DNA of 64,000 nt from the NCBI RefSeq assembly GCF_036170895.1, contig NZ_CP108036.1:5759501-5823500 (forward strand), written 5' to 3'. The DNA is from Streptomyces erythrochromogenes. GTDB taxonomy: Bacteria > Actinomycetota > Actinomycetes > Streptomycetales > Streptomycetaceae. The notes beneath the pieces were generated by a model. That model was not told where the DNA came from, ran no database searches, and was given only the letters and a program-made list of their open reading frames with translations. A program made the translations under genes and the position numbers. How positions within the stretch are numbered: position 1 is the first letter of the stretch; each line of letters starts with the position of its first letter. Positions 1 to 64,000 of the stretch are shown piece after piece.

Positions 1-408
1 GTCGCCCGGCTCGGGCCGCAGGCGCTCCAGGGTGCCGCGCGGCCCGTTCTCGCCCTCCACCAGACTCTGCACGTGCAGATCCGCCGGCGCCTCGGCGAGC
101 GTGCGGACCAGCCGCTTCGCCGCCGCCGGCGGATACGCCCCCTCGGAGGCCGGGACGTCCACGGAGGTGCGCACCTTCATCGTGCGCAGATCGGCGACGA
201 CTCCGATGACCGAGCTCGTCCCGTCGATGCGCAGTTCGGCGGCGAGCCCGCCCTCGGCGCACAGCCTCTCGGCCGCCGCCCCGCGCCTCGCCCGCGGATC
301 GCTGCTGCGCCGGGCGCGCGGTACCGGCCGGGCTGTTCGTTCGTCGCGCTCCGGATACGGCGCGTCACCGGCGAACGCTGACGCTGCGGGGGAGAGGAGG
401 TCGGGCAA
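1..408 (-). CDS. Hypothetical protein, C-terminus cut by window edge
   Basis: A minus-strand frame is open from about 444 down to position 1 and reads on past the left edge, so the C-terminus is missing. The part below about 340 looks clearly coding, with G/C in most third positions and sensible segments such as GLAAELRIDGTSSVIGVVAD and KRLVRTLAEAPADLHVQSL. I do not recognise the family. The start is unsure: an in-frame TTG lies at 408 and an ATG at 180, and neither has a strong ribosome-binding site. The stretch between 300 and 408 is Arg/Pro-rich and could be a disordered N-terminus or untranslated. Confidence 0.5.
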   Translation of the reverse strand, partial: MPDLLSPAASAFAGDAPYPERDERTARPVPRARRSSDPRARRGAAAERLCAEGGLAAELRIDGTSSVIGVVADLRTMKVRTSVDVPASEGAYPPAAAKRLVRTLAEAPADLHVQSLVEGENGPRGTLERLRPEPGD

Positions 409-519
409 AGCCGGAAATGTATCGGAAGCGGCTGCGCGCGGCCCTTACGGCAGCACTGCGGGGCATGGGGGACACTGGAGGGGCTCTACCCCCTTCCGTG
501 TCCCCGAGGAGCTCTTCCC

Positions 520-708
520 ATGCCCCGCCTTGCCGTCTTCGCCGTTGTCGTGTGCGTCCTTGCTGTGGCCGCGGCCGTCGTCGCCTTCGTGGAGGGCAGC
601 TTCCTCGGGATCGTGTGGGTGCTGCTGGCGGGCCTCACGTCCAACATGGCCTGGTACTACATGCGCAAGGCCAAGGCCGAGAAGGCCGCGACCGCCCGCA
701 ACGCCTGA
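520..708 (+). CDS. Small two-helix membrane protein
   Basis: A 62-residue protein made almost entirely of two hydrophobic segments (about residues 3-25 and 28-46) followed by a short Lys/Ala/Arg tail that should lie in the cytoplasm. GAGGA stands about 8 bases before the ATG. It is convergent with the S41 peptidase gene, whose stop lies only 4 bases away. No family is recognised and no catalytic residues are visible; it could be a small membrane partner or regulator, but nothing here shows a function. Confidence 0.7.
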   Translation: MPRLAVFAVVVCVLAVAAAVVAFVEGSFLGIVWVLLAGLTSNMAWYYMRKAKAEKAATARNA

Positions 709-712
709 GCCG

Positions 713-1606
713 TCAGCCCCCGGCGGCCGCCCGGGCGGCCTTGAGCGCCGTGTCGAGTGCCTGATCGGCCGGGACCGGGACGTCGGGGACGACCCCGACG
801 CCCTCCCAGTTGCCGCCCGTCACCGTGCTGATCGTCCGGGCGGTCGGCACCGCCACCAGGACGTGCTCGCTCACCGCGTGCCGATCCGTGGGGTGCGCAC
901 CGCCCCGCGTGGTCTCGCCGACGAGGACGGCACGGCCGTGCGCCTGGAGGGTGTAGGCGACGTCCTCGCCGCCGGAGAAGGTGAGCGCGCTGGTCAGCAC
1001 GTACACGGGGCGGTCGAGGTAGCGGGGCGCGGGCAGGTGCGCCAACGTCCAGTACTGGCGGGTGGACCCGGTGGCGCGGTCGTAGATGTCGTTCAGGTGC
1101 ACCTGGTCGTCGGGGAAGAAGTAGCTGCACCACATCGCGGCCCCCTCCGGCGAGCCGCCCCGGCATGCGCGCAGGTCCAGGACGAGCGCGGAGCCGCGGG
1201 AGGCCAGCTGCATGGCGGCGCCGATCACGGCGGCCCCCTCGTCGGCCGTCGATATCAGGCGGACGTCGACGAGGGTGACGCCGCCCTCCAGCCGCTCGAC
1301 GCGCCGCACACCGTGGTTCTCGGCCTGCAGCAGTGCGAGGAAGGCCGCCCGTCCGGCGTCCTGGTCCTCCGGTTCCAGCGACTGCGGCTCCTCGACCCAC
1401 AGCAACCGCAGGTGCTTGTCCGGGCACACCTCCTGGATGTGCGCCGTGACCGTCTCGCACAGCGCCCGCTCGTCCAGGCCGTCGTACTCGCCGGCCGCGA
1501 GCCGGCGCCGGACCGCGGCGTCGATGTCCACGGCCTTCTCGGGGAACACGTACCCTGCGCCGATCCGCTCCAGGGCACGCTCGATGATCTCTTCGTGTGT
1601 AGGCAC
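713..1606 (-). CDS. S41 family (tail-specific-like) peptidase
   Basis: A 297-residue protein with the layout of the IRBP-like/S41 serine peptidases: an N-terminal helical cap, then the TSPc core. In the core, VLDLRACRGGSP, the likely nucleophile region TSALTFSGGEDVAYTL (Ser in TFSGG) and VGETTRGGAHP match the usual family blocks. No PDZ domain and no signal peptide are seen, so it may act inside the cell, unlike exported C-terminal processing proteases. The Ser-Lys dyad of classical Tsp proteases is not obvious, so peptidase activity is inferred from family resemblance. It lies downstream of the M50 protease gene on the same strand, but 69 bases separate the two. Confidence 0.8.
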   Translation of the reverse strand: MPTHEEIIERALERIGAGYVFPEKAVDIDAAVRRRLAAGEYDGLDERALCETVTAHIQEVCPDKHLRLLWVEEPQSLEPEDQDAGRAAFLALLQAENHGVRRVERLEGGVTLVDVRLISTADEGAAVIGAAMQLASRGSALVLDLRACRGGSPEGAAMWCSYFFPDDQVHLNDIYDRATGSTRQYWTLAHLPAPRYLDRPVYVLTSALTFSGGEDVAYTLQAHGRAVLVGETTRGGAHPTDRHAVSEHVLVAVPTARTISTVTGGNWEGVGVVPDVPVPADQALDTALKAARAAAGG

Positions 1607-1675
1607 GGCGGGTCATGCTAGGTGGCGGACGGGCCTGCGGCGACGGGTTTCCCGGCAAGGTCCGATCGATACGGC

Positions 1676-2476
1676 CTAGTCCTGCGGGACCTCGCAGACG
1701 CCGCTGCCCTCCTGCCAGAAACGGTAGAGGTCGCGGCCGCAGTACGTCTCCAGGTCCGACACGCCCAGCGCCGACAGCACCCCGTCCACCACGTCGAAGA
1801 AGAAGACGTTGACCGCCGGGATCCACAGCAGTGCGAAGACGGCGATCAGGCCGAACGGCGCCAGCGGCTCCACCTCGCGCCGCACCCGGTACGACAGCCA
1901 CGGCTCGATCACCCCGTAGCCGTCGAGGCCCGGCACCGGCAGGAAGTTCAGGATCGCCGCCGTCACCTGGAGCATCGCGAGGAAACCGAGCGCGTAGCGG
2001 AAGGCGAGCGGCACCCCGTCCAGGGCGTCCAGCCAGAAGGGTGCCGTGCAGACGATCGCGAAGGCCACGTTCGTCAGCGGTCCCGCCGCCGAGATCAGGC
2101 TGTGCTTCCAGCGGCCCCGGATCCGGTCGCGCTCGATGAAGACCGCGCCGCCCGGCAGGCCGATCCCGCCCAGGATCACGAAGACCACCGGCAGGACGAT
2201 GCTGAGCAGCGCGTGCGTGTACTTGAGGGGGTTCAGGGTCAGGTAGCCCTTGGCGCCGACCGTGAGGTCGCCGCCGTGCAGGGCGGTACGGGCGTGCGCG
2301 TACTCGTGCAGGCAGAGGGAGACGATCCACGCCGACGTCACGAAGAGGAACACGGCGAGCCCGGTGCTCGTCGAGTACCCGGTCCACACCGCCCAGCCCG
2401 TGACGGCCATGACGGCGAAGATGCCGAGGAATACCGAACTGATCCGCCGCTCGTGGCGGGTGCCCTGATGACCCAT
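1676..2476 (-). CDS. Site-2-protease-like (M50) membrane metalloprotease
   Basis: A polytopic membrane protein of about 266 residues with the zinc motif HEYAHA in one hydrophobic segment and the second M50 motif NFLPVPGLDGY further on, giving the metal ligands His, His and Asp. These mark intramembrane zinc proteases of the S2P/rseP-like group. There is no PDZ domain, so it belongs to the short form common in actinomycetes. I chose the ATG at 2476 (MGHQGTRHERR) over an upstream in-frame start because that extension is low-complexity Pro/Arg and would run into the divergent regulator's start. The substrate is unknown. It is divergent from the AfsR-like regulator, with 73 bases between them. 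Confidence 0.85.
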   Translation of the reverse strand: MGHQGTRHERRISSVFLGIFAVMAVTGWAVWTGYSTSTGLAVFLFVTSAWIVSLCLHEYAHARTALHGGDLTVGAKGYLTLNPLKYTHALLSIVLPVVFVILGGIGLPGGAVFIERDRIRGRWKHSLISAAGPLTNVAFAIVCTAPFWLDALDGVPLAFRYALGFLAMLQVTAAILNFLPVPGLDGYGVIEPWLSYRVRREVEPLAPFGLIAVFALLWIPAVNVFFFDVVDGVLSALGVSDLETYCGRDLYRFWQEGSGVCEVPQD

Positions 2477-2549
2477 GCGGGGAAACCTATCCCGGGCCGC
2501 GCGCGGAAAACGGTTCGGGGCCGGGCCGGGGTCCGGGGACAATGGGCCG

Positions 2550-5500
2550 GTGCGTTACGCGATCCTCGGCTCCGTCCAGGCCCTCCGCGACGACGGGACC
2601 CCCGTGGCCGTCGGCGGGGCGCGCCTGCGCGCGCTCCTGACGGCGCTCGCGCTGCGCCCGGGGCGGGTGGTGCCGGCCCGGCTGCTGGTAGACGAGGTGT
2701 GGGACGGCGCCCCTCCGTCCGACGCCGTGGCCGCCCTGCAGGCCCTCGTGGCCCGGCTGCGCCGGGCGCTGGGGCGCACCGCCGTGCTGTCCGCCGACGG
2801 CGGCTACCGGCTGGCCGCCGAGCGCGAGGACGTCGACCTGTACCGGTTCGAACGGCTGGCTCGGGCCGGCGCCGAGGCGCGGGACCCGGCCGAGGCCGCC
2901 GCCCTGTACGACGAGGCCCTCGCCCTGTGGCGCGGACCGGCCCTCGCGGACCTGCCCGACCCGGCCGCGGAGGCCGCCCGCTGGAACGCCGTACGGATGG
3001 AGGCGCGCCGGGGCCGGCTCACGGCGGCCCTGGCCCTGGGCGAGGCCGAGCACTCCCTGCCGGAGCTGACCGCGCTGTGCGCGCAGCAGCCGCTGGACGA
3101 GCCGCTCCAGGCGCTGCGGATCCGGGCCCTGCGCGACGCGGGCCGCCCGGCGGAGGCCCTGTCCGCCTACGACGACGTCCGCCGGGACCTGGCCGACCGG
3201 CTCGGCACGGACCCCGGCCCGGTCCTGCGCGCCCTGCACGCCGAACTCCTGGCCCCGGCGGACTCCGGCCCGGCGACCTGGCCTGCGACCGCCGGGCCGA
3301 GGTTCGCCCACCCCGGCGGCCCGGAACACCCGGGCCATGCCCATGGCCCGGCCGCGCCCTATGGTCCGGCTGCGGGCCACGGTCCGGCTGCGCCCCATGA
3401 CCACGCCTCGGCCTCGGGCCCCGGCCCAGGCTCCACCCCCGGCCCGGCCTCCGCCCACGGCCCGGTCTCGGGCCATGCCCCGGTCTCGGGCCATGCCTCG
3501 GCTTCGGGCCCCGGCCCGGCCTCCGCCCACGGCCCGGTCTCGGGCCACGCCTCGGCTTCGGGCCCCGGCCCGGCCTCCGCCCACGGCCCGGTCTCGGGCC
3601 ATGCCTCGGCTTCGGGCCCCGGCCCGGTCTCAGGCCCCGGCCCGGCCTCGGGCCATGCCTCGGCGTCGGGCCCCGGCCCGGGCCATGCCCAGGTCCCGGG
3701 CCATGCCCAGGTCCCGGGCCATGCCCAGGTCCCGGGCCGTGGCCCTGGCCACGGCCCGGCCGGGTCCATCCACGCCTCCTCGCCGCCGGCCGCCCGGGCC
3801 CCCGCCCCGTCCGGCCAGGGCAGCGGCAATCTGCGGGCACGGCTGACCACCTTCGTCGGCCGGGAGGACGACATCCGCGTCATCGGCGACGATCTCGCGC
3901 GGGCCCGGCTCGTCACGCTCCTCGGGCCCGGCGGCGCCGGCAAGACCCGGCTCTCGCAGGAGGCCGCCGAGGCGCACGAGCCGCGCGGCGGATGGCCCGA
4001 CGGCGTGTGGCTGGTCGAGCTGGCCCCCGTCGACGACCCGGAGGACGTCGCCGAAGCCACCCTCGCCGCAGTCGGCGCACGTGAGACCAAGCTGCGCGGC
4101 GCCGCCGCCGAGGAACTGCGGGCGCTGACCGACCGCAACGGCGACGACCCCCTCCACCGGCTCGCCGAGCACTGCGCCCACCGCAGGCTGCTGCTCGTCC
4201 TCGACAACTGCGAGCACGTCGTCGAAGCCGCCGCCGAGCTCGCCGAGCGCCTCCTCACCCACTGCCCCGGCGTCCAGATCCTGGCCACCAGTCGCGAACC
4301 CCTCGGGGTGCCGGGGGAGTCCCTGCGCCCCGTCGAACCGCTGCCCGACCCGATCGCGCTGCGGCTCCTCGGCGACCGCGGGGCGGCCGCCCGCGCCGGG
4401 TTCACCGTGGACGAGGACCCGGCCGCCGCCGCCGAGATCTGCCGCCGTCTCGACGGGCTGCCGCTCGCCATCGAGCTGGCCGCGGCGCGCCTCAGGCTGC
4501 TGACGCCGCGGCAGATCGCGGACCGGCTGGACGACCGTTTCCGGCTGCTGACCAGCGGCGCCCGTACGGTGCTGCCGCGCCAGCAGACCCTGCGGGCCGT
4601 CGTCGACTGGTCCTGGGACCTCCTCGACGAGGCCGAGCGCACCGTCCTGCGCCGGCTGTCCGTCTTCGCGGGCGGCTGCGACCTCGCCGCCGCCGAGGCC
4701 GTCTGCGCCGACCCGGCCGGGGACACCGCCCGGGACGTCGCCGACACCCTCGGCTCCCTCGTCGACAAGTCCCTCGTCGTCGCCGCTCCCGCCCCCGACG
4801 GCTCCGGTATGCGCTACCGCCTCCTGGAGACGGTGGGCGAATACGCCGCCGAGCGCCTCACCGAAGCCGGCGGCGACCGCGAGGACACCGCCCGCCGCCA
4901 CCTCGTCCACTACCGCGAGCTCGCCCGGACCAGCGACCCCCTGCTCCGCGGCCGCCGCCAGCGCGAGACGGCGCAGCGGCTGGCCACCGAGTACGAGAAC
5001 ATCCGTACGGCCCTGCGCCGGGCCGTCACCACCCGCGACGCGGACGAGGCGCTCTGCCTCGTCCACTCCCTGGGCTGGTACTGGCACCTCCTCGACCAGC
5101 GGGCCGAGTCCCGGCACTGGGCGGAGGCGGTCGCGACCCTCGGCCCCAACCCCTTCGTCGCGCCCGTCGTCCCGGCGGAGCCGGTGTACGGACAGCTCGT
5201 GGACGCGCCGCCGCCCTACACGGGCGAGGTGCTCGCCGAGGCCTGGCGCGCCCTGCACCTGGTCCGGCTGGCGGCCCGGGACCAGACCAACAAGGACTGG
5301 GACGACCCCGAGGTCCGTGCCCTGGTCGACGGGGTGATCGCCACCTACCGGCCCGGGCTGCCGCAGACCTGCCGCACGCCGGCCTCCCTGTGGATCTACG
5401 CCGTCATGATCGCGGGCGACGCCGGGCTGCTCAAGCGGGTCGTCGACGCGACCGTGGCCACCACCCGCGCGCTCGGTCACCGCTGGGAGCTGGCCTCCGC

Positions 5501-6356
5501 CCTCCAGCTGCGCGCCAACATCCTCGCCAACCGCTCCGACTGGGCGGGCGACGCCGCCCGCGACGCCGACGAGAGCCTGGAGCTCTTCCGGGAACTCGGC
5601 GACGACTGGGGCTGCGCGGAGGCGCTCTCCGCCCGCGCCGAGTCCCGGGAGCGGCGCGGCGAGCACGCCCTGGCCGCCCGCGACTACCGCGAGGCGATCG
5701 CATACGCCGAACGCCTCGGCGCGAAGGCGCAGGTGACGGTGTTGCGCGTGCGGATGGCCGGCACGCTCACCGAGAACGGCGAGATCGCGGAGGCGGAGCG
5801 GATCCTCACCGAGATCACCGCCACGGTGCAGCAGTTCGGCAACGAGGCGATGCCCGCCGCCCGGATGTTCCTCGCGGGCATCCTCGGCCGTACCGGGCGG
5901 ATCGACGAGGCCCGTGTGCAGATCCAGGTGCTGCGCGAGGAGTTCGCCTTCGGCGCGTACGCCATCTTCGACGTGTTCCTGCTCGCCACGTCGGCCTGGC
6001 TGGACAACCAGGACGGCCGCTACGAGGACGCCCTGCAGGGGATCCGCGACGCCACGGCCGCCTTCCGGCACCCGCTGGCACTGATGGTCGCCCCGCACCT
6101 GCCCGCCACGTTCCTGCTGACGGCCGCCGTATCCCTGGTGTCGCCGGGCGGCCCGCAGCGGGAGCACGACGGTGCCCGGCTGCTCGGCGCCTACCGCGCC
6201 CTGCTGCCGCCCGACCACTTCCCGGTGACCACGGAGCGCGAGGACTTCGCCTTCGCCGAGAAGCAGGCACGGTCGGCGCTGGGCGACACCGCCTACGAGG
6301 CGGCGTACGCCGAAGGCGGCGGCCTCACCCTGGAGGAGGCCACCGCCCTCGTCTGA
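2550..6356 (+). CDS. AfsR/SARP-like regulator: BTAD, NB-ARC ATPase, C-terminal helical repeats
   Basis: A protein of about 1,268 residues starting at GTG 2550 ([12 protein letters not shown]), which matches the conserved start of the OmpR-like DNA-binding domain of this family. Order: winged helix (about 1-95), bacterial transcriptional activation domain (about 95-240), a long Gly/Pro/His/Ala/Ser linker with tandem repeats (about 250-410), STAND-type NTPase with P-loop GPGGAGKT near residue 459 and [10 protein letters not shown] as the Walker B region, then a TPR-like helical C-terminus. Such proteins are typically ATP-dependent activators of secondary metabolism or differentiation genes. No biosynthetic cluster is adjacent, so the target is unknown. 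The linker repeat is the odd feature: homologues usually have a short linker here (from memory). Confidence 0.88.
3310..3765 (+). repeat. In-frame minisatellite (54-bp and 18-bp units) inside the AfsR-like gene
   Basis: Near-identical 54-bp units begin at 3486, 3540 and 3594, each encoding an 18-residue block with [18 protein letters not shown] character. They are followed by three 18-bp units encoding GHAQVP (about 3680-3735). Every unit is a multiple of three, so the reading frame is kept. The composition is Gly, Pro, His, Ala and Ser with almost no bulky hydrophobic residues, as expected for a disordered linker between the BTAD and the NTPase. Confidence 0.9.
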
Positions 6357-6413
6357 CCCGGCCCCCGGCCGGTGCCCGTCCGGGACGCGATCCGGAGTGG
6401 ACCGGTCCGCGGG

Positions 6414-7261
6414 TCAGGTCTTCTGGCGGAACTTCCGGACCGCGAGCGGCATGGTGACCGCCGTGATGGCCAGCGACCAGATCAGCGTCATCCACACCGA
6501 GTCGCCGACGGGAGTGCCGTTGATCAGGGCGCGGGCGGCGTCCGCCAGGTTCGACAGCGGGTTGTAGTCCGTGAAGGACTGCAGCCAGCCCGGCATCGTC
6601 GACGGCGGGGCGAAGATCGAGCTGCCGAACTGCAGCGGCATCAGGACCAGCATCGCCATGCCCTGGACGGCCTGGGCGGTCTTCATGGTGAGCCCGAGCA
6701 GGATGAAGATCCACATCAGTGCGCTGCCGAAGACGGCCGACAGCCCGATGGCGAGGAACAGGTCCAGCACCGAGGACTTGATCGACAGGCCGAGCAGGAA
6801 GCCCACGCCCAGCAGGATCGCGATGGCCACCATCATCCGGCCGAGCTCGACGACGATCTTGGCAAGGAGCACGGACGACCGGGCGATCGGCATGGACCGG
6901 AACCGGTCCATCACGCCCTTCTTGAAGTCGTCGTTGACGCCGGTGCCCACCGCCATCGCGATGTTCATGCCCATCATGGCCATGAGGCCCGGGACCACGT
7001 AGTTCACGTAGTCCGCCTGGTTGCCCTTGCCGGAGATCGCGCCGCCGAAGACGAACACGAACAGCAGCGTGAAGATGATCGGCATGAACAGGACGTCGAA
7101 CATCGACTCCGGGTCCTGCTTGATCTGCAGGGCGTTGCGGCGCACCAGGGCGCCGATGTGCCGCAGGTTGGCCCGCAGGCCGATCCGTCCCTCACCGCGG
7201 GCGGCGGCCACCTTGGCCGGACCGGGCGCGGCGGGGGCGGGCTTCGTCGTGGTTACGGTGC

Positions 7262-7265
<4 letters not shown>
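6414..7265 (-). CDS. ABC-2 type exporter permease (DrrB-like)
   Basis: A 283-residue permease with a polar N-terminus and about six hydrophobic segments, including FMPIIFTLLFVFVFGGA and the ABC-2 style loop GVMDRFRSMPIARSS. It pairs with the upstream ATPase: its ATG at 7265 overlaps the ATPase TGA (ATGA), so the two are translationally coupled. DrrAB-type pairs export drugs or self-made metabolites; the substrate cannot be read from the sequence. No TetR or other regulator gene is directly adjacent. A longer open frame continues upstream across the ATPase gene but is not coding. Confidence 0.9.
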
Positions 7266-8275
<1,010 letters not shown>

Positions 8276-8348
8276 GCCCACCATGGGACCAGGCGCCACT
8301 GACAAAGCACCGACAGGCGACCGACAAAGGTACGACAGACATACGACA

Positions 8349-8373
8349 GCCCGCCGACGCGAGGTCGGCGGGC
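8349..8373 (-). terminator. Hairpin terminator after panB
   Basis: A perfect 10-bp stem (GCCCGCCGAC paired with GTCGGCGGGC) around a 5-base loop, 48 bases past the panB stop and before the ABC ATPase gene on the same strand. There is no clear U-tract, as is common in streptomycetes. It probably ends panB transcription. Confidence 0.75.
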
Positions 8374-8420
8374 CGTCTCAGTGGTTCACCTCACAGCGGC
8401 GGGGCGCACCGGCGTCCGTG

Positions 8421-9290
8421 TCAGTGGAAGGCGTGCTCCGCCTGCGGGAACGTGCCGCCGACGACGTCCTCGGCGAAGGCCTTCGCCGCGTCCGTCATGG
8501 TCTCGCGGAGCTTCGCGTACTGCTTGACGAACTTCGGCATCTTTCCGCCGGTCAGGCCCATCATGTCGGTCCACACCAGGACCTGGGCGTCGCACTCCGC
8601 GCCCGCGCCGATGCCGACCGTCGGGATGTGCAGGGACCGGGTGACCTCGGCGGCCAGCTCGGCCGGAACGAGTTCCAGCACCACCGCGAACGCGCCCGCG
8701 TCCTGCGCGGCCTTCGCGTCGCGCAGCAGCTGGTGCGCGGCCTCGTCGCCGCGGCCCTGGACCCGGTAGCCCATGGCGTTGACCGACTGCGGGGTCAGAC
8801 CCAGGTGGGACATGACGGGGATGCCCGACTGCACGATCAGCTCCGTCTGGGCCAGCGAACGCTCGCCGCCCTCCAGCTTCACGGCGCCCACTCCGGCCTC
8901 CTTGACCAGGCGGGTCGCGCTGCGCAGCGCCTGCACGGCGCCCTCCTGGTACGAGCCGAACGGCATGTCGCCGATGACCAGCGCACGGCTGGTGCCGCGT
9001 ACGACGGCCGCCGAGAGCATGGTCATGTGGTCCATCGTCACCGGGACGGTGGAGTCGAAACCGAGGTGGCAATTGCCCATCGAGTCGCCGACGAGGATGA
9101 CCGGGATGCCGGACTCGTCGAAGACGGACGCGGTCATCGCGTCGTAGGCGGTGAGCATGGGCCACTTCTCGCCGCGTTCCTTGGCGAGGGTCAGGTCGCG
9201 GACGGTGATGCGCCGGGTGCCCGTGCCTCCGTACAGGGTGGGGGAGGCGGCGGCTGCGGGTTCGCGGGCAGGCGAAACGGCGTGCGTCAT
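8421..9290 (-). CDS. panB: 3-methyl-2-oxobutanoate hydroxymethyltransferase
   Basis: PanB transfers a hydroxymethyl group from 5,10-methylene-tetrahydrofolate to alpha-ketoisovalerate, giving ketopantoate, the first committed step to pantothenate and CoA. The protein has about 289 residues and shows family blocks MLTAYDAMTASVFDE, ILVGDSMGN (metal-binding Asp), GDMPFGSY, VKLEGG, MSHLGLTPQS and VGIGAGAECDAQVLVW. Start: ATG 9290 has AAGGAG eight bases upstream, which I prefer over an in-frame ATG at 9311. The 20-residue Ala-rich N-terminal extension is common in streptomycete homologues. It acts in the cytoplasm. No other pantothenate gene is adjacent. Confidence 0.97.
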   Translation of the reverse strand: MTHAVSPAREPAAAASPTLYGGTGTRRITVRDLTLAKERGEKWPMLTAYDAMTASVFDESGIPVILVGDSMGNCHLGFDSTVPVTMDHMTMLSAAVVRGTSRALVIGDMPFGSYQEGAVQALRSATRLVKEAGVGAVKLEGGERSLAQTELIVQSGIPVMSHLGLTPQSVNAMGYRVQGRGDEAAHQLLRDAKAAQDAGAFAVVLELVPAELAAEVTRSLHIPTVGIGAGAECDAQVLVWTDMMGLTGGKMPKFVKQYAKLRETMTDAAKAFAEDVVGGTFPQAEHAFH

Positions 9291-9578
9291 TGCAACTGCT
9301 CCTTGTGTCATCTCGAGGCACCCTTACGGTGTCCCCGGACTCACTCACCATGGTGGCATCCCCGGGGCCGTGGGCGGAAGTGGTGCGGGCGGCCCGCCGC
9401 AGCGGGTACGCCAATGTGCGCGTTTCGTGACAAGCGGAACCCCCTGCGTACGGCCGTTCGTCCTCCCGGACGTGCGACCGCGACGGACGGTCGTGACGTA
9501 CGGCACGGAAGGCTCCGCTTCATCGCCTAGGGTCAAGGGGCGGGGACGGAGCGCGAGCACGGCAGTGAGGGCAGCGGC

Positions 9579-10607
9579 ATGGCACAGGCGTACAGGACGG
9601 AATCGGGGAACGGCGGCTCGGAGCACGAGCACTCCGAGCCCCGCTTCCGGCGCCGGCTGGCCGAACTGAGCAGGGACCCGGGCATCTGGCGGCGGGGCCT
9701 GGTCCTGGCCGCGACCGCCGTACTGCTGTCGCTGGTCATGATCTTCCACGCCGAGCTGCCCAACGACGTGGGCAACCTCGGCAGCCTCACCGAGACCTTC
9801 CTGCCCTGGCTGGGTCTGGCCGTTCCGCTTCTGGTGGGGGGCGCCGTCTTCCGCCGGTCGGCGACCGCGCTGATCGCGGTCCTGCTGCCCGCGGTGGTCT
9901 GGCTGAACCTCTTCGGCGGCCTGGTCTTCGACAAGTCCGGCACCGGCGGCGACCTCGTCGTGGCCACCCACAACGTCGACGCCGACAACCCCGACCCGCG
10001 CGGCACCGCCGAGTCGGTCGCCCGCTCCGGTGCCGACGTCCTGGCCCTCACCGAGCTCAAGGGCAGTGTCGTCCCCGTCTACGAGAAGGCGCTGGCGAGC
10101 GCCTACAAGTACCACTCGGTCGAGGGCACCGTCGGCCTGTGGAGCAAGTACCCGCTGAGCGGCAGCGCCCCCGTCGACATCCGGATGGGCTGGACCCGGG
10201 CCATGCGGGCCACCGTCGCCACCCCGCAGGGCGAGGTCGCGGCCTTCGTCGCCCACCTGCCCTCGGTCCGGGTCAAGCTGAACGCGGGCTTCACCGCCAA
10301 CCAGCGCGACGACAGCGCCGACGCGCTGGGCGCCGCGCTCGCCGCCGAACCCCTGAAGAAGGTCCTCCTCCTCGGCGACCTGAACGGCACCATGAACGAC
10401 CGCGCCCTGTCCGAGGTCACCTCGCAGATGCGCTCCACCCAGGGCGCGGCCGGCGACGGCTTCGGCTTCAGCTGGCCGGCGCAGTTCCCGATGGCCCGCA
10501 TCGACCAGATCATGGTCCGCGGGATCCGGCCGGAGGCCTCCTGGACCCTGCCCCGCACGGGCAGCGACCACCTGCCGGTCGCCGCGCGGCTGACGGTGAA
10601 CAAGTAG
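9579..10607 (+). CDS. Membrane-anchored endonuclease/exonuclease/phosphatase family protein
   Basis: A 342-residue protein with a cytoplasmic N-terminus, three hydrophobic segments (about 39-57, 68-87 and 90-112) and an extracellular EEP domain. In the domain, ATHNVDADN, LALTELKG, LLLGDLNGT (Asp/Asn of the metal-binding motif) and a final SDHLPVAARL carry the usual catalytic Asn, Glu, Asp and His. This architecture is common in actinomycetes, where the phosphodiesterase or nuclease substrate outside the cell is not established. GAGGG stands upstream of the ATG. It is divergent from panB across 288 bases and convergent with nadE, sharing a strong hairpin. Confidence 0.88.
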   Translation: MAQAYRTESGNGGSEHEHSEPRFRRRLAELSRDPGIWRRGLVLAATAVLLSLVMIFHAELPNDVGNLGSLTETFLPWLGLAVPLLVGGAVFRRSATALIAVLLPAVVWLNLFGGLVFDKSGTGGDLVVATHNVDADNPDPRGTAESVARSGADVLALTELKGSVVPVYEKALASAYKYHSVEGTVGLWSKYPLSGSAPVDIRMGWTRAMRATVATPQGEVAAFVAHLPSVRVKLNAGFTANQRDDSADALGAALAAEPLKKVLLLGDLNGTMNDRALSEVTSQMRSTQGAAGDGFGFSWPAQFPMARIDQIMVRGIRPEASWTLPRTGSDHLPVAARLTVNK

Positions 10608-10624
10608 CGGCGCGCACACGGCGG

Positions 10625-10666
10625 CGCGGAGGGGCCCCACCGGTGATGCGGTGGGGCCCCTCCGCG
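10625..10666. terminator. Bidirectional hairpin between the EEP gene and nadE
   Basis: A perfect 18-bp stem beginning CGCGGAGGGGCCCCACCG with a 6-base loop GTGATG, lying between two convergent genes. It should terminate both transcripts. Confidence 0.9.
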
Positions 10667-10690
10667 TTCCGCCGGGCCTGTCCGGTGGGC

Positions 10691-12445
10691 CTACGCCTGT
10701 TCGCGCCAGCCGTTGGTGATGGGCAGCCGGCGGTCCTTGCCGAAGCCCTTCGCGGAGATCTTCGTGCCCGGCGGGTACTGGCGCCGCTTGTACTCGGCCG
10801 TGTCGACCATCCGCAGGGTCTTCGCGACCAGCTCGGCGTCGAAGCCGGCCGCCACGATCTCGTCCAGGCCCTGGTCCCGGTCCACGTACAGGGCGAGGAT
10901 CGCGTCCAGCACCGGGTAGTCCGGCAGCGAGTCGGTGTCCACCTGCCCGGGGCGCAGCTCGGCGCTCGGCGGCTTCACGATCGAGTTCTCCGGGATCGGC
11001 GGGGTCTCGCCGCGCTCGGCCGCGGCCCGGTTGCGGTACCGGGCGAGCCGGAAGACGTCGCTCTTGTAGACGTCCTTGATCGGGCCGTACGCGCCGACCG
11101 AGTCGCCGTACAGGGTGGAGTAGCCGACGGCCAGCTCCGACTTGTTGCCGGGGGCCAGCACGATGTGGCCCTCCTGGTTGGAGACGGCCATCAGCATGGT
11201 GCCGCGCAGCCGGGACTGGAGGTTCTCCTCGGCCAGGCCGGTGAGGCCCAGCGAGCCCATGTAGGCGTCGAACATCGGCTCGATCGGCACGGTCCGGAAG
11301 TTCAGGCCGGTGCGCTCGGCCAGGTCGGCCGCGTCGCCCTTGGAGTGCTCCGAGGAGTACTTCGAGGGCATCGAGACGCCGTACACGTTCTGCGCGCCGA
11401 CCGCGTCGCAGGCGATGGCGGCGACGAGCGCGGAGTCGATGCCTCCGGAGAGCCCGACCAGGACGGAGCGGAATCCGTTCTTCTTCACGTACGCGCGCAG
11501 GCCCACGACCAGCGCGTCGTAGACCTCCTCGTCGTCGTCGAGCCGGTCGGCGTAGCCGCCGGTCACGACCGGCTCGTACGGATCCACCGGCTCCTCGGAC
11601 AGGACGACGCGGTCGATGCGCAGCCCGTCGTCCACCACGCCCTCGGGGGCGTCGGCGCGCGCGGCCGGCAGGTCGAGGTCGACCAGGACGCAGCCCTCGG
11701 AGAACTGCGGGGCGCGGGCGATGACCTCGCCGTCGGCGCCGACGACGATCGAGTCGCCGTCGAAGACCAGCTCGTCCTGGCCGCCGATCATCGCCAGGTA
11801 GGCGAGGGTGCAGCCGGCCTCCTGGGCGCGCTTCTGCACCAGTTCGAGGCGTACGTCGTCCTTGTTGCGCTCGTACGGGGAGGCGTTGATCGAGACCAGC
11901 AGCCCGGCCCCGGCGGAGCGGGTGGCCGGGACCCGGCCGCCCTCCTGCCAGAGGTCCTCGCAGATGGCCAGGGCCACGTCGACGCCGCGCACCCGGATCA
12001 CCGGCTGCGTGTTGCCCGGCACGAAGTACCGGAACTCGTCGAACACGCCGTAGTTGGGCAGGTGGTGCTTGGCGAAGCGGAGCACCACCCGGCCGCCGTG
12101 CAGGACGGCCGCCGCGTTCTCCGGGGAGCCGGCCGGGCGCCCGAGGCGGGGCGTCGCCTTCTCGGTCCGGTCGAGGTAGCCGACGACGACCGGCAGTTCG
12201 CCGAAGCCCTCGGCGGCCAGCCGCTCCGCGAGGTCGCGCAGTGCGCCGCGGGAGGCCTCGACGAAGGAGCCGCGCAGGGCGAGGTCCTCGACGGGGTACC
12301 CGGTCAGCATCATCTCCGGGAACGCCACCAGGTGGGCGCCCTGCTCGGCGGAGTGCCGGGTCCAGTGGACGACCGAGTCGGCGTTCGCGGCGATGTTGCC
12401 GACGTGCGAGTCGATCTGATTCAGAGCGAGGCGTAGTTGAGGCAC
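10691..12445 (-). CDS. nadE: Glutamine-dependent NAD+ synthetase
   Basis: A 584-residue two-domain enzyme making NAD+ from deamido-NAD+, ATP and glutamine in the cytoplasm. The N-terminal nitrilase-type glutaminase domain (about 1-270) shows the catalytic Glu in VAFPEM (E44), Lys in RFAKHHLPNYGVFDE and Cys in ALAICEDLW. The C-terminal synthetase domain has the PP-loop VGLSGGIDSALV, then PSKYSS and GNKSELAVGY. Start: GTG 12445 (VPQLRLALNQ) with no ribosome-binding site but a TAGACT -10-like hexamer ending 7 bases upstream, so the mRNA may be leaderless. It is convergent with the EEP gene. Confidence 0.96.
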   Translation of the reverse strand: MPQLRLALNQIDSHVGNIAANADSVVHWTRHSAEQGAHLVAFPEMMLTGYPVEDLALRGSFVEASRGALRDLAERLAAEGFGELPVVVGYLDRTEKATPRLGRPAGSPENAAAVLHGGRVVLRFAKHHLPNYGVFDEFRYFVPGNTQPVIRVRGVDVALAICEDLWQEGGRVPATRSAGAGLLVSINASPYERNKDDVRLELVQKRAQEAGCTLAYLAMIGGQDELVFDGDSIVVGADGEVIARAPQFSEGCVLVDLDLPAARADAPEGVVDDGLRIDRVVLSEEPVDPYEPVVTGGYADRLDDDEEVYDALVVGLRAYVKKNGFRSVLVGLSGGIDSALVAAIACDAVGAQNVYGVSMPSKYSSEHSKGDAADLAERTGLNFRTVPIEPMFDAYMGSLGLTGLAEENLQSRLRGTMLMAVSNQEGHIVLAPGNKSELAVGYSTLYGDSVGAYGPIKDVYKSDVFRLARYRNRAAAERGETPPIPENSIVKPPSAELRPGQVDTDSLPDYPVLDAILALYVDRDQGLDEIVAAGFDAELVAKTLRMVDTAEYKRRQYPPGTKISAKGFGKDRRLPITNGWREQA

Positions 12446-12489
12446 GGGGCCCAGTCTAATCGTCTTTCTGACGCGATGTCCTGGGCCCC
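12446..12489 (-). promoter_or_regulatory. Inverted repeat and possible leaderless promoter of nadE
   Basis: GGGGCCCAG (12446-12454) and CTGGGCCCC (12481-12489) form a perfect 9-bp inverted repeat abutting the nadE GTG. Between the arms, read on the minus strand, TAGACT (12458-12453) could be a -10 element that places the transcript start at or next to the start codon. An operator role for the repeat is inference. Confidence 0.45.
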
Positions 12490-12575
12490 GCCTGTTTCCC
12501 GGGCCTTGCGGCGTGCCGGGGTGCCTCCTGCGGGCCTCCCGCCGGGCCGGTCGCGGGGCCGGTCGTGAGGTCGCG

Positions 12576-13784
12576 TCAGCCGATGGGGCCGGCGTACTTC
12601 ACGTCGTCGAGCAGGGTTCCGGCGGCGATGTCCGCGGTGATGCTCTTGGTGCCCTCGGGGATCTCGAACGCCACGACGCCGCTGGCGGATTCGCCCGGCA
12701 GGATCGATCCCTTCACCATCTTCGGGACGGTGCTGCCGCCGCCGCTGTCGAAGACCATCTCGGCGGTCATGCCCTTGTCGTCGCGGACGTTGGGCACGGC
12801 GTAGATGACCTCGTGCGGCGCGGTCGAGCCGTTGGTGATGGTGATGGTGATCTGGACCGCGTTCTTGACCTGCTCGCGGGCGATGATGCCCTTCGGCTCG
12901 TACTTCGTCGGCTTCGAGAGGCTCACCTTGACCCCGTTCGGGTAGGTGTAGGTCTCGCCGAACTGCAGCGCGCTGGTCAGGCCGGGGACCTGGGAGGGCG
13001 AGGCCGACGCCGACCCGGACCCGGACGGCCAGGGCTCACTGCTGGGGTACAGGCCGTCGAGGTCCAGGTCCTCGTCGTCGATGCCCGCCTCGATGCGGTC
13101 GGTGGTGCGTTCGATGACGGAGACGGTCAGGAAGAAGCCGCCGACCGAGGCGAGGATGCCCGCACCGGCGAGAACGGTGCCGATGACGGCCATCGACTTG
13201 TTCGGGGCGCCCTTGTTGGCGCGCACGATGGCGCCGATGCCCAGGCCCACGCCGGTCACGGCGAGGATGCCGCCGAGCCAGAACAGGAACGGAACGAAGG
13301 CGAGGACGACGCCGAAACCGCCGACGATCAGGGTGGCGACGGCCAGGCCGTTGGTCTCGGCGGCCTGCGGGTAGCCGCCGTAGGGGGCGGAGCCGTAGCC
13401 GGGAACGGGCTGCCCCCACGGGTCGGTGGGGCCGCCGGGCGCCCCCGGGACGCCGAACGGCGCGGCCGGGGCGCCGAACGGCGCGGCCGGGCCGGCGGGC
13501 GCCGGCGTGGGCGGGGCGAACGCCGAGGGGGCCGGGGCCGGTTCGGCTGCGGGGGTCTCGGGCGCGGCGGGCGCGTCCGCCGCCACCGGAGTGGCAGGGG
13601 CCTCCGGGGCCTCCGGGGCCTCCGGGGCCGGCTCGGCGGCGGGTTCGGCGGAGGCGGCCGGGGTCTTCTCGAGCGAGAGGGGCTGGGCGGGCGCCGGTAT
13701 CGGGGCCGTGTCGGGAACGGGCGTGCCCGCCGGTTCCGTCGGCGGGCCGGAGGGGGTGCTGGGCGGGTTCGGCGGGGTGGTCAT
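12576..13784 (-). CDS. Pro/Ala-rich DUF4190 and DUF4352-like membrane protein
   Basis: A protein of about 402 residues. The N-terminal 150 residues are Pro/Ala/Glu-rich and probably disordered. Two transmembrane segments follow (GLAVATLIVGGFGVVLAFV and SMAVIGTVLAGAGILASVGG) in a DUF4190-like layout, then a Ser/Gly linker and an extracellular beta-rich domain (QFGETYTYPNGVKVSLSKP to the C-terminus) resembling DUF4352. Such proteins are common in streptomycetes and uncharacterised. I chose ATG 13784 (MTTPPNPPSTPSG) with an AAAGGA about 13 bases upstream; an in-frame start at 13850 adds a stretch that does not look coding. Confidence 0.82.
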   Translation of the reverse strand: MTTPPNPPSTPSGPPTEPAGTPVPDTAPIPAPAQPLSLEKTPAASAEPAAEPAPEAPEAPEAPATPVAADAPAAPETPAAEPAPAPSAFAPPTPAPAGPAAPFGAPAAPFGVPGAPGGPTDPWGQPVPGYGSAPYGGYPQAAETNGLAVATLIVGGFGVVLAFVPFLFWLGGILAVTGVGLGIGAIVRANKGAPNKSMAVIGTVLAGAGILASVGGFFLTVSVIERTTDRIEAGIDDEDLDLDGLYPSSEPWPSGSGSASASPSQVPGLTSALQFGETYTYPNGVKVSLSKPTKYEPKGIIAREQVKNAVQITITITNGSTAPHEVIYAVPNVRDDKGMTAEMVFDSGGGSTVPKMVKGSILPGESASGVVAFEIPEGTKSITADIAAGTLLDDVKYAGPIG

Positions 13785-13893
13785 ACCGGCGGAGGGGTCC
13801 TTTGTCGCGGCTGTCGTGATCAGAGCAAGGGTGCCATGCCGGTGGCGCACGCCCTTCCGAATTCCCGCCCGCTCCCCGTGGGCCGGCCCGGCG

Positions 13894-15474
13894 CTAGAGC
13901 TGGTAGCCGAGCACCGTCATCATCCCGGACTCCGAGTGGTAGACGTTGTGGCAGTGCGCCATCCACAGCCCCGGGTTGTCGGCGTCGAAGTCCGCCGTCA
14001 GCCGCCCGCCCGGCAGGACGATCGCGGTGTCCTTGCGCGCCCCGCCGGGCTCCGTGCCCAGCGCGAAGGTGTGCCCGTGCAGGTGCACCGGATGCCACAT
14101 CGGGGTCGCGTTGCGGAACTCCAGCCGGACCCGCTCGCCCGCCTTGACCGGATGCCGCTGGTCCGGCGTGTACGGCTTGCCGTCGAAGGCCCAGTTGTAG
14201 CGGGTCATGGAGCCCGTCAGCCGGATCCGCACCGTACGGTCCGGCTCGCGCCGCGCCAGTACGGCCGCACCGGCGGCCCGCAGCGCGCCCGCCATCAGCG
14301 GCCGTGCCTCCAGCTCGGCCGGCCGGGTCGCCGCCGTGGGGGCCGTGCCCGTCCCGGTGCGCAGTACCGCGAGCGCCGACCCGTCCTTGCCCTCCGCCAG
14401 CGCGGTGAGCGGGAACACCCCGTCCTGGGCGGTGACCAGGACGTCGTAGCGCTCGCCCATGCCCAGCAGCAGTGAGCGCGTCGTGGCGTGCTCCACCGGG
14501 AAGCCGTCGGTGTGGGTGACCGTCAGTTCGTGGCCGCCGAGGGCGATCCGGAAGGCGGTGTCCCCGCCGGCGTTGACGATGCGCAGCCGGATCCGGTCCC
14601 CGGGGCGGGCGGTGAAGACGGACGGGTCCTCCGGGACCCGTCCGTTGACCAGGTAGTGCGGGTAGACGACGTCGCCCGCGTCCTTGCCGAGGACGTCGCT
14701 CTCGCCGCCCATGAAGACGTACTTGCGCCCGTGGGCGGCGCCCGCGCCCTGCGTGCTCATGCCTTTGCGGAGCTCGGCGAGGACGGCATCCGGGGTGGCC
14801 CCGTCCACCCCGTCGATCCAGTCGTCGAGGACCACCACCCACTCCTTGTCGTAGGACAGCGGCTCCTTCGGGTCCTCGACGATGAGCGGCGCGTACAGGC
14901 CGCGGTCCTGCTGCACCCCGGTGTGCGGGTGGAACCAGTACGTCCCCGGATGCGTGACGGCGAACTTGTACGCGAAGGACCCGCCCGGGGCGATGTCCCG
15001 CTGGGTCAGCCCCGGGACCCCGTCCATGTCGTTGCGCAGCGCGAGGCCGTGCCAGTGCAGGGAGGTGGCCTCGGGGAGGTTGTTGGCCAGGGTGAGGGAG
15101 AGGGTGCCGCCCGCGGTGGCGCGGACCTCCTGGCCCGGCAGCCGGTCGCCGTACGCCCAGGAGCGCACGGTGCGCCCGCCGCCGAGGTCGAGCGTGGTGG
15201 CGGTGGCGGTGACCTTGACCTCGGTGAGCGGGCCGGTGGCCCCGCGGGCTGCCTCGGCGGCCCGGACCTCGGGACCGGCCGGGTCGACGTACCCCTCGGG
15301 CCCGTCGGCCTTCGGGCCGCCGTGGTGCATGGAGCCGTGGCCCGTGCGGGAGTCCGCGGCGGAGCCCGGGGAGCCGGCGGTGCCCGCGGGCCCGGAGCAG
15401 GCGGCGAGCAGCCCGGAGCCTACGGCGGCAGCGGCGGCGCCGAATACGGAGCGGCGGGTGGGGAGACAGCGCAA
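13894..15474 (-). CDS. Secreted multicopper oxidase, lipoprotein type
   Basis: A 526-residue laccase-like oxidase. The N-terminus has an RRSVFG twin-arginine-like start and a lipobox LLAAC with Cys26, so it is probably Tat-exported and lipid-anchored. All four copper-binding blocks are present: HWHG (140-143), WFHPHTG (180-186), HPVHLHGH and HCHNVYHSESGM (507-518), with Cys508 as the type 1 ligand. It should oxidise small phenolics or metal ions while reducing O2 to water. Repeated Gly/His/Met near residues 45-52 (HGSMHHGG) could bind copper. A possible secreted partner gene lies upstream on the same strand. Confidence 0.92.
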   Translation of the reverse strand: MRCLPTRRSVFGAAAAAVGSGLLAACSGPAGTAGSPGSAADSRTGHGSMHHGGPKADGPEGYVDPAGPEVRAAEAARGATGPLTEVKVTATATTLDLGGGRTVRSWAYGDRLPGQEVRATAGGTLSLTLANNLPEATSLHWHGLALRNDMDGVPGLTQRDIAPGGSFAYKFAVTHPGTYWFHPHTGVQQDRGLYAPLIVEDPKEPLSYDKEWVVVLDDWIDGVDGATPDAVLAELRKGMSTQGAGAAHGRKYVFMGGESDVLGKDAGDVVYPHYLVNGRVPEDPSVFTARPGDRIRLRIVNAGGDTAFRIALGGHELTVTHTDGFPVEHATTRSLLLGMGERYDVLVTAQDGVFPLTALAEGKDGSALAVLRTGTGTAPTAATRPAELEARPLMAGALRAAGAAVLARREPDRTVRIRLTGSMTRYNWAFDGKPYTPDQRHPVKAGERVRLEFRNATPMWHPVHLHGHTFALGTEPGGARKDTAIVLPGGRLTADFDADNPGLWMAHCHNVYHSESGMMTVLGYQL

Positions 15475-15674
15475 GGGAGCACCTCGGGGTGTGGTCGGAC
15501 GGGTTCACGGGCGCGGTCCGGCGGCGCCGCGCGGCGAACCACGGGAACGTCGGCGCGGCAGCGGCAGCGGTAGCAGCAGCGGCACGGCGATGCGGCAAGC
15601 GGTACGGCGACCGGGCCGCGGCGACTGCGGTGCGGCGGTGGCGTGACAGCGCGGGGCCGACGCCGGGGCCGGGC

Positions 15675-16049
15675 CTATATCCGCAGTACCGCCGACCGGA
15701 CGGGGAGGTCGAGGGCGGCGGCCGCGGTGGGAACGGCGGGGCAGCCGAACCCGGTGCGGCCCCTTCCGGTTCCGGACAGCGCCGCTCGGGCGGCCGGCTC
15801 CGGCTCCGGAGCAGGTTCCTGGGCCGCTCCGCGCACCTGCGGCGGGGTGGCGGGGGTGTGGTGAGCGCCACCGCGCGCAGCCGCACCGGAAGCCCCTGCC
15901 GAGGCAACGCACCGGCCCGGGGACACGTCCTCCATGGCGTGGGGCTCGGCAGGAGGGCCCGGGGACAGCAGGGTGACGGCGCCCAGCAGCATCGCGGCGA
16001 GCAGCAGCAGCCGGGGCCCCGGGGCGGCTCGCCGAGCACTGCGCGTCAT
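15675..16049 (-). CDS. Secreted Pro/Ala-rich protein of unknown function (124 residues)
   Basis: Starts MTRSARRAAPGPRLLLLAAM, giving a basic N-terminus and one hydrophobic segment like a signal anchor, then EPHAMED and a Pro/Ala/Glu-rich exported part with two Cys, ending DLPVRSAVLRI. It lies 200 bases upstream of the multicopper oxidase on the same strand. Its length, the EPH after the hydrophobic segment and the C-terminal D-L-x-V-x-x-V-L-R pattern resemble the protein at 19804-20178. No family is recognised. It is divergent from the DUF998-like gene, with 75 bases between. Confidence 0.65.
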   Translation of the reverse strand: MTRSARRAAPGPRLLLLAAMLLGAVTLLSPGPPAEPHAMEDVSPGRCVASAGASGAAARGGAHHTPATPPQVRGAAQEPAPEPEPAARAALSGTGRGRTGFGCPAVPTAAAALDLPVRSAVLRI

Positions 16050-16108
16050 GGCCGGAACCCTACCCGGGGTGGGTGTCCGATCGGCGGAGGACCGACCCCG
16101 AGCTTGAT

Positions 16109-16125
16109 TAGGATTAGTCAGACTA
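16109..16125 (+). promoter_or_regulatory. Perfect palindrome and -10-like element at a start codon
   Basis: TAGTC-A-GACTA (16115-16125) is a perfect 11-base palindrome whose last base is the A of the DUF998-like gene's ATG. TAGGAT (16109-16114) just before it could be a -10 element that would give a leaderless or nearly leaderless mRNA. A repressor bound here would block the start site. It lies in the divergent interval with the 124-residue secreted protein gene. Confidence 0.4.
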
Positions 16126-16826
16126 TGTCCCCATACGGACTCACTCCGCGCACCGCCCGGCCGGTCGCCCTCCTGATCGGCCTCGCCGCCGCGGCGTACA
16201 CCGCGTGGGTGCTCGAAGTCGTCCTCTCCACGGGCCTCAACCCCATCGAGACGTACGTCAGCGAACTCGCCGCCCAGGACCAGCCGCTCGGCGGCCTCTT
16301 CCGGGCCACCGACTTCACCGCCGGGATGCTCGCCTTCGTCGGCGGCCTGCTGGCCCTCATACGGCTGCTGAAGTACGCCGAGTCCCGCCGCCTCTGGGCG
16401 GTCGCCGGCTGGGCCGGGGTCACCCTCTTCGGCGCGGCCACCGCGGCCGACGCCTGGCTCCCGCTGAGCTGCACGCCCACCGCGGACCCCGAATGCGCCG
16501 CCCGGGAGACCGCCGGGCTGGTCCCCGCCACCCACCAGGCCCATGCCGTCAGCAGCACCCTCGCCATGACCGGGGCCCTCGTCGGGCTCGTGGCCCTGAC
16601 GGTCGCGGCCCGCCGCTACGGCTGGTTCGCCCCGCTCGCCCGCTACGGCCCCGCGCTGGTCGTCCTGGAACTGCTCGCCACCGCCTGGACCCTGTCCGCC
16701 ATCGCGATGTTCACCGCCGGACGCGGTACCTGGGCGCTCGGCGCCGGTCAGCGGCTCCAGGTCCTGCTCGTGGCAATCTGGCTGGGCCTGCTCGCCTACT
16801 CCGTCCACAAGGAACGCCGCACGTGA
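16125..16826 (+). CDS. DUF998-like integral membrane protein
   Basis: A 233-residue protein with about six transmembrane segments (for example ALLIGLAAAAYTAWVLEVVL, AGMLAFVGGLLALIRLL and LVGLVALTVAARRYGW), a first external loop with NPIETYVSELAAQ, and an external loop with two Cys (SCTPTADPEC). The layout fits the DUF998 family, whose function is unknown. There is no ribosome-binding site before ATG 16125. Its stop overlaps the GTG of the next gene (GTGA), so a hydrolase is translated with it. Confidence 0.82.
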   Translation: MSPYGLTPRTARPVALLIGLAAAAYTAWVLEVVLSTGLNPIETYVSELAAQDQPLGGLFRATDFTAGMLAFVGGLLALIRLLKYAESRRLWAVAGWAGVTLFGAATAADAWLPLSCTPTADPECAARETAGLVPATHQAHAVSSTLAMTGALVGLVALTVAARRYGWFAPLARYGPALVVLELLATAWTLSAIAMFTAGRGTWALGAGQRLQVLLVAIWLGLLAYSVHKERRT

Positions 16827-17758
16827 CCGCGCACGAGCCGTACGAGCCCTCGTACTCCGGGGGGAAGGGCCCGGGCCTGTTCCTCAACGTCGACGGGACC
16901 GCGCTGCAGGTCGTCGTCGAGGGCCGGGGCCCCGTGTGCGTGCTCAGCGCCGGACTCGCCATGGCCTGGTTCGACTGGGACGCCGTCGCCGCGCTACTCG
17001 TCGCCGAGGGCTGCACCGTCGTCCGCTTCGACCGGCCCGGACACGGTCTGAGCGCCCCCGCCACCGCACCGCCCACCACCGCCGGGGAGGCCCACCGGAT
17101 CGCCGGACTCCTCGACGCGCTGGGACACGGAGGGCCCGCGGCCGCCCCGGTCACCGTCGTCGGGCACTCGATCGCCGCCTTCCACACCGAGGGCTTCGCC
17201 CGCCTGTACCCGGAGCGCACCGCCGCCCTGGTCCTCCTCGACGCCAGCGTCGAGGAGGATCCCCGTACGGTCCTGCCCGCCGCGCTGCGCACCGGCGCCG
17301 CCCGCGTCCTCGGCCGGGCCGTGACCGCCGCCGGGTTGCCGGCCGCACTGGGTCCCGCCGTCCGGCGCGCCACCGTACGGGCTTCCCGCACGGGCGGCGG
17401 CGACCCGGCCGCGCCGGACCTCGTACGCCGCTGCTACCGCACCGGCCGCGTCTGGCGCGGAGCCCTGCTGGAGAACTCCCGCTACCTGGACATGGCCGCC
17501 GAACTGGCGGCGCTGCGCCGCACCCGCCCGCTGACCGCCCCCACCACCGTGCTCGCCGGTCACGACGGAACGTCCGGCCGCGGCGCGCTGCGCTGGCTGG
17601 CCCGCCAGGCGGACCTCGCCGACCGGCTCGGCGCCCGCTTCGAGGTCGCCGAGCCCGCAGGCCACCTGGTCATGCTCGACCGTCCGGACCAGGTGGCCCG
17701 GACGGTCGTGGAGACGAGTGAGCGGGAGCGGGAGCCGGAGCGGCGGGACGTGTACTGA
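16823..17758 (+). CDS. Alpha/beta-hydrolase fold protein
   Basis: A 311-residue cytoplasmic hydrolase starting at GTG 16823 with AAGGA upstream and a 4-base overlap with the previous stop. Fold landmarks are RFDRPGHGLS after strand 4, nucleophile elbow VTVVGHSIAAF (Ser in GHSIA), VLLDASVEEDP, VLAGHDG near the acid strand, and the C-terminal catalytic His in EPAGHLVMLDRPD. Substrate unknown. Coupling to a DUF998-like membrane protein suggests the two act together, perhaps on a membrane-derived ester, but that is inference. Confidence 0.87.
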   Translation: MTAHEPYEPSYSGGKGPGLFLNVDGTALQVVVEGRGPVCVLSAGLAMAWFDWDAVAALLVAEGCTVVRFDRPGHGLSAPATAPPTTAGEAHRIAGLLDALGHGGPAAAPVTVVGHSIAAFHTEGFARLYPERTAALVLLDASVEEDPRTVLPAALRTGAARVLGRAVTAAGLPAALGPAVRRATVRASRTGGGDPAAPDLVRRCYRTGRVWRGALLENSRYLDMAAELAALRRTRPLTAPTTVLAGHDGTSGRGALRWLARQADLADRLGARFEVAEPAGHLVMLDRPDQVARTVVETSEREREPERRDVY

Positions 17759-17788
17759 CGGGCCACGGGCCACGGGCTCCGTGCCCCG

Positions 17789-18208
17789 TCAGCGCCGGGC
17801 GTAGACCTTCTCGACGAAGCCCGCCAGCTGGTCCTCGGACAGGTGCTGGGCCAGGTCGGCCTCGCTGATCATGCCGACCAGCTTCTTGTCCTTGATCACG
17901 GGCAGCCGCTTGATCTGGTGGCTCTCCATCTCGTCCAGCACGGCGGACACGTCCGCGCCGGCGTCGATCCAGCGCGGCGTGCCCTTGGCCATGTCCCCGC
18001 ACGTCATCTTCGACGGGTCCAGGCCCTTGGCCACGCAGTTCACGACGATGTCGCGGTCGGTGATGATGCCGCACAACCGCTCTTCGGAGTCGCTGATGGG
18101 CAGCGCACCCACATTGAGCCGGGCCATCAGCTCGGCGGCCCGGTCGAGGGTCTCGTGCGCCGGGATCCACTGGGCCCCGGGGTGCATGATGTCTGCGGCG
18201 GTGGTCAT
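17789..18208 (-). CDS. Two-CBS-domain protein
   Basis: A 139-residue protein consisting of two CBS domains: ADIMHPGAQWIPAHETLDRA to ITDRDIV, then DMAKGTPRWIDAGADVSAVL to ISEADLAQH. Free-standing CBS pairs bind adenine nucleotides and act as energy or redox sensors. In streptomycetes, similar genes are often linked to stress or dormancy-type regulons, but no such partner is adjacent. AGGAGGTTCAGTC precedes ATG 18208 on the minus strand, a strong ribosome-binding site. Confidence 0.92.
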   Translation of the reverse strand: MTTAADIMHPGAQWIPAHETLDRAAELMARLNVGALPISDSEERLCGIITDRDIVVNCVAKGLDPSKMTCGDMAKGTPRWIDAGADVSAVLDEMESHQIKRLPVIKDKKLVGMISEADLAQHLSEDQLAGFVEKVYARR

Positions 18209-18372
18209 GACTGAACCTCCTGAGCACGCCGTTCACGGCCGGGTGCGGGCGCGCCCGGCCGGGCGTCCCCACCGGGATGCGGCCGTTCGGCCCACCCCAC
18301 GACCCCCGAACGGCGGAGCACACGCCCGTACGGGTGAGAGGGCGCCTCCCACCACCGTACGAGCGTGTCCCG

Positions 18373-19050
18373 TCAGCCGCGCGGTGTGGCTCCGCGCTGC
18401 TTCAGCATGTCCGCCATGAGGGTGAGCTCCGAGCGCTGCGCGTCGACCATGCCCTGCGCCAGCTCCCGCTCGACGGGGGTCACGCACTGCTGCGCGCACC
18501 CCTCGGCCATCGTCACGCCACCCTTGTGGTGGTCGGTCATCAGCTGGAGGAAGAGCACCTCCGCGTCCCGCCCCGAGGCGGCCCCGAGCTGCTCCAGCTC
18601 CTCCTTGGTGGCCATGCCGGGCATCAGCGCGCCGGGCTTGGCGGGGCCGTGCCCGGCGTGCCCGCCGTGGCCCGCCGAGCTCCCCATCCACGACATCGGC
18701 GGCTCGCCGGCCACCACCTTCGGCAGCCCCCACAGGTCCAGCCAGCCGAGCATCATGCCCCGCTGGTTCGCCTGGGTGTTGGCGATGTCGTAGGCGAGAG
18801 TGCGCACCGCCTCGTCCTGGGTGCGGTCCCGCACGATGAAGGACATCTCCACCGCCTGCTGGTGATGGACCGACATGTCCCGCGCGAAACCGGCGTCGGC
18901 GGAGTGCAGCCCCGGTGTACGGGGCTCCGCAGGAGGCGCCGGCGAACCGGATCCCTTCGCGGCGGCGACCGTGGCCGCCGCCGCGAACAGCAGCGCCAGC
19001 AGGACGGCCGTGCCCGCGACCCAGTACGTACGGGGTATCGCGCGGCTCAC
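18373..19050 (-). CDS. DUF305 protein (putative metal-binding, secreted)
   Basis: A 225-residue protein with one N-terminal hydrophobic segment (about 11-30) and two ferritin-like DUF305 halves marked by SVHHQQAVEMSF and LMTDHHKGGVTMAEG. A His/Gly/Met-rich loop (SSAGHGGHAGHG) separates them. DUF305 members include the CopM-type copper-binding proteins, so copper or other metal binding outside the membrane is plausible. Its ATG overlaps the TGA of the DUF3105 gene upstream, so the two are co-translated. Confidence 0.9.
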   Translation of the reverse strand: MSRAIPRTYWVAGTAVLLALLFAAAATVAAAKGSGSPAPPAEPRTPGLHSADAGFARDMSVHHQQAVEMSFIVRDRTQDEAVRTLAYDIANTQANQRGMMLGWLDLWGLPKVVAGEPPMSWMGSSAGHGGHAGHGPAKPGALMPGMATKEELEQLGAASGRDAEVLFLQLMTDHHKGGVTMAEGCAQQCVTPVERELAQGMVDAQRSELTLMADMLKQRGATPRG

Positions 19051-19748
19051 TTGCCGGCCACCCCGCTCGTGCAGGCCGCGCCCGGCTCCGGCGTCTGCTC
19101 ACCCTGCACGTACTTGGTGAAGAACTGCGCCACCCGCGGGTCGTCCGCCTGGTCCACGGTCAGCTGCTTGCCCCACGCGCTGAGCACGATCGTGCCGGCC
19201 TGCTCCTTGACCGGGCTCATCAGCGTGTACGGGGTCTTGCCGACGGTCGCGGCGAGCTTGTCCACGTCGGCCGGGGCGGCCTTGTCGTTGTACGTCACCC
19301 AGACGGCGCCGTGCTCCAGCGAGTGGACGGCGTTCACCTCGGGCACCGGGTTCTTGTAGACGTCGCCGTTGCAGTTCATCCAGCGGGGGTGGTGGTCACC
19401 GCCGACCGGCGGGTTCATCTCGTACTTCACCGGCGTCTCGACGTGGTTGCGGCCGAGGTTCTTCACGTCCCAGAGCTTCTCGCCCTCGACCGGCTTCTTG
19501 CGGATCTCCTCCGCCTCCTTGCGGAGCTTCTCCGCGGCAGCCGCCTTGCGCTGCTCCTCCTGCTTCTGGTCGATCAGCACCCAGGCCCCGAAACCGACGA
19601 GACCGACGACGACGGCCGACGAGACGGTGATCGCGATCGCCTTGTTGCGCCGCTCCCGGGCCTTCTCGACGCGGCGCATCTCGGCTATCCGCGCCTGGCG
19701 GGAGTTCGGGTCGGTGTGCTGGGGGGTCCTGCCGGACTTGCTGGCCAT
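19047..19748 (-). CDS. DUF3105 membrane-anchored protein
   Basis: A 233-residue protein: a basic cytoplasmic N-terminus (QARIAEMRRVEKARERRNK), one transmembrane segment (about 38-58), a charged helix, then the DUF3105 domain with conserved YEMNPPVGGDHHPRWMNC and EVNAVHSLEHGAVWVTY. The clustered His, Asp and Cys suggest metal or heme-type binding, but no function is established. Start ATG 19748 is preceded by GGAAC; the longer upstream frame is Arg-rich and not coding. DUF3105-DUF305 pairing recurs in actinomycetes. Confidence 0.9.
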   Translation of the reverse strand: MASKSGRTPQHTDPNSRQARIAEMRRVEKARERRNKAIAITVSSAVVVGLVGFGAWVLIDQKQEEQRKAAAAEKLRKEAEEIRKKPVEGEKLWDVKNLGRNHVETPVKYEMNPPVGGDHHPRWMNCNGDVYKNPVPEVNAVHSLEHGAVWVTYNDKAAPADVDKLAATVGKTPYTLMSPVKEQAGTIVLSAWGKQLTVDQADDPRVAQFFTKYVQGEQTPEPGAACTSGVAGK

Positions 19749-19803
19749 GTGCCCTGGTTCCTTCTTCTGATGAGGGGGGTGGACGGAACGCAAACCGGAC
19801 CCG

Positions 19804-20178
19804 TCAGGTCCGCAGCACCTGGAGAACATGCAGGTCAGGGGCGCGCGCCAGCGCCTCGGGCGCCCGGACCAGACCCGCCGCCGTCGCGTGCGCGGCGGCC
19901 TGCGGACCACTGCCCGGCACGGTCACGGCGGGCGGCGGCACGGGCAGCACGGCCGGGGTCACGTGCGCGAGGGGAGAGCAGCCGGGCAGGTCGTACGGGG
20001 ACGCGCAGACGGCGTGCGCCGTGCCGTGCGCCAGCGCCTCGGAGGCGGAGTGCGGCTCACCCGGGCGCGCGCAGAGGAACAGCGCGCCGGCCAGCACTCC
20101 GAGGACCGTCAGCAGGACGGCACGCCGGAGCGCGGAACGTCCGTGACGCCCCCGCTGCGTGTACTCCCGGCCCCCCAT
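19804..20178 (-). CDS. Secreted His/Pro-rich protein of unknown function (124 residues)
   Basis: A basic N-terminus and one hydrophobic segment (RRAVLLTVLGVLAGALFLC), then GEPHSASEALAHGTAHAVC, a Cys pair (HAVCASPYDLPGC), a Pro/Val stretch and a C-terminus DLHVLQVLRT. It is 55 bases upstream of the DUF3105 gene on the same strand, probably in the same operon. It resembles the 124-residue protein next to the multicopper oxidase in length, layout and C-terminal pattern, so the two may be paralogues. No known domain is recognised. Confidence 0.7.
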   Translation of the reverse strand: MGGREYTQRGRHGRSALRRAVLLTVLGVLAGALFLCARPGEPHSASEALAHGTAHAVCASPYDLPGCSPLAHVTPAVLPVPPPAVTVPGSGPQAAAHATAAGLVRAPEALARAPDLHVLQVLRT

Positions 20179-20247
20179 GGGCGCAGATGGTAATGCTCAT
20201 GACCGGGCCGAGGTCAGTGCGGGGGTGCCACGACCTTTCGCGGGTGC

Positions 20248-20263
20248 GTAATGTGGCGGAAAC
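20248..20263 (+). promoter_or_regulatory. GlnR-like box upstream of glnA2
   Basis: GTAAT (20248-20252), six bases, then GAAAC (20259-20263) matches the a-site/b-site form GTnAC-n6-GAAAC of actinomycete GlnR boxes with one mismatch. A second GTAAT lies at 20190 followed six bases later by GACCG. The box is about 90 bases before the glnA2 ATG. Regulation by GlnR is inferred from the motif only. Confidence 0.5.
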
Positions 20264-20350
20264 CACCACTGGCGATACTGAGCCGGCCCGAGTGCGCCGC
20301 GACCGGTCAGGCGGTGGTGCACAGGCCGTCTGAACTGCGAGGATGAAGGC

Positions 20351-21712
20351 ATGGACAAGCAGCAGGAATTCGTCCTCCGGACGCTTGAGGAGCGCGACAT
20401 CCGCTTCGTGCGCCTGTGGTTCACCGACGTACTGGGCTTCCTCAAGTCCGTCGCGGTCGCCCCCGCGGAGCTGGAGCAGGCCTTCGACGAGGGCATCGGC
20501 TTCGACGGCTCCGCCATCGAGGGCTTCGCACGGGTCTACGAGTCCGACATGATCGCCAAGCCGGATCCGGGCACGTTCCAGATACTGCCGTGGCGCGCCG
20601 AGGCCCCCGGGACCGCCCGGATGTTCTGCGACATCCTCATGCCGGACGGCTCCCCGTCCTTCGCGGACCCGCGCTACGTCCTCAAGCGCATCCTCGCCAA
20701 GACCTCCGACCTGGGCTTCACCTTCTACACCCACCCGGAGATCGAGTTCTTCCTGCTGAAGGACAAGCCGCTGGACGGCACCCGCCCGGTCCCGGCCGAC
20801 AACTCCGGCTACTTCGACCACACCCCGCAGAACGTGGGCATGGACTTCCGCCGCCAGGCGATCACCATGCTCGAATCGATGGGCATCTCGGTGGAGTTCA
20901 GCCACCACGAGGGCGCCCCGGGGCAGCAGGAGATCGACCTGCGCTACGCCGACGCCCTCTCGACGGCCGACAACATCATGACCTTCCGCCTGGTCATGAA
21001 GCAGGTCGCGCTGGAGCAGGGCGTCCAGGCCACCTTCATGCCGAAGCCGTTCTCGGAGTACCCGGGCTCGGGCATGCACACCCACCTCTCCCTCTTCGAG
21101 GGCGACCGCAACGCCTTCTACGAGTCGGGCGCCGAGTACCAGCTCTCGAAGGTGGGCCGCTCCTTCATCGCGGGCCTGCTGCGGCACGCCGCCGAGACGG
21201 CCGCGGTCACCAACCAGTGGGTCAATTCCTACAAGCGCATCTGGGGCGGCTCCTCGCGCAGCGCCGGCGCGGGCGGCGAGGCCCCCTCGTACATCTGCTG
21301 GGGCCACAACAACCGCTCGGCCCTGATCCGCGTCCCGATGTACAAGCCGGGCAAGACGGGCTCCTCCCGCGTCGAGGTCCGCTCGATCGACTCGGGCGCC
21401 AACCCGTACCTCACGTACGCGGTCCTCCTGGCGGCCGGCCTCAAGGGCATCGAGGAGGGCTACGAACTCCCGGCGGGCGCCGACGACGACGTCTGGGCCC
21501 TCTCCGACGCCGAACGCCGCGCGATGGGCATCGAACCCCTCCCGCAGAACCTCGGCGAGGCCATCTCCCTGATGGAACGCAGCGAACTGGTCGCCGAAAC
21601 CCTCGGCGAGCACGTCTTCGACTTCTTCCTCCGCAACAAGAAGCAGGAGTGGGAGGAGTACCGCTCGGAGGTCACGGCCTTCGAACTCCGCAAGAACCTC
21701 CCGGTGCTGTAA
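20351..21712 (+). CDS. glnA2: Glutamine synthetase-like protein, GlnA2 type
   Basis: A 453-residue type I glutamine-synthetase-fold enzyme with beta-grasp GFDGSAIEGFARV, the Mg-site segment FYTHPEIEFFL, ATP-binding PGSGMHTHLSLF and the C-terminal catalytic region. The usual adenylylation motif with Tyr (NLYDLP) is absent; that position reads DDDVWALSDAER, with Trp382 where Tyr would lie, so GlnE should not control it. In Streptomyces coelicolor, GlnA2 has been described as a gamma-glutamylpolyamine synthetase rather than a housekeeping enzyme. The assignment rests on resemblance and on the nearby glnE, so it is probable rather than proven. A terminator follows. Confidence 0.88.
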   Translation: MDKQQEFVLRTLEERDIRFVRLWFTDVLGFLKSVAVAPAELEQAFDEGIGFDGSAIEGFARVYESDMIAKPDPGTFQILPWRAEAPGTARMFCDILMPDGSPSFADPRYVLKRILAKTSDLGFTFYTHPEIEFFLLKDKPLDGTRPVPADNSGYFDHTPQNVGMDFRRQAITMLESMGISVEFSHHEGAPGQQEIDLRYADALSTADNIMTFRLVMKQVALEQGVQATFMPKPFSEYPGSGMHTHLSLFEGDRNAFYESGAEYQLSKVGRSFIAGLLRHAAETAAVTNQWVNSYKRIWGGSSRSAGAGGEAPSYICWGHNNRSALIRVPMYKPGKTGSSRVEVRSIDSGANPYLTYAVLLAAGLKGIEEGYELPAGADDDVWALSDAERRAMGIEPLPQNLGEAISLMERSELVAETLGEHVFDFFLRNKKQEWEEYRSEVTAFELRKNLPVL

Positions 21713-21738
21713 CCGCAGGTCAGCGGCTATATCCCAGT

Positions 21739-21789
21739 CACACGGCACCCCGGGCCGGCGGCACTCAGCCGCCGGCCCGGAGCCGTGTG
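21739..21789 (+). terminator. Strong hairpin terminator after glnA2
   Basis: A perfect 13-bp stem (CCGGGCCGGCGGC / GCCGCCGGCCCGG) with loop ACTCA, extended by outer arms CACACGGC and GCCGTGTG. It starts 27 bases after the glnA2 stop. Confidence 0.92.
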
Positions 21790-21905
21790 CCCGTTGCGGG
21801 ATCTCGGGCTCTTCGCTCCCCCCACCGGATGCCGGGCGACCGGCTTTGCTCGCCTATGGTTTCGGAGTCGATCATGAGACGGTGAGCAGCGAGGGGGGCG
21901 CGAAC

Positions 21906-22541
21906 GTGCGCGGATGGAAGGGCGCAGTGGGGGCCGTGGGGCTGGCCCTGCTGCTTGCGGGGTGCGGCGGTGACGCATCGGAGCCGGAGTCGGAGCTGCT
22001 CGGCAAGGACACCGGGATCCGGTACGACAAGTCCCAGGTGCCCACGGTCCAGAACATGACCTGTGACCGGAAGCGGGGCTCGATCCGGTACGGGCTCAAC
22101 GCCCACAAGGACGAGTCCCTGCCCGCGTACAAGGGGGAGAAGGACTCCGAGGACTACGTCTGCCACGGCCCGGACCGGATCAGTCTCGCCATCGAGAACC
22201 GGACGGTCGCGGTACCGCACATCGCAGCCGAGTACGACCTCTACGGGGCCGTTCCGGATCCGCTCAAGACCGTCAAGACCGTGTACGGCGAATCCCTGGC
22301 GGGGGACGACGAGCGCACCCTGGTCGGCGAGGCGGAGACGGTCACCACCAAGACGGCCGCGATCACCTGCCAGAAGAACGTCTGGAAGACCTTTCCCATG
22401 ACCACCTGCCTGTGGGCGAACCACGGCGCGGTCGGCGCGGTCGACTTCTTCCCGCCTGCGGGCCGGCACCCCGAGATTGCGGAAGCAGTCGCCCGGACCA
22501 AGGAACTCATCGCGACCGGCCTGGTCGCCTCCCCGCGCTGA
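21906..22541 (+). CDS. Putative lipoprotein, unknown function
   Basis: A 211-residue protein starting at GTG 21906 with AGGGGGG upstream. It has a type II signal peptide with lipobox LLAGC (Cys20), so it should be lipid-anchored outside the membrane. The mature part is mixed alpha/beta in composition with four spaced Cys (MTCDRKRG, YVCHGPDR, ITCQKNVW and TTCLW). No family is recognised. Its start is downstream of the glnA2 terminator, so it has its own promoter. Convergent with the small gene at 22585. Confidence 0.8.
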   Translation: MRGWKGAVGAVGLALLLAGCGGDASEPESELLGKDTGIRYDKSQVPTVQNMTCDRKRGSIRYGLNAHKDESLPAYKGEKDSEDYVCHGPDRISLAIENRTVAVPHIAAEYDLYGAVPDPLKTVKTVYGESLAGDDERTLVGEAETVTTKTAAITCQKNVWKTFPMTTCLWANHGAVGAVDFFPPAGRHPEIAEAVARTKELIATGLVASPR

Positions 22542-22584
22542 CCTCGGCCGGACGACGCACCGGGCGTCCGGAGTCGGTTGCTGC

Positions 22585-22803
22585 TCAGTCGGTGGCGCGG
22601 GGCGACAGCACCGTGGATGCGGTGGCGTGGTCCGCGCAGGCGGCCCACCAGCTGTCGCCCACGGCGGAGCTGACCCGCACGCTCCAGACCGCGGGGTGGG
22701 AGCACGGGGCGGCCCAGGTGCACTCGCCCCGCGCGGAAGCGGTGCCGGCCCCGTGGTTGTCCGCCGCCCACTCGCACTTCTCTCGGAGTTCCATGGGCGC
22801 CAT
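22585..22803 (-). CDS. Small Cys/Trp-rich protein
   Basis: A 72-residue protein with regularly spaced Cys, His and Trp (KCEWAADN, GECTWAAPCSHPAVW and SWWAACADH), suggesting a compact zinc- or disulfide-stabilised fold. It lacks a signal peptide. It begins 25 bases after the stop of the 205-residue gene upstream on the same strand and may share its transcript. In-frame ATGs lie at 22803 and 22794. No family is recognised; a real gene is favoured by non-random residue spacing and third-position G/C. Confidence 0.55.
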   Translation of the reverse strand: MAPMELREKCEWAADNHGAGTASARGECTWAAPCSHPAVWSVRVSSAVGDSWWAACADHATASTVLSPRATD

Positions 22804-22827
22804 TGAAGCGGAATCGCGCCCTGGTGT

Positions 22828-23445
22828 TCAGCGCATCCAGAAGAAGATGGTGTCCTCGGTCCGGCCCGCCTGCTTCGTCCGCTCCCACTCATCGGCCTCG
22901 GCCCGCATGGGGTTCAGCAGGACCTGTGCCGTCTCGCGGACTTCGGGGTCGAGGCGGTCCAGGACCGCCTCGTACGCCCGGACGAGTTCTGCTGCGCGGG
23001 AGGCCGGGAAGGTGCTCATGGACGGGAGGGCGTCGCCCGGGTGCGGGAGGCGGATCGGCGGGCCCGCGAACAGGAGTGCGGCGGGTGCCAGGTCGGCCGG
23101 GACCCCGTGGCTGGTCATCTCCTCGTCGACGGTGTGGAACCAGGAGGGCCGCCGCCAGTAGCCCAGGTCGTAGGTGTCGGAGAAGTTCACCGCCACCAGT
23201 GCCTGGAAGGCGTACCTGTATCCGGGCTCCATGTCCGCGCTGGGGCTGCCGGCCAGCAGTTCCTCCAGGGCCTGGACGACCGGCACGTCCAGCGTGATGC
23301 CCTGGTCTTCGAGGCGGGCGTCGATCTGCGCGCACCGCTCCCGTGCGACGCCGAGGACGCGGTCCTGTTCGGGCGTCCGCTCCACCGCCGTCAGCAGCCG
23401 GATCACGTCCCGCATGTCGCCGGTGCTCATCTCCAGGTTCCCCAT
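22828..23445 (-). CDS. Uncharacterised helical protein (205 residues)
   Basis: A soluble, acidic, largely helical protein with no signal peptide or membrane segment. Notable segments are TAVERTPEQDRVLGVARERC, DTYDLGYWRRPSWFHTVDEE and a C-terminal VLLNPMRAEADEWERTK. The Trp/Phe-rich middle looks like a conserved core of a streptomycete family I cannot name. GGGATGGGGCC precedes ATG 23445 rather than a clean ribosome-binding site. It is divergent from the N-acetyltransferase gene. Confidence 0.72.
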   Translation of the reverse strand: MGNLEMSTGDMRDVIRLLTAVERTPEQDRVLGVARERCAQIDARLEDQGITLDVPVVQALEELLAGSPSADMEPGYRYAFQALVAVNFSDTYDLGYWRRPSWFHTVDEEMTSHGVPADLAPAALLFAGPPIRLPHPGDALPSMSTFPASRAAELVRAYEAVLDRLDPEVRETAQVLLNPMRAEADEWERTKQAGRTEDTIFFWMR

Positions 23446-23552
23446 GGCCCCATCCCTCCGTAAGTCGACAGGAGTTCATGATCGTTGATTCGGGCGGGGA
23501 CTAGGACCAATGGCGCATGGCGCCGAAGGGGGCGGGTGGGGAGAGTGGGGGG

Positions 23553-24350
23553 ATGGAACCTCTCGACGACGCCCGTACCGATGCCTACCTGCGCCGCCTG
23601 GGGGCGGTGCGGCCCGAGCGGGCCACCGGCGGCTCGCTGCGCGAGCTGCACCTGCTCCATCTGCGGACCGTGCCGTTCGAGAACCTGGCGATCCACCTCG
23701 GCGAGGAGATCGCGCTCACCCGCGACGCCCTCTTCGACAAGATCGTGACCGCCGGGCGCGGTGGCATCTGCTACGAACTGAACGGCGGGTTCGCCGAGTT
23801 GCTGGGCACCCTCGGGCACCGGGTGGAGCTCCTCCAGGCGCGGGTGTACGGCAAGGACGGCGGGCCGGGGATCCCGTACGACCATCTCGCGCTGCGCGTC
23901 GACGGGCGCTGGCTCGCCGACGTGGGCTTCGGCGAGCACAGCACGTACCCCCTCGACCTGGACGAGACGGGCGAACAGAAGGATCCCGGCGGGGTGTTCC
24001 TCGTCAGGGCGGCCGGGGACGGTACGGAAGGCGACCTCGACGTACTGCGCGACGGCGTGCCCGCGTACCGGCTGGAGACCCGCCCCCGGGCGCTCGCCGA
24101 CTTCCGGACCGGTGCCTGGTGGCACAGCACCAGCCCCGAGTCCGGCTTCACCAGGGGCCCGGTCTGCTCCCGGATCACCGAGGACGGCGGCCGGATCACC
24201 CTGCGGGACCGCACCCTCATCGCCACCTCGGCGGACGGCGACCGTACGGAGGAGGAGCTGGCGACCGACGACGAGGTGCGGGCGGCCTACCGCGGCGAGT
24301 TCGGCATCGTGCTCGACCGGCTGCCCGTGGCGCTCCACCCCCGGCCCTAG
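23553..24350 (+). CDS. Arylamine N-acetyltransferase
   Basis: A 265-residue NAT-fold enzyme transferring acetyl from acetyl-CoA to arylamines or related amines. The catalytic triad is in place: Cys73 in RGGICYELNG, His111 in YDHLALRVDG and Asp123 in LADVGFGEHS; VPFENLAIHLG is another family block. I chose ATG 23553 because it has a G-rich ribosome-binding site and the fold begins there; an upstream ATG at 23517 adds 12 low-complexity residues. In actinomycetes some homologues close amide bonds in ansamycins, but no biosynthetic cluster is nearby, so a xenobiotic or general role is more likely. Confidence 0.93.
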   Translation: MEPLDDARTDAYLRRLGAVRPERATGGSLRELHLLHLRTVPFENLAIHLGEEIALTRDALFDKIVTAGRGGICYELNGGFAELLGTLGHRVELLQARVYGKDGGPGIPYDHLALRVDGRWLADVGFGEHSTYPLDLDETGEQKDPGGVFLVRAAGDGTEGDLDVLRDGVPAYRLETRPRALADFRTGAWWHSTSPESGFTRGPVCSRITEDGGRITLRDRTLIATSADGDRTEEELATDDEVRAAYRGEFGIVLDRLPVALHPRP

Positions 24351-24512
24351 CGGCGTGTACAGGGGGGCGTGCAGGGGGGCGCGCGTTGTCGAAACGATAC
24401 GGCCGCGGGCATTGGAGTGAACTGCCGTTCCCGGCGGTGCCCCCGAGCTGTTGGACCGGCCGACGCGCACATTCACCAGCGCGTCGTCGTTCCACAGATC
24501 CTTAGGGGAGTC

Positions 24513-24767
24513 ATGCGTATTCGTTCTGCTGTCACCGCGTCCGTCCTGGCCGCCGGCATCCTGCTGGGCGGGGCCGGTGCCGCTCTGGCCAACGACGGGG
24601 TCGACATCGACTACTTCTCCGGCGGTCGCGCTGGCTACTCGTCGAACTGCTCCTCGCTCGCCGCGGTGCCCGCCAGCCGCCCGGCGTTCACGGGCCCGAT
24701 CTACACCTCGACCTGTGTCGCGGACGGCGAGCAGGAGTGGGCGAAGGGTCACCACCTGGGCGCCTGA
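24513..24767 (+). CDS. Small secreted protein (84 residues)
   Basis: A clear Sec signal peptide (MRIRSAVTASVLAAGILLGG, cleavage near ALA-ND) and a mature part of about 57 residues with two Cys (SSNCSSLA and TSTCVADG) that probably form a disulfide. TAGGGGAG stands just before ATG 24513. No family is recognised; the residue pattern is that of small secreted streptomycete proteins expressed from their own promoters. A strong hairpin follows 17 bases after the stop. Confidence 0.75.
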   Translation: MRIRSAVTASVLAAGILLGGAGAALANDGVDIDYFSGGRAGYSSNCSSLAAVPASRPAFTGPIYTSTCVADGEQEWAKGHHLGA

Positions 24768-24783
24768 CCCCGGCGGCCCGCGT

Positions 24784-24822
24784 CGCGGGGGCGGACCGAC
24801 ACCCACGTCGGCCGCCCCCGCG
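24784..24822 (+). terminator. Hairpin terminator after the small secreted protein
   Basis: CGCGGGGGCGG and CCGCCCCCGCG pair over 11 bp, continued by CCGAC/GTCGG around an ACCCAC loop. Confidence 0.85.
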
Positions 24823-24931
24823 GCGTGCGCAAACCTTTGGGGAGAACTTTGCCCGGTACGTCGCATGGGACCCGCCCGGCGCGTGCAGGCGAACTGGTGG
24901 AACCCGTACCGCGCAGCCCGAGGACCCCTGC

Positions 24932-25594
24932 ATGGCCGTACACGCCGTTCGTCCGCTCACCCGGGCGATCCCAGCCCCCGAGCACGTCTGGTACGCCTCC
25001 TACGGCTCCAACATGCACATGGACCGCCTCGCCGCGTACATCTCCGGCGGCGCCCCGCCGGGGGCGACGCACGCCCACCCGGGCTGCCGCGACCGGCGGG
25101 CGCCCGAGCGCTCGGTCCCGGTCGAGCTCGACGGCCGGCTGTACTTCGCCACCGAGTCCCTGGTGTGGACCGGCGGACGGGGCTACTACGACCCCACCGC
25201 CCCCGGCCGGCTCCGCGGGCGGGCACACCTGGTGACCGCCGGCCAGCTGTCCGACATCGCCGCGCAGGAGATGGCCCGGGAACCCGGTGCGGACCTCGAC
25301 CTCACGACCGTCCTGCGGGACGGCAGCCACGCCCTCGGCCCCGGCCGGTACGAGACCCTCGTCTGCCCGGGCACGATCGACGGGATCCCCGTGGTGACCT
25401 TCACCGCTCCGTGGACCCTCCGCGACGTCGAACTGCGCACCCCGGCCGCCGCCTACCTGCGCCACCTGGCCGCCGGCCTCCAGGACTGCGGCCCCTGGAC
25501 GCGACAGGACACCGCCGAATACCTCTCCACCTGCCCCGGCGCCGCCGGCACCTGGACCGCCGACCGCATCCACGCCCTCCTGGCCACCCCCTAG
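24932..25594 (+). CDS. Gamma-glutamylcyclotransferase-fold protein
   Basis: A 220-residue protein with HVWYASYGSNMHMDRLAAYI near residue 20, the YxSYGSN phosphate-binding-type motif of GGCT-like proteins, followed by the barrel strands (LYFATESLVWTG and GRAHLVTAGQLSDIAAQEM). The family includes gamma-glutamyl cyclotransferases and amine cyclotransferases; the exact substrate is not clear. I chose ATG 24932 with GAGG upstream, because the longer frame upstream crosses the preceding terminator. Its stop is 3 bases from the stop of the convergent PIG-L gene. Confidence 0.82.
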   Translation: MAVHAVRPLTRAIPAPEHVWYASYGSNMHMDRLAAYISGGAPPGATHAHPGCRDRRAPERSVPVELDGRLYFATESLVWTGGRGYYDPTAPGRLRGRAHLVTAGQLSDIAAQEMAREPGADLDLTTVLRDGSHALGPGRYETLVCPGTIDGIPVVTFTAPWTLRDVELRTPAAAYLRHLAAGLQDCGPWTRQDTAEYLSTCPGAAGTWTADRIHALLATP

Positions 25595-25597
25595 GCG

Positions 25598-27658
25598 TCA
25601 GCGGACCGCGCGGTGCCAGGCGGGGCGGGTGGGGGTGGACGGGATGGTGAAGGTGTGGAGTTCGGCGTCCAGGCCGAGGACCGTCGTGGTCGTCGTGCCG
25701 CCCGGCTCCAGGACGGCCGCCGGGGCGCCCGCGAAGAGCATGCGGGATTCCGCCCAGGCCGGGGGGCCGCCGAGGCCGGAGGTGCTGACCGTGCCGCTGT
25801 CCGCGCGGCCCGCCACGTGGCGGCCCGCGGCGCCGACCGCGCCGTAGCCGGCCCGCCCGCCCGCCTCCGTGACGGAGGAGACCTGGGGTTTGGTCGCGGG
25901 CCCCGCCGTGACCACGGCGGTGCGCACCACCCCCGAGTCGGGCCGCCGGAAGTACAGGCGGACGCCCGGGCCGTCCGGGGAGGCCGTCAGTGGGACCGTC
26001 GTGGCCGGCAGGCCCGTCGGCGAGGGCCCGCGCAGCGGGCCGTCCGCGCCCGCCTGGGTCCACGCCAGCACCGAGGTCGTGGTCGTCGCGTACACGTGCC
26101 GCCGCCCGGCGGTGTCGACCGCCGTGACCGGGTCGCTCTGCAGGTCCTCGCCGCCGAGGCGCTGCCAGGGGGAGAAGCCGCCGTCCGGCTGCTGGGCGAC
26201 GGCGCGCAGGGTGCGGCGGGAGTCGCGGAGGTAGACCGTGAGGAGGCCCCGCGCGTCCACCGCGGCCGCGGGGGCGCTGATCGCCGAGGTGCCGTCGTCG
26301 TCGCCCTTCTCGGGGGTGCCGAGCGACTGCCACGCGCCGAACGTCCCGTCGGGCGAGACCTGGACGGCGTACACGACCTCGCGCCGGTAGTCGGAGGGAG
26401 CGGGGCCGAGGACGGTGCGGGTGGCGAGGACGGCGACGCGGCCGTCGGGCAGCCGGGCGGCGGTCGCCCCCGGGTCGATGCCCGTGCCCGCGAGGAAGAC
26501 CGGCTTCTCCCAGACCCCGCCGGCATCGCGCCGCCAGTACGCCATGCGGCCGTCCAGCACGGTGAAGGCCCAGAGGGTGCCCGGTGCCCCCTCCGTCAGC
26601 CACGACGCGTTGTCGGCGCGGGTGTAGCGCAGCGACTGGGCCCAGTTGCGCCCGGTCGGGTTGCCCGCGACCTTGCGGTCGCCGCAGCCCGAGGGGCTTC
26701 CGCAGTGGTCCTGGTGGTCCTGCCAGGCGTAGGTCCGCAGGTAGTCGGTCTTCGTCTCGGCCGTCTGCGGGTCCAGCGAGTGCGGGAGCGTGCTGTTGTG
26801 GTAGCCGAGGTAGCTCTGGACCGAGAAGTGCGGGCGCCGCTGGACCTGTTCGGCGTAGGCGGTGGTGGCGGCCTGCACGAAGCGGGCGCCGTACATGTGG
26901 TCCTGGTGGTCGGTGAAGCGGCCGGTCTCCCCGTACCGGCCGGGCGTCGGGTCCTGCATCCGTATCGTCGTGGGCCGGTACTGCTCCAGGACCCCCGCTA
27001 TCGCCTGTATCAGCTGGTCCTTCGTGTACGAGAAGCCCTGCTTGACCGGGGTCCCGGAGGTCAGCTGGGACTCCAGCGCGGGTATCCGGCCGTTCCACAG
27101 GCCGCGCAGGCTCTCGGGGGTGTCCTGGCCGGTGCTGCGGGCCTCGCGCAGCATCAGCCACACCAGGTTGACCTGCGGTTTGGCTATGAGCACGTCGACT
27201 TCGGCGCGGCCCCCGCCGGCCGTGGGCACGACCGTACGCCGCCACGCGCTGGTGCGGTCGCCGGTGGCCATCTGGGCGTAGGCGGAGCGGATGCCGTTCT
27301 GCCGGGCCTCCGCGTAGTGGGCGCGGTCGGCGGGCTGTTCGGGATCCCTGGCCGCGTCGCCGTGCGCCTCGTTGCGGCCGTCGGACTCGCCCGAGGTGAG
27401 GTAGGCCGTGGTGACCTGGGTGCCGGAGCGCAGGGAGCGGCTGAGGTCGGGGTTCATGAAGAACAGGTCGTCGTCGGGGTGCGCGACGACCTGGACGACC
27501 GAGCCGGTGGTGACGCTCGCGGGCAGGACGACGGTCGGGTTCTTCCCCGGGGTGGCCCCGGCGGAGGTCTGCTGGCCGGAGGCCACGGAGAGTACGCCGG
27601 TGGTGCCGGCTGTCAGCACGGTGAGCAGGGCCGCGAAGCGGCGACGGGTCAACGGCAT
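25598..27658 (-). CDS. Secreted PIG-L family deacetylase with beta-propeller-like C-terminus
   Basis: A 686-residue protein with a Tat-type signal (MPLTRRRFAALL), then a PIG-L/LmbE domain (about 50-330) with metal motif VVAHPDDDLFF (His60, Asp62, Asp63) and the distal DHQDHMYG. The C-terminal half (about 340-686) is a set of repeated beta segments (WAFTVLDGRMAYWRR, GTFGAWQSLGTP, GFSPWQRLGGE and VRLYFRRPD), like a sugar-binding propeller. PIG-L enzymes remove N-acetyl groups from GlcNAc-type sugars, so a cell-wall or environmental glycan is a plausible substrate. It is a close paralogue of the next gene upstream. Confidence 0.9.
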   Translation of the reverse strand: MPLTRRRFAALLTVLTAGTTGVLSVASGQQTSAGATPGKNPTVVLPASVTTGSVVQVVAHPDDDLFFMNPDLSRSLRSGTQVTTAYLTSGESDGRNEAHGDAARDPEQPADRAHYAEARQNGIRSAYAQMATGDRTSAWRRTVVPTAGGGRAEVDVLIAKPQVNLVWLMLREARSTGQDTPESLRGLWNGRIPALESQLTSGTPVKQGFSYTKDQLIQAIAGVLEQYRPTTIRMQDPTPGRYGETGRFTDHQDHMYGARFVQAATTAYAEQVQRRPHFSVQSYLGYHNSTLPHSLDPQTAETKTDYLRTYAWQDHQDHCGSPSGCGDRKVAGNPTGRNWAQSLRYTRADNASWLTEGAPGTLWAFTVLDGRMAYWRRDAGGVWEKPVFLAGTGIDPGATAARLPDGRVAVLATRTVLGPAPSDYRREVVYAVQVSPDGTFGAWQSLGTPEKGDDDGTSAISAPAAAVDARGLLTVYLRDSRRTLRAVAQQPDGGFSPWQRLGGEDLQSDPVTAVDTAGRRHVYATTTTSVLAWTQAGADGPLRGPSPTGLPATTVPLTASPDGPGVRLYFRRPDSGVVRTAVVTAGPATKPQVSSVTEAGGRAGYGAVGAAGRHVAGRADSGTVSTSGLGGPPAWAESRMLFAGAPAAVLEPGGTTTTTVLGLDAELHTFTIPSTPTRPAWHRAVR

Positions 27659-27693
27659 CGGGCACGCCTTGGGTTCGTTCCGGGCAGGAGAAA

Positions 27694-27707
27694 TGACTGA
27701 GCAGTCA
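27694..27707 (-). promoter_or_regulatory. 14-bp perfect palindrome upstream of the PIG-L gene
   Basis: TGACTGAGCAGTCA lies 36-49 bases before the PIG-L start. A perfect palindrome of this size at this position is typical of a TetR- or GntR-type operator; the regulator is unknown. Confidence 0.45.
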
Positions 27708-27834
27708 AAGAGAGGCCGAATGGGCGAACTTGGTTCACCGAAGCGGCCGATGACTCCTGGCTTCCGGAGAAGACCGGGTAAGTGCCGCCAAAGCGGAGGT
27801 GGTTCGTCCGCTCCGGGCGTCCGGAGCACCCGCC

Positions 27835-30800
27835 CTACGGAGCGGCGTTGCGCGGGCCGACCGGCTGCCACGGCGCCAGGTACGCGTCCGGGGCGTCCGC
27901 CGACGAGGTCACGTACAGCCGCGCGTCGAGCCCCACCACCGCCAGACTGACCATGTTCCTCCCGGTCGTCGTGGAGGAGGGTGCGCCGACGAACATCAGC
28001 GGGGACCGCCCCCACGGCCGTCCCGGCCCGACCTCCGAGCCGAGCTGTCCGCCCGCCGTGCGGCCCGCCAGCACGTGCCCGCTCGCCGTCACCGAGCCGA
28101 AGCCGTTCAGCCCGCCGAGGTCGGTCATGTTGTTCACCTTCAGCCCGTCGTCGGCCGTCATCAGGGCCGTACGGACGTTGCCCGAGCCGGGTTTGCGGAA
28201 CCACAGCCGCACCCCGCCCTCGCGGCCCACCGCGGTCAGCGGGAGCGTGGTGTCCGGCAGCCCGGTGGCCGTGACGCGGCCCAGCGGGGCGCCCGGCTTC
28301 GGCTGCGCCCAGCCGACGACCGTCTTCGACGTCGCCGACAGGACTATGCGCCGCCCCGCGCCGTCGATCGCGGTGACCGGGGCGCCGTGCAGGTCCTCGC
28401 CGCCGAGCTTCTCCCAGGGCCCCCAGCCGCCGTCCGGCTGCTGCACCCGGCCGCGCAGGCCGTACGCGCCGTCGCGCACGTACGCCGCCAGCTGCCCGGT
28501 GCCGTCGACCGAGACGGCCGGCGCGCTGATGTCGGAGGTCCACGTCTCGTCCGCGGCCTCGGGGGTGCCGAGCGACTGCCACTCCCCGAACCCGTCCGCC
28601 CCGGGCTGCTTCTGGACCGTGTAGACGACCTCGCGCTTGTAGTCGGCGGGCCGGGCCCCGAAGGAGGTGCGGGTGCCGAAGACCGCGATACGGCCGTCCT
28701 TCAGCGTCACGGCGCCGGCGCCCGGGTCCATTCCGGTGCCGGGCAGCAGGTCCGGGCCCCGCCAGGGGCCGACAGGGCCGGACCGGTGCCAGACGGCGAC
28801 CTGGCCGTCGAGCACCTTGAAGGCCCACAGGCCGTGGTCCTTGTCGGAGGTCAGCCAGTCGGTGCCGGTGCCGCGGGCGTAGTTGACGGTGTCCGTCCAC
28901 CGGTTGCCCGCCGGCTTGTCGGACACCTTCAGGTCGCCGCAGCCGGCGTTGCTGCCGCAGTGGTTCTGCCGGTCGAGCCAGGCGTAGGTGTCGAGGCTGT
29001 CCAGCTTCTCCTTGGCCTCCTGCGGGTCCAGGGCGCTGGGGAGGGAGCCGTTGAAGTAGCCGACGTAGTTCTGCACCGCGAAGTGCGGCCGGTCCTTGAC
29101 GTCCTTCGCGTAGGCGGCGGTGGCCATCTGCACGAAGCGGGCGCCGTAGAAGTGGTCCTGGTGGTCGGTGTACTGCTTGGTGTCCGGGTACCGGCCGGGG
29201 GTCGGGTCCTGGAAGCGGACGGTGGTCGGCGTGTACTGCTCCAGGACCCCGACGAGGGTCTGGACGACCTGGTCCTTGGAGTACGCGAACCGCTGCTTGA
29301 CCGGGGTCCCGGAGGAGAGCATCGACTCCAGGCGGGCGACCTTGCCGTTCCACAGGCCGTGCAGGCTGTCGGGCACGTCGGCGTAGCCGTGGCCGGCCTC
29401 GCGCAACTGCAGCCAGACCAGGTTGACCTGGGGTTTGGCGACGAGGACGTCGACCTCCGCGTGGCCGCCGCCCTTCGTCGGGACGACGGTGCGCTGCCAG
29501 GCGCTGGTGCGGTCGCCGGTGGCCATCTTGGCGTAGGCGGCGCGGATGCCGTTCTGGCGGGCCTCGGCGTAGGCGGGCTTGTCGGGGGCCGTGGTCGCCC
29601 CCTTGGCGGGCGTGGCGTTGATGCCGTCCGCTTCGCCCGCGGTGAGGTAGACGGAGGCCACGGGGTGGCCGGCGGATATCGAGTAACGCAGGTCCGGATT
29701 CATGAAGTACAGGTCGTCGTCGGGGTGCGCGACGATCTGGACGATGCGGCCGGGGTCGGGTACGGCGCCGGTGGCCGGCGGCGGCGCGACGGCAGGGGTG
29801 TGGGCGGCCAGGCCGGCGAGGGCCTCGTTGCCGCGGAGCACGAGCATGCCGGTGGCGGCGGTGGCCGCGCAGAGGGCGACTACCTTGACGAGGCCGGCCC
29901 ACCGGTGGCGGCGCGCCGCCCCTCGCCCGGCCGCCGCTTCGGCACCGGCGCGCCGCCGCCGTTGCGCTGCGGCCGCTCCGGCTTGGCCGACGCCCTCCGC
30001 CTGCGGCGAGGCTCCGCGGGCGAGCCGGGCGGCCTTGCCCTGCGCCTGCGCCTGCGCCTGCGGCGAGGCTCCGCGGGCGAGCCGGGCGGCCTTGCGGCCG
30101 GGCTGTTCCGGCGGTGCGGCTTCGGCTTCGCCCTGTGCCTGCGGCGAGGCTCCGCGGGCGCGCCGGGCGGCCCTGCCCTGCGCCTGCGCCTGCGGCGAAG
30201 CCCGGCCAGCGAGCCGGGCGGCCTTGCGGCCGCCCCGCGGTACCTGCTGTGCGGTGGGTGCCCCTGCCGGGCCGCCGGCGGGTCCGGGTCCGGCCTCCGT
30301 CTCGTCGGCCGAGCGTGCCGCCCGGCGGCCGCCGCTGGTCCCGGGATCGGCTTGCGCCCCCGCCGGGCCCGCCGCGCGGCCTCGGGGGCCGCGCCTTCGT
30401 CGTCCGACTGCGCGGGGTCGTCGGCGGCTACGGCCTCGGCCGCACCGACCGGGACCCGGGGCTCCGCAAACGCCGCCTGATGGGACGGATAGGCCTGGTA
30501 CGCCTGCTGAGTCTGCTGCGCTCGCTGGGGTCCATGGGCCTGCAGTGGCAGGAAGTCCTGCTGTGCTGGGTACGGATACTGCAATCCATGCGCCTCCTGC
30601 GGCTGTTGGTGCCCGTAGGTGTGCTGGACCCGGCCCGGGTGGGTCGGGTACGGCTGTTGGAACTCCTGCGCCTGCGGCGGCAGACCGTTCTCCTCGGGCC
30701 ATCCGCTCGGGGCATGGTGAAACTCACGTACAGGTTCGGGGTGTTGGTGCTGGTGGGGCAGGTGGGCCTGGTGGTACTGCTGGGGCTCCTGGTTCCACGC

Positions 30801-30938
30801 GTACTGCCGTTGCTGCTCGTACGACGCGTACTGCCCGTACGACGGATCGGCTCCCGGTGCTCCGCCCGGCCAGGGCCTCGGCCCCGGCGGGACACCGTCG
30901 CCCGCGGTGGGACCGGGGCGGGGGTGTCCGTCGGACAT
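27835..30938 (-). CDS. Membrane-anchored PIG-L deacetylase with propeller-like domain, apparent -1 frameshift in N-terminal region
   Basis: The C-terminal part (27835 to about 30340) encodes one transmembrane segment (VVALCAATAATGMLVLRG), a PIG-L domain with VAHPDDDLYFMNPD and DHQDHFYG, and a beta-propeller-like domain parallel to the next gene. The N-terminus starts at ATG 30938 (MSDGHPRPGPTAG) with GAGGAG upstream and encodes a Tyr/Gln/Pro/His-rich cytoplasmic region, but in another frame. Both parts have G/C-rich third positions. The frames join near 30330-30380 only if one base is missing there (a run of five C on the plus strand is a candidate). It may be a sequencing error, a real frameshift or slippage. 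Confidence 0.75.
29985..30235 (-). repeat. GC-rich repeats in the PIG-L N-terminal region
   Basis: Four imperfect copies encoding KAARLARGASPQAQ-like blocks, with a variable number of Gln-Ala codon pairs between them, in the PIG-L frame on the minus strand. On the plus strand the core reads GCGAGGCTCCGCGGGCGAGC. The Arg/Lys-rich composition just inside the transmembrane segment would face the cytoplasm. Confidence 0.8.
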
Positions 30939-30991
30939 GGGGCTCCTCGTGGCCGGTCGGCGGGGAGCGGGCCCCATTACGCCATAAGTAT

Positions 30992-31010
30992 TCGGATAAT
31001 CCGATAATCC
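30992..31010. promoter_or_regulatory. Palindrome plus tandem 8-bp repeat between the PIG-L gene and glnE
   Basis: TCGGAT-A-ATCCGA (30992-31004) is a perfect palindrome, and GATAATCC occurs twice in tandem (30995-31002 and 31003-31010). It is an AT-rich island in the divergent interval, 54 bases from the PIG-L start and 132 bases from the glnE start. GATAAT could also be a -10 element. No known regulator site is recognised. Confidence 0.45.
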
Positions 31011-31141
31011 ACGTCATGGTACGTCCCGGTGAGTCGAACGCCTGCTCCGGCTAGGCTCGACCCAGGCAGGTCAGGGCAGTGCAACGCGCACACCAACGCA
31101 GAGCCAAGGCAGTACCAGCGACGACCGCGGGAGGCGGCGGG

Positions 31142-34129
31142 ATGACGGTCCCGGGACGCAGGAGCAGCACCTTCATCCGGCTGCTCCGCAGCGGTTTCAC
31201 CGACCCCTCCGCAGCCGCCCGGCTGCTCGACTCCGAGGCGCTCGCCGCCGTGCGCGCCGATCCCGTACTCCTCGACGCCCTCGGCGCGACCGCCGACCCC
31301 GACCTGGCCCTGCGCGGGCTGGTCCGGCTCGCCGAGGCGCAGCCCGACGGCGAGCTCCCCGGGCTCCTCGACACCCTCGTCAGCGCCAAGCCCCTCCGCG
31401 ACCGCCTCCTCGGCGTACTCGGCGCCTCCGAGGCCCTCGGCGACCACCTGGCCCGCCACCCCCGCGACTGGCGCGGCCTCGTCACGTACGAGGCCGCCGA
31501 CCTGCACCCGGGACTCCCCGAGTTCGAGCGCGGCCTCGCCGACGCCCACGACCCCGTCGCCCTGCGCGTCTCCTACCGCCGCTGCCTGCTCTCCATCGCG
31601 GCCCGCGACGTCTGCGGCACCATCGACGTCGCCCAGACCGCCGCAGAGCTCGCCGACCTCGCCACCGCCACCCTGCGCGCCGCCCTGCGCATCGCCTCAG
31701 CCGCCGCCCCCGAGGACGCGGCGCTCTGCCGCCTCGCCGTCATCGCGATGGGCAAGTGCGGCGGCAACGAGCTCAACTACGTCTCCGACGTCGACGTCAT
31801 CTTCGTCGGGGACGCGGCCAACGGCGCGGATGAGGGCAAGGCGCTCCAGGCCGCCACCCGCCTCGCCTCGCACCTGATGCGGATCTGCTCCGAGACCACC
31901 GTCGAGGGCACCATCTGGCCCGTCGACGCCAACCTCCGCCCCGAGGGCCGCAACGGCCCCCTCGTCCGCACCCTCGCCTCCCACCTGGCCTACTACCAGC
32001 GCTGGGCCAAGACCTGGGAGTTCCAGGCCCTCCTCAAGGCCCGCCCCGTCGCCGGCGACGAGTCCCTGGGCGCCGAATACATCGCCGCCATAAGCCCCCT
32101 GGTCTGGCAGGCCGCCGAACGCGAGAACTTCGTCGCCGACGTCCAGAAGATGCGCCGCCGCGTCGTCGACAACATCCCCGCCGCCCAGGTCGACCGCGAA
32201 CTCAAGCTCGGCCCCGGCGGCCTGCGCGACGTCGAGTTCGCCGTCCAACTGCTCCAGCTCGTCCACGGCCGCAGCGACGCCACCCTGCACTCCGGCACCA
32301 CCCTCGACGCCCTCCACGCCCTCGCCGCCGGCGGCTACGTCGGCCGCGCCGACGCCGCCCAGCTGCACGACGCCTACCGCTTCCTGCGCGCCATGGAGCA
32401 CCGCATCCAGCTCTACCGGCTGCGCCGCACCCACCTGGTCCCCGAGGACGAGAACGACCTGCGGCGCCTGGGCCGCTCCATGGGCCTGCGCACCGAACCC
32501 GTCGCCGAACTCAACAAGGCCTGGCGCCGGCACGCCTCCGTCGTCCGGCGCCTGCACGAGAAACTCTTCTACCGGCCGCTGCTCGACGCCGTCGCCCAGC
32601 TCACCCCGGGCGAGACCCGGCTCTCCCCGCGCGCCGCCGGCCAGCGCCTCGAAGCCCTCGGCTACGCCGACCCGGCCTCGGCCCTGCGCCACCTCGAAGC
32701 CCTCGCCTCCGGCGTCACCCGCAAGGCCGCCATCCAGCGCACCCTGCTGCCGGTGATGCTCGGCTGGTTCGCCGACTCCGCCGACCCGGACGCCGGCCTG
32801 CTGAACTTCCGCAAGGTCTCCGACGCCCTCGGCAAGACCCCCTGGTACCTGCGCCTGCTGCGCGACGAGGGCGCCGCCGCCGAGAACCTCGCCCGCGTGC
32901 TGTCCGCCGGACGCCTCGCCCCCGACCTGCTGATGCGGGCCCCCGAGGCGGTGGCCCTGCTCGGCGACCCCGAAGGCCTGCAGCCCCGTACGCACGAGGC
33001 CCTCCAGCAGGAGGTCCTCGCCGCCGTGGGCCGCGCCGAGAACCCGGAGACGGCCGTCGCCGCCGCCCGCGGCGTGCGCCGCCGCGAGCTCTTCCGCACC
33101 ACCGCGGCCGACATCATCGGCTCCTACGGTACGGAGGACAACCCGGCCGAGGAGGACCACGGAGCCCTGGTCGACCGGGTCGGCGGAGCCGTCTCCGACC
33201 TCACCGCCGCGACGCTCGCGGGCGCCCTGCGCGCCGCCGTGCAGTCGCACTTCGGCGACACCCTGCCCACCCGTTTCGCCGTCATCGGCGTCGGCCGCTT
33301 CGGCGGACACGAACTCGGCTACGGATCCGACGCCGACGTCCTCTTCGTCCACGAACCCCGCGAGGGCGTCGACGAACAGGAGGCCGCCAAGGCCGCCCAG
33401 ACCGTCATCGCCGAGATGCGCCGGCTGCTCCAGCTGCCCACCGCGGACCCGCCGCTGCTCATCGACGCCGACCTGCGCCCCGAGGGCCGATCCGGCCCCC
33501 TGGTGCGCACCCTGGCCTCCTACGCCGCCTACTACCGGCGCTGGTCGCTGACCTGGGAGAGCCAGGCGCTGCTGCGGGCCGAGCCGGTCGCCGGCGAGGA
33601 GGAGCTCGGCCGCCGCTTCATCGAGCTGATCGACCCGCTGCGCTATCCCGCGCAGGGCCTCGGCGAGGACGCCGTACGGGAGATCCGCCGCCTCAAGGCC
33701 CGGATGGAGTCGGAGCGGATGCCGCGCGGCGCCGACCCGACCCTGCACACCAAGCTGGGCCGCGGCGGCCTCAGCGACGTGGAGTGGACCGTCCAGCTGA
33801 TCCAGATGCGGCACGCCTGGACCGAACCGGGCCTACGGACCACCCGAACCCGCGAGGCCCTCGCGGCCGCCCACGCGGCCGGACTCATCCCGACCGACGA
33901 GGCGCAGATCCTGGACGAGGCCTGGGTCCTGGCGACCAGGGTCCGCAACGCGGTGATGCTGGTACGCGGCCGTGCCGGCGACACCTTCCCGTCCGAGGCC
34001 CGCGAACTGGCGGCGGTCGGCCGCTACCTCGGCTACGCGGAGGGCACGGTCGGCGAGCTGCTGGACGACTACCGCCGCATCACGCGCCGCGCCCGCGCGG
34101 TGGTCGAGGAACTCTTCTACGGGGGCTGA
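31142..34129 (+). CDS. glnE: Bifunctional glutamine synthetase adenylyltransferase / deadenylase
   Basis: A 995-residue cytoplasmic enzyme that adds AMP to, and removes it from, the regulatory Tyr of type I glutamine synthetase. Two nucleotidyltransferase domains are visible: the N-terminal deadenylating one with GKCGGNELNYVSDVDV (about 204-219) and the C-terminal adenylylating one with GVGRFGGHELGYGSDADV (about 716-733). Each is followed by a helical linker with LGPGGLRDVEF or LGRGGLSDVEW. Start ATG 31142 has GGAGGCGGCGG upstream. Its usual target is GlnA, which is not in this window; the nearby glnA2 product lacks the modified Tyr. A strong terminator follows. Confidence 0.97.
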   Translation: MTVPGRRSSTFIRLLRSGFTDPSAAARLLDSEALAAVRADPVLLDALGATADPDLALRGLVRLAEAQPDGELPGLLDTLVSAKPLRDRLLGVLGASEALGDHLARHPRDWRGLVTYEAADLHPGLPEFERGLADAHDPVALRVSYRRCLLSIAARDVCGTIDVAQTAAELADLATATLRAALRIASAAAPEDAALCRLAVIAMGKCGGNELNYVSDVDVIFVGDAANGADEGKALQAATRLASHLMRICSETTVEGTIWPVDANLRPEGRNGPLVRTLASHLAYYQRWAKTWEFQALLKARPVAGDESLGAEYIAAISPLVWQAAERENFVADVQKMRRRVVDNIPAAQVDRELKLGPGGLRDVEFAVQLLQLVHGRSDATLHSGTTLDALHALAAGGYVGRADAAQLHDAYRFLRAMEHRIQLYRLRRTHLVPEDENDLRRLGRSMGLRTEPVAELNKAWRRHASVVRRLHEKLFYRPLLDAVAQLTPGETRLSPRAAGQRLEALGYADPASALRHLEALASGVTRKAAIQRTLLPVMLGWFADSADPDAGLLNFRKVSDALGKTPWYLRLLRDEGAAAENLARVLSAGRLAPDLLMRAPEAVALLGDPEGLQPRTHEALQQEVLAAVGRAENPETAVAAARGVRRRELFRTTAADIIGSYGTEDNPAEEDHGALVDRVGGAVSDLTAATLAGALRAAVQSHFGDTLPTRFAVIGVGRFGGHELGYGSDADVLFVHEPREGVDEQEAAKAAQTVIAEMRRLLQLPTADPPLLIDADLRPEGRSGPLVRTLASYAAYYRRWSLTWESQALLRAEPVAGEEELGRRFIELIDPLRYPAQGLGEDAVREIRRLKARMESERMPRGADPTLHTKLGRGGLSDVEWTVQLIQMRHAWTEPGLRTTRTREALAAAHAAGLIPTDEAQILDEAWVLATRVRNAVMLVRGRAGDTFPSEARELAAVGRYLGYAEGTVGELLDDYRRITRRARAVVEELFYGG

Positions 34130-34157
34130 ACGGCCTCTCCCGCGGCTGACGAAACGG

Positions 34158-34201
34158 AACGGCGGACGGCGGACCCCGTGAGGGGGCCGCCGTCCGCCGT
34201 T
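34158..34201. terminator. Bidirectional hairpin between glnE and the CAP gene
   Basis: A perfect 15-bp stem starting AACGGCGGACGGCGG, with ACCCC/GGGGG closing the loop, in the gap between two convergent genes. Confidence 0.92.
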
Positions 34202-34218
34202 GCCGGGTGGCGCGGGTG

Positions 34219-34995
34219 TCAGCGGGCCGTGCCGAAGTCCTGGGTCCAGTAGTGGTTCGGCTGGGCGAGGCCGATGCCGATCTCCTTGAAGGAGCAGTTC
34301 AGGATGTTCTCGCGGTGGCCGGGGCTGTTCATCCAGCCCTCCATGACCTTCTCGGGCGTGCTGTAGCCGTAGGCGACGTTCTCGCCGTACGTGCTCCATG
34401 CGTAGCCGGCGCGGGTGATGCGCGCGCCCGGGTCGGAGCCGTCGGAGCCCGTGTGGGACATGTTGCTGTTGGCGGCCATGTCCGCGCTGTGGTCCTGCGC
34501 GGCCTTCGTGAGCTTCGCGTTCAGGGTGACGGCCTGGCATCCGGCGGCGGCGCGCTCCTGGTTGACCAGGGCGAGGACCGCGGCGACGGAGCCGGAGGCG
34601 GCCGGCGCGGGCGAGGTCTTCGGCGGCTGCGGCGCCTGCGGCTTCTTGGTGACCGGCGGCTTCGCGGGCTGCGGCTGTGCCTGCGACGGCTGCGAGGGCT
34701 GCGCCTGCGGGGGCTGGGCCTGCGGCGGCTGGGAGGGCTCCTCGACCGGCTGCGCGGGCACCGTGGGGCTGCTCGGCGTCGTCGGGACGTCCACCGGGAC
34801 CATGAGGTCCGGGTTGCCCGAGGGCTGGTACTGCCACGGGCGCTGCGCCTGGTGGCTCGCGGTACGGGTACGGCCGGTGTCGTCGCCGCCCGTGTCGAAG
34901 CAGGCCATGGCGGCCGTGGGGACACCCACGATTCCGAGAGCGCTGACCCCGATGATTATCTTCCGGTACTGCTTCTTCTTCCGATGCTTCTGCAT
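34219..34995 (-). CDS. Secreted CAP/SCP-domain protein
   Basis: A protein of about 258 residues starting MQKHRKKKQYRK (an in-frame ATG also lies at 35007), with a basic N-terminus, a hydrophobic signal (IIIGVSALGIVGVPTAAMAC), a Pro/Gln-rich linker containing repeated QPPQAQP and SQPSQAQ, and a C-terminal CAP domain (about 135-258). The domain shows LALVNQERAAAGC, ADMAANSNMSHTG, GENVAYGYSTPEKVMEGWMN and SPGHRENILN. Bacterial CAP proteins are secreted and their substrates are mostly unknown. The linker probably spans the cell wall. Promoter elements are visible upstream. Confidence 0.92.
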   Translation of the reverse strand: MQKHRKKKQYRKIIIGVSALGIVGVPTAAMACFDTGGDDTGRTRTASHQAQRPWQYQPSGNPDLMVPVDVPTTPSSPTVPAQPVEEPSQPPQAQPPQAQPSQPSQAQPQPAKPPVTKKPQAPQPPKTSPAPAASGSVAAVLALVNQERAAAGCQAVTLNAKLTKAAQDHSADMAANSNMSHTGSDGSDPGARITRAGYAWSTYGENVAYGYSTPEKVMEGWMNSPGHRENILNCSFKEIGIGLAQPNHYWTQDFGTAR

Positions 34996-35062
34996 GCGTG
35001 ACCCCATTCGGTGTTCGCGAAGCTTCCGACGCCGGAACTGCGGGACGCCGGAATGGTCGACA

Positions 35063-35091
35063 TTCTTAGAAGCCCGCCATTGGCCTGGCAA
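35063..35091 (-). promoter_or_regulatory. Predicted housekeeping-type promoter of the CAP gene
   Basis: On the minus strand TTGCCA (35091-35086) and TAAGAA (35068-35063) are separated by 17 bases, a good match to vegetative -35/-10 elements, 68 bases before the CAP start. Confidence 0.6.
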
Positions 35092-35604
35092 GTTTCCGTT
35101 TCGCGGTCACACAGGGGATTCGGCACGCAGCTTGAAACGGGCCGTTGATCGTGCATGGTCACGATCTGGTCACTGGCACAACCATGTGATGTGTATTCAG
35201 GAGCGGCCGTGACCAGGGAAGTAGGGGGTGGGTCGGGCGGTAGCTGAGATTCCGTTCCCGTAGGAGAGGGGAATGTCGAATCCAAAACGGACAAATGTCG
35301 AAATGTCGATGGGTTGGCGCGCCCGAGAAGTCCTCCGGCGTCGAGGTTCCCGTCGTGACGCATGTCACGCAACCAGGCGCCGGATCGTGGCGTCGGGGCC
35401 CGCACCGCCCGCGAGGGGCGCTACGAGAACCTGCCCCCATTCCCCGCGGCCCATTCGGAGGAATTGCCGAACCTGTAAATGATCAGGGCGGGGGTGAGGG
35501 CGGGCGTGATCGTCCGACGTAATTCCTTCGAGCGGTCCCGGTGGTGTTCGTGCCTCCAGGTGGTTGCGGGTGCCGGGCAGGGTCGGCCGCGGTACGGGTA
35601 ATGC
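35092..35604. other. Gene-poor interval, less G+C-rich than its neighbours
   Basis: Beyond the CAP promoter I see no convincing gene. The middle (about 35255-35320) has several A-rich stretches and three close copies of ATGTCGA. A short plus-strand frame from 35273 and a minus-strand frame from about 35604 are open but lack coding character. The interval could hold an untranslated leader or a small RNA; no known riboswitch consensus is recognised. Confidence 0.5.
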
Positions 35605-36174
35605 ATGACGCAGAAGAAGGACAAGGCCGATGGCGGGGCGAATGGGCGCCGGAGGCAGCCGAGTACGACGACCGCCGCGCTCGCGGGGGCGCTGATCGGC
35701 GCCCTGGCCGGCCTTACCGGGAGCACGCTCGCCTACTTCGAGGCCAAGGACACCCGTCGGGAGGAGGCGCAGGCCCGCCGGTCGGACATCCGCCGGGCCG
35801 CCTACGTGGAACTCGCGGCGACCGCGAACAAGTACGTGCAGCAGTCCACCCAGCTGCTGACCCTCAGCCTCGACCCGACCAAGACCGCGCAGGAGAGACG
35901 GCGCCAGTTCGAGGGCGGGTACGCGCCGGCCAACACGGACCTTGCGCGGGCCCTCACGACGGCCCGCCTCGTGGCACCGCCCGAGGGGAGGAAGGACCTG
36001 GCGGCGATCAACGCGCGCTCCGAGCGCGTGGGCGAGCTGGCGACGGACTGGTACGCCAAGGGCCCCGAAGGCGTGGACGTGGCGAAGGCCGACGCCGAGT
36101 TCGCCGAGGCGGTACGGGTGCAGCTGGCCGCACTGCAGTCGTTCCTGGACCGGGCCGCCGACGAATCGCTGTAG
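35605..36174 (+). CDS. Membrane-anchored protein, unknown function (189 residues)
   Basis: A polar N-terminus (MTQKKDKADGGANGRRRQ), one hydrophobic segment (TTTAALAGALIGALAGLTGS), then a long Ala/Glu/Arg-rich helical region (YFEAKDTRREEAQARRSDIR onward) likely to form a coiled coil or helical bundle. The overall plan resembles small streptomycete proteins with one N-terminal helix and a soluble helical tail. No family is named. It is convergent with the DNA-binding protein gene, with 8 bases between stops. Confidence 0.75.
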   Translation: MTQKKDKADGGANGRRRQPSTTTAALAGALIGALAGLTGSTLAYFEAKDTRREEAQARRSDIRRAAYVELAATANKYVQQSTQLLTLSLDPTKTAQERRRQFEGGYAPANTDLARALTTARLVAPPEGRKDLAAINARSERVGELATDWYAKGPEGVDVAKADAEFAEAVRVQLAALQSFLDRAADESL

Positions 36175-36182
36175 CCCGCGGC

Positions 36183-37040
36183 TCAGGCGGCGGCCGCCGT
36201 CCCGGCCGTCGGCGGCGGCGCGCAGCTGCCGCAGTGGCCGGGGGTGGGGGAGCGGAAGGCGCGTTCGCAGCCGTCGCACGTGCGGAGGGGGTGGACGGTG
36301 CGGTCCGGGCCGGCCGGGTGGGGCGCCCGGGGATCCGGCAGGCGGGGCGGGAGCAGTTCCCGCAGGCGGTGGGCGAGCAGCGCGGCGGGGGAGTGGATCG
36401 TCTGCGTCGGGAGCGAGCGCGTGAGGGCCGCGGTGACGGCGCTCGGGGCGAGCCCGCGCTCCAGCCATTTCGCCGCGGCGGGCGCCAGCCGTACGGTGTC
36501 CCGCTCGGACAGCGTCAGCCGTGGATCGCGCAGGCGCAGCCGGGCCAGGAGTTCCCGCGCCTCCGACTCGGCCTCGGGGGTGACGGTTTCGGCCGCGGGT
36601 TCCCGTTCGGGCTCAGGCTCCGGGTCCGGGTCCGGCTGGGGGGTCGGCTTCGGCTCGGGGTGCCGGGGTGGGTCCCGCCGTTCGCGGCTCGCCTCGGCCA
36701 TCGCGGGCGGGTTGTTGTACGAGACCGTGCAGGTCACGACGCGTCCCGTCGGGAGCCGCTCCTGGAAGCGGGCTAGGTAGCCGTGCAGCTCCAGCTCGCG
36801 CAGGGCGGTGGCGATGCGGACCTCGCCCTCCGGGAAGCGTTCGGCGAGGGCCTTGATGGTCACCTTGGAGCCGGTCGGGAGCGACTGGATGTGCGTGGCC
36901 AGGCCGATCGCCGCCATGCTCAGCTCGCGGTGCTGGGCGAGATGGTTGCCGATCTTGACGTAGCCGCGACGGTGGTCGTGGTTGACGTGCCGGATACCCG
37001 ACGGGACGCGCGAGGGCGCGCTAAGCTGCTGGTCAGCCAT
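36183..37040 (-). CDS. Winged-helix DNA-binding protein with Pro/Glu linker
   Basis: A 285-residue protein. Residues about 20-95 form a winged-helix-like domain (GYVKIGNHLAQHRELSMAAI, SLPTGSKVTIKALAERFPEG and VRIATALRELELHGYLAR), a GntR/replication-initiator-like arrangement. A Pro/Asp/Glu linker follows, then a helical domain and a C-terminal zinc-ribbon-like pair (TCDGCERAF and GHCGSCAPP). Such multi-copy regulators are common in streptomycetes, with unknown targets. The start is unsure: ATG 37040 (MADQQLSAPS) or GTG 37055. Confidence 0.8.
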   Translation of the reverse strand: MADQQLSAPSRVPSGIRHVNHDHRRGYVKIGNHLAQHRELSMAAIGLATHIQSLPTGSKVTIKALAERFPEGEVRIATALRELELHGYLARFQERLPTGRVVTCTVSYNNPPAMAEASRERRDPPRHPEPKPTPQPDPDPEPEPEREPAAETVTPEAESEARELLARLRLRDPRLTLSERDTVRLAPAAAKWLERGLAPSAVTAALTRSLPTQTIHSPAALLAHRLRELLPPRLPDPRAPHPAGPDRTVHPLRTCDGCERAFRSPTPGHCGSCAPPPTAGTAAAA

Positions 37041-37243
37041 GGGGAAGGCGTTCACTTCCGCTGTGGTCAGGCCCTCGCCCGGGATTGCCGTCCCGGCCGG
37101 GGGCCGAATGCGTTTATGGGGTTGTCGGGAGTCAGAGTGCCCGGCGAATTGGCGTACGCGCCAGCCCAGTTGGGGTGATTCACCCGACCGGGTGAGAGGG
37201 GAGGGGGGAGGTATGGAAGGTCATTTCCCCCGGTGGTTAGTCT

Positions 37244-37726
37244 TTAGGCGTCGTGAGAGACCGGATATTGATCCACCGGGTCGTGGAAACCTCGATCCGG
37301 TGAAATCGGACTCGCCACATCAATTTCTGCCCACACCGTCTTCAGTGGCGCCGGCCCGAGATCCGTTCCCCACCGCACGGAGAGCGCGGACACCAGCACC
37401 AGCCCCCGTCCCGACTCCGCCTCGGCGTCCGGTGCCCCGCAGTCTGCGGGCGGCTCGAACTCCCGCCGCGTGTCCGACACTTCGATACGGAGCGTAGGCC
37501 CGGGCGCGAGGTGCAGCGCGAGCCGGAAGTCCCGCCCGCGCACCCTGCCGTGGGTCACGGCGTTCGCGGCGAGTTCGGCGACGACCTGTGCCGCGTCCTC
37601 GAACGGAAGCTCTTGCTCCACGAGTTGGGCCACCGTGAGCGCGCGTGCGGCGCGGGCTCCGCGCGGGGTGGAGGGGAGCGTGGCGACGAGGGAGGTTTCC
37701 TGATTCACGTGACTCAGCGTGGCCAT
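37244..37726 (-). CDS. RsbW-like ATP-binding protein (HATPase)
   Basis: A 160-residue anti-sigma-factor-type kinase fold: N-box ELAANAVTHG (about 52-61), DTRREF, and G-box ESGRGLVLVSAL. Proteins like this sit beside XRE/DUF397 pairs at abaA- and whiJ-like loci in streptomycetes, where they influence development and antibiotic production. Here it is divergent from such a pair, with 92 bases shared between the starts, so common control is likely. Whether it phosphorylates an anti-anti-sigma partner is unknown; none is encoded nearby. Confidence 0.9.
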   Translation of the reverse strand: MATLSHVNQETSLVATLPSTPRGARAARALTVAQLVEQELPFEDAAQVVAELAANAVTHGRVRGRDFRLALHLAPGPTLRIEVSDTRREFEPPADCGAPDAEAESGRGLVLVSALSVRWGTDLGPAPLKTVWAEIDVASPISPDRGFHDPVDQYPVSHDA

Positions 37727-37818
37727 CCGTGCGTACCCTGAACAGAGTTGAGGGCGCTGTGTACGACGGTTGTCCAGAGCGGTCCCGTGGTGTCCTCGCG
37801 GTCCAAGGGGAGGCGGAT

Positions 37819-38670
37819 GTGAACACGACGGACGGTGCCGATGAGTCGAGCTGGGAACTCGACCCGGAGGACGAATCCGGGGCGGTCATCGCCACGGTGG
37901 GGCGCCAGCTGAAGATGTGGCGTGAGGCGGCGGGTTTTGACCGAACCAAATTCGGTGAGCGGATGGGATACGGGGCGAACCTGATCTACAAGATCGAGCG
38001 AGGGTCCCGTATTCCGCGTCCGGAGTTCCTGGACAAGGCGGACGAGGTCCTCGGGGCGGGCGGGAAAATCGCCGCGATGAAGGCCGATGTCGAAAGGGCC
38101 CGCTATCCCAAGAAGGTCCGGGATCTGGCCAGGTTGGAATCTGAGGCCGTGGAGATCGGGTCCTACGACAACGTCGTGGTGTCGGGTCTGCTCCAGACGG
38201 AGGAGTACGCCCGTGCCCTGTTCGGGCTGAGGCGCCCGGGGTTCTCGGAGGACGAGGTCGAACGCCTGGTGACTGCGAGGCTCGCCCGCCAGGAGGTCCT
38301 CCGGCGACATCCGGCCCCGCTCCTGACCGTCGTACAGGAAGAGGCTGTGCTCCGACGGCCCATCGGGGGCAAGATGGTGTTGCGCGGCCAGTTGGAACAC
38401 CTGTTGGAGGTCGGTCGGCTGCGCACCGTGGAGATCCAGGTGATGCCCATCGCGGTCGAGGAGCATTCCGGGCTTGCCGCATCGTTCAAAGTCATGCGTC
38501 TCAGGGACGGAACGGCGGTCGGTCACAACGACGTTCAGCTGGCCAGCCGCCTGATCACCGAGCCCAAAGAGGTCCAGATCCTCGACATGCGCTATGGCAT
38601 GATCCGGGCACAGGCGCTGACGCCTCGCGAATCGCTGACGTTCATCGAAAAAGTACTGGGGGAGACATGA
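37819..38670 (+). CDS. XRE-family regulator with DUF5753 domain
   Basis: A 283-residue protein starting at GTG 37819 with AGGGGAGG upstream. The N-terminal helix-turn-helix (about 27-80: [20 protein letters not shown] to [17 protein letters not shown]) is followed by a DUF5753/Scr1-like ligand domain (about 105-280) with [14 protein letters not shown] and [13 protein letters not shown]. Members pair with a small DUF397 protein, and this pair has been suggested to behave like a regulator/antitoxin module. The stop overlaps the DUF397 start by 4 bases. Confidence 0.93.
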
Positions 38671-38924
38671 CCATCAAGCCGTCGGGCGAGAGCCTCTTCG
38701 CCCTCACGTGGGTCAAGAGCAGCTACAGCACGGCCGACGGGGCCGACTGCGTCGAGGTCGCTTGGACCAAGAGCAGCTACAGCACCAACGACGGGCCCGA
38801 GTGCGTCGAGGTCGCCCACACCCCCGGCACGGTCCTCGTCCGGGATTCCAAGCGTCCCGCAGGCGCCCGTCTCGCCGTCACCCCCGACGCCTGGGCCGGT
38901 TTCGTGGCGCACGCCACCGCGTGA
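38667..38924 (+). CDS. DUF397 protein with duplicated motif
   Basis: An 85-residue DUF397 protein. The family motif W-x-KSSYS-x-DG-x-x-CVEVA occurs twice in tandem ([18 protein letters not shown] and [18 protein letters not shown]), then [17 protein letters not shown] and AWAGFVAHA. Many relatives carry one copy in about 65 residues. It is coupled to the XRE gene upstream (ATGA) and to the HEAT-repeat gene downstream (GTGA). Its role is probably to modulate the XRE partner. Confidence 0.93.
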
Positions 38925-40009
38925 GCGCACTCGACGAAGCCACCGAGGCCGTCTACCGATACCGGCGGCCCGATCCGTGGTGCTGGGAGGTCGTGGTCAA
39001 AGCCGTCTGCGACCGTACGCACACCAGCTGGGACGCCGATCACGCGGTGCTCCAGGCCGGCGGAGCCGTCGCCGCGGACGCCGACCTGATCGCCGGGTCC
39101 CTCGGCCACGGTTCCGCGTACAGCGACGAACTGCTCATGCTCGCCCTCGCCGGGATGGGCGACCTCCGTGCGCTGCCCGCCCTGCAGCGGCGTGCCGACG
39201 CCAACCGCCTCCCGTCCAGTCGTTCCCACGCACGCATCCTGGCTGCCCTGCCCGCAGTGGAGCTGCTCCCCGTGGTGCTGCCCGTCCTGCGGCAGAACCC
39301 GGTGCAGCACTACTCCTGCACGGCCCTCCTTGAACTCCTCGCTCTCTGGGGCCCGGCCTCCGCGTCCGCCGTGTCCGAGGTGATCCGGTTCCTGGGGACG
39401 GCCGACACCTACGACGCGATGCGCGTGCTCGGCCGGATCGGCCCGCCGGCCGTCGCCACGGCCGACCGGCTGGCCGCGTACGCCACTGGCCGGGGCCGCG
39501 GGGTCGGCGGCTCCTACCCGCGCCGCGCGGCCTGGGCGCACTGGAAGGTCACCGGGGACCCCGCCCTCGCCCTCGACGTGTGCGGGGCGGCCGTACGGTC
39601 CGGGACGGCGAGCCACGGCCTGCCGTTCCTCGCCGACCTCGGCCCGCTGGCCGCCGTACACACAACGCCCGTGCGCCGCCTGATGGAGTCGCCCGGAGCG
39701 TGGACCAGGACGTACGCCGCGCACGCGTACTGGCGGATCACCGGCGACCCGGAGCCGGCCGTGCCGGTGCTGCTGGCGGAGGTGGACCCGGCCTGGGACG
39801 GCGATCCCGCCCTACCGGTACGGGAGGCCGTCCGGATCCTGGGGGAGATCGGCGCCCCGGCCGTTTCGGGGGCGTCCCTGCTGCGCAGGATCCTCGCGCA
39901 GGAGGAACGGCTCAGCCGGCCCTGGCGCGGCGTACGGATCCTCGCCGATCAGGCGTACGCCCGCACGCTCACCGAAGCCCTGGACAGGATCGAGAGGTGC
40001 CGGGAGTGA
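38921..40009 (+). CDS. HEAT-like repeat protein
   Basis: A 362-residue soluble protein starting at GTG 38921, which overlaps the DUF397 stop. It is built of repeated helix pairs ([21 protein letters not shown], cut to its core [72 protein letters not shown]) typical of HEAT/PBS-lyase-type scaffolds that bind proteins. No catalytic motif is seen. Its tight coupling to the XRE/DUF397 pair suggests it is part of that unit. The stop overlaps the GNAT gene's start. Confidence 0.82.
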
Positions 40010-40506
40010 ATTTCACGGTGCGTCGCGCGGGCCCGGGCGACGGGGACGTCCTCGGCGAGATCCACGCCGCCGCCTGGGAGGCGGCGTACGCGCCCTTCTT
40101 CGATCCGGGGTTCGCCGCGGACGGGATCGCGAGCAGGCGCACCCGCTGGCACGCACGGCTCGCGGCGCAGGACTCCACGATCCTGCTGGCCGAAGGGGAC
40201 GGCCGGCCGGTGGCCATGGCCGTCTTCCGCCCGTCCTCGACCAGGCCCCGGTTCGCCGAGATCCTCTCCTTCTACAGCCACCCCGACAGCTGGGGAACGG
40301 GCGCGGCCGCGGCCCTGATGACCGGGACGCTGGGGCACCTGAGCGCCGACGGTTTCACCCGCGCACACCTGTGGACCCTGCGCGACACGCCCCAGTCCCG
40401 CCGCTTCTACACCAAGGCCGGCTTCACCGAGAGCGGCTCCACCCGCACCTACGACTTCGGTGATGGCAACCCCCTCACCCAGGTCGAGTTCGAACGGGGG
40501 TGCTGA
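40006..40506 (+). CDS. GNAT family N-acetyltransferase
   Basis: A 166-residue acetyltransferase starting at GTG 40006 with GAGAGG eight bases upstream. Fold marks are TVRRAGPGDGDVLGEIHAAA, the beta-4 strand AEILSFYSHPDSWGTGAAAA (acetyl-CoA pyrophosphate loop, somewhat divergent from the usual RGxG), and a C-terminal LRDTPQSRRFYTKAGF. The substrate is unknown. It is the last of four genes, each overlapping the next by 4 bases, downstream of the XRE regulator. Confidence 0.88.
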   Translation: MNFTVRRAGPGDGDVLGEIHAAAWEAAYAPFFDPGFAADGIASRRTRWHARLAAQDSTILLAEGDGRPVAMAVFRPSSTRPRFAEILSFYSHPDSWGTGAAAALMTGTLGHLSADGFTRAHLWTLRDTPQSRRFYTKAGFTESGSTRTYDFGDGNPLTQVEFERGC

Positions 40507-40608
40507 GGGCGGCGCGCCGAACTCCGGCGGAATCCGCCTGCCGTTCGCCCGGCGTACCCGCCGACGTCACATCCGGCTCCCTCTCCGGTCCTCCGGGGGC
40601 GCTGTTCT

Positions 40609-40622
40609 TGTGAGCGCTCCAA
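40609..40622 (+). promoter_or_regulatory. LacI/CebR-like operator upstream of phospholipase C gene
   Basis: TGTGAGCGCTCCAA differs at 2 of 14 positions from the CebR operator TGGGAGCGCTCCCA, and extends to TTG...CAA-type ends. It lies 32 bases before the ATG, where a bound repressor would block transcription. No CebR-type gene is in the window. Confidence 0.5.
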
Positions 40623-40653
40623 CACCCGCGAACGAAGCAGAGGTCGTCACCCC

Positions 40654-42726
40654 ATGGCAGAACTCAACCGTCGCCGCTTTCTCCAGCTCACCGGCGGCGC
40701 AGCCGCCCTGACCATGCTGGGCGAGAGCATCGCGCGCGCCGCCGCCATCCCCGCGCAGGGGACGACGGGCACCATCGCCGACGTCGAGCACATCGTGGTC
40801 CTGATGCAGGAGAACCGTTCCTTCGACCACTACTTCGGCGCCCTGCGCGGCGTCCGCGGCTTCGGCGACCCGCGTCCCGTGACCCTGCCGAGCGGCAAGT
40901 CCGTCTGGCACCAGGCCGACAACGCGGGCAAGGAGACGCTGCCCTTCCGCCCGCCGTCCGACGACCTCGGGATGGAGTACCTCCAGGGCCTCAACCACGA
41001 CTGGGCCGGCGGACAGAGCGCCTTCAACAAGGGCAAGTACGACAACTGGGTGCCCGCCAAGACGCCCGCCACCATGGCCCACCTGACGCGCGAGGACATC
41101 CCCTTCCACTACGCCCTCGCCGACGCGTTCACCATCTGCGACGCCTACCACTGCTCGTTCATCGGCTCGACCGACCCCAACCGCTACTACCTCTGGTCCG
41201 GCCACACCGGCAACGACGGCAAGGGCGGCGGCCCGGTCCTCAACAACGCCGAGCTCGGCTACGACTGGACCACCTACCCCGAGCGCCTGGAGGCGGCCGG
41301 GATCTCCTGGAAGGTCTACCAGGACATCGGCGACGGTCTGGACGCCGCCGGCTCGTGGGGCTGGATCAACGACGCCTTCCGCGGCAACTACGGCGACAAC
41401 TCGCTGCTCTACTTCAACAAGTACCGGGACGCCCGGCCCGGCGACCCGCTCCACGACAAGGCCCGCACCGGCACGAACGCCAAGGCCGGGGAGGGCTACT
41501 TCGACCGGCTGCGCGCGGACGTCGCCGCCGGCGCCCTGCCGCAGGTGTCCTGGATAGCCGCCCCCGAGGCGTTCAGCGAGCACTCGAACTGGCCCTCCAA
41601 CTTCGGCGCCTGGTACATCGCGCAGGTGCTGGACGCGCTGACGTCCAACCCCGACGTGTGGGCCCGTACCGCCCTGTTCATCACCTACGACGAGAACGAC
41701 GGCTTCTTCGACCACGTCGTCCCGCCGTACGCCCCGGCCGACGCGAACCAGGGCCTGTCGACCACGCCGACCGCCCTCGACGTCTTCCCCGGCAAGGCAG
41801 GCTACGTCGCCGGACCGTACGGGCTGGGTCCGCGCGTCCCGATGCTCGTCGTCTCGCCCTGGAGCACCGGCGGCTACTCCTGCTCCGAGACCTTCGACCA
41901 CACCTCCGTCATCCGCTTCATGGAGAAGCGCTTCGGGGTGCAGGAGCCGAACATCTCGCCCTGGCGGCGCGCCGTCTGCGGCGACCTGACCTCGGCCTTC
42001 GACTTCGCACGCAAGGACACCTCCACGGGGTCGCTGCCCGACACCGGCCTGTGGGAGCCGCAGGACCGCGAGCGGCACCCCGACTTCCGGGCGACCCCGC
42101 CGGCCGTGGGGGCGATGCCGCGCCAGGAGAAGGGCCAGTGCCGCACCCGCCCGCTGAAGTACGCCCCGTACGTCGACGGTGCGGCCCTCACCGCCGAGGG
42201 CAAGTTCCGGCTGACCTTCAGCGGCGGCGCGGACCTGGGCGCGCAGTTCTACGTCACCTCCGCCAACCGCACCGACGCCCCCTGGACGTACACCACCGAG
42301 GCCGGCAAGTCGATCTCGGACACCTGGAACACCCGCTACTCGGCCGGCGTCACCGACCTGACCGTGCACGGCCCCAACGGCTTCCTGCGCGGCTTCCGCA
42401 ACCCCGGCACCACCCCCGGCCCCGAGGTCACCGCCCGCCACAACGCCACCACGGGCAACCTGGACCTCACCCTCACCAATGCCGGGGCGTCGACGGCGAC
42501 CCTCACGGTCACCAACGCCTACGGCGGAGGGGCCAAGCGCCTCACCGTCGCCAAGGGCGCCACCGTCACCCACAGCGTCTCCCTGAAGAACACGCGACGC
42601 TGGTACGACGTGAGCGTCACCTCGTCCGAGACCGCGGACTTCGGCCGCCGCTTCGCCGGGAAGGTGGAGACCGGTGCGGCCGGCCTCTCGGACCCGGCGA
42701 TCCTGACGGACCAGTCCTCCTCCTGA
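40654..42726 (+). CDS. Tat-exported phosphocholine-specific phospholipase C
   Basis: A 690-residue protein with twin-arginine signal NRRRFLQLTGGAAALTM, then the phosphoesterase domain beginning VEHIVVLMQENRSFDHYFG, with catalytic-site segments IGSTDPNRYYLWSGHTG, YDENDGFFDHVVPP and SPWSTGGYSCSETFDHTS. Two C-terminal beta domains (about 485-580 and 590-680) match the DUF756 repeats of non-haemolytic bacterial phospholipase C. It should cleave phosphatidylcholine or sphingomyelin outside the cell and release phosphocholine. A LacI-type operator lies upstream and a hairpin follows. Confidence 0.93.
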   Translation: MAELNRRRFLQLTGGAAALTMLGESIARAAAIPAQGTTGTIADVEHIVVLMQENRSFDHYFGALRGVRGFGDPRPVTLPSGKSVWHQADNAGKETLPFRPPSDDLGMEYLQGLNHDWAGGQSAFNKGKYDNWVPAKTPATMAHLTREDIPFHYALADAFTICDAYHCSFIGSTDPNRYYLWSGHTGNDGKGGGPVLNNAELGYDWTTYPERLEAAGISWKVYQDIGDGLDAAGSWGWINDAFRGNYGDNSLLYFNKYRDARPGDPLHDKARTGTNAKAGEGYFDRLRADVAAGALPQVSWIAAPEAFSEHSNWPSNFGAWYIAQVLDALTSNPDVWARTALFITYDENDGFFDHVVPPYAPADANQGLSTTPTALDVFPGKAGYVAGPYGLGPRVPMLVVSPWSTGGYSCSETFDHTSVIRFMEKRFGVQEPNISPWRRAVCGDLTSAFDFARKDTSTGSLPDTGLWEPQDRERHPDFRATPPAVGAMPRQEKGQCRTRPLKYAPYVDGAALTAEGKFRLTFSGGADLGAQFYVTSANRTDAPWTYTTEAGKSISDTWNTRYSAGVTDLTVHGPNGFLRGFRNPGTTPGPEVTARHNATTGNLDLTLTNAGASTATLTVTNAYGGGAKRLTVAKGATVTHSVSLKNTRRWYDVSVTSSETADFGRRFAGKVETGAAGLSDPAILTDQSSS

Positions 42727-42759
42727 CGCGAGGGACGCGAGAGGCGCGAGAGACGCGAA

Positions 42760-42798
42760 AGCGCCCGTGTCCCGGAATTCCTCCGGGGCGCGGGCGCT
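42760..42798. terminator. Bidirectional hairpin between phospholipase C and PAP2 genes
   Basis: AGCGCCCG pairs with CGGGCGCT, with an inner CCCGGA/TCCGGG stem, in the gap between convergent genes. Confidence 0.85.
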
Positions 42799-42825
42799 CG
42801 GTGTACGGGGTCGGGCGGCTGCGCC

Positions 42826-43716
42826 CTAGCGGCGGGTGCGGACCCGGTTCAGGAGTTCCGACGCCGGGTGCGGGCCCGTGTGCTCGGGGTGGCGGGGCAG
42901 GCGGTGCGGCATCGAGCCGTACCAGGTGCGCGAGACGGCGTAGCCGAAGGCCAGGCAGATCATGCCGCCCACGGCGTCGAGCCAGAAGTGGTTGGCGGTG
43001 GCCACGATGACGATCAGGGTCGCCGTCGGGTAGAGCAGGCCCAGGATCCGGGCCCAGGGGGCCGAGGCGACCGCGAAGATCGTCAGCCCGCACCAGAGCG
43101 ACCACCCTATGTGCATGGACGGCATCGCAGCGTACTGGTTCGACATGTGCTTGAGGTTGCCGGAGGCCATGGAGCCCCAGGTGTGGTGGACCAGCACGGT
43201 GTCGATGAAGTCCTGCCCGTTCATCAGCCGGGGCGGCGCGAGCGGGTAGAAGTAGTAGCCGACCAGGGCCACGCCGGTGGTGGCGAAGAGGACCAGGCGC
43301 GTGGCGGCGTACCGGCCGGGATGGAACCGGTAGATCCACACCAGCACGCCGATCGTCACGACGAAGTGCAGCGTGGCGTAGTAGTAGTTCATGCCCACTA
43401 TCAGCCACGTCACGGAGTTGACGGCGTGGTTGACCGACTGCTCGACGGCGATGCCGAGGGTCTGCTCGACCCCCCAGATCCAGTCGGCGTTCGCGAGGGC
43501 GATCGACTTCTGCTCGGGCACGGCGTTGCGGATCAGCGAGTAGGTCCAGTAGCTGACCGCGATCAGCAGGATCTCGAACCAGATCCGCGGTCGGCGCGGG
43601 ACGCGCAGCCGGGAGAGCAGGGCGCGGTCGGAACCCGGGCGGGTCTCGGTCTCGACCACTACGGGTGAGGAGACGTCCGTCCGGGTTTCCAGTGTCTTCA
43701 CGCTCGATTCACCCAT
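42826..43716 (-). CDS. PAP2 superfamily membrane phosphatase
   Basis: A 296-residue polytopic protein with a polar N-terminus, about six transmembrane segments and the PAP2/inositolphosphotransferase-like catalytic motifs YAAMPSMHIGWS (His) and ANHFWLDAVGG (His and Asp). The usual first motif KxxxxxxRP is not obvious, as in the Aur1/Ipt1-like bacterial subgroup. It probably acts on a lipid phosphate or phosphodiester at the outer face of the membrane. It lies downstream of malR on the same strand, 74 bases away, but has no link to sugar metabolism. Confidence 0.88.
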   Translation of the reverse strand: MGESSVKTLETRTDVSSPVVVETETRPGSDRALLSRLRVPRRPRIWFEILLIAVSYWTYSLIRNAVPEQKSIALANADWIWGVEQTLGIAVEQSVNHAVNSVTWLIVGMNYYYATLHFVVTIGVLVWIYRFHPGRYAATRLVLFATTGVALVGYYFYPLAPPRLMNGQDFIDTVLVHHTWGSMASGNLKHMSNQYAAMPSMHIGWSLWCGLTIFAVASAPWARILGLLYPTATLIVIVATANHFWLDAVGGMICLAFGYAVSRTWYGSMPHRLPRHPEHTGPHPASELLNRVRTRR

Positions 43717-43790
43717 GGGGAGAGAGTCTGCCAGATGAGCTCTCGCCTCCGATCATCCCTCGGGACGGTCTTCGGCGCAGCCGCTCCGTC

Positions 43791-44831
43791 TCAAGTACGA
43801 CTCGGGGTGCGCCGCTGTCCGGGGCCCGAGGCCGTGGAGCCGCGCACGACCAGTTCCGGCAGGAAGACGAATTCACTGTGGGGGGCCGGCGTACCGCCGA
43901 TCTCCTCCAGCAGCGTCCGCACCGCCGCCTGCCCCATCGCCTGCACGGGCTGGCGGATCGTGGTCAGCGGCGGGTCGGTGAAGGCTATGAGCGGGGAGTC
44001 GTCGAAGCCGACGACCGAGACGTCCTGCGGCACCCGCAGGCCCTGCTGGCGGGCCGCCCGGATCGCGCCGAGCGCCATCATGTCGCTCGCGCACACCACG
44101 GCCGTGCAGCCGCGTGAGATCAGTGCGGACGCGGCGGCCTGGCCGCCCTCCAGGGAGTAGAGGGAGTGCTGGATCAGTTCCTCGATCTCGGCGTCGCCGA
44201 GTCCGAGCCGCTCCTTCATCCCGACCCGGAAGCCCTCGATCTTGCGCAGGACCGGTACGAACCGCTTCGGCCCGACCGCGAGGCCGATCCGGGTGTGCCC
44301 GAGCGCGGTGAGGTGGGTGACGGCGAGCTGCATGGCGGCGCGGTCGTCGGGGGAGACGAAGGGGGCCTGCACCTTGTCGGAGAAGCCGTTGATCAGGACG
44401 TAGGGGACGCCTTGGCCTCGGAGTTGGTCATAGCGGCCCATATCGGCCGTCGTGTCGGCGTGCAGGCCGGAGACGAAGATGATCCCGGAGACCCCGCGGT
44501 CGACGAGCATCTCGGTCAGCTCGTCCTCGGTGGACCCGCCGGGAGTCTGCGTGGCCAGCACGGGCGTGTACCCCTGGCGGGTCAGGGCCTGGCCGATGAC
44601 CTGGGCGAGCGCCGGGAAGATGGGGTTGTCCAGCTCGGGCGTGATCAGTCCGACGAGGCCGGCGCTGCGCTGGCGCAGCCGTACGGGGCGCTCGTAGCCG
44701 AGGACGTCCAGCGCGGCCAGCACGGATTCGCGGGTGCCCGCGGCCACACCGGGCTTGCCGTTGAGCACGCGGCTGACTGTGGCTTCGCTGACCCCCGCCT
44801 GGGCTGCGATGTCGGCTAGCCGTGCGGTCAC
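43791..44831 (-). CDS. malR: LacI-family maltose regulator MalR
   Basis: A 346-residue repressor starting at GTG 44831: LacI helix-turn-helix RLADIAAQAGVSEATVSRVL, hinge, then a periplasmic-binding-type sensor domain with GLVGLITPELDNPIFPALAQ and DVSVVGFDDSPLIAFTDPPL. It closely resembles Streptomyces MalR as I remember it, which represses malEFG and is released by maltose. The gene follows the alpha-glucosidase by 26 bases on the same strand, so the two are probably co-transcribed and divergent from malE. A second similar LacI gene lies at 52220. Confidence 0.9.
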   Translation of the reverse strand: MTARLADIAAQAGVSEATVSRVLNGKPGVAAGTRESVLAALDVLGYERPVRLRQRSAGLVGLITPELDNPIFPALAQVIGQALTRQGYTPVLATQTPGGSTEDELTEMLVDRGVSGIIFVSGLHADTTADMGRYDQLRGQGVPYVLINGFSDKVQAPFVSPDDRAAMQLAVTHLTALGHTRIGLAVGPKRFVPVLRKIEGFRVGMKERLGLGDAEIEELIQHSLYSLEGGQAAASALISRGCTAVVCASDMMALGAIRAARQQGLRVPQDVSVVGFDDSPLIAFTDPPLTTIRQPVQAMGQAAVRTLLEEIGGTPAPHSEFVFLPELVVRGSTASGPGQRRTPSRT

Positions 44832-44857
44832 GGGATTGGACTGTACCGGCCGCCACG

Positions 44858-47122
44858 TCAAAATGCCCACCACGTGCACGAATCCGGGGGAAGACGGACG
44901 GTGCGGCCGTCCGTCTCCACGGGGGCGCTGGAGAGTACGGGACGACCGGGCGCGGGGAGTTCGACGGGGTCGGGGCGGGTGTTGAGGGTGCAGGCGAAGC
45001 CGGGGCGGGTGAAGAGGAGGACGCCGTCGGGGGAGGGGAGCCAGCGCATCCCGCGGGGGTCGGGGGACGGGCCGGCCCCGGGCGCGCCCAGTCCGGGCAT
45101 GGCCCGGCGCAGTTCCAGGGCGGCGCGGTAGAGCTCCAGCGTGGAGTGCGGGTCGCCGGTCTGGGCGGCGACGCTGAGGCCGGCCCAGGCCGGGGGCTGC
45201 GGGAGCCAGCTGCCGGCCGGCCCGAAGCCGTAGGGGGGCTCCGGCCCGTCCCAGGGGATGGGGACGCGACAGCCGTCGCGCAGCCCGTCCTGCCCTTCCG
45301 CCTCCGGCGCGGCCAGCAGATCGGACCCGGACCCGCCCCCGCTCCCGGCCTCCGGCCCGCAGCCCACCCGGGCCTCCGGCCCGGCACCGGTCTCGGCCTG
45401 CGGCCGGGTCTGCCCTTCCGCCTCCGGCGCGGTCGGAGGATCGGGCACGGGCCAGGCGCCGGTGCCGGCCTGCGGCCCGCAGCACGCTTGGGCCTGCGGC
45501 CCGGCACCGGTCTCGGCCTGCGGCCGGGTGGGGGTGTGCGCCTGTGGCGCGGGCTGCGGTTCGGGCACGGGCCCGGTGCACGCCTCGGCCTCCGGCGCGG
45601 GCCCGCAGCACGCCGGGGCGGTGCCCGCCCCGGGCTCCCCGGCCTGCGGCCCGGTGCCGGTCTCGGCCTGCGGCCGGGCGGGGCCGTTCGCCTGCGGCGC
45701 GATGGGCAGTGTGGCCTGCGGCCGGCTGGCTGACCTGGCCTCCGGCCGGGTGGGACCGTGTGCCTGCGGCGTGGATAGCAGATCGGCCGCGGGCCCGGTG
45801 CCGGCCTCGGCCTGCGGCTGGGTGGGGGTGTGCGCCTGTGGCGCTGGGGGTTCGCCGTCGCGCGGGGCGATGACGGTCGGGGCGGGGGGAACCGCGGGCA
45901 GGGGGGTCTGCTGGCGGCGCCCGCGGCGGAAGGCCGGGTCTTGGCGGGATTCAGGGGGGAGGTCCGTGACCTCGGGGAGGCCGAGTTCCTCGCCCTGGTA
46001 GAGGTAGGCCGAGCCCGGGAGGGCCAGCATCAGCATGGCCGCGGCCCGGGCGCGGGCCAGGCCCTGGGTGCCGCCGCCGTAGCGGGTGACGTGGCGGACC
46101 ACGTCGTGGTTCGACAGGACCCAGGTGGTGGGGGCGCCGACCGAGGTCGTGGCGGCCAGCGACTCGTCGATCACCGTCCGCATCGCCCCCGGATCCCACG
46201 GGCAGTTAAGGAACCGGAAGTTGAACGCCTGGTGGAGCTCGTCCGGCCGGACGTACAGGGCGAGCCGCTCCGAGGACGGGGCCCAGGCCTCGGCGACCCC
46301 GATGCGCTGCCCCTCGTAGGAGTCGAGGAGGCGCCGCCACGAGCGGTGGATCTCGTGCACCCCGTCCTGGTCGAAGAACGGCAGCGGCTCCGCGCCGATG
46401 AGCGTGGCCTGGGCGCCGCGGCCGATGTCCGGCAGGCCGTCGGCCTTGACCATGCCGTGGGCGACGTCGATGCGGAAGCCGTCGACGCCCAGGTCGAGCC
46501 AGAAGCGCAGGACCGAGTCGAACTCCGCCGTGACCTCCGGGTGGGTCCAGTCGAGGTCCGGCTGTTCCGGGGCGAAGAGGTGCAGGTACCACTCGCCGTC
46601 CGCGACCCGGGTCCAGGCCGGGCCGCCGAAGATCGACTCCCAGTCGTTCGGCGGGAGGCTCCCGTCCGTTCCCCGCCCCCGGCGGAAGAGGTAGCGCTCC
46701 CGGGCCCCCGGCTCCCCGGCGAGCGCGGCCCGGAACCACGGGTGCTGCTCGGAGGTGTGGTTCGGCACGACGTCCACGATGACCCGCAGCCCGAGCCCGT
46801 GCGCGGCCCGGACGAGCTCGTCGGCGTCGGCGAGGTCGCCGAAGAGCGGGTCGACGGCCCGGTAGTCGGCGACGTCGTAGCCGCCGTCCGCCTGCGGGGA
46901 GACGTAGAAGGGGGTGAGCCAGACGGCGTCGACCCCGAGGCGGGCGAGGTGGGGGAGGCGGGAGCGGACGCCGCGCAGATCGCCGATCCCGTCGCCGTCG
47001 CTGTCGGCGAAGGAGCGTACGTACACCTGGTAGATGACGGCATCGCGCCACCAGTCACCGCTTGCGGTCGTGGTGTTGCTGTAAGCGCTTGCAAGGCCGA
47101 CGGCCGTCGACTCGTGGGTCAT
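44858..47122 (-). CDS. GH13 alpha-glucosidase with a large low-complexity insertion
   Basis: A 754-residue intracellular enzyme; the aglA product at 50574 has 549. It starts MTHESTAVGLAS and carries the GH13 core: WWRDAVIYQVYVRSFADSDG, VDVVPNHTSEQH, nucleophile Asp219 in DGFRIDVAHG, acid Glu278 in GVAEAW and Asp340 in SNHD. At residues about 403-610 a repeat of Gly/Pro/Ala/Gln/Thr/Glu is inserted between RQDPAFRRG and GQDGLRDGCRVPIPW. Removing it gives a colinear match to AglA. It should release glucose from imported maltodextrins. It is divergent from malE. Confidence 0.85.
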   Translation of the reverse strand: MTHESTAVGLASAYSNTTTASGDWWRDAVIYQVYVRSFADSDGDGIGDLRGVRSRLPHLARLGVDAVWLTPFYVSPQADGGYDVADYRAVDPLFGDLADADELVRAAHGLGLRVIVDVVPNHTSEQHPWFRAALAGEPGARERYLFRRGRGTDGSLPPNDWESIFGGPAWTRVADGEWYLHLFAPEQPDLDWTHPEVTAEFDSVLRFWLDLGVDGFRIDVAHGMVKADGLPDIGRGAQATLIGAEPLPFFDQDGVHEIHRSWRRLLDSYEGQRIGVAEAWAPSSERLALYVRPDELHQAFNFRFLNCPWDPGAMRTVIDESLAATTSVGAPTTWVLSNHDVVRHVTRYGGGTQGLARARAAAMLMLALPGSAYLYQGEELGLPEVTDLPPESRQDPAFRRGRRQQTPLPAVPPAPTVIAPRDGEPPAPQAHTPTQPQAEAGTGPAADLLSTPQAHGPTRPEARSASRPQATLPIAPQANGPARPQAETGTGPQAGEPGAGTAPACCGPAPEAEACTGPVPEPQPAPQAHTPTRPQAETGAGPQAQACCGPQAGTGAWPVPDPPTAPEAEGQTRPQAETGAGPEARVGCGPEAGSGGGSGSDLLAAPEAEGQDGLRDGCRVPIPWDGPEPPYGFGPAGSWLPQPPAWAGLSVAAQTGDPHSTLELYRAALELRRAMPGLGAPGAGPSPDPRGMRWLPSPDGVLLFTRPGFACTLNTRPDPVELPAPGRPVLSSAPVETDGRTVRLPPDSCTWWAF
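45293..45916 (-). repeat. Repeat insertion inside the alpha-glucosidase catalytic domain
   Basis: About 624 bp (208 codons) of GC-rich repeats. On the minus strand the block (A/T)RPQAETGAGPQA recurs four times with small changes, mixed with PEAE and PAPQAHTPT variants. On the plus strand the shared core includes CCGGTCTCGGCCTGCGGCCG. The frame stays open across it. The insertion sits in a loop after the last catalytic strand, on the protein surface in GH13 structures. Confidence 0.9.
47076..47094. promoter_or_regulatory. LacI-type operator candidate at the alpha-glucosidase start
   Basis: TTGCTGTAAGCGCTTGCAA surrounds the perfect palindrome AAGCGCTT with flanks matching except at one or two positions. 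It lies in codons 10-16 of the alpha-glucosidase gene and about 160 bases before the malE promoter. MalR or the second LacI protein may bind it. Confidence 0.45.
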
Positions 47123-47239
47123 ATCGGGGTCAACGCCGCGAGATGCCCCCTGGTTGCGGGCCCGGGCAGTCGAAGACGACTCGAACTAACAGCAAGCTGC
47201 GGCAACCGTACGGACACACGGATGTAACGATCCCCTCCG

Positions 47240-47260
47240 CTTGCAGAAAGTTTGCGCAAG
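47240..47260 (+). promoter_or_regulatory. MalR-type operator upstream of malE
   Basis: CTTGCAG followed by TTTGCGCAAG (47251-47260) forms an inverted repeat CTTGC...GCAAG. The last ten bases recur, on the other strand, in front of the alpha-amylase gene. CTTGCAG-type repeats are the reported MalR/Reg1 target in streptomycetes (from memory). A weak TTTCGG and TACGTT pair (47264-47269, 47287-47292, 17-base spacing) may be the promoter. Confidence 0.65.
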
Positions 47261-47344
47261 GCCTTTCGGTCCTCTTTCAGTCTTGTTACGTTCCTGGCAA
47301 CTCGGGACCGCGAGGGCGCGGCCGGGATCATCGAAGGAGTTCAT

Positions 47345-48616
47345 ATGCGGCGTGGCATAGCGGCCACCGCGCTGGTCGCGGCCCTGGCGCTCGCGGCGAC
47401 GGCTTGCGGCGGTGAAGACAAGGGCGACGGCGGGACCGACGCCGGCGGCGAGCTTTCCGGCACGGTCACGTGGTGGGACACCGCGAACGACGCCGAGAAG
47501 GCCAGCTTCCAGAAGATCGCCGAGGCGTTCACCGCGAAGCACCCGAAGGTGACCGTCAAGTACGTCAACGTCCCGTACGGCGACGCGCAGAACAAGGTCA
47601 AGAACGCCTTCAGCAGCGGTTCCGACGCGCCTGACGTCATCCGCGCCGACGTCGGCTGGGTCGCGGACTTCGCCTCCCTCGGCTACCTCGACGAGGTCCC
47701 GGCGGACATGGCGAAGAAGGTCGACAGCGAGTTCCTGCCGCAGGCTGCGGCCAGCGGCAAGTACGAGGGCAAGACCTACGCCGTGCCGCAGGTCATCGAC
47801 ACCCTCGGCCTCTTCTACAACAAGAAGATGCTCGCCGACGCCGGCGTCCAGCCCCCCAAGACGCTGGCCGAGCTGAAGACCGCCGCCGAGGCGATCAAGG
47901 CGAAGACCGGCAAGGCCGCTCTCTACCTGCGCGGCGACGACTCCTACTGGTTCCTCCCGCTGATCTACGGCGAGGGCGGCGACCTCGTCGACGCGAAGAA
48001 CAAGACGGTCACCGTCGACAACGAGGCGGGCGTCAAGGCCTTCAAGACCGCCCGCGACCTGGTCGCCTCGGGTGCGGCGATCACCAACGCCACCGACGGC
48101 TACGCCAACATGCAGACGGCCTTCAAGACCGGCGAGGCCGCCATGATGATCAACGGTCCGTGGGCCGTCGCCGACACCTACGCCGGCGACCAGTTCAAGG
48201 ACAAGGCCAACCTCGGCATCGCCGCCGTCCCGGCCGGCTCGGCCAAGGCCGGTGCCCCGCAGGGCGGCCACGACCTCGGCGTCTACGCCGGCTCGAAGAA
48301 CCGCGCCGCCGCGCACGCCTTCGTCGAGTACATGACCTCGCAGGAGGTCCAGGTCCAGTCCGCCAAGGAGCTGAGCCTGCTGCCGACCCGTACCGCCGCC
48401 TACGAGCAGCCGGACGTCAAGAGCAGCGAGATGGTCGCGTTCTTCAAGCCGGCCGTGGACAAGGCCGTCGAGCGCGCCTGGATCCCGGAGAACGGCTCCC
48501 TCTTCGAGCCGCTGAAGGTCGAATACACCAAGGCGATCACCGGAGCGTCGAGCCCGGAGGACGCGGCCAAGGCGGCCGGCATCGAGTTCCGCAAGATCCT
48601 CAAGGGCTGGAAGTAA
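47345..48616 (+). CDS. malE: Maltose/maltodextrin-binding lipoprotein
   Basis: A 423-residue solute-binding lipoprotein of ABC family 1. The signal peptide MRRGIAATALVAALALAATA ends at Cys21 of the lipobox, followed by an Asp/Gly-rich tether. The mature protein shows VTWWDTANDAEKASFQ, YGDAQNKVKNAFSSGSDAPD and AYVEYMTSQ-type family blocks (here AFVEYMTSQEVQV). GAAGGAG precedes ATG 47345. It captures maltodextrins outside the cell for MalFG and is the first gene of malE-malF-malG-aglA-lacI, controlled by the operator just upstream. Confidence 0.94.
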   Translation: MRRGIAATALVAALALAATACGGEDKGDGGTDAGGELSGTVTWWDTANDAEKASFQKIAEAFTAKHPKVTVKYVNVPYGDAQNKVKNAFSSGSDAPDVIRADVGWVADFASLGYLDEVPADMAKKVDSEFLPQAAASGKYEGKTYAVPQVIDTLGLFYNKKMLADAGVQPPKTLAELKTAAEAIKAKTGKAALYLRGDDSYWFLPLIYGEGGDLVDAKNKTVTVDNEAGVKAFKTARDLVASGAAITNATDGYANMQTAFKTGEAAMMINGPWAVADTYAGDQFKDKANLGIAAVPAGSAKAGAPQGGHDLGVYAGSKNRAAAHAFVEYMTSQEVQVQSAKELSLLPTRTAAYEQPDVKSSEMVAFFKPAVDKAVERAWIPENGSLFEPLKVEYTKAITGASSPEDAAKAAGIEFRKILKGWK

Positions 48617-48623
48617 CGAAACG

Positions 48624-49679
48624 ATGGCTGCTGACACCAGCCAGTCTGTGGTGAAGGCCGCGGACGACGGAGTCGGGAACGACTCCGCCGTCCGCGGCCG
48701 GAGCCGCTGGACTGACAGCGGGAACACAGGGAACACCCGGAACACCCGGAACGCAGGTGGCCTGAGGCGCGCCCTCGCCACCCACTGGTACGCCTGGGCC
48801 ATGGTCGCCCCGGTGGTGCTCGTCCTCGGCGTGATCATCGGCTGGCCGCTGGTGCGCGGCGTCTACCTGTCGCTGACCGACGCCAACGAGCGCAACGTCG
48901 CCCGTGACATCGGCGCCCGCCACATCGACGCCACGTACGAGTTCATCGGACTCGACAACTACACGGCGGTGCTCGGCGACCCGGTGTTCCTGCAGCGGCT
49001 GGTGTGGACGGTGGTCTGGACCGTCGCGTGCGTGTCCATCACGTTCGTACTCGGACTGACCCTCGCCAACATGCTGAACCGGCAGTTCCGGGGCCGCGCC
49101 GCCTACCGGATGGCGCTCATCCTGCCCTGGGCCGTGCCCGGCTTCGTCTCCGTCTTCGCCTGGCGGTTCCTCTTCAACCGCGACAACGGCATCCTCAACA
49201 AGGTCCTCGACGGCGGCGGCATCGCCGCCGTGCCGTGGCTCGACGACCCGACCTGGGCCAAGTTCTCGGTCATCGCCGTCAACGTCTGGCTGGGCATCCC
49301 CTTCATGATGGTCGCCCTCCTCGGCGGCCTGCAGTCCATCCCCGGCGAGCTCTACGAAGCCGCCGAGATGGACGGCGCCAGCGCCTGGCAGCGCTTCCGC
49401 CACATCACGATGCCCGGGCTGCGCACGGTCAGCATGACGGTGATCCTGCTCTCCACCATCTGGACCTTCAACATGTTCCCGGTGATCTTCCTGCTCACGC
49501 GGGGCGGACCGGGAGACTCCACCGAAATCCTGGTGACCCAGGCCTTCCGGGAGGCCTTCATCACGAGCCCGCGCGACTTCGCCGTCTCCGCGACGTGGGG
49601 CGTACTGATCCTCCTGCTGCTCATGATCTTCGCGCTGGTCTACCGGCGCTCGCTGCGCAAGCAGGGAGAGGTGTGGTGA
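48624..49679 (+). CDS. malF: Maltodextrin ABC transporter permease MalF
   Basis: A 351-residue membrane protein: a cytoplasmic N-terminus with a short Gly-Asn-Thr repeat (GNTGNTRNTRN), six or more transmembrane segments and the EAA loop LYEAAEMDGASAWQRFRHIT, which contacts the ATPase. It starts 7 bases after malE. Its stop overlaps the most likely malG GTG. It pairs with MalG; the ATPase is expected to be a shared MsiK encoded elsewhere. Confidence 0.94.
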   Translation: MAADTSQSVVKAADDGVGNDSAVRGRSRWTDSGNTGNTRNTRNAGGLRRALATHWYAWAMVAPVVLVLGVIIGWPLVRGVYLSLTDANERNVARDIGARHIDATYEFIGLDNYTAVLGDPVFLQRLVWTVVWTVACVSITFVLGLTLANMLNRQFRGRAAYRMALILPWAVPGFVSVFAWRFLFNRDNGILNKVLDGGGIAAVPWLDDPTWAKFSVIAVNVWLGIPFMMVALLGGLQSIPGELYEAAEMDGASAWQRFRHITMPGLRTVSMTVILLSTIWTFNMFPVIFLLTRGGPGDSTEILVTQAFREAFITSPRDFAVSATWGVLILLLLMIFALVYRRSLRKQGEVW

Positions 49680-50524
49680 CCATGACCAGCACGCGTACCC
49701 GGGGCAGCCGTTCCCCGCTCGCCTCCGTCGGCCTGCACGCGACCCTCGTCGTCGCGTCCGTCATCGCCGTCTTCCCGGTCCTGTGGATCCTGCTGACCTC
49801 GCTCAAGCCCGCGCAGCACGCGATCACCACGGACTTCGTCAAGGAACCCACGCTCAGCAACTACACGTACCTGCTGGAGTCGAGCCACTTCCTCGACTGG
49901 TTCCTCAACTCCGTCCTGGTCGCCGGCGTCACCACCGTCCTCGGTGTCTTCATCGCCGCCACCACCGGATACGCGGTCAGCCGGTTCAAGTTCCCCGGCA
50001 TGAAGCCGCTGATGTGGACCCTGCTCATCACGCAGATGTTCCCGATGGCCATCCTGATCGTCCCGCTCTACAACCTGATGGGACAGCTCGGGCTGCTCAA
50101 CCAGCCCGTCGGCCTGATCATCACGTACCTCACCATCGCCGTGCCGTTCTGCGCATGGATGATGAAGGGCTTCTTCGACACCATCCCGGTGGAGATCGAC
50201 GAATCCGGCCGCGTCGACGGACTCAACCCCTTCGGCACCTTCTGGCGGCTGATCCTCCCGCTCGCCAAGCCCGGCCTCGCCGTCACCGGCTTCTACGCCT
50301 TCATCACCGCCTGGGGCGAGGTCGCGTACGCCTCCGCCTTCATGGTCGGCGACGAGAACCTGACCCTGGCCGGCGGCCTCCAGACCTTCGTCACCCAGTA
50401 CACCTCCAACTGGGGTGCGATGAGCGCCGCCTCGGTCCTCATCGCCATCCCCGCGGCGATCTTCTTCGTTTTCGCCCAGCGTCACCTCGTCGCCGGGATG
50501 ACGGCAGGCGCCACCAAGGGCTGA
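49676..50524 (+). CDS. malG: Maltodextrin ABC transporter permease MalG
   Basis: A 282-residue permease with about six transmembrane segments, the typical SNYTYLL start of the transport domain, ITQMFPMAILIVPLYNLMGQ and the EAA-like loop IPVEIDESGRVDGLNPFGTF, where the EAA Ala-Ala is replaced by Asp-Glu-Ser as in many MalG proteins. The start is GTG 49676, which overlaps the malF stop and has GGGAGAG five bases upstream; ATG 49682 is the alternative. Confidence 0.93.
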   Translation: MTMTSTRTRGSRSPLASVGLHATLVVASVIAVFPVLWILLTSLKPAQHAITTDFVKEPTLSNYTYLLESSHFLDWFLNSVLVAGVTTVLGVFIAATTGYAVSRFKFPGMKPLMWTLLITQMFPMAILIVPLYNLMGQLGLLNQPVGLIITYLTIAVPFCAWMMKGFFDTIPVEIDESGRVDGLNPFGTFWRLILPLAKPGLAVTGFYAFITAWGEVAYASAFMVGDENLTLAGGLQTFVTQYTSNWGAMSAASVLIAIPAAIFFVFAQRHLVAGMTAGATKG

Positions 50525-50573
50525 CCACCCGAGCCTGCCGTTCCCCTTCCGGCCCGATCTCTCCAAGGACGAC

Positions 50574-52223
50574 ATGACCCAGCACCTCGCCGACGCACTT
50601 CCCACCACCACCGGCACCACGCCCGGCTGGTGGAGAGACGCGGTGATCTACCAGGTCTATCCGCGCAGCTTCGCCGACTCCAACGGGGACGGCATGGGGG
50701 ACCTCGAAGGCATCCGCAGCCGCCTGCCCTACCTCAAGGAGCTGGGCGTCGACGCCGTCTGGCTCAGCCCCTTCTACGCCTCCCCGCAGGCCGACGCCGG
50801 CTACGACGTCGCCGACTACCGGGCCATCGACCCCATGTTCGGCACCCTGCACGACGCCGACGCCGTGATCCGCGAGGCGCACGGCCTGGGCCTGCGCATC
50901 ATCGTCGACCTCGTCCCGAACCACTGTTCCGACCAGCACGAATGGTTCAAGCAGGCGCTGCGCGAAGGCCCCGGTTCCCGGCTGCGGGAGCGCTTCCACT
51001 TCCGTCCCGGCAAGGGCGAGGACGGCGAACTGCCGCCCAACGACTGGGAGTCGATCTTCGGCGGCCCGGCCTGGACCCGGGTCGCGGACGGCGAGTGGTA
51101 CCTGCACCTCTTCGCGCCCGAGCAGCCCGACTTCAACTGGGACCACCCGGCCGTCAGGGACGAGTTCCGCTCCATCCTGCGCTTCTGGCTCGACCTCGGC
51201 GCCGACGGCTTCCGCGTCGACGTCGCCCACGGCCTGGTCAAGGCCCCCGGCCTGCCGGACCTCGGCGCCCGGGACCAGCTCAAGCTGCTCGGCAACGACG
51301 TCATGCCCTTCTTCGACCAGGACGGCGTCCACGAGATATACCGCTCCTGGCGCCGCATCCTCGACGAGTACGAGGGCGACCGCGTCCTGGTCGCCGAGGC
51401 CTGGACCCCCACCGTCGAGCGCACCGCCCGCTACGTCCGCCCCGACGAGATGCAGCAGGCGTTCAACTTCCAGTACCTGACCAGCGACTGGGAGGCGACC
51501 GCGCTCCGCGAGGTCATCGACGGCTCGCTGGCCGCGATGCGCCCCGTCGGCGCCCCCACCACCTGGGTGCTGTCCAACCACGACGTCACCCGGCACGCCA
51601 CCCGCTTCGCCAACCCCGCCGGCCTCGGCACCCAGCTGCGCGAGCCCGGAGACCGCGAGCTCGGTCTGCGGCGGGCCCGCGCGGCGAGCCTGCTGATGCT
51701 GGCGCTGCCCGGTTCGGCGTACGTCTACCAGGGCGAGGAGCTCGGCCTGCCCGACGTCACCGACCTGCCCGACGAGGTCCGCCAGGACCCGTCGTTCTTC
51801 CGGGCGGCGGGGCAGGACGGCTTCCGCGACGGCTGCCGGGTCCCCATCCCGTGGTCGGGCACCGAGGCCCCGTACGGCTTCGGCACCGGCGGCAGCTGGC
51901 TCCCGCAGCCCGACTCCTGGGCGGAGCTGAGCGTGGAGGCGCAGACCGGCGACCCGTCCTCCACCCTGGAGCTGTACCGGGCCGCCCTGCGGCTGCGCCG
52001 CGAGCGCCCGGACCTGGGCGCGGGCGAGTCCGTGGACTGGCAGGAGGCACCGGAGGGCGTGCTGGTCTTCCGGCGCGGGGACTTCCTGTGCACCGCCAAC
52101 ACCACGGGTGCGGCGGTACGGCTCCCCGTCACCGGCGAGGTGCTGCTGTCCAGCGGTGCGACGGTCGAGGACGGCGTGCTGCCGGCCGACACCACGGTGT
52201 GGTGGCAGGTGACGGCGGGGTGA
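50574..52223 (+). CDS. aglA: Intracellular alpha-glucosidase (GH13)
   Basis: A 549-residue GH13 enzyme with WWRDAVIYQVYPRSFADSNG, VDLVPNHCSDQH, nucleophile Asp216 in DGFRVDVAHG, acid Glu275 in VLVAEAW, transition-state Asp337 in SNHD, and RQDPSFFRAAGQDGFRDGC. No signal peptide, so it hydrolyses imported maltose and maltodextrins in the cytoplasm. It is the fourth gene of the malEFG operon, and its stop overlaps the start of a LacI regulator. It lacks the repeat insertion of its paralogue at 44858. Confidence 0.93.
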   Translation: MTQHLADALPTTTGTTPGWWRDAVIYQVYPRSFADSNGDGMGDLEGIRSRLPYLKELGVDAVWLSPFYASPQADAGYDVADYRAIDPMFGTLHDADAVIREAHGLGLRIIVDLVPNHCSDQHEWFKQALREGPGSRLRERFHFRPGKGEDGELPPNDWESIFGGPAWTRVADGEWYLHLFAPEQPDFNWDHPAVRDEFRSILRFWLDLGADGFRVDVAHGLVKAPGLPDLGARDQLKLLGNDVMPFFDQDGVHEIYRSWRRILDEYEGDRVLVAEAWTPTVERTARYVRPDEMQQAFNFQYLTSDWEATALREVIDGSLAAMRPVGAPTTWVLSNHDVTRHATRFANPAGLGTQLREPGDRELGLRRARAASLLMLALPGSAYVYQGEELGLPDVTDLPDEVRQDPSFFRAAGQDGFRDGCRVPIPWSGTEAPYGFGTGGSWLPQPDSWAELSVEAQTGDPSSTLELYRAALRLRRERPDLGAGESVDWQEAPEGVLVFRRGDFLCTANTTGAAVRLPVTGEVLLSSGATVEDGVLPADTTVWWQVTAG

Positions 52224-53221
52224 CCTCCCCCCTCCGGCTGACGGACATCGCCGCGCAGGCCCAGGTCAGCGAGGCGACGGTCAGCCGTGTGCTCAACGGC
52301 AAGGCGGGCGTCGCGGCCGGTACCCGGCACAAGGTGCTGGCCGCGATGGACCTGCTCGGCTACGAGCGGCCCGTGCGGCTCAAGCGCCGCAGCAACGGCC
52401 TCGTCGGCCTGCTGATCCCGGAGCTCACCAACCCGATCTTCCCGGCGTTCGCGCAGGTCATCGAGCAGGCCCTGGCCGGGCACGGGTACACGCCGGTGCT
52501 GTGCACGCAGACGCCCGGCGGGGCCACCGAGGACGAGCTGGTCGAGCAGCTGGAGGAGCGGGGGGTCACCGGCATAGTCTTCCTGTCCGGGCTGCACGCC
52601 GATTCCCACGCCGATCCGGCCCGCTACCAGCGCCTCGCCTCCCGCGGGCTGCCGTTCGTGATGATCAACGGCTTCAACGAGCACGTGAACGCCCCCTTCA
52701 TCTCCCCGGACGACCGCGCGGCCGCCGAGATGGCCGTACGGCACCTGCAGGACCTCGGGCACGAACGCATCGGGCTGGCCATCGGGCCGACCCGGTACGT
52801 GCCCTCGGCCCGCAAGGAGCAGGGCTTCCGGTCCGTCGTGCCGGACGCGGAGGTCGAGGGGCGGATCCAGCGCACCCTCTTCACGGTCGAGGGCGGCCAC
52901 GCCGCGGGCGGCGCCCTCCTCGACCGCGGCTGCACGGGCATCGTGTGCGGCAGCGACCCGATGGCGCTCGGGGTGATACGGGCCGTGCGTGAACGGGGTC
53001 TGCGGGTACCGCAGGACGTGTCGGTCGTCGGCTTCGACGACTCGCCGCTGATCGCGTTCACGGACCCGCCGCTCACGACCGTCCGCCAGCCGGTACGGGC
53101 GATGGCGACGGCGGCGGTGGGCGCCCTCCTGGAGGCGGTGTCCGGAACCCCGGTCCAGCGCACGGAGTACGTCTTCCAGCCGGAACTGGTGGTGCGAGGG
53201 TCGACGGGGCAGGTGCCTTAG
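52220..53221 (+). CDS. Second LacI-family regulator (MalR paralogue)
   Basis: A 333-residue repressor starting at GTG 52220, overlapping the aglA stop. The HTH RLTDIAAQAQVSEATVSRVL differs from that of MalR mainly in three residues, and the sensor domain is parallel (GLVGLLIPELTNPIFPAFAQ, DVSVVGFDDSPLIAFTDPPL). With nearly the same recognition helix it probably binds the same or similar operators. Being last in the operon it would be induced with it, so it may provide feedback or respond to another sugar. The gene-free repeat element starts about 135 bases after the stop. Confidence 0.9.
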   Translation: MTSPLRLTDIAAQAQVSEATVSRVLNGKAGVAAGTRHKVLAAMDLLGYERPVRLKRRSNGLVGLLIPELTNPIFPAFAQVIEQALAGHGYTPVLCTQTPGGATEDELVEQLEERGVTGIVFLSGLHADSHADPARYQRLASRGLPFVMINGFNEHVNAPFISPDDRAAAEMAVRHLQDLGHERIGLAIGPTRYVPSARKEQGFRSVVPDAEVEGRIQRTLFTVEGGHAAGGALLDRGCTGIVCGSDPMALGVIRAVRERGLRVPQDVSVVGFDDSPLIAFTDPPLTTVRQPVRAMATAAVGALLEAVSGTPVQRTEYVFQPELVVRGSTGQVP

Positions 53222-53356
53222 GGGCGGGGCGGGGTTCCAGCCCCCTCGGCCCCCAAGGCGGGCCGGTGGTTGCCCACCCACCTCCAGGGCCGTGACCTCC
53301 CCGGCCGGGAGCGCGAGCCGACGAGCGCGGTGAGGCCGCGGGGCTTTCGGCGGACC

Positions 53357-53835
53357 GGGATCGCAAGCGTGCGGGGCGGTGCGGGTCGGCGGTGTTTCGG
53401 CGGGGCGGGATCAGGGATGTGCTGGGGGTTTCCCGTCAGTCCCATCGTCTCTCCGGTTCGTGCCGGTCCCTCAAGGGCGCTCCTTCGTCGCGTCGCTTCG
53501 CGATGGCCTGCGGCCACCCTTGACCGCCCGTCCCGCCCCGGACATACGAGGACAGCCGGGAAGCCCCCAAAGGAACGGGCCGGTCTCAGATTTCAGGAAC
53601 GGGGCGTCGGAGGGGCCCGGGCGGGAGCCCGGAGCGCCCCAAATCGCTACGCGCTCCTGTCGGATGGCGTCAGCCAGCCTCTTGGGCTGGGCATAGGCCG
53701 CCTCACATCGCTACGCGCTCCTCACGGCTCGGCGTCCGCAGGCCCCTGTGGCTGGACATAGGCCGCCATCGATCGCTACGCGCTTCTCCGAGACCGCGTC
53801 CGCCCCTCGTTCGGGGCTGGGAGGGGCGGTTTTGG
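53357..53835 (+). repeat. Left arm of a large inverted repeat with tandem units
   Basis: Matches the reverse complement of 54030-54472 in long blocks, for example TTTCCCGTCAGTCCCATCG (from 53429), AGGAACGGGCCGG (53571) and GGAGCCCGGAGCGCC. It carries three tandem units of 64-65 bp beginning ATCGCTACGCGCTCCT at 53643, 53707 and 53772 (the last with one change), each followed by a G/C-rich segment able to form a small hairpin such as CCAGCC-TCTTG-GGCTGG. No gene is supported here. Confidence 0.85.
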
Positions 53836-54029
53836 GGGGCGGGAGGGCGATCCATCGGCTGAGCCGATGCCAACCCCCATCAAGGGCGAGGTGGCATCAC
53901 AGCCGCCCGCCCAAACAGGGGCGATTGGGGCAATCGGACGGCTCTCCGAGGCCTCCATCCACCCACACCTGGATTGGCATCGCCTCGGCCGTCCTCTGAC
54001 GCTTTTCCTCCCCCCCAATCGCCCTCGGA
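53836..54029. other. Centre of the inverted-repeat element
   Basis: About 194 bases between the arms. It has its own palindrome CATCGGCT-G-AGCCGATG (53853-53869) and a wider pair GATGCCAA / TTGGCATC (53866 and 53973). No open frame with coding character and no transposase remnant are seen. Confidence 0.6.
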
Positions 54030-54472
54030 CGCCCTCCATGAGGAGCGAATCGGGCCTCTGCGGCTTATGGCCAGCCCCAGACGGTCTGCAGACGCGTGAT
54101 CGAGGAGCGCGTAGCGATCGATGGCGGCCTATGTCCAGCCCCTGACGGCTCGCGGACGCCTTCGGGCAGGAGCGCGTAGCGATTTGAGGCGCTCCGGGCT
54201 CCTGCCCGGGCCTCTCCGACGCCCTGATGGTCTCTTGTCGCCCGGCCCGTTCCTTTGGGGGGTTCCCGGCTGTCCTCGTATTTCCGGGGCGGGACGGGCG
54301 GTCAAGGGTGGAGCGCAGCGACATCGCGAAGCGACGCGACCGAAGGGAGCGCCCTTGAGGGACCGGCGCGAACCGGAGAGACGATGGGACTGACGGGAAA
54401 CCCCCAAGACAGCTCTGATGCCGCCCCGCACAGACCCCGCTCCCCCATACCGACCCGCACGCTTCCGATCCC
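54030..54472 (-). repeat. Right arm of the large inverted repeat
   Basis: Reverse-complement copy of the left arm with scattered mismatches and small indels. The unit core AGGAGCGCGTAGCGAT is found at 54168-54183 and 54103-54118, with a decayed third copy at 54041. The outer part ends with CGCACGCTTCCGATCCCGC, matching the left arm near 53357-53375. Confidence 0.85.
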
Positions 54473-54600
54473 GCCCCACCGCCCCACCGCCACCCCGCCC
54501 CACCGCCACCCCGTCCCGCCCCCACCCCACCCCCCGTGAACTCGCCCTGTGGGGGCCCGAGTCCATCGGTGGGGTGAGAGGACACGCCTCGGAAACAATT

Positions 54601-54651
54601 CTGCAATCTCTTGCGCAAAGTCTTGCAGGGCTTCTACCTGGCACCTACGGT
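54601..54651 (+). promoter_or_regulatory. Alpha-amylase promoter with overlapping MalR-type operator
   Basis: TTGCAG (54623-54628) and TACGGT (54646-54651), 17 bases apart, form a plausible -35/-10 pair. A palindromic array CTGCAA...CTTGCGCAAA...CTTGCAG (54601-54628) overlaps the -35. CTTGCGCAAA (54610-54619) is the exact reverse complement of the malE operator core TTTGCGCAAG, so both promoters probably share a repressor. Confidence 0.68.
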
Positions 54652-54689
54652 CGCTCCAATCCCCACGTCTTCCGCCAGGAGGCCCCCGC

Positions 54690-56402
54690 ATGCCTGCCAG
54701 AGCTGTCAGAGCTGCAACTCTTTTCACCGCCACCGCACTTGCTGCCGCCACGCTCACCGCCATCGCGCCGCAGGCCGCCGCCACGCCCCCCGGCGAGAAG
54801 GACGTGACCGCCGTCCTCTTCGAGTGGCGCTTCGCCTCCGTCGCCAAGGCCTGCACCGATTCCCTCGGACCCGCCGGGTACGGGTACGTGCAGGTCTCGC
54901 CCCCGCAGGAGCACGTGCAGGGCAGCCAGTGGTGGACCTCGTACCAGCCCGTCAGCTACAAGATCGCCGGTCGGCTCGGGGACCGGGCCGCCTTCCAGGC
55001 GATGGTCGGCGCCTGTCACGCCGCGGGCGTGAAGGTCGTCGTCGACTCCGTCATCAACCACATGGCGGGTCCGGCGGACGCAGGCGCCACCCTCACCGGG
55101 ACGGGGGGTTCTTCGTACACGAAGTACACCTACCCGGGGATCTATTCGGGCGCCGACATGGACGATTGCCGGGCGACGATCTCCAACTACCAGGACCGCG
55201 GCAACGTCCAGAACTGCGAGCTCGTCCAGCTCGCGGACCTGGACACGGGTGAGGACTACGTGCGCGGCCGGATCGCCGGCTACCTCAACGACCTGCTCTC
55301 GCTGGGCGTCGACGGCTTCCGCATCGACGCCGCCAAGCACATGCCCGCCGCCGACCTCGCCAACATCAAGTCCCGGCTGACGAACCCCGGGGTCTACTGG
55401 AAGCAGGAGGCGATATTCGGGGCGGGGGAGGCCGTCTCGCCGAGCGAGTACCTCGGCAACGGCGATGTGCAGGAGTTCCGCTACGCGCGGGACCTCAAGC
55501 GCGTCTTCCAGAGCGAGAACCTGGCCCACCTGAAGAACTTCGGCGAGGCGTGGGGCTACATGCCCTCCGCGCAGAGCGGCGTCTTCGTCGACAACCACGA
55601 CACCGAGCGCGTCGGCGACACGCTCACCTACAAGGACGGGTCCGCCTACACCCTCGCCAGTGTGTTCGCCCTGGCCTGGCCGTACGGGTCGCCCGACGTG
55701 CACTCCGGCTACGAGTGGACGGACAAGGACGCCGGCCCGCCGAACGGCGGCACGGTCAACGCCTGTTACTCGGACGGCTGGAAGTGCCAGCACGCCTGGC
55801 GGGAGATCTCCTCCATGGTCGGCTTCCGGAACGCGGCGCGCGGTCAGGGCGTCGTGAACTGGTGGGACAACGGCGGCGACCAGATCGCCTTCGGGCGCGG
55901 CTCCAAGGCCTACGTCGTGATCAACCACGAGGGCTCGTCCCTGACCCGGACCTTCCAGACCTCGCTCCCGGCCGGCGACTACTGCGACGTGCAGAGCGGG
56001 CGCACCGTGACCGTCGGCTCCGGCGGACAGTTCACCGCCACGCTCGGCGCCGGGACCGCCCTCGCCCTGCACGTGAACGCCCGTACCTGCTCGGGCACCC
56101 CGGCGGGCTCCGGCGGGGCGGCCTTCGCCGTCAACGCCACCACCGTGCCGGGACAGAACATCTACGTCACCGGTGACCGCGCCGAGCTCGGCAACTGGAA
56201 CACCGGCAGCGCGCTGAAGCTCGACCCGGCGGCCTACCCCGTCTGGAAGCTCGACGTCACCCTCCCGGCCGGCACGTCCTTCGCGTACAAGTACATCCGC
56301 AAGGACGCCTCCGGGAACGTCACCTGGGAGAGCGGCGCCAACCGTACGGCCACCGTCCCCGCGAGCGGCAAGGTCACGCTGAGCGACACCTGGCGCAGCT
56401 GA
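54690..56402 (+). CDS. Secreted alpha-amylase with C-terminal starch-binding domain (CBM20)
   Basis: A 570-residue protein with a Sec signal peptide ([20 protein letters not shown], cleavage near AAATP), a GH13 catalytic domain (about 35-465) with nucleophile Asp213 in GFRIDAAKH, acid Glu240 in WKQEAIFG and Asp304 in VDNHDTER, and a CBM20 domain (about 477-570: [19 protein letters not shown]). It hydrolyses internal alpha-1,4 bonds of starch outside the cell, feeding MalE. AGGAGG precedes ATG 54690. Its promoter carries a MalR-like operator, and a terminator separates it from pullulanase. Confidence 0.95.
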
Positions 56403-56420
56403 GCCGCCGCCCCACAGACC

Positions 56421-56465
56421 AGGGCCGCCCGGCACCACCTTCCCCGCCCCCCGCCGGGCGGCCCT
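56421..56465 (+). terminator. Hairpin after alpha-amylase
   Basis: AGGGCCGCCCGGC pairs perfectly with GCCGGGCGGCCCT over 13 bp, with a 19-base C-rich loop. It could attenuate or end transcription before the pullulanase gene, which starts 33 bases later. Confidence 0.8.
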
Positions 56466-56498
56466 CATCCATGCGACACGTACACAAGGAGACCCGCC

Positions 56499-59400
56499 TT
56501 GATACGCCCTGCCGCAGGAGTGCTCGCCGCCGCGCTGGCCGTGACGCTCCTGCCCGCCCTCCCCGCCGCGGCCGCCGAGGCCAAGGCGCCCGCCCCGCCC
56601 TCGGACGCGAAACTGGCCGCCGAACCGGCCCGCAACGACCTGACCCGCGAGCAGTTCTACTTCGTGCTCCCGGACCGGTTCGCGAACGGTGATCCGGGCA
56701 ACGACCGGGGCGGGCTGACCGGCTCCCGCCTGGAGACCGGCCTGGACCCCACCGACAAGGGCTTCTACCAGGGCGGCGACCTCAAGGGGCTCACCGACCG
56801 GCTCGACTACATCAAGGGGCTCGGCACCACGGCCATCTGGATGGCGCCGATCTTCAAGAACCAGCCGGTGCAGGGCAAGGGGGACGACGTCTCCGCCGGC
56901 TACCACGGCTACTGGATCACCGACTTCACCCAGGTCGACCCGCACTTCGGCACCAACGCGGACCTGGAGCGGCTGATCGACAAGGCGCACGCGAAGGGGA
57001 TGAAGGTCTTCTTCGACGTCATCACCAACCACACCGCCGATGTCGTGGACTACCGGGAGGCCTCGTACTCGTACCTGTCGAAGGGGGCGTTCCCCTATCT
57101 GACGAAGGACGGGGTGCCGTTCGACGACAAGGACTACGCCGACGGGAAGGGGAAGTTCCCGAAGGTGGACGGGGAGTCCTTCCCGAGGACCCCGTTCGTG
57201 CCGGACGCGAAGAAGAACCTGAAGGTGCCGGGCTGGCTCAACGACCCGACGATGTACCACAACCGGGGTGACTCCACCTTCGCCGGCGAGTCCTCCGAGC
57301 AGGGCGACTTCTTCGGCCTGGACGACCTGTGGACGGAGCGTCCCGAGGTCGTCAGCGGGATGGAGAAGATCTACGAGAAGTGGGTCAAGGACTTCAAGAT
57401 CGACGGCTTCCGCATCGACACGGTCAAGCACGTCAACACGGAGTTCTGGACGCAGTGGGCGACGGCCCTCGACGACTACGCGGCCAAGCGCGGGCGCGAC
57501 GACTTCTTCATGTTCGGCGAGGTCTACTCCGCCGACACCGCAGTCACCTCCCCCTACGTGACGCGCGGGAAGCTCGACGCCACCCTCGACTTCCCGCTCC
57601 AGGACGCGATCCGCGCGTACGCCTCCCAGGGCGCGGCGGCCTCCCGGCTGGGCTGCGTCCTCGCCGACGACTACCGCTACACCTCCGGCAAGGCCAACGC
57701 CTACGAGCAGGTGACCTTCCTCGGCAACCACGACATGGGCCGCTTCGGGACCTTCCTGAAGCAGGACCGGCCGGGCGCCGCCGAGCAGGAGCTGCTGGGC
57801 CGCTACCGGCTCGCCAACGAGTTGATGTTCTTCTCCCGCGGCAACCCGGTGATCTACTCCGGTGACGAGCAGGGCTACACCGGCGCGGGCGGCGACAAGG
57901 ACGCACGTCAGCCGCTGTTCGCGTCGAAGACCGCCGACTACCTGGACGACGACCAGCTGGGAACGGCGCGCACGCACGCCAGCGACGCCTACGATCCGGA
58001 GCACCCTCTCTACAAGGAGATCAGTGCTCTCTCGAAGCTGACGAAGGCCCACCCGGCACTGCGCGACGGCATTCAGAGTGAACGATTCTCCGACGGCTCC
58101 GTCTACGCCTTCGCCCGTACCGACGCCCGCACCCGCACCGAGTACCTGGTCGCAGCCAACAACGCCGCCGAGTCCCGCACCGTGGAGATCGACGCCCCGG
58201 CCGGCACCCAGTACCGCACCCTGTACGGCGGCTCCGCGCTGATCCGCGCCTCCGCCGCGGGCAAGCTGACGGTCGTCGTCCCCGCCCTCGGCTCGGTGGT
58301 CCTGAAGGCCGTCGCCCCGCTCGCCGCCCCCACCGCCAAGCCCGCGCTGGCCCTCAAGGCCCCGGCCCCCGGCGCCACCGGCACCGTCGAGCTGTCCGCG
58401 GACGTCAGCGGCGGCGGCCTGAACCGGGTCGTCTTCGCCGCCCAGACCGGCAACGAGAAGTGGCAGGTCCTCGGCTCCGCCGACCACGCCCCCTACAAGG
58501 TCACCCAGCACATCGACGCCAAGACCCCCGCCGGGACCGCCCTGCGCTACAAGGCGGTCGTCGTCGACTCCGCCGGCCGCACCGCGAGCGCACTCGCCGG
58601 GTCCGTCACCGGTCAGGCCCCGCCCGTCGAGGCGCCCACCGCCACCCAGCGCGACTACGCGGTCGTCCACTACAACCGCCCCGACGGCGACTACACCGAC
58701 TGGCGGCTCTACGCCTGGGGCGACATCGCCGAGGGCGAGGCCACGCCGTGGCCTGCCGGCCACGCCTTCACCGGACGCGACGCCTACGGCGCCTTCGCCC
58801 ACGTCAAGCTCAAGCCCGGTGCCTCCTCCGTCGGTTACCTCGTCATCGACAAGGACGGCAACAAGGACGTCGCCGCCGACCGCACCATCGACGTGACGAA
58901 GACCGGAGAGATCTGGCTGGAGCAGGGCAAGGAGCCCGCCCGCACCGACCGCCCCGCGTACCCGCCGCAGGACCAGGGCAAGGCCGTCCTGCACTACCAG
59001 CGCCCCGACGGCGCGTACGACGGCTGGGGCCTGCACGTGTGGACCGGGGCAGCGACCCCGACCGACTGGTCCAAGCCGCTGCTCCCGACCCGCACCGACT
59101 CCTACGGAGCGGTCTACGAGGTCCCGCTCGCCGCCGGCGCCACCAGCCTCAGCTACATCCTGCACAAGGGCGACGAGAAGGACCTGCCCACCGACCAGTC
59201 CCTCGACCTGAAGGCCACCGGCCACGAGGTGTGGATGCTCGGCGGCCAGGAGAAGTACCTCCTGCCCCAGCCCGCAGGCTCCTCCGCCGCCCTCGACCTC
59301 ACCAAGTCCCAGGCGGTGTGGCTCGACCGCGACACCGTCGCCTGGAACGCCCCCGCTGCCGCCGCCTCCGCCCAGCTCCTCGCCTCCCGCGAAGGCGCCG

Positions 59401-61847
59401 TCAAGGCCGAGAACGGCACCCTGACCGGCCCGGCCCAGTGGCTGCGCCTCGGCCGCTCCGAGCTGACCGCCGCCCAGAAGCAGAAGTTCCCGCACCTGGC
59501 CGCGTACGCCGCGTTCACCGTGGACCCGCGCGACCGGGACCGCGTACGGGAGGCCCTGCGCGGCCAGCTCGTCGCCTCCGCCCGCGCCGCGAACGGCGCC
59601 GTGCTCGCCGCCACCGGCGTGCAGCTCGCCGGCGTCCTCGACGACCTGTACGCGACGACCGCCGCCCTGGGCCCGGTCTTCAAGGACGGCCGTCCCACCC
59701 TCTCCGTCTGGGCCCCCACCGCCCAGCAGGTGTCCCTCGAACTCGACGGCCGCACCGTCGCCATGCGCCGCGACGACGCCACCGGCGTCTGGTCGGTGCG
59801 CGGCGAGCGCTCCTGGAGCGGGAAGCCGTACCGCTACGCGGTGACCGTCTGGGCCCCCAGCACCCGCCAGGTGGTGCGCAACCTCGTCACCGACCCCTAT
59901 TCCACCGCCCTGACGGCCGACTCCACCCACAGCCTGGCCGTGGACCTGGCCGACCCCAAGCTTGCGCCGCCCGGCTGGAAGCAGCTGCGCAAGCCCGCGG
60001 CCGTCCCCTTCACCTCCGCGCAGATCCAGGAGCTGCACATCCGCGACTTCTCCGTCGCGGACCGCACCAGCGGCCACCCCGGCCAGTACCTGGCCTTCAC
60101 CGACACCGCCTCGGCGGGCATGCGGCACCTGCGCGACCTGGCCGCCGCCGGCACCTCGTACGTCCACCTCCTGCCCGCCTTCGACATCGGCACCATCCCG
60201 GAGAAGGCCGCGGACCGCACCGAGCCCGCCTGCGACCTCACGGTGTACGCGCCGGACTCGCAGGAGCAGCAGGCGTGCGTGGCGGCGGCCGCCGCGAAGG
60301 ACTCCTACAACTGGGGCTACGACCCGCTGCACTACACCGTCCCCGAGGGCAGCTACGCCAGCGACCCGAACGGCACCGCCCGCACCGTCGAGTTCCGCAG
60401 GATGGTCCAGTCCCTGAACGGGTCCGGGCTGCGCACGGTGATGGACGTCGTCTACAACCACACGGTCGCCGCCGGGCAGTCGGACAAGTCGGTCCTCGAC
60501 CGGATCGTCCCCGGCTACTACCAGCGCCTGCTGGCCGACGGCAGCGTCGCCACCTCCACCTGCTGCGCCAACACCGCCCCCGAGAACGCCATGATGGGCC
60601 GCCTCGTCGTGGACTCCGTCGTCACCTGGGCGAAGGAGTACAAGGTCGACGGCTTCCGCTTCGACCTGATGGGCCACCACCCGAAGGCCAACATCCTGGC
60701 GGTTCGCGCCGCGCTGGACGCCCTGACGCCCGCCAAGGACGGCGTGGACGGCAAGAAGATCGTCCTCTACGGGGAGGGCTGGAACTTCGGTGAGATCGCC
60801 GACGACGCCCGCTTCGTCCAGGCCACGCAGAAGAACATGGCCGGGACCGGCATCGCCACCTTCTCCGACCGGGCGCGCGACGCGGTCCGCGGCGGCGGCC
60901 CCTTCGACGAGGACCCGCGCGTCCAGGGCTTCGCTTCGGGCCTGTTCACCGAGCCCAACGGCTCGCCCGCCAACGGCACCCCGGCCGAGCAGAGGGCCCG
61001 CCTCCTGCACGCCCAGGACCTGATCAAGGTCGGCCTCTCCGGCAACCTCGCCTCGTACGCCTTCACCGACACCTCCGGGCGCCGCGTCAAGGGCTCCGAG
61101 GTGGACTACAACGGCTCCCCGGCCGGCTACGCGGCCGCCCCCGGCGACGCCCTCGCCTACGCGGACGCCCACGACAACGAGACCCTCGCCGACGCCCTGA
61201 CCTTCAAGCTCCCGCCCGCCACCGCCAACCGCGACAAGGCCCGCATGCAGGTGCTGGCCATGGCGACGGCCACCCTCTCCCAGGGCCCGGCGCTCTCCCA
61301 GGCCGGCACCGACCTGCTGCGCTCCAAGTCCCTGGACCGCAACTCCTACGACAGCGGCGACTGGTTCAACGCCATCCAGTGGGACTGCCGCGCCGGCAAC
61401 GGCTTCGGCCGCGGCCTGCCCCCGGCCGCCGACAACGCCCCGAAGTGGCCCTACGCGAAGCCCCTGCTGACGGGACCGGCGCCCACCTGCACCGACATCA
61501 CCGCCACCGCGGCGGCCCACCGCGACCTGCTGAAGATCCGCACCACCGAGCCGGAGTTCGCCCTCACCACGGCCGAGGCCGTCCAGTCCCGCATGGGCTT
61601 CCCGCTCTCGGGCCGGGAGGAGACCCCGGGCGTGATCACCATGACCCTGGGCGACCTGGTGGTGGTCTTCAACGCCACCCCCACCGCCCAGCCCCAGCGC
61701 GTCACCGCCCTCGCGGGTACCGCCTACCGCCTGCACCCGGTGCAGGCGGCGGGCTCCGACGCCACGGTCAAGCAGTCCGCCTACGACGTGACGACAGGAG
61801 AGTTCACCGTCCCCGCCCGCACCGTCTCCGTCTTCACACGACGGTGA
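56499..61847 (+). CDS. pulA: Secreted two-catalytic-domain pullulanase (amylase plus pullulanase)
   Basis: A 1,782-residue exported enzyme starting at TTG 56499 with AAGGAG upstream. Signal peptide LPALPAAAAEA; N-terminal GH13 amylase domain (about 45-600) with Asp307, Glu341 and Asp412; an Ig-like domain; two pullulanase-associated carbohydrate-binding domains (YAVVHYNRPDGDYTDW and AVLHYQRPDGAYDGW); a CBM48-type domain; then a type I pullulanase domain with YNWGYDP (about 1270), DGFRFDLMGHH (Asp1389), YGEGWNFG (Glu1426) and HDNETL (Asp1559). It should cleave alpha-1,6 and probably alpha-1,4 bonds. The TTG start may limit synthesis. Its 3' end overlaps the convergent GNAT gene by 14 bases. 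Confidence 0.94.
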   Translation: MIRPAAGVLAAALAVTLLPALPAAAAEAKAPAPPSDAKLAAEPARNDLTREQFYFVLPDRFANGDPGNDRGGLTGSRLETGLDPTDKGFYQGGDLKGLTDRLDYIKGLGTTAIWMAPIFKNQPVQGKGDDVSAGYHGYWITDFTQVDPHFGTNADLERLIDKAHAKGMKVFFDVITNHTADVVDYREASYSYLSKGAFPYLTKDGVPFDDKDYADGKGKFPKVDGESFPRTPFVPDAKKNLKVPGWLNDPTMYHNRGDSTFAGESSEQGDFFGLDDLWTERPEVVSGMEKIYEKWVKDFKIDGFRIDTVKHVNTEFWTQWATALDDYAAKRGRDDFFMFGEVYSADTAVTSPYVTRGKLDATLDFPLQDAIRAYASQGAAASRLGCVLADDYRYTSGKANAYEQVTFLGNHDMGRFGTFLKQDRPGAAEQELLGRYRLANELMFFSRGNPVIYSGDEQGYTGAGGDKDARQPLFASKTADYLDDDQLGTARTHASDAYDPEHPLYKEISALSKLTKAHPALRDGIQSERFSDGSVYAFARTDARTRTEYLVAANNAAESRTVEIDAPAGTQYRTLYGGSALIRASAAGKLTVVVPALGSVVLKAVAPLAAPTAKPALALKAPAPGATGTVELSADVSGGGLNRVVFAAQTGNEKWQVLGSADHAPYKVTQHIDAKTPAGTALRYKAVVVDSAGRTASALAGSVTGQAPPVEAPTATQRDYAVVHYNRPDGDYTDWRLYAWGDIAEGEATPWPAGHAFTGRDAYGAFAHVKLKPGASSVGYLVIDKDGNKDVAADRTIDVTKTGEIWLEQGKEPARTDRPAYPPQDQGKAVLHYQRPDGAYDGWGLHVWTGAATPTDWSKPLLPTRTDSYGAVYEVPLAAGATSLSYILHKGDEKDLPTDQSLDLKATGHEVWMLGGQEKYLLPQPAGSSAALDLTKSQAVWLDRDTVAWNAPAAAASAQLLASREGAVKAENGTLTGPAQWLRLGRSELTAAQKQKFPHLAAYAAFTVDPRDRDRVREALRGQLVASARAANGAVLAATGVQLAGVLDDLYATTAALGPVFKDGRPTLSVWAPTAQQVSLELDGRTVAMRRDDATGVWSVRGERSWSGKPYRYAVTVWAPSTRQVVRNLVTDPYSTALTADSTHSLAVDLADPKLAPPGWKQLRKPAAVPFTSAQIQELHIRDFSVADRTSGHPGQYLAFTDTASAGMRHLRDLAAAGTSYVHLLPAFDIGTIPEKAADRTEPACDLTVYAPDSQEQQACVAAAAAKDSYNWGYDPLHYTVPEGSYASDPNGTARTVEFRRMVQSLNGSGLRTVMDVVYNHTVAAGQSDKSVLDRIVPGYYQRLLADGSVATSTCCANTAPENAMMGRLVVDSVVTWAKEYKVDGFRFDLMGHHPKANILAVRAALDALTPAKDGVDGKKIVLYGEGWNFGEIADDARFVQATQKNMAGTGIATFSDRARDAVRGGGPFDEDPRVQGFASGLFTEPNGSPANGTPAEQRARLLHAQDLIKVGLSGNLASYAFTDTSGRRVKGSEVDYNGSPAGYAAAPGDALAYADAHDNETLADALTFKLPPATANRDKARMQVLAMATATLSQGPALSQAGTDLLRSKSLDRNSYDSGDWFNAIQWDCRAGNGFGRGLPPAADNAPKWPYAKPLLTGPAPTCTDITATAAAHRDLLKIRTTEPEFALTTAEAVQSRMGFPLSGREETPGVITMTLGDLVVVFNATPTAQPQRVTALAGTAYRLHPVQAAGSDATVKQSAYDVTTGEFTVPARTVSVFTRR

Positions 61848-62370
61848 GCCGGTCGAGCCGCTTCTCCAGCAGGATCACCCCGTAGGTCCTGCCGTCCTCC
61901 CCCCGCTTGTCGGGGAGTTCCCCGACCACCCGGTAGCCCGCGTCCACGTAGTACGCGAGCAGCCGGGGGTTGGTGGAGACGCAGTCCAGTCGTGCCCGCT
62001 CCCGCCCGGTCCTGGCCGTCCGCCGCTCGGCATGTTCGAGCAGCCGGCGGCCGGCCCCGGCGGGGGCGGACTCGCGCGACACCATCAGCCGGTGCACGTA
62101 GCCCGCCACGGGCGGCTGGATCCCCCAGGCCTCCTCGTCGGACCACCACAACTCGTAGGCCCCGCACACCCGGCCGTCGGCGTCGCCGGCGAGCCACACC
62201 TCTCCGTCGTGCATCTTCGACCGGAAGTGCGCGGCGTCCTTGTCGCCGGGCTTCCACTGCTCGATCCCGTGCTTCTGCATCCAGCGGGCGGCCTCGTCGT
62301 ACAGCCGCACCAGCGTCCCGGCGTCCTTCTCCACGGCCGGCCGGAACAAGATCCCGTCGTCAATGATCAC
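61834..62370 (-). CDS. GNAT family N-acetyltransferase
   Basis: A 178-residue acetyltransferase with FRPAVEKDAGTLVRLYDEAA, EVWLAGDADGRVCGAYELWW, YVHRLMVSRESAPAGAGRRL (acetyl-CoA loop, SAPAGAGRRLL) and RLDCVSTNPRLLAYYVDAGY. Similar to GNAT proteins of unknown substrate in streptomycetes. ATG 62370. It is convergent with and overlaps the end of the pullulanase gene, so no terminator lies between the two. Confidence 0.9.
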   Translation of the reverse strand: MIIDDGILFRPAVEKDAGTLVRLYDEAARWMQKHGIEQWKPGDKDAAHFRSKMHDGEVWLAGDADGRVCGAYELWWSDEEAWGIQPPVAGYVHRLMVSRESAPAGAGRRLLEHAERRTARTGRERARLDCVSTNPRLLAYYVDAGYRVVGELPDKRGEDGRTYGVILLEKRLDRLTVV

Positions 62371-62432
62371 GCGGGCATTATCGGGGATCGCCGCCGGTTG
62401 TGATCATGGGAGGGCGCGGTTTGCGCGCCCTG

Positions 62433-63149
62433 TCACAAAGCGGGGGCCGCGTCGCCCGGAACGAGCCCGACCAGCCGCCCGACCAGGTCCCCGAAGGGCC
62501 CGTCGGCGGGCTCGCCGGCCAGGATCCGGACGAGGATCCCCGCCATCTCCGCGTCGTACGCGGCGCTCACCGCGGCCAGCGCCGCGAAGTCGTGCACCAG
62601 CTGCAGCTCCAGCTCGCCCCGCGGGATCCTGCGCCCGTCCAGCCAGATCAGCGCGGTGGACTCGGCGAGCGAGACCCAGGAGCGCACCACCAGCTCCAGC
62701 CGGGCCGGCACCTCGTCGAGCCCGATCCCCAGGTGCGTGAGGATCTGCTCGTACGCCGCCTGCCGGACCTCGTCGATCATCGCGTTGGCGCGGCTGCTAC
62801 CGGCCGCCGGACCGCCCCGCATCAGAGCCGAGAAGCCCGGCCCGTGGTCCTCGACGAAGGCGAAGAACCGCCCCATCACCCGCAGCAGGCGCGCCCCGAG
62901 CGGCCCTTCGTGCGGCTCCACGAACCGCAGCGCCAGCTCGTCGGCGGCCCGCCGCAGCGCCGCCTCGTACAGGCTGAGCTTGCCGGGGAAGTAGTGGTAG
63001 ACCAGCGGCCGGGATATCCCCGCGGCCGCCGCGATCTCGTCGATCGACACGTCGTCGGGGGACCGGTGGCTGAACAGCTCCAGGGCAACCCCGATCAGCT
63101 GTTGCCGCCGCTCCTCGACACCCATCCTGCGCCGTACTCCGGTCGTCAT
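62433..63149 (-). CDS. TetR-family transcriptional regulator
   Basis: A 238-residue repressor with N-terminal HTH EERRQQLIGVALELFSHRSP to DEIAAAAGISRPLVYHYFPG and a helical ligand-binding C-terminus. It lies 23 bases downstream of the oxidoreductase gene on the same strand, so it may control that gene or an operon that continues past the right edge. No ligand can be inferred. Confidence 0.92.
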   Translation of the reverse strand: MTTGVRRRMGVEERRQQLIGVALELFSHRSPDDVSIDEIAAAAGISRPLVYHYFPGKLSLYEAALRRAADELALRFVEPHEGPLGARLLRVMGRFFAFVEDHGPGFSALMRGGPAAGSSRANAMIDEVRQAAYEQILTHLGIGLDEVPARLELVVRSWVSLAESTALIWLDGRRIPRGELELQLVHDFAALAAVSAAYDAEMAGILVRILAGEPADGPFGDLVGRLVGLVPGDAAPAL

Positions 63150-63172
63150 GCGGACACCCTACTGGGGAGCGT

Positions 63173-64000
63173 TCACAGGTCCAGGGCGAGGCGGTCCCCC
63201 TTCGCGCGCGAGACGCACAGCAGCATCGACTCCCCGCGCTCCTGGTCCGTGAGCAGGTCGTCGCGGTGGTCCACCTCGCCCGCGAGGACCCGGTGTTGGC
63301 AGGTCCCGCAGAATCCCTGCTCGCACGAGTACGGGGTGTCCGGCAGCTCCCGGCGCACCGCGGCGAGCGTGCTCTCCTGCGGGCCGACCTCGACGACCCG
63401 TCCCGAGCGGCGCAGTTCGACGGTGAAGGCCCGCGCCGGACCGGGCGCCGCCGAGGGCGCGAAGCGCTCCAGGTGCACGGCCGCCGGGTCCTTGGCCGCC
63501 GCCGTCACGGCCTGCATCAGGGGCTCCGGGCCGCAGCAGTAGACCAGGGTGCCGGGCGCCGCCTCGGCGAGCGGGGCCAGGTCGGGCAGGCCCACCTCGT
63601 CCTCGGGGTGGACCGTGACCCGGTCCCCGTAGGCCGCGAGGTCGTCCAGGAAGGGCATCGAGTCGAGGGAGCGGCCTCCGTACAGGAGGGTCCAGTCGGC
63701 GCCCGCCCCGGTGGCGGCGCGGAGCATCGGCAGGATGGGGGTGATGCCGATGCCGCCCGCGACGAACGCGTACGACGGGGCCGGCAGCAGCTCGAAGCGG
63801 TTGCGCGGGGGCCGCAGTTCCAGCTCCGCGCCCTCGACGAGCTGAGCGTGCGCCTCCCGGGAGCCGCCGCGGCCGTCCTCGACCAGCCGGATCGCGATCC
63901 GGTAGCGGCCCGCGTCCGCCGGGTCGCCGCACAGCGAGTACTGGCGGACCAGGCCCGAGGGCAGGGTGACGTCCACGTGCGCGCCGGGTGTCCAGGCGGG
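63173..64000 (-). CDS. PDR/VanB-type ferredoxin-reductase oxidoreductase, N-terminus cut by window edge
   Basis: The visible C-terminal 275 residues start in the FAD-binding domain (WTPGAHVDVTLPSG, RQYSLCGDP), continue with the NAD(P)H-binding domain (FVAGGIGITPILPMLRAA, YCCGPEPLMQAV) and end in a plant-type 2Fe-2S domain with CEQGFCGTC and the distal Cys in MLLCVSRAKG. Such proteins pass electrons from NAD(P)H to Rieske oxygenases or P450 enzymes; the partner is probably beyond the window. The gene's start is outside the window. A TetR regulator follows. Confidence 0.92.
   Translation of the reverse strand, partial: PAWTPGAHVDVTLPSGLVRQYSLCGDPADAGRYRIAIRLVEDGRGGSREAHAQLVEGAELELRPPRNRFELLPAPSYAFVAGGIGITPILPMLRAATGAGADWTLLYGGRSLDSMPFLDDLAAYGDRVTVHPEDEVGLPDLAPLAEAAPGTLVYCCGPEPLMQAVTAAAKDPAAVHLERFAPSAAPGPARAFTVELRRSGRVVEVGPQESTLAAVRRELPDTPYSCEQGFCGTCQHRVLAGEVDHRDDLLTDQERGESMLLCVSRAKGDRLALDL

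Follow-up and report, generated by a model that had tools for sequence, protein, structure and literature searches.

Mobile insertion cassettes (MICs, e.g. IS231) and MITEs carry passenger or non-coding DNA between inverted ends, encode no transposase and are presumed to be moved in trans. In pdif modules, single genes or toxin-antitoxin pairs lie between inverse ~28-bp XerC/XerD sites, likewise with no recombinase of their own. Integron attC sites recombine as folded single strands and are found in direct-orientation arrays of diverse gene cassettes beside an integrase, and REPIN/RAYT systems combine dispersed intergenic elements having two inverted palindromic ends with a Y1 transposase.

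The element described here is located in a 64,000-nt stretch of DNA from Streptomyces erythrochromogenes (GCF_036170895.1, NZ_CP108036.1:5,759,501-5,823,500; the whole stretch is referred to below as the window and the host genome as G000). It is a cargo-free, empty member of a Streptomyces repeat family. Like MICs and MITEs, the family consists of dispersed copies in which inverted ends surround a passenger gene or non-coding DNA, with no transposase (except in one locus, L330), but its ends are covarying foldbacks of ~160 nt rather than the short inverted repeats of known insertion sequences, and no parent insertion sequence with such ends was found in G000. It shares with pdif modules the placement of genes between inversely oriented sites and differs from them in the ~160-nt fold, the chromosomal location and the many copies per genome. 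The diverse cassettes and the folded-strand site, which in our case is inferred, recall attC, but the sites occur as inverted, dispersed pairs. REPINs also have inverted palindromic ends and are intergenic and dispersed; they differ in length, in lacking cargo and in their Y1 transposase, for which the host genome gave no match. A strand-specific single-stranded DNA structure is likewise a property of the sti/sso sites of rolling-circle plasmids and AICEs, and the cloverleaf that caps the foldback occurs near rep or int genes of some actinobacterial integrative elements; in contrast to sti/sso, the copies are chromosomal and form inverted pairs, and plasmids pIJ101 and pMR2 have no credible cloverleaf.

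For the ends, the closest published comparison that we have seen is with Streptomyces telomeres. The 3'-ending telomeric strand is described as a series of packed hairpins with GNA-type loops and G-A pairs (PMC4513846, PMC7205883), and the GCA loops of the 3' overhangs, closed by sheared G-A pairs, are likened to parvovirus ends (PMC4513846). GNA-type loops and G-A pairs on a 3'-ending strand are features of our modules, too. The modules are, unlike telomeres, internal, and their sequence differs from that of the G000 telomeres, so that the similarity is one of principle and not of membership.

Structure of the element

The original prediction described an inverted repeat with internal tandem units, no gene and no recognisable family. 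An inverted-repeat search of the window recovered the arms as four matching segments (53348-53483/54346-54481, 136 nt, 85%; 53514-53583/54242-54311, 70 nt, 97%; 53602-53679/54147-54224, 78 nt, 90%; 53750-53788/54102-54140, 39 nt, 97%) around a centre of ~195 bp. The repeat is real: the element has 65 blastn matches within G000, far beyond chance. Including the G-rich tail on the left and the C-rich tail on the right, it spans roughly 53350-54540 (Table 1). The tandem units lie where they had been placed, at 53643, 53707 and 53772, and two minus-strand units were confirmed at ~54106 and ~54171; the further copy at ~54041, which had been called decayed, gave no motif match with one mismatch, in keeping with that label. 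The number of these units differs among copies of the element. No ORF inside the element passed our coding-like filter (at least 100 aa with coding-like third-position GC), in agreement with the absence of a gene. The location "between two maltose-operon units" was too loosely worded: the neighbours are an ORF on the left, ending at 53221, which we take to be a LacI-type regulator, and on the other side an ORF that is presumably a secreted-amylase-like protein.

Table 1 Features of the window element and cloverleafs within Acidiphilium insertion sequences
Feature	Position	Strand	Basis and remarks
G-rich outer tail, left arm	53350-53422		GC skew +0.42; differs from copy to copy
Left outer module, ~160-nt foldback	53423-53580	folded strand (supposed): minus, 5'->3' from centre to outside	nhmmer, folding, alignment
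Cloverleaf head, left module	53469-53525	-	covariance model R1, E 1.2e-17; covariation; stem TCAAGGG/CCCTTGA enclosing three mini-hairpins whose minus-strand loops are of the GNA type
Three ~64-65-bp tandem units (ATCGCTACGCGCT ... CATAGGCCGCC), left arm	53643-53840	+	
Element centre	53856-53991		inverted repeat 53856-53876/53971-53991 (86%)
Right-arm tandem units, two good and one decayed	54041-54190	-	
Right outer module, mirror of left	54245-54406	folded strand (supposed): plus	nhmmer
Cloverleaf head, right module	54300-54360	+	covariance model R1, E 7.6e-14
C-rich outer tail, right arm	54407-54540		GC skew about -0.4 to -0.7
Cloverleafs in Acidiphilium ISL3-family insertion sequences	L207:3987-4037, L210:2987-3037, L211:2987-3037		~165 bp from one end of the insertion sequence

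Copies in the host genome

G000 comprises an 8.5-Mb chromosome and a 100-kb contig. A covariance model of the cloverleaf, with which 150 of 22,423 first-look candidates were scored, returned 34 matches at E<=0.01, and every one of them could be placed as an arm of such an element. The 34 arms form 16 inward-facing pairs (one each in L031-L036, two in L037 and one each in L039-L046) and two lone arms (L035 and L038). Element loci are confined to 2.95-6.74 Mb of the chromosome, a span so narrow that it arose in 1 of 200,000 uniform placings of 18 loci.

The order of parts recurs among the copies, with some parts missing in a few: an outer block, the cloverleaf stem-loop block, an inner block, two to four ~64-bp units and a central hairpin, followed by the mirror image. 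Landmarks of the centre were found in 13 of the 16 pairs and are absent from L032 and both L037 pairs. Across copies, the arms are mosaics of discrete alternative blocks, and the copies in L035 and L036, although separated by 165 kb, share 99% identity over 988 bp. The outer tails differ even between near-identical copies; one G-rich tail outside the module contains short tandem repeats (GGCGGAGTTTCGGCGGGG; L036:4480-4666).

The end module and its cloverleaf

The conserved portion of each arm is the outer module of ~160 nt, which is common to other Streptomyces. On the strand leading from centre to outside, the module folds back on itself (GGGGG.TTCCCG...CAGTC with GACTG...CGGGAA.CCCCC) and carries at its tip a cloverleaf, in which TCAAGGG and CCCTTGA enclose three small hairpins, in our reading with no unpaired bases between them. 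A covariance model with 57 positions provides an exact signature for searches. When 42 diverse cloverleafs were compared, 96.3% of the cells were paired and double changes occurred in 11 of 20 pairs, none of 500 shuffles reached any of five measures, and shifting the partners by one to three columns left only 31-53% of cells paired, with the reservation that the structure was drawn from the same sequences as were tested, which biases the test in its favour. The compensatory changes that covariance modelling had been proposed to reveal are present. Applied to 40 whole modules, RNAalifold drew 42 pairs, seven of them with double changes (e.g. CG:22/UA:14, UA:22/GC:8), and one of the three head hairpins, with a small covariation term of -0.7 kcal/mol.

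On the centre-outward strand, the middle hairpin has a C(GNA)G loop with a free middle base in 114 of 118 distinct cores, and the other two head hairpins are mostly of the GNA type, with exceptions. The 101 non-Watson-Crick cells comprise 85 A.G, seven G.T, five C.T, three A.C and one G.G, the A.G count taking in two columns where a tandem mismatch is standard. The mismatches are purine-purine on the centre-outward strand and pyrimidine-pyrimidine on the opposite one. When whole modules were folded as single-stranded DNA, z was -4.84 for the centre-outward strand versus -2.53 for the other, and the RNA folds were weak (z -1.34 and -2.26, respectively). The folding energy of the cloverleaf alone gives no preference for the named strand (z -2.80 versus -3.28 for the other strand on the left, -1.38 versus -1.67 on the right), and the strand assignment therefore relies on mismatches, loops and the fold of the module as a whole. 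That the fold signature lies on one strand, whose 3' end is directed outwards, suggests folded single-stranded DNA like that of Streptomyces telomeres. Of the suggested pair of inverted structured RNAs, the inverted structured pair is right, but folded DNA accounts for the mismatch pattern no less well than RNA does.

Orientation of the modules and their cargo

We assembled 175 loci with 264 modules (251 distinct) and counted as neighbours those less than 5 kb apart. Neighbouring modules face inwards in 87 of 89 cases; the two others, in L035 and L037, involve modules of different elements. Removal of three duplicate loci left 84 distinct inward pairs. Coding-like ORFs lie inside 30 of the 38 pairs that are more than 1 kb apart, versus 1 of the 46 closer pairs (L032 of G000), and were obtained in 3 of 190 block shuffles of the long interiors, a crude control. 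What lies between the modules is thus shown to be a short non-coding centre in some pairs and unrelated genes, from one to several, in others, with cargo reaching up to 3.5 kb between the arms. Three of the 16 G000 pairs (L032, L037 and L041) have coding-like cargo.

Among the 60 interior ORFs, 24 were scanned with Pfam and NCBIfam. Their families include GNAT, aminotransferase IV, GntR-UTRA, HAD, GDSL lipase, WYL regulator and ketosynthase, and further cargo comprises NmrA plus APH, an NsdA-like regulator and a 2OG-Fe(II) oxygenase (of two ORFs, one exceeded the cut-off); several of the 24 had no match in either database. L173 holds two small ORFs that we take, from their sequence, to be a ribbon-helix-helix/PIN pair. 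Some cargo recurs: a ~72-aa protein (YVPHxLLRRRVRDIASG...LAYIR.ASGREFTTAV) is encoded by eight ORFs (L032:4827-5198, L150, L179, L187, L198/L340, L331 and L332; seven once the L198/L340 duplicate is removed) and had no Pfam match in the two ORFs scanned, GntR regulators account for four (three without a duplicate), and there are two ORF pairs. A putative transposase (NF041680) is part of the cargo of a single pair, L330, and none of the other interior ORFs is related to it. The lack of any recurrent transposase or recombinase in the set of 60 counts, in our view, against the cassette reading set out below.

Two interpretations of the contents were rejected. The pairs are not integron cassettes, as the modules face inwards and no integrase is present among the 24 of 60 interior ORFs scanned. 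A role as carriers of defence genes was discarded after PADLOC, run on 10 cargo proteins, yielded just two marginal matches (E 0.004 and 0.006).

Distribution beyond the host genome

At E<=1e-10, with two candidates per genome scored, modules were found in at least 52 of 392 Streptomyces genomes (G000 included), and a deeper search of 13 positive genomes at E<=1e-6 yielded between 9 and 40 matches per genome. Scanning named genomes for the pattern returned at least 120 stretches, those listed all being assigned to Streptomyces; carriers include S. lavendulae, S. virginiae, S. toxytricini, S. katrae, S. flavotricini, S. goshikiensis and S. avidinii. Elements are undercounted in draft assemblies: in the G058 draft, contigs break off inside these elements or at most about 0.7 kb away (L256, L259, L261, L263, L265 and L267). 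The original prediction had named as its counter-case a single copy with no homologues and no covariation; that case fails on every count, as copies, homologues and covariation were all found.

The cloverleaf was also found in 73 of 296 genomes of the class, representing 25 of 114 genera including Streptomyces (E<=1e-4, 19 candidates per genome). Near cloverleafs (86 ORFs at 27 loci, two of them from Streptomyces), we counted integrase N-terminal domains (6), integrase domains (5), RepSA (2), FtsK (2) and GntR (3); a second, partly overlapping set of 86 ORFs at 20 loci gave 4, 3, 1, 2 and 3 for the same families. Genes of integrative elements are thus near some but not the majority of the cloverleafs examined outside Streptomyces, and the AICE context is not diagnostic. 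Individual cloverleafs of other actinobacterial genera lie beside integrase, excisionase-like, RepSA or FtsK genes, an AICE-like context, in differing orientation (L301, L303, L305, L280 and L327).

Plasmid-borne cloverleafs were detected in Nocardia, Mycobacterium, Microvirga, Sinorhizobium and Acidiphilium, several of these sequences being also in the training set of the covariance model. On Acidiphilium plasmids, the cloverleaf lies inside an ISL3-family insertion sequence of ~1.6 kb, present in three copies (Table 1), and its stem is compensatory (TCAAGAA/TTCTTGA). In Microvirga (L212:878-3053), it is located directly 3' of a pair of tyrosine recombinase genes. An INPHARED search for a phage origin gave no match. 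In IMG/VR, 12 of the 39 contigs matched by a loose pattern were rescored with R1, as was L418, the one contig matched by a strict pattern; of those rescored, only L418 scored (E 2.1e-14).

Comparison of the same sites in relatives

An orthologous site of S. lavendulae CCM 3239 (L173) and Streptomyces sp. NBC_00249 (L179) holds different cargo in the two strains. The flanks, beginning some 35-200 bp outside the modules, are 95% and 85% identical and the modules ~85-95% identical; inside the modules, identity drops within 200 bp to about 56-79%, and the longest match between the interiors is 230 bp at 69%. Conversely, similar cargo occurs at unrelated sites: the GntR genes of L173 and L340 are 83.5% identical over 788 bp with no similarity between the flanks, and the cargo of L151 and L187 is 78.7% identical over 502 bp with no flank match.

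In G058, a close relative (flanks mostly 91-96% identical; it has identical loci in common with S. virginiae NRRL ISP-5094), 9 of the 12 element loci fetched share their gene neighbourhood with a G000 element, some of them as lone arms, and movement is therefore not frequent at the G000-G058 time scale. In G215 (flanks about 88-92%), 3 of the 8 fetched loci share such a neighbourhood. For a fourth, L273, the only link is a cargo gene (L273:3752-4858) that is 85.5% identical over 1.1 kb to the gene adjoining the lone G000 arm L038 (3576-4676), which suggests that L038 is half of a former cargo-carrying pair.

Despite two orthologous sites, no G000 copy is among the five best matches of any of seven G215 copies, nor is a G215 copy among the five best of any of 15 G000 copies, and for the one complete G058 copy compared, the same-site G000 copy (L033) is not among the five best. 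By this comparison, copies within a genome are more alike than copies occupying the same site in a relative.

At the junction between the regulator and amylase genes, whose comparison among related strains had been proposed, the result depends on the relative. Full pairs are present in G000 and G090; G058 has a right arm near a contig start, G062 a right arm only and G099 a left arm only, and G087, G006 and G004 have none. In five more genomes fetched, the regulator does not adjoin the amylase gene. Since the left arm and flank of G090 are common to G099 and its right arm and flank to G062, the lone arms there are decayed pairs. For the L039 site, 20 genomes were searched, with 11 regions fetched. 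An empty element is present in G000, a left module with adjoining ORFs in G285, a fragment of a module in G243, and in G055 several ORFs flanked by a left module and a 47-nt piece of a right module; G058, G215 and G070 have other DNA with no module and G150, G378, G189 and G087 a short spacer. No clean empty site was encountered, the one contiguous "empty" site (G243) retaining a right-module fragment. The comparison with G215 L275 gave no clean junction either, a further gene being different on the left. No target duplication was seen, the exact element ends being masked by the variable G-rich tails.

Candidate partner enzymes and known families

The Y1 HUH transposase (PF01797) had no match in G000 at E<=1e-5 and was matched equally often among 14 element-bearing genomes and among 14 others (2 each). 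The ISL3 transposase (PF01610) had none in G000 or G058 at E<=1e-10 and was matched in 9 of 14 carriers and 7 of 14 others. Lacking a match in the host genome, both are unlikely as required partners, and the REPIN/RAYT, IS200/IS605 and ISL3 partner readings were rejected. No autonomous insertion sequence sharing these ends was found in G000, where the R1 matches are only the 34 arms. A known structured RNA was also discarded: with Rfam 15, nothing exceeded the gathering score, two sub-threshold matches being to microRNA and lncRNA families, which, for RNA families, bears out the statement that no named family fits. Identity with the pIJ101 sso (sti) was rejected, the best of 34 weak matches reaching 11.3 bits (E 0.14); pMR2 had no cloverleaf match, and a Nonomuraea RepSA region reached only 15.8 bits (E 0.046). 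The elements are not telomeres, as all 34 G000 arms are internal and the palindromes of the G000 telomeres differ and have no cloverleaf match. The ends of the G000 chromosome (L419 and L420) carry inverted repeats of palindromes with CTGACG centres, unlike typical telomeres with GCA loops.

Discussion

We consider the window element to be an empty member of a non-autonomous, cassette-carrying Streptomyces family recognised by its folded ends, a reading to which we assign a probability of about one half. We prefer it because the ends are structured and face inwards, the contents are interchangeable and no enzyme is encoded. Besides the lack of a recurrent enzyme, we count against it the lack of a target duplication and of a clean empty site, the neighbourhoods that most of the fetched G058 loci share with G000, the small RNAalifold covariation term, the standard tandem mismatches within the A.G count and the cloverleaf energies, which do not favour the named strand. 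In this scheme, a trans-acting protein, or else host recombination, would recognise the modules in the form of folded single-stranded DNA, and the DNA between two modules would thereby be exchanged or moved; lone arms and fragments would represent decay products, and the tandem units and centre of the window copy may be filler that evolves by gene conversion. Among the three guesses made initially, the non-autonomous mobile element is the one best supported, by the 16 pairs, the occurrence in other species, the cargo and the site with different cargo. The idea that long perfect blocks signal recent origin or conservation is only partly right, since the sequences of a genome can be homogenised even where the sites are old and common to several species. 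The comparisons show that the copies are dispersed and homogenised within a genome and that an orthologous site can hold different cargo.

Ordinary homologous recombination between arms accounts for the homogenisation, and the cargo swaps may be due to it as well. Taken further, plain RecA-type recombination between old dispersed arms, with no dedicated enzyme, would make the cassette appearance a by-product. The concerted evolution seen in the G215 and G000 best matches and in L035/L036, the mosaic arms and the flanks that lone arms have in common with full pairs elsewhere all agree with this view, which we nevertheless hold to be rather unlikely as a full account, as it leaves unexplained why a covarying, strand-specific fold is kept across species, why modules face inwards and why a low-copy cloverleaf occurs in other genera. 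Still less probable is a function in replication and repair or in nucleoid organisation, in which the folded strand would be a priming or protein-loading site and the inverted doubling would serve either strand. The folded single-stranded DNA signature, the RepSA, int and FtsK contexts of the cloverleaf in some other actinobacteria and the confinement of G000 copies to part of the chromosome are in its favour, but an element matched in the fraction of Streptomyces genomes given above, itself a lower bound, is hardly essential, module presence differs between relatives at the same site, cargo would be unexpected, and pIJ101, whose sso is known, lacks the cloverleaf.

Paired structured RNAs or bidirectional terminators, transcribed from the centre outwards, are improbable: covariation, the frequent convergent or tandem arrangement of neighbouring genes (judged by a rough ORF heuristic) and a C-rich outward strand beyond the module that could suit Rho speak for them, and the missing Rfam family, the weak RNA folds and the kilobases of cargo between arms speak against them. 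We know of no linear form of these elements, and descent from telomere- or parvovirus-like linear DNA, that is, from integrated hairpin-ended minireplicons, seems very improbable. Folded strands that end outwards on both sides share their principle with the Streptomyces telomere 3' overhangs (PMC4513846), but the G000 telomeres are built from other palindromes, and no replication gene was named inside the elements scanned.

Returning to non-autonomous cassettes with folded ends, a more specific and decidedly tentative proposal, doubtful in our own estimate, is a new dispersed cassette system in which inverted, telomere- or parvovirus-like foldback ends are read as folded single-stranded DNA and individual accessory genes are swapped among some 16 docking sites on each chromosome. 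Recognition might then take place during replication or conjugation, or through an enzyme borne by an AICE. The open-access literature searched contained no description of such a system. The cassette reading predicts a protein that binds the outward strand when it is single-stranded. If it is true, accessory genes of Streptomyces would be traded via cassettes whose ends act as DNA structure, not as sequence; even under plain recombination, the family would provide a natural example both of concerted evolution and of the exchange of cargo at fixed sites.
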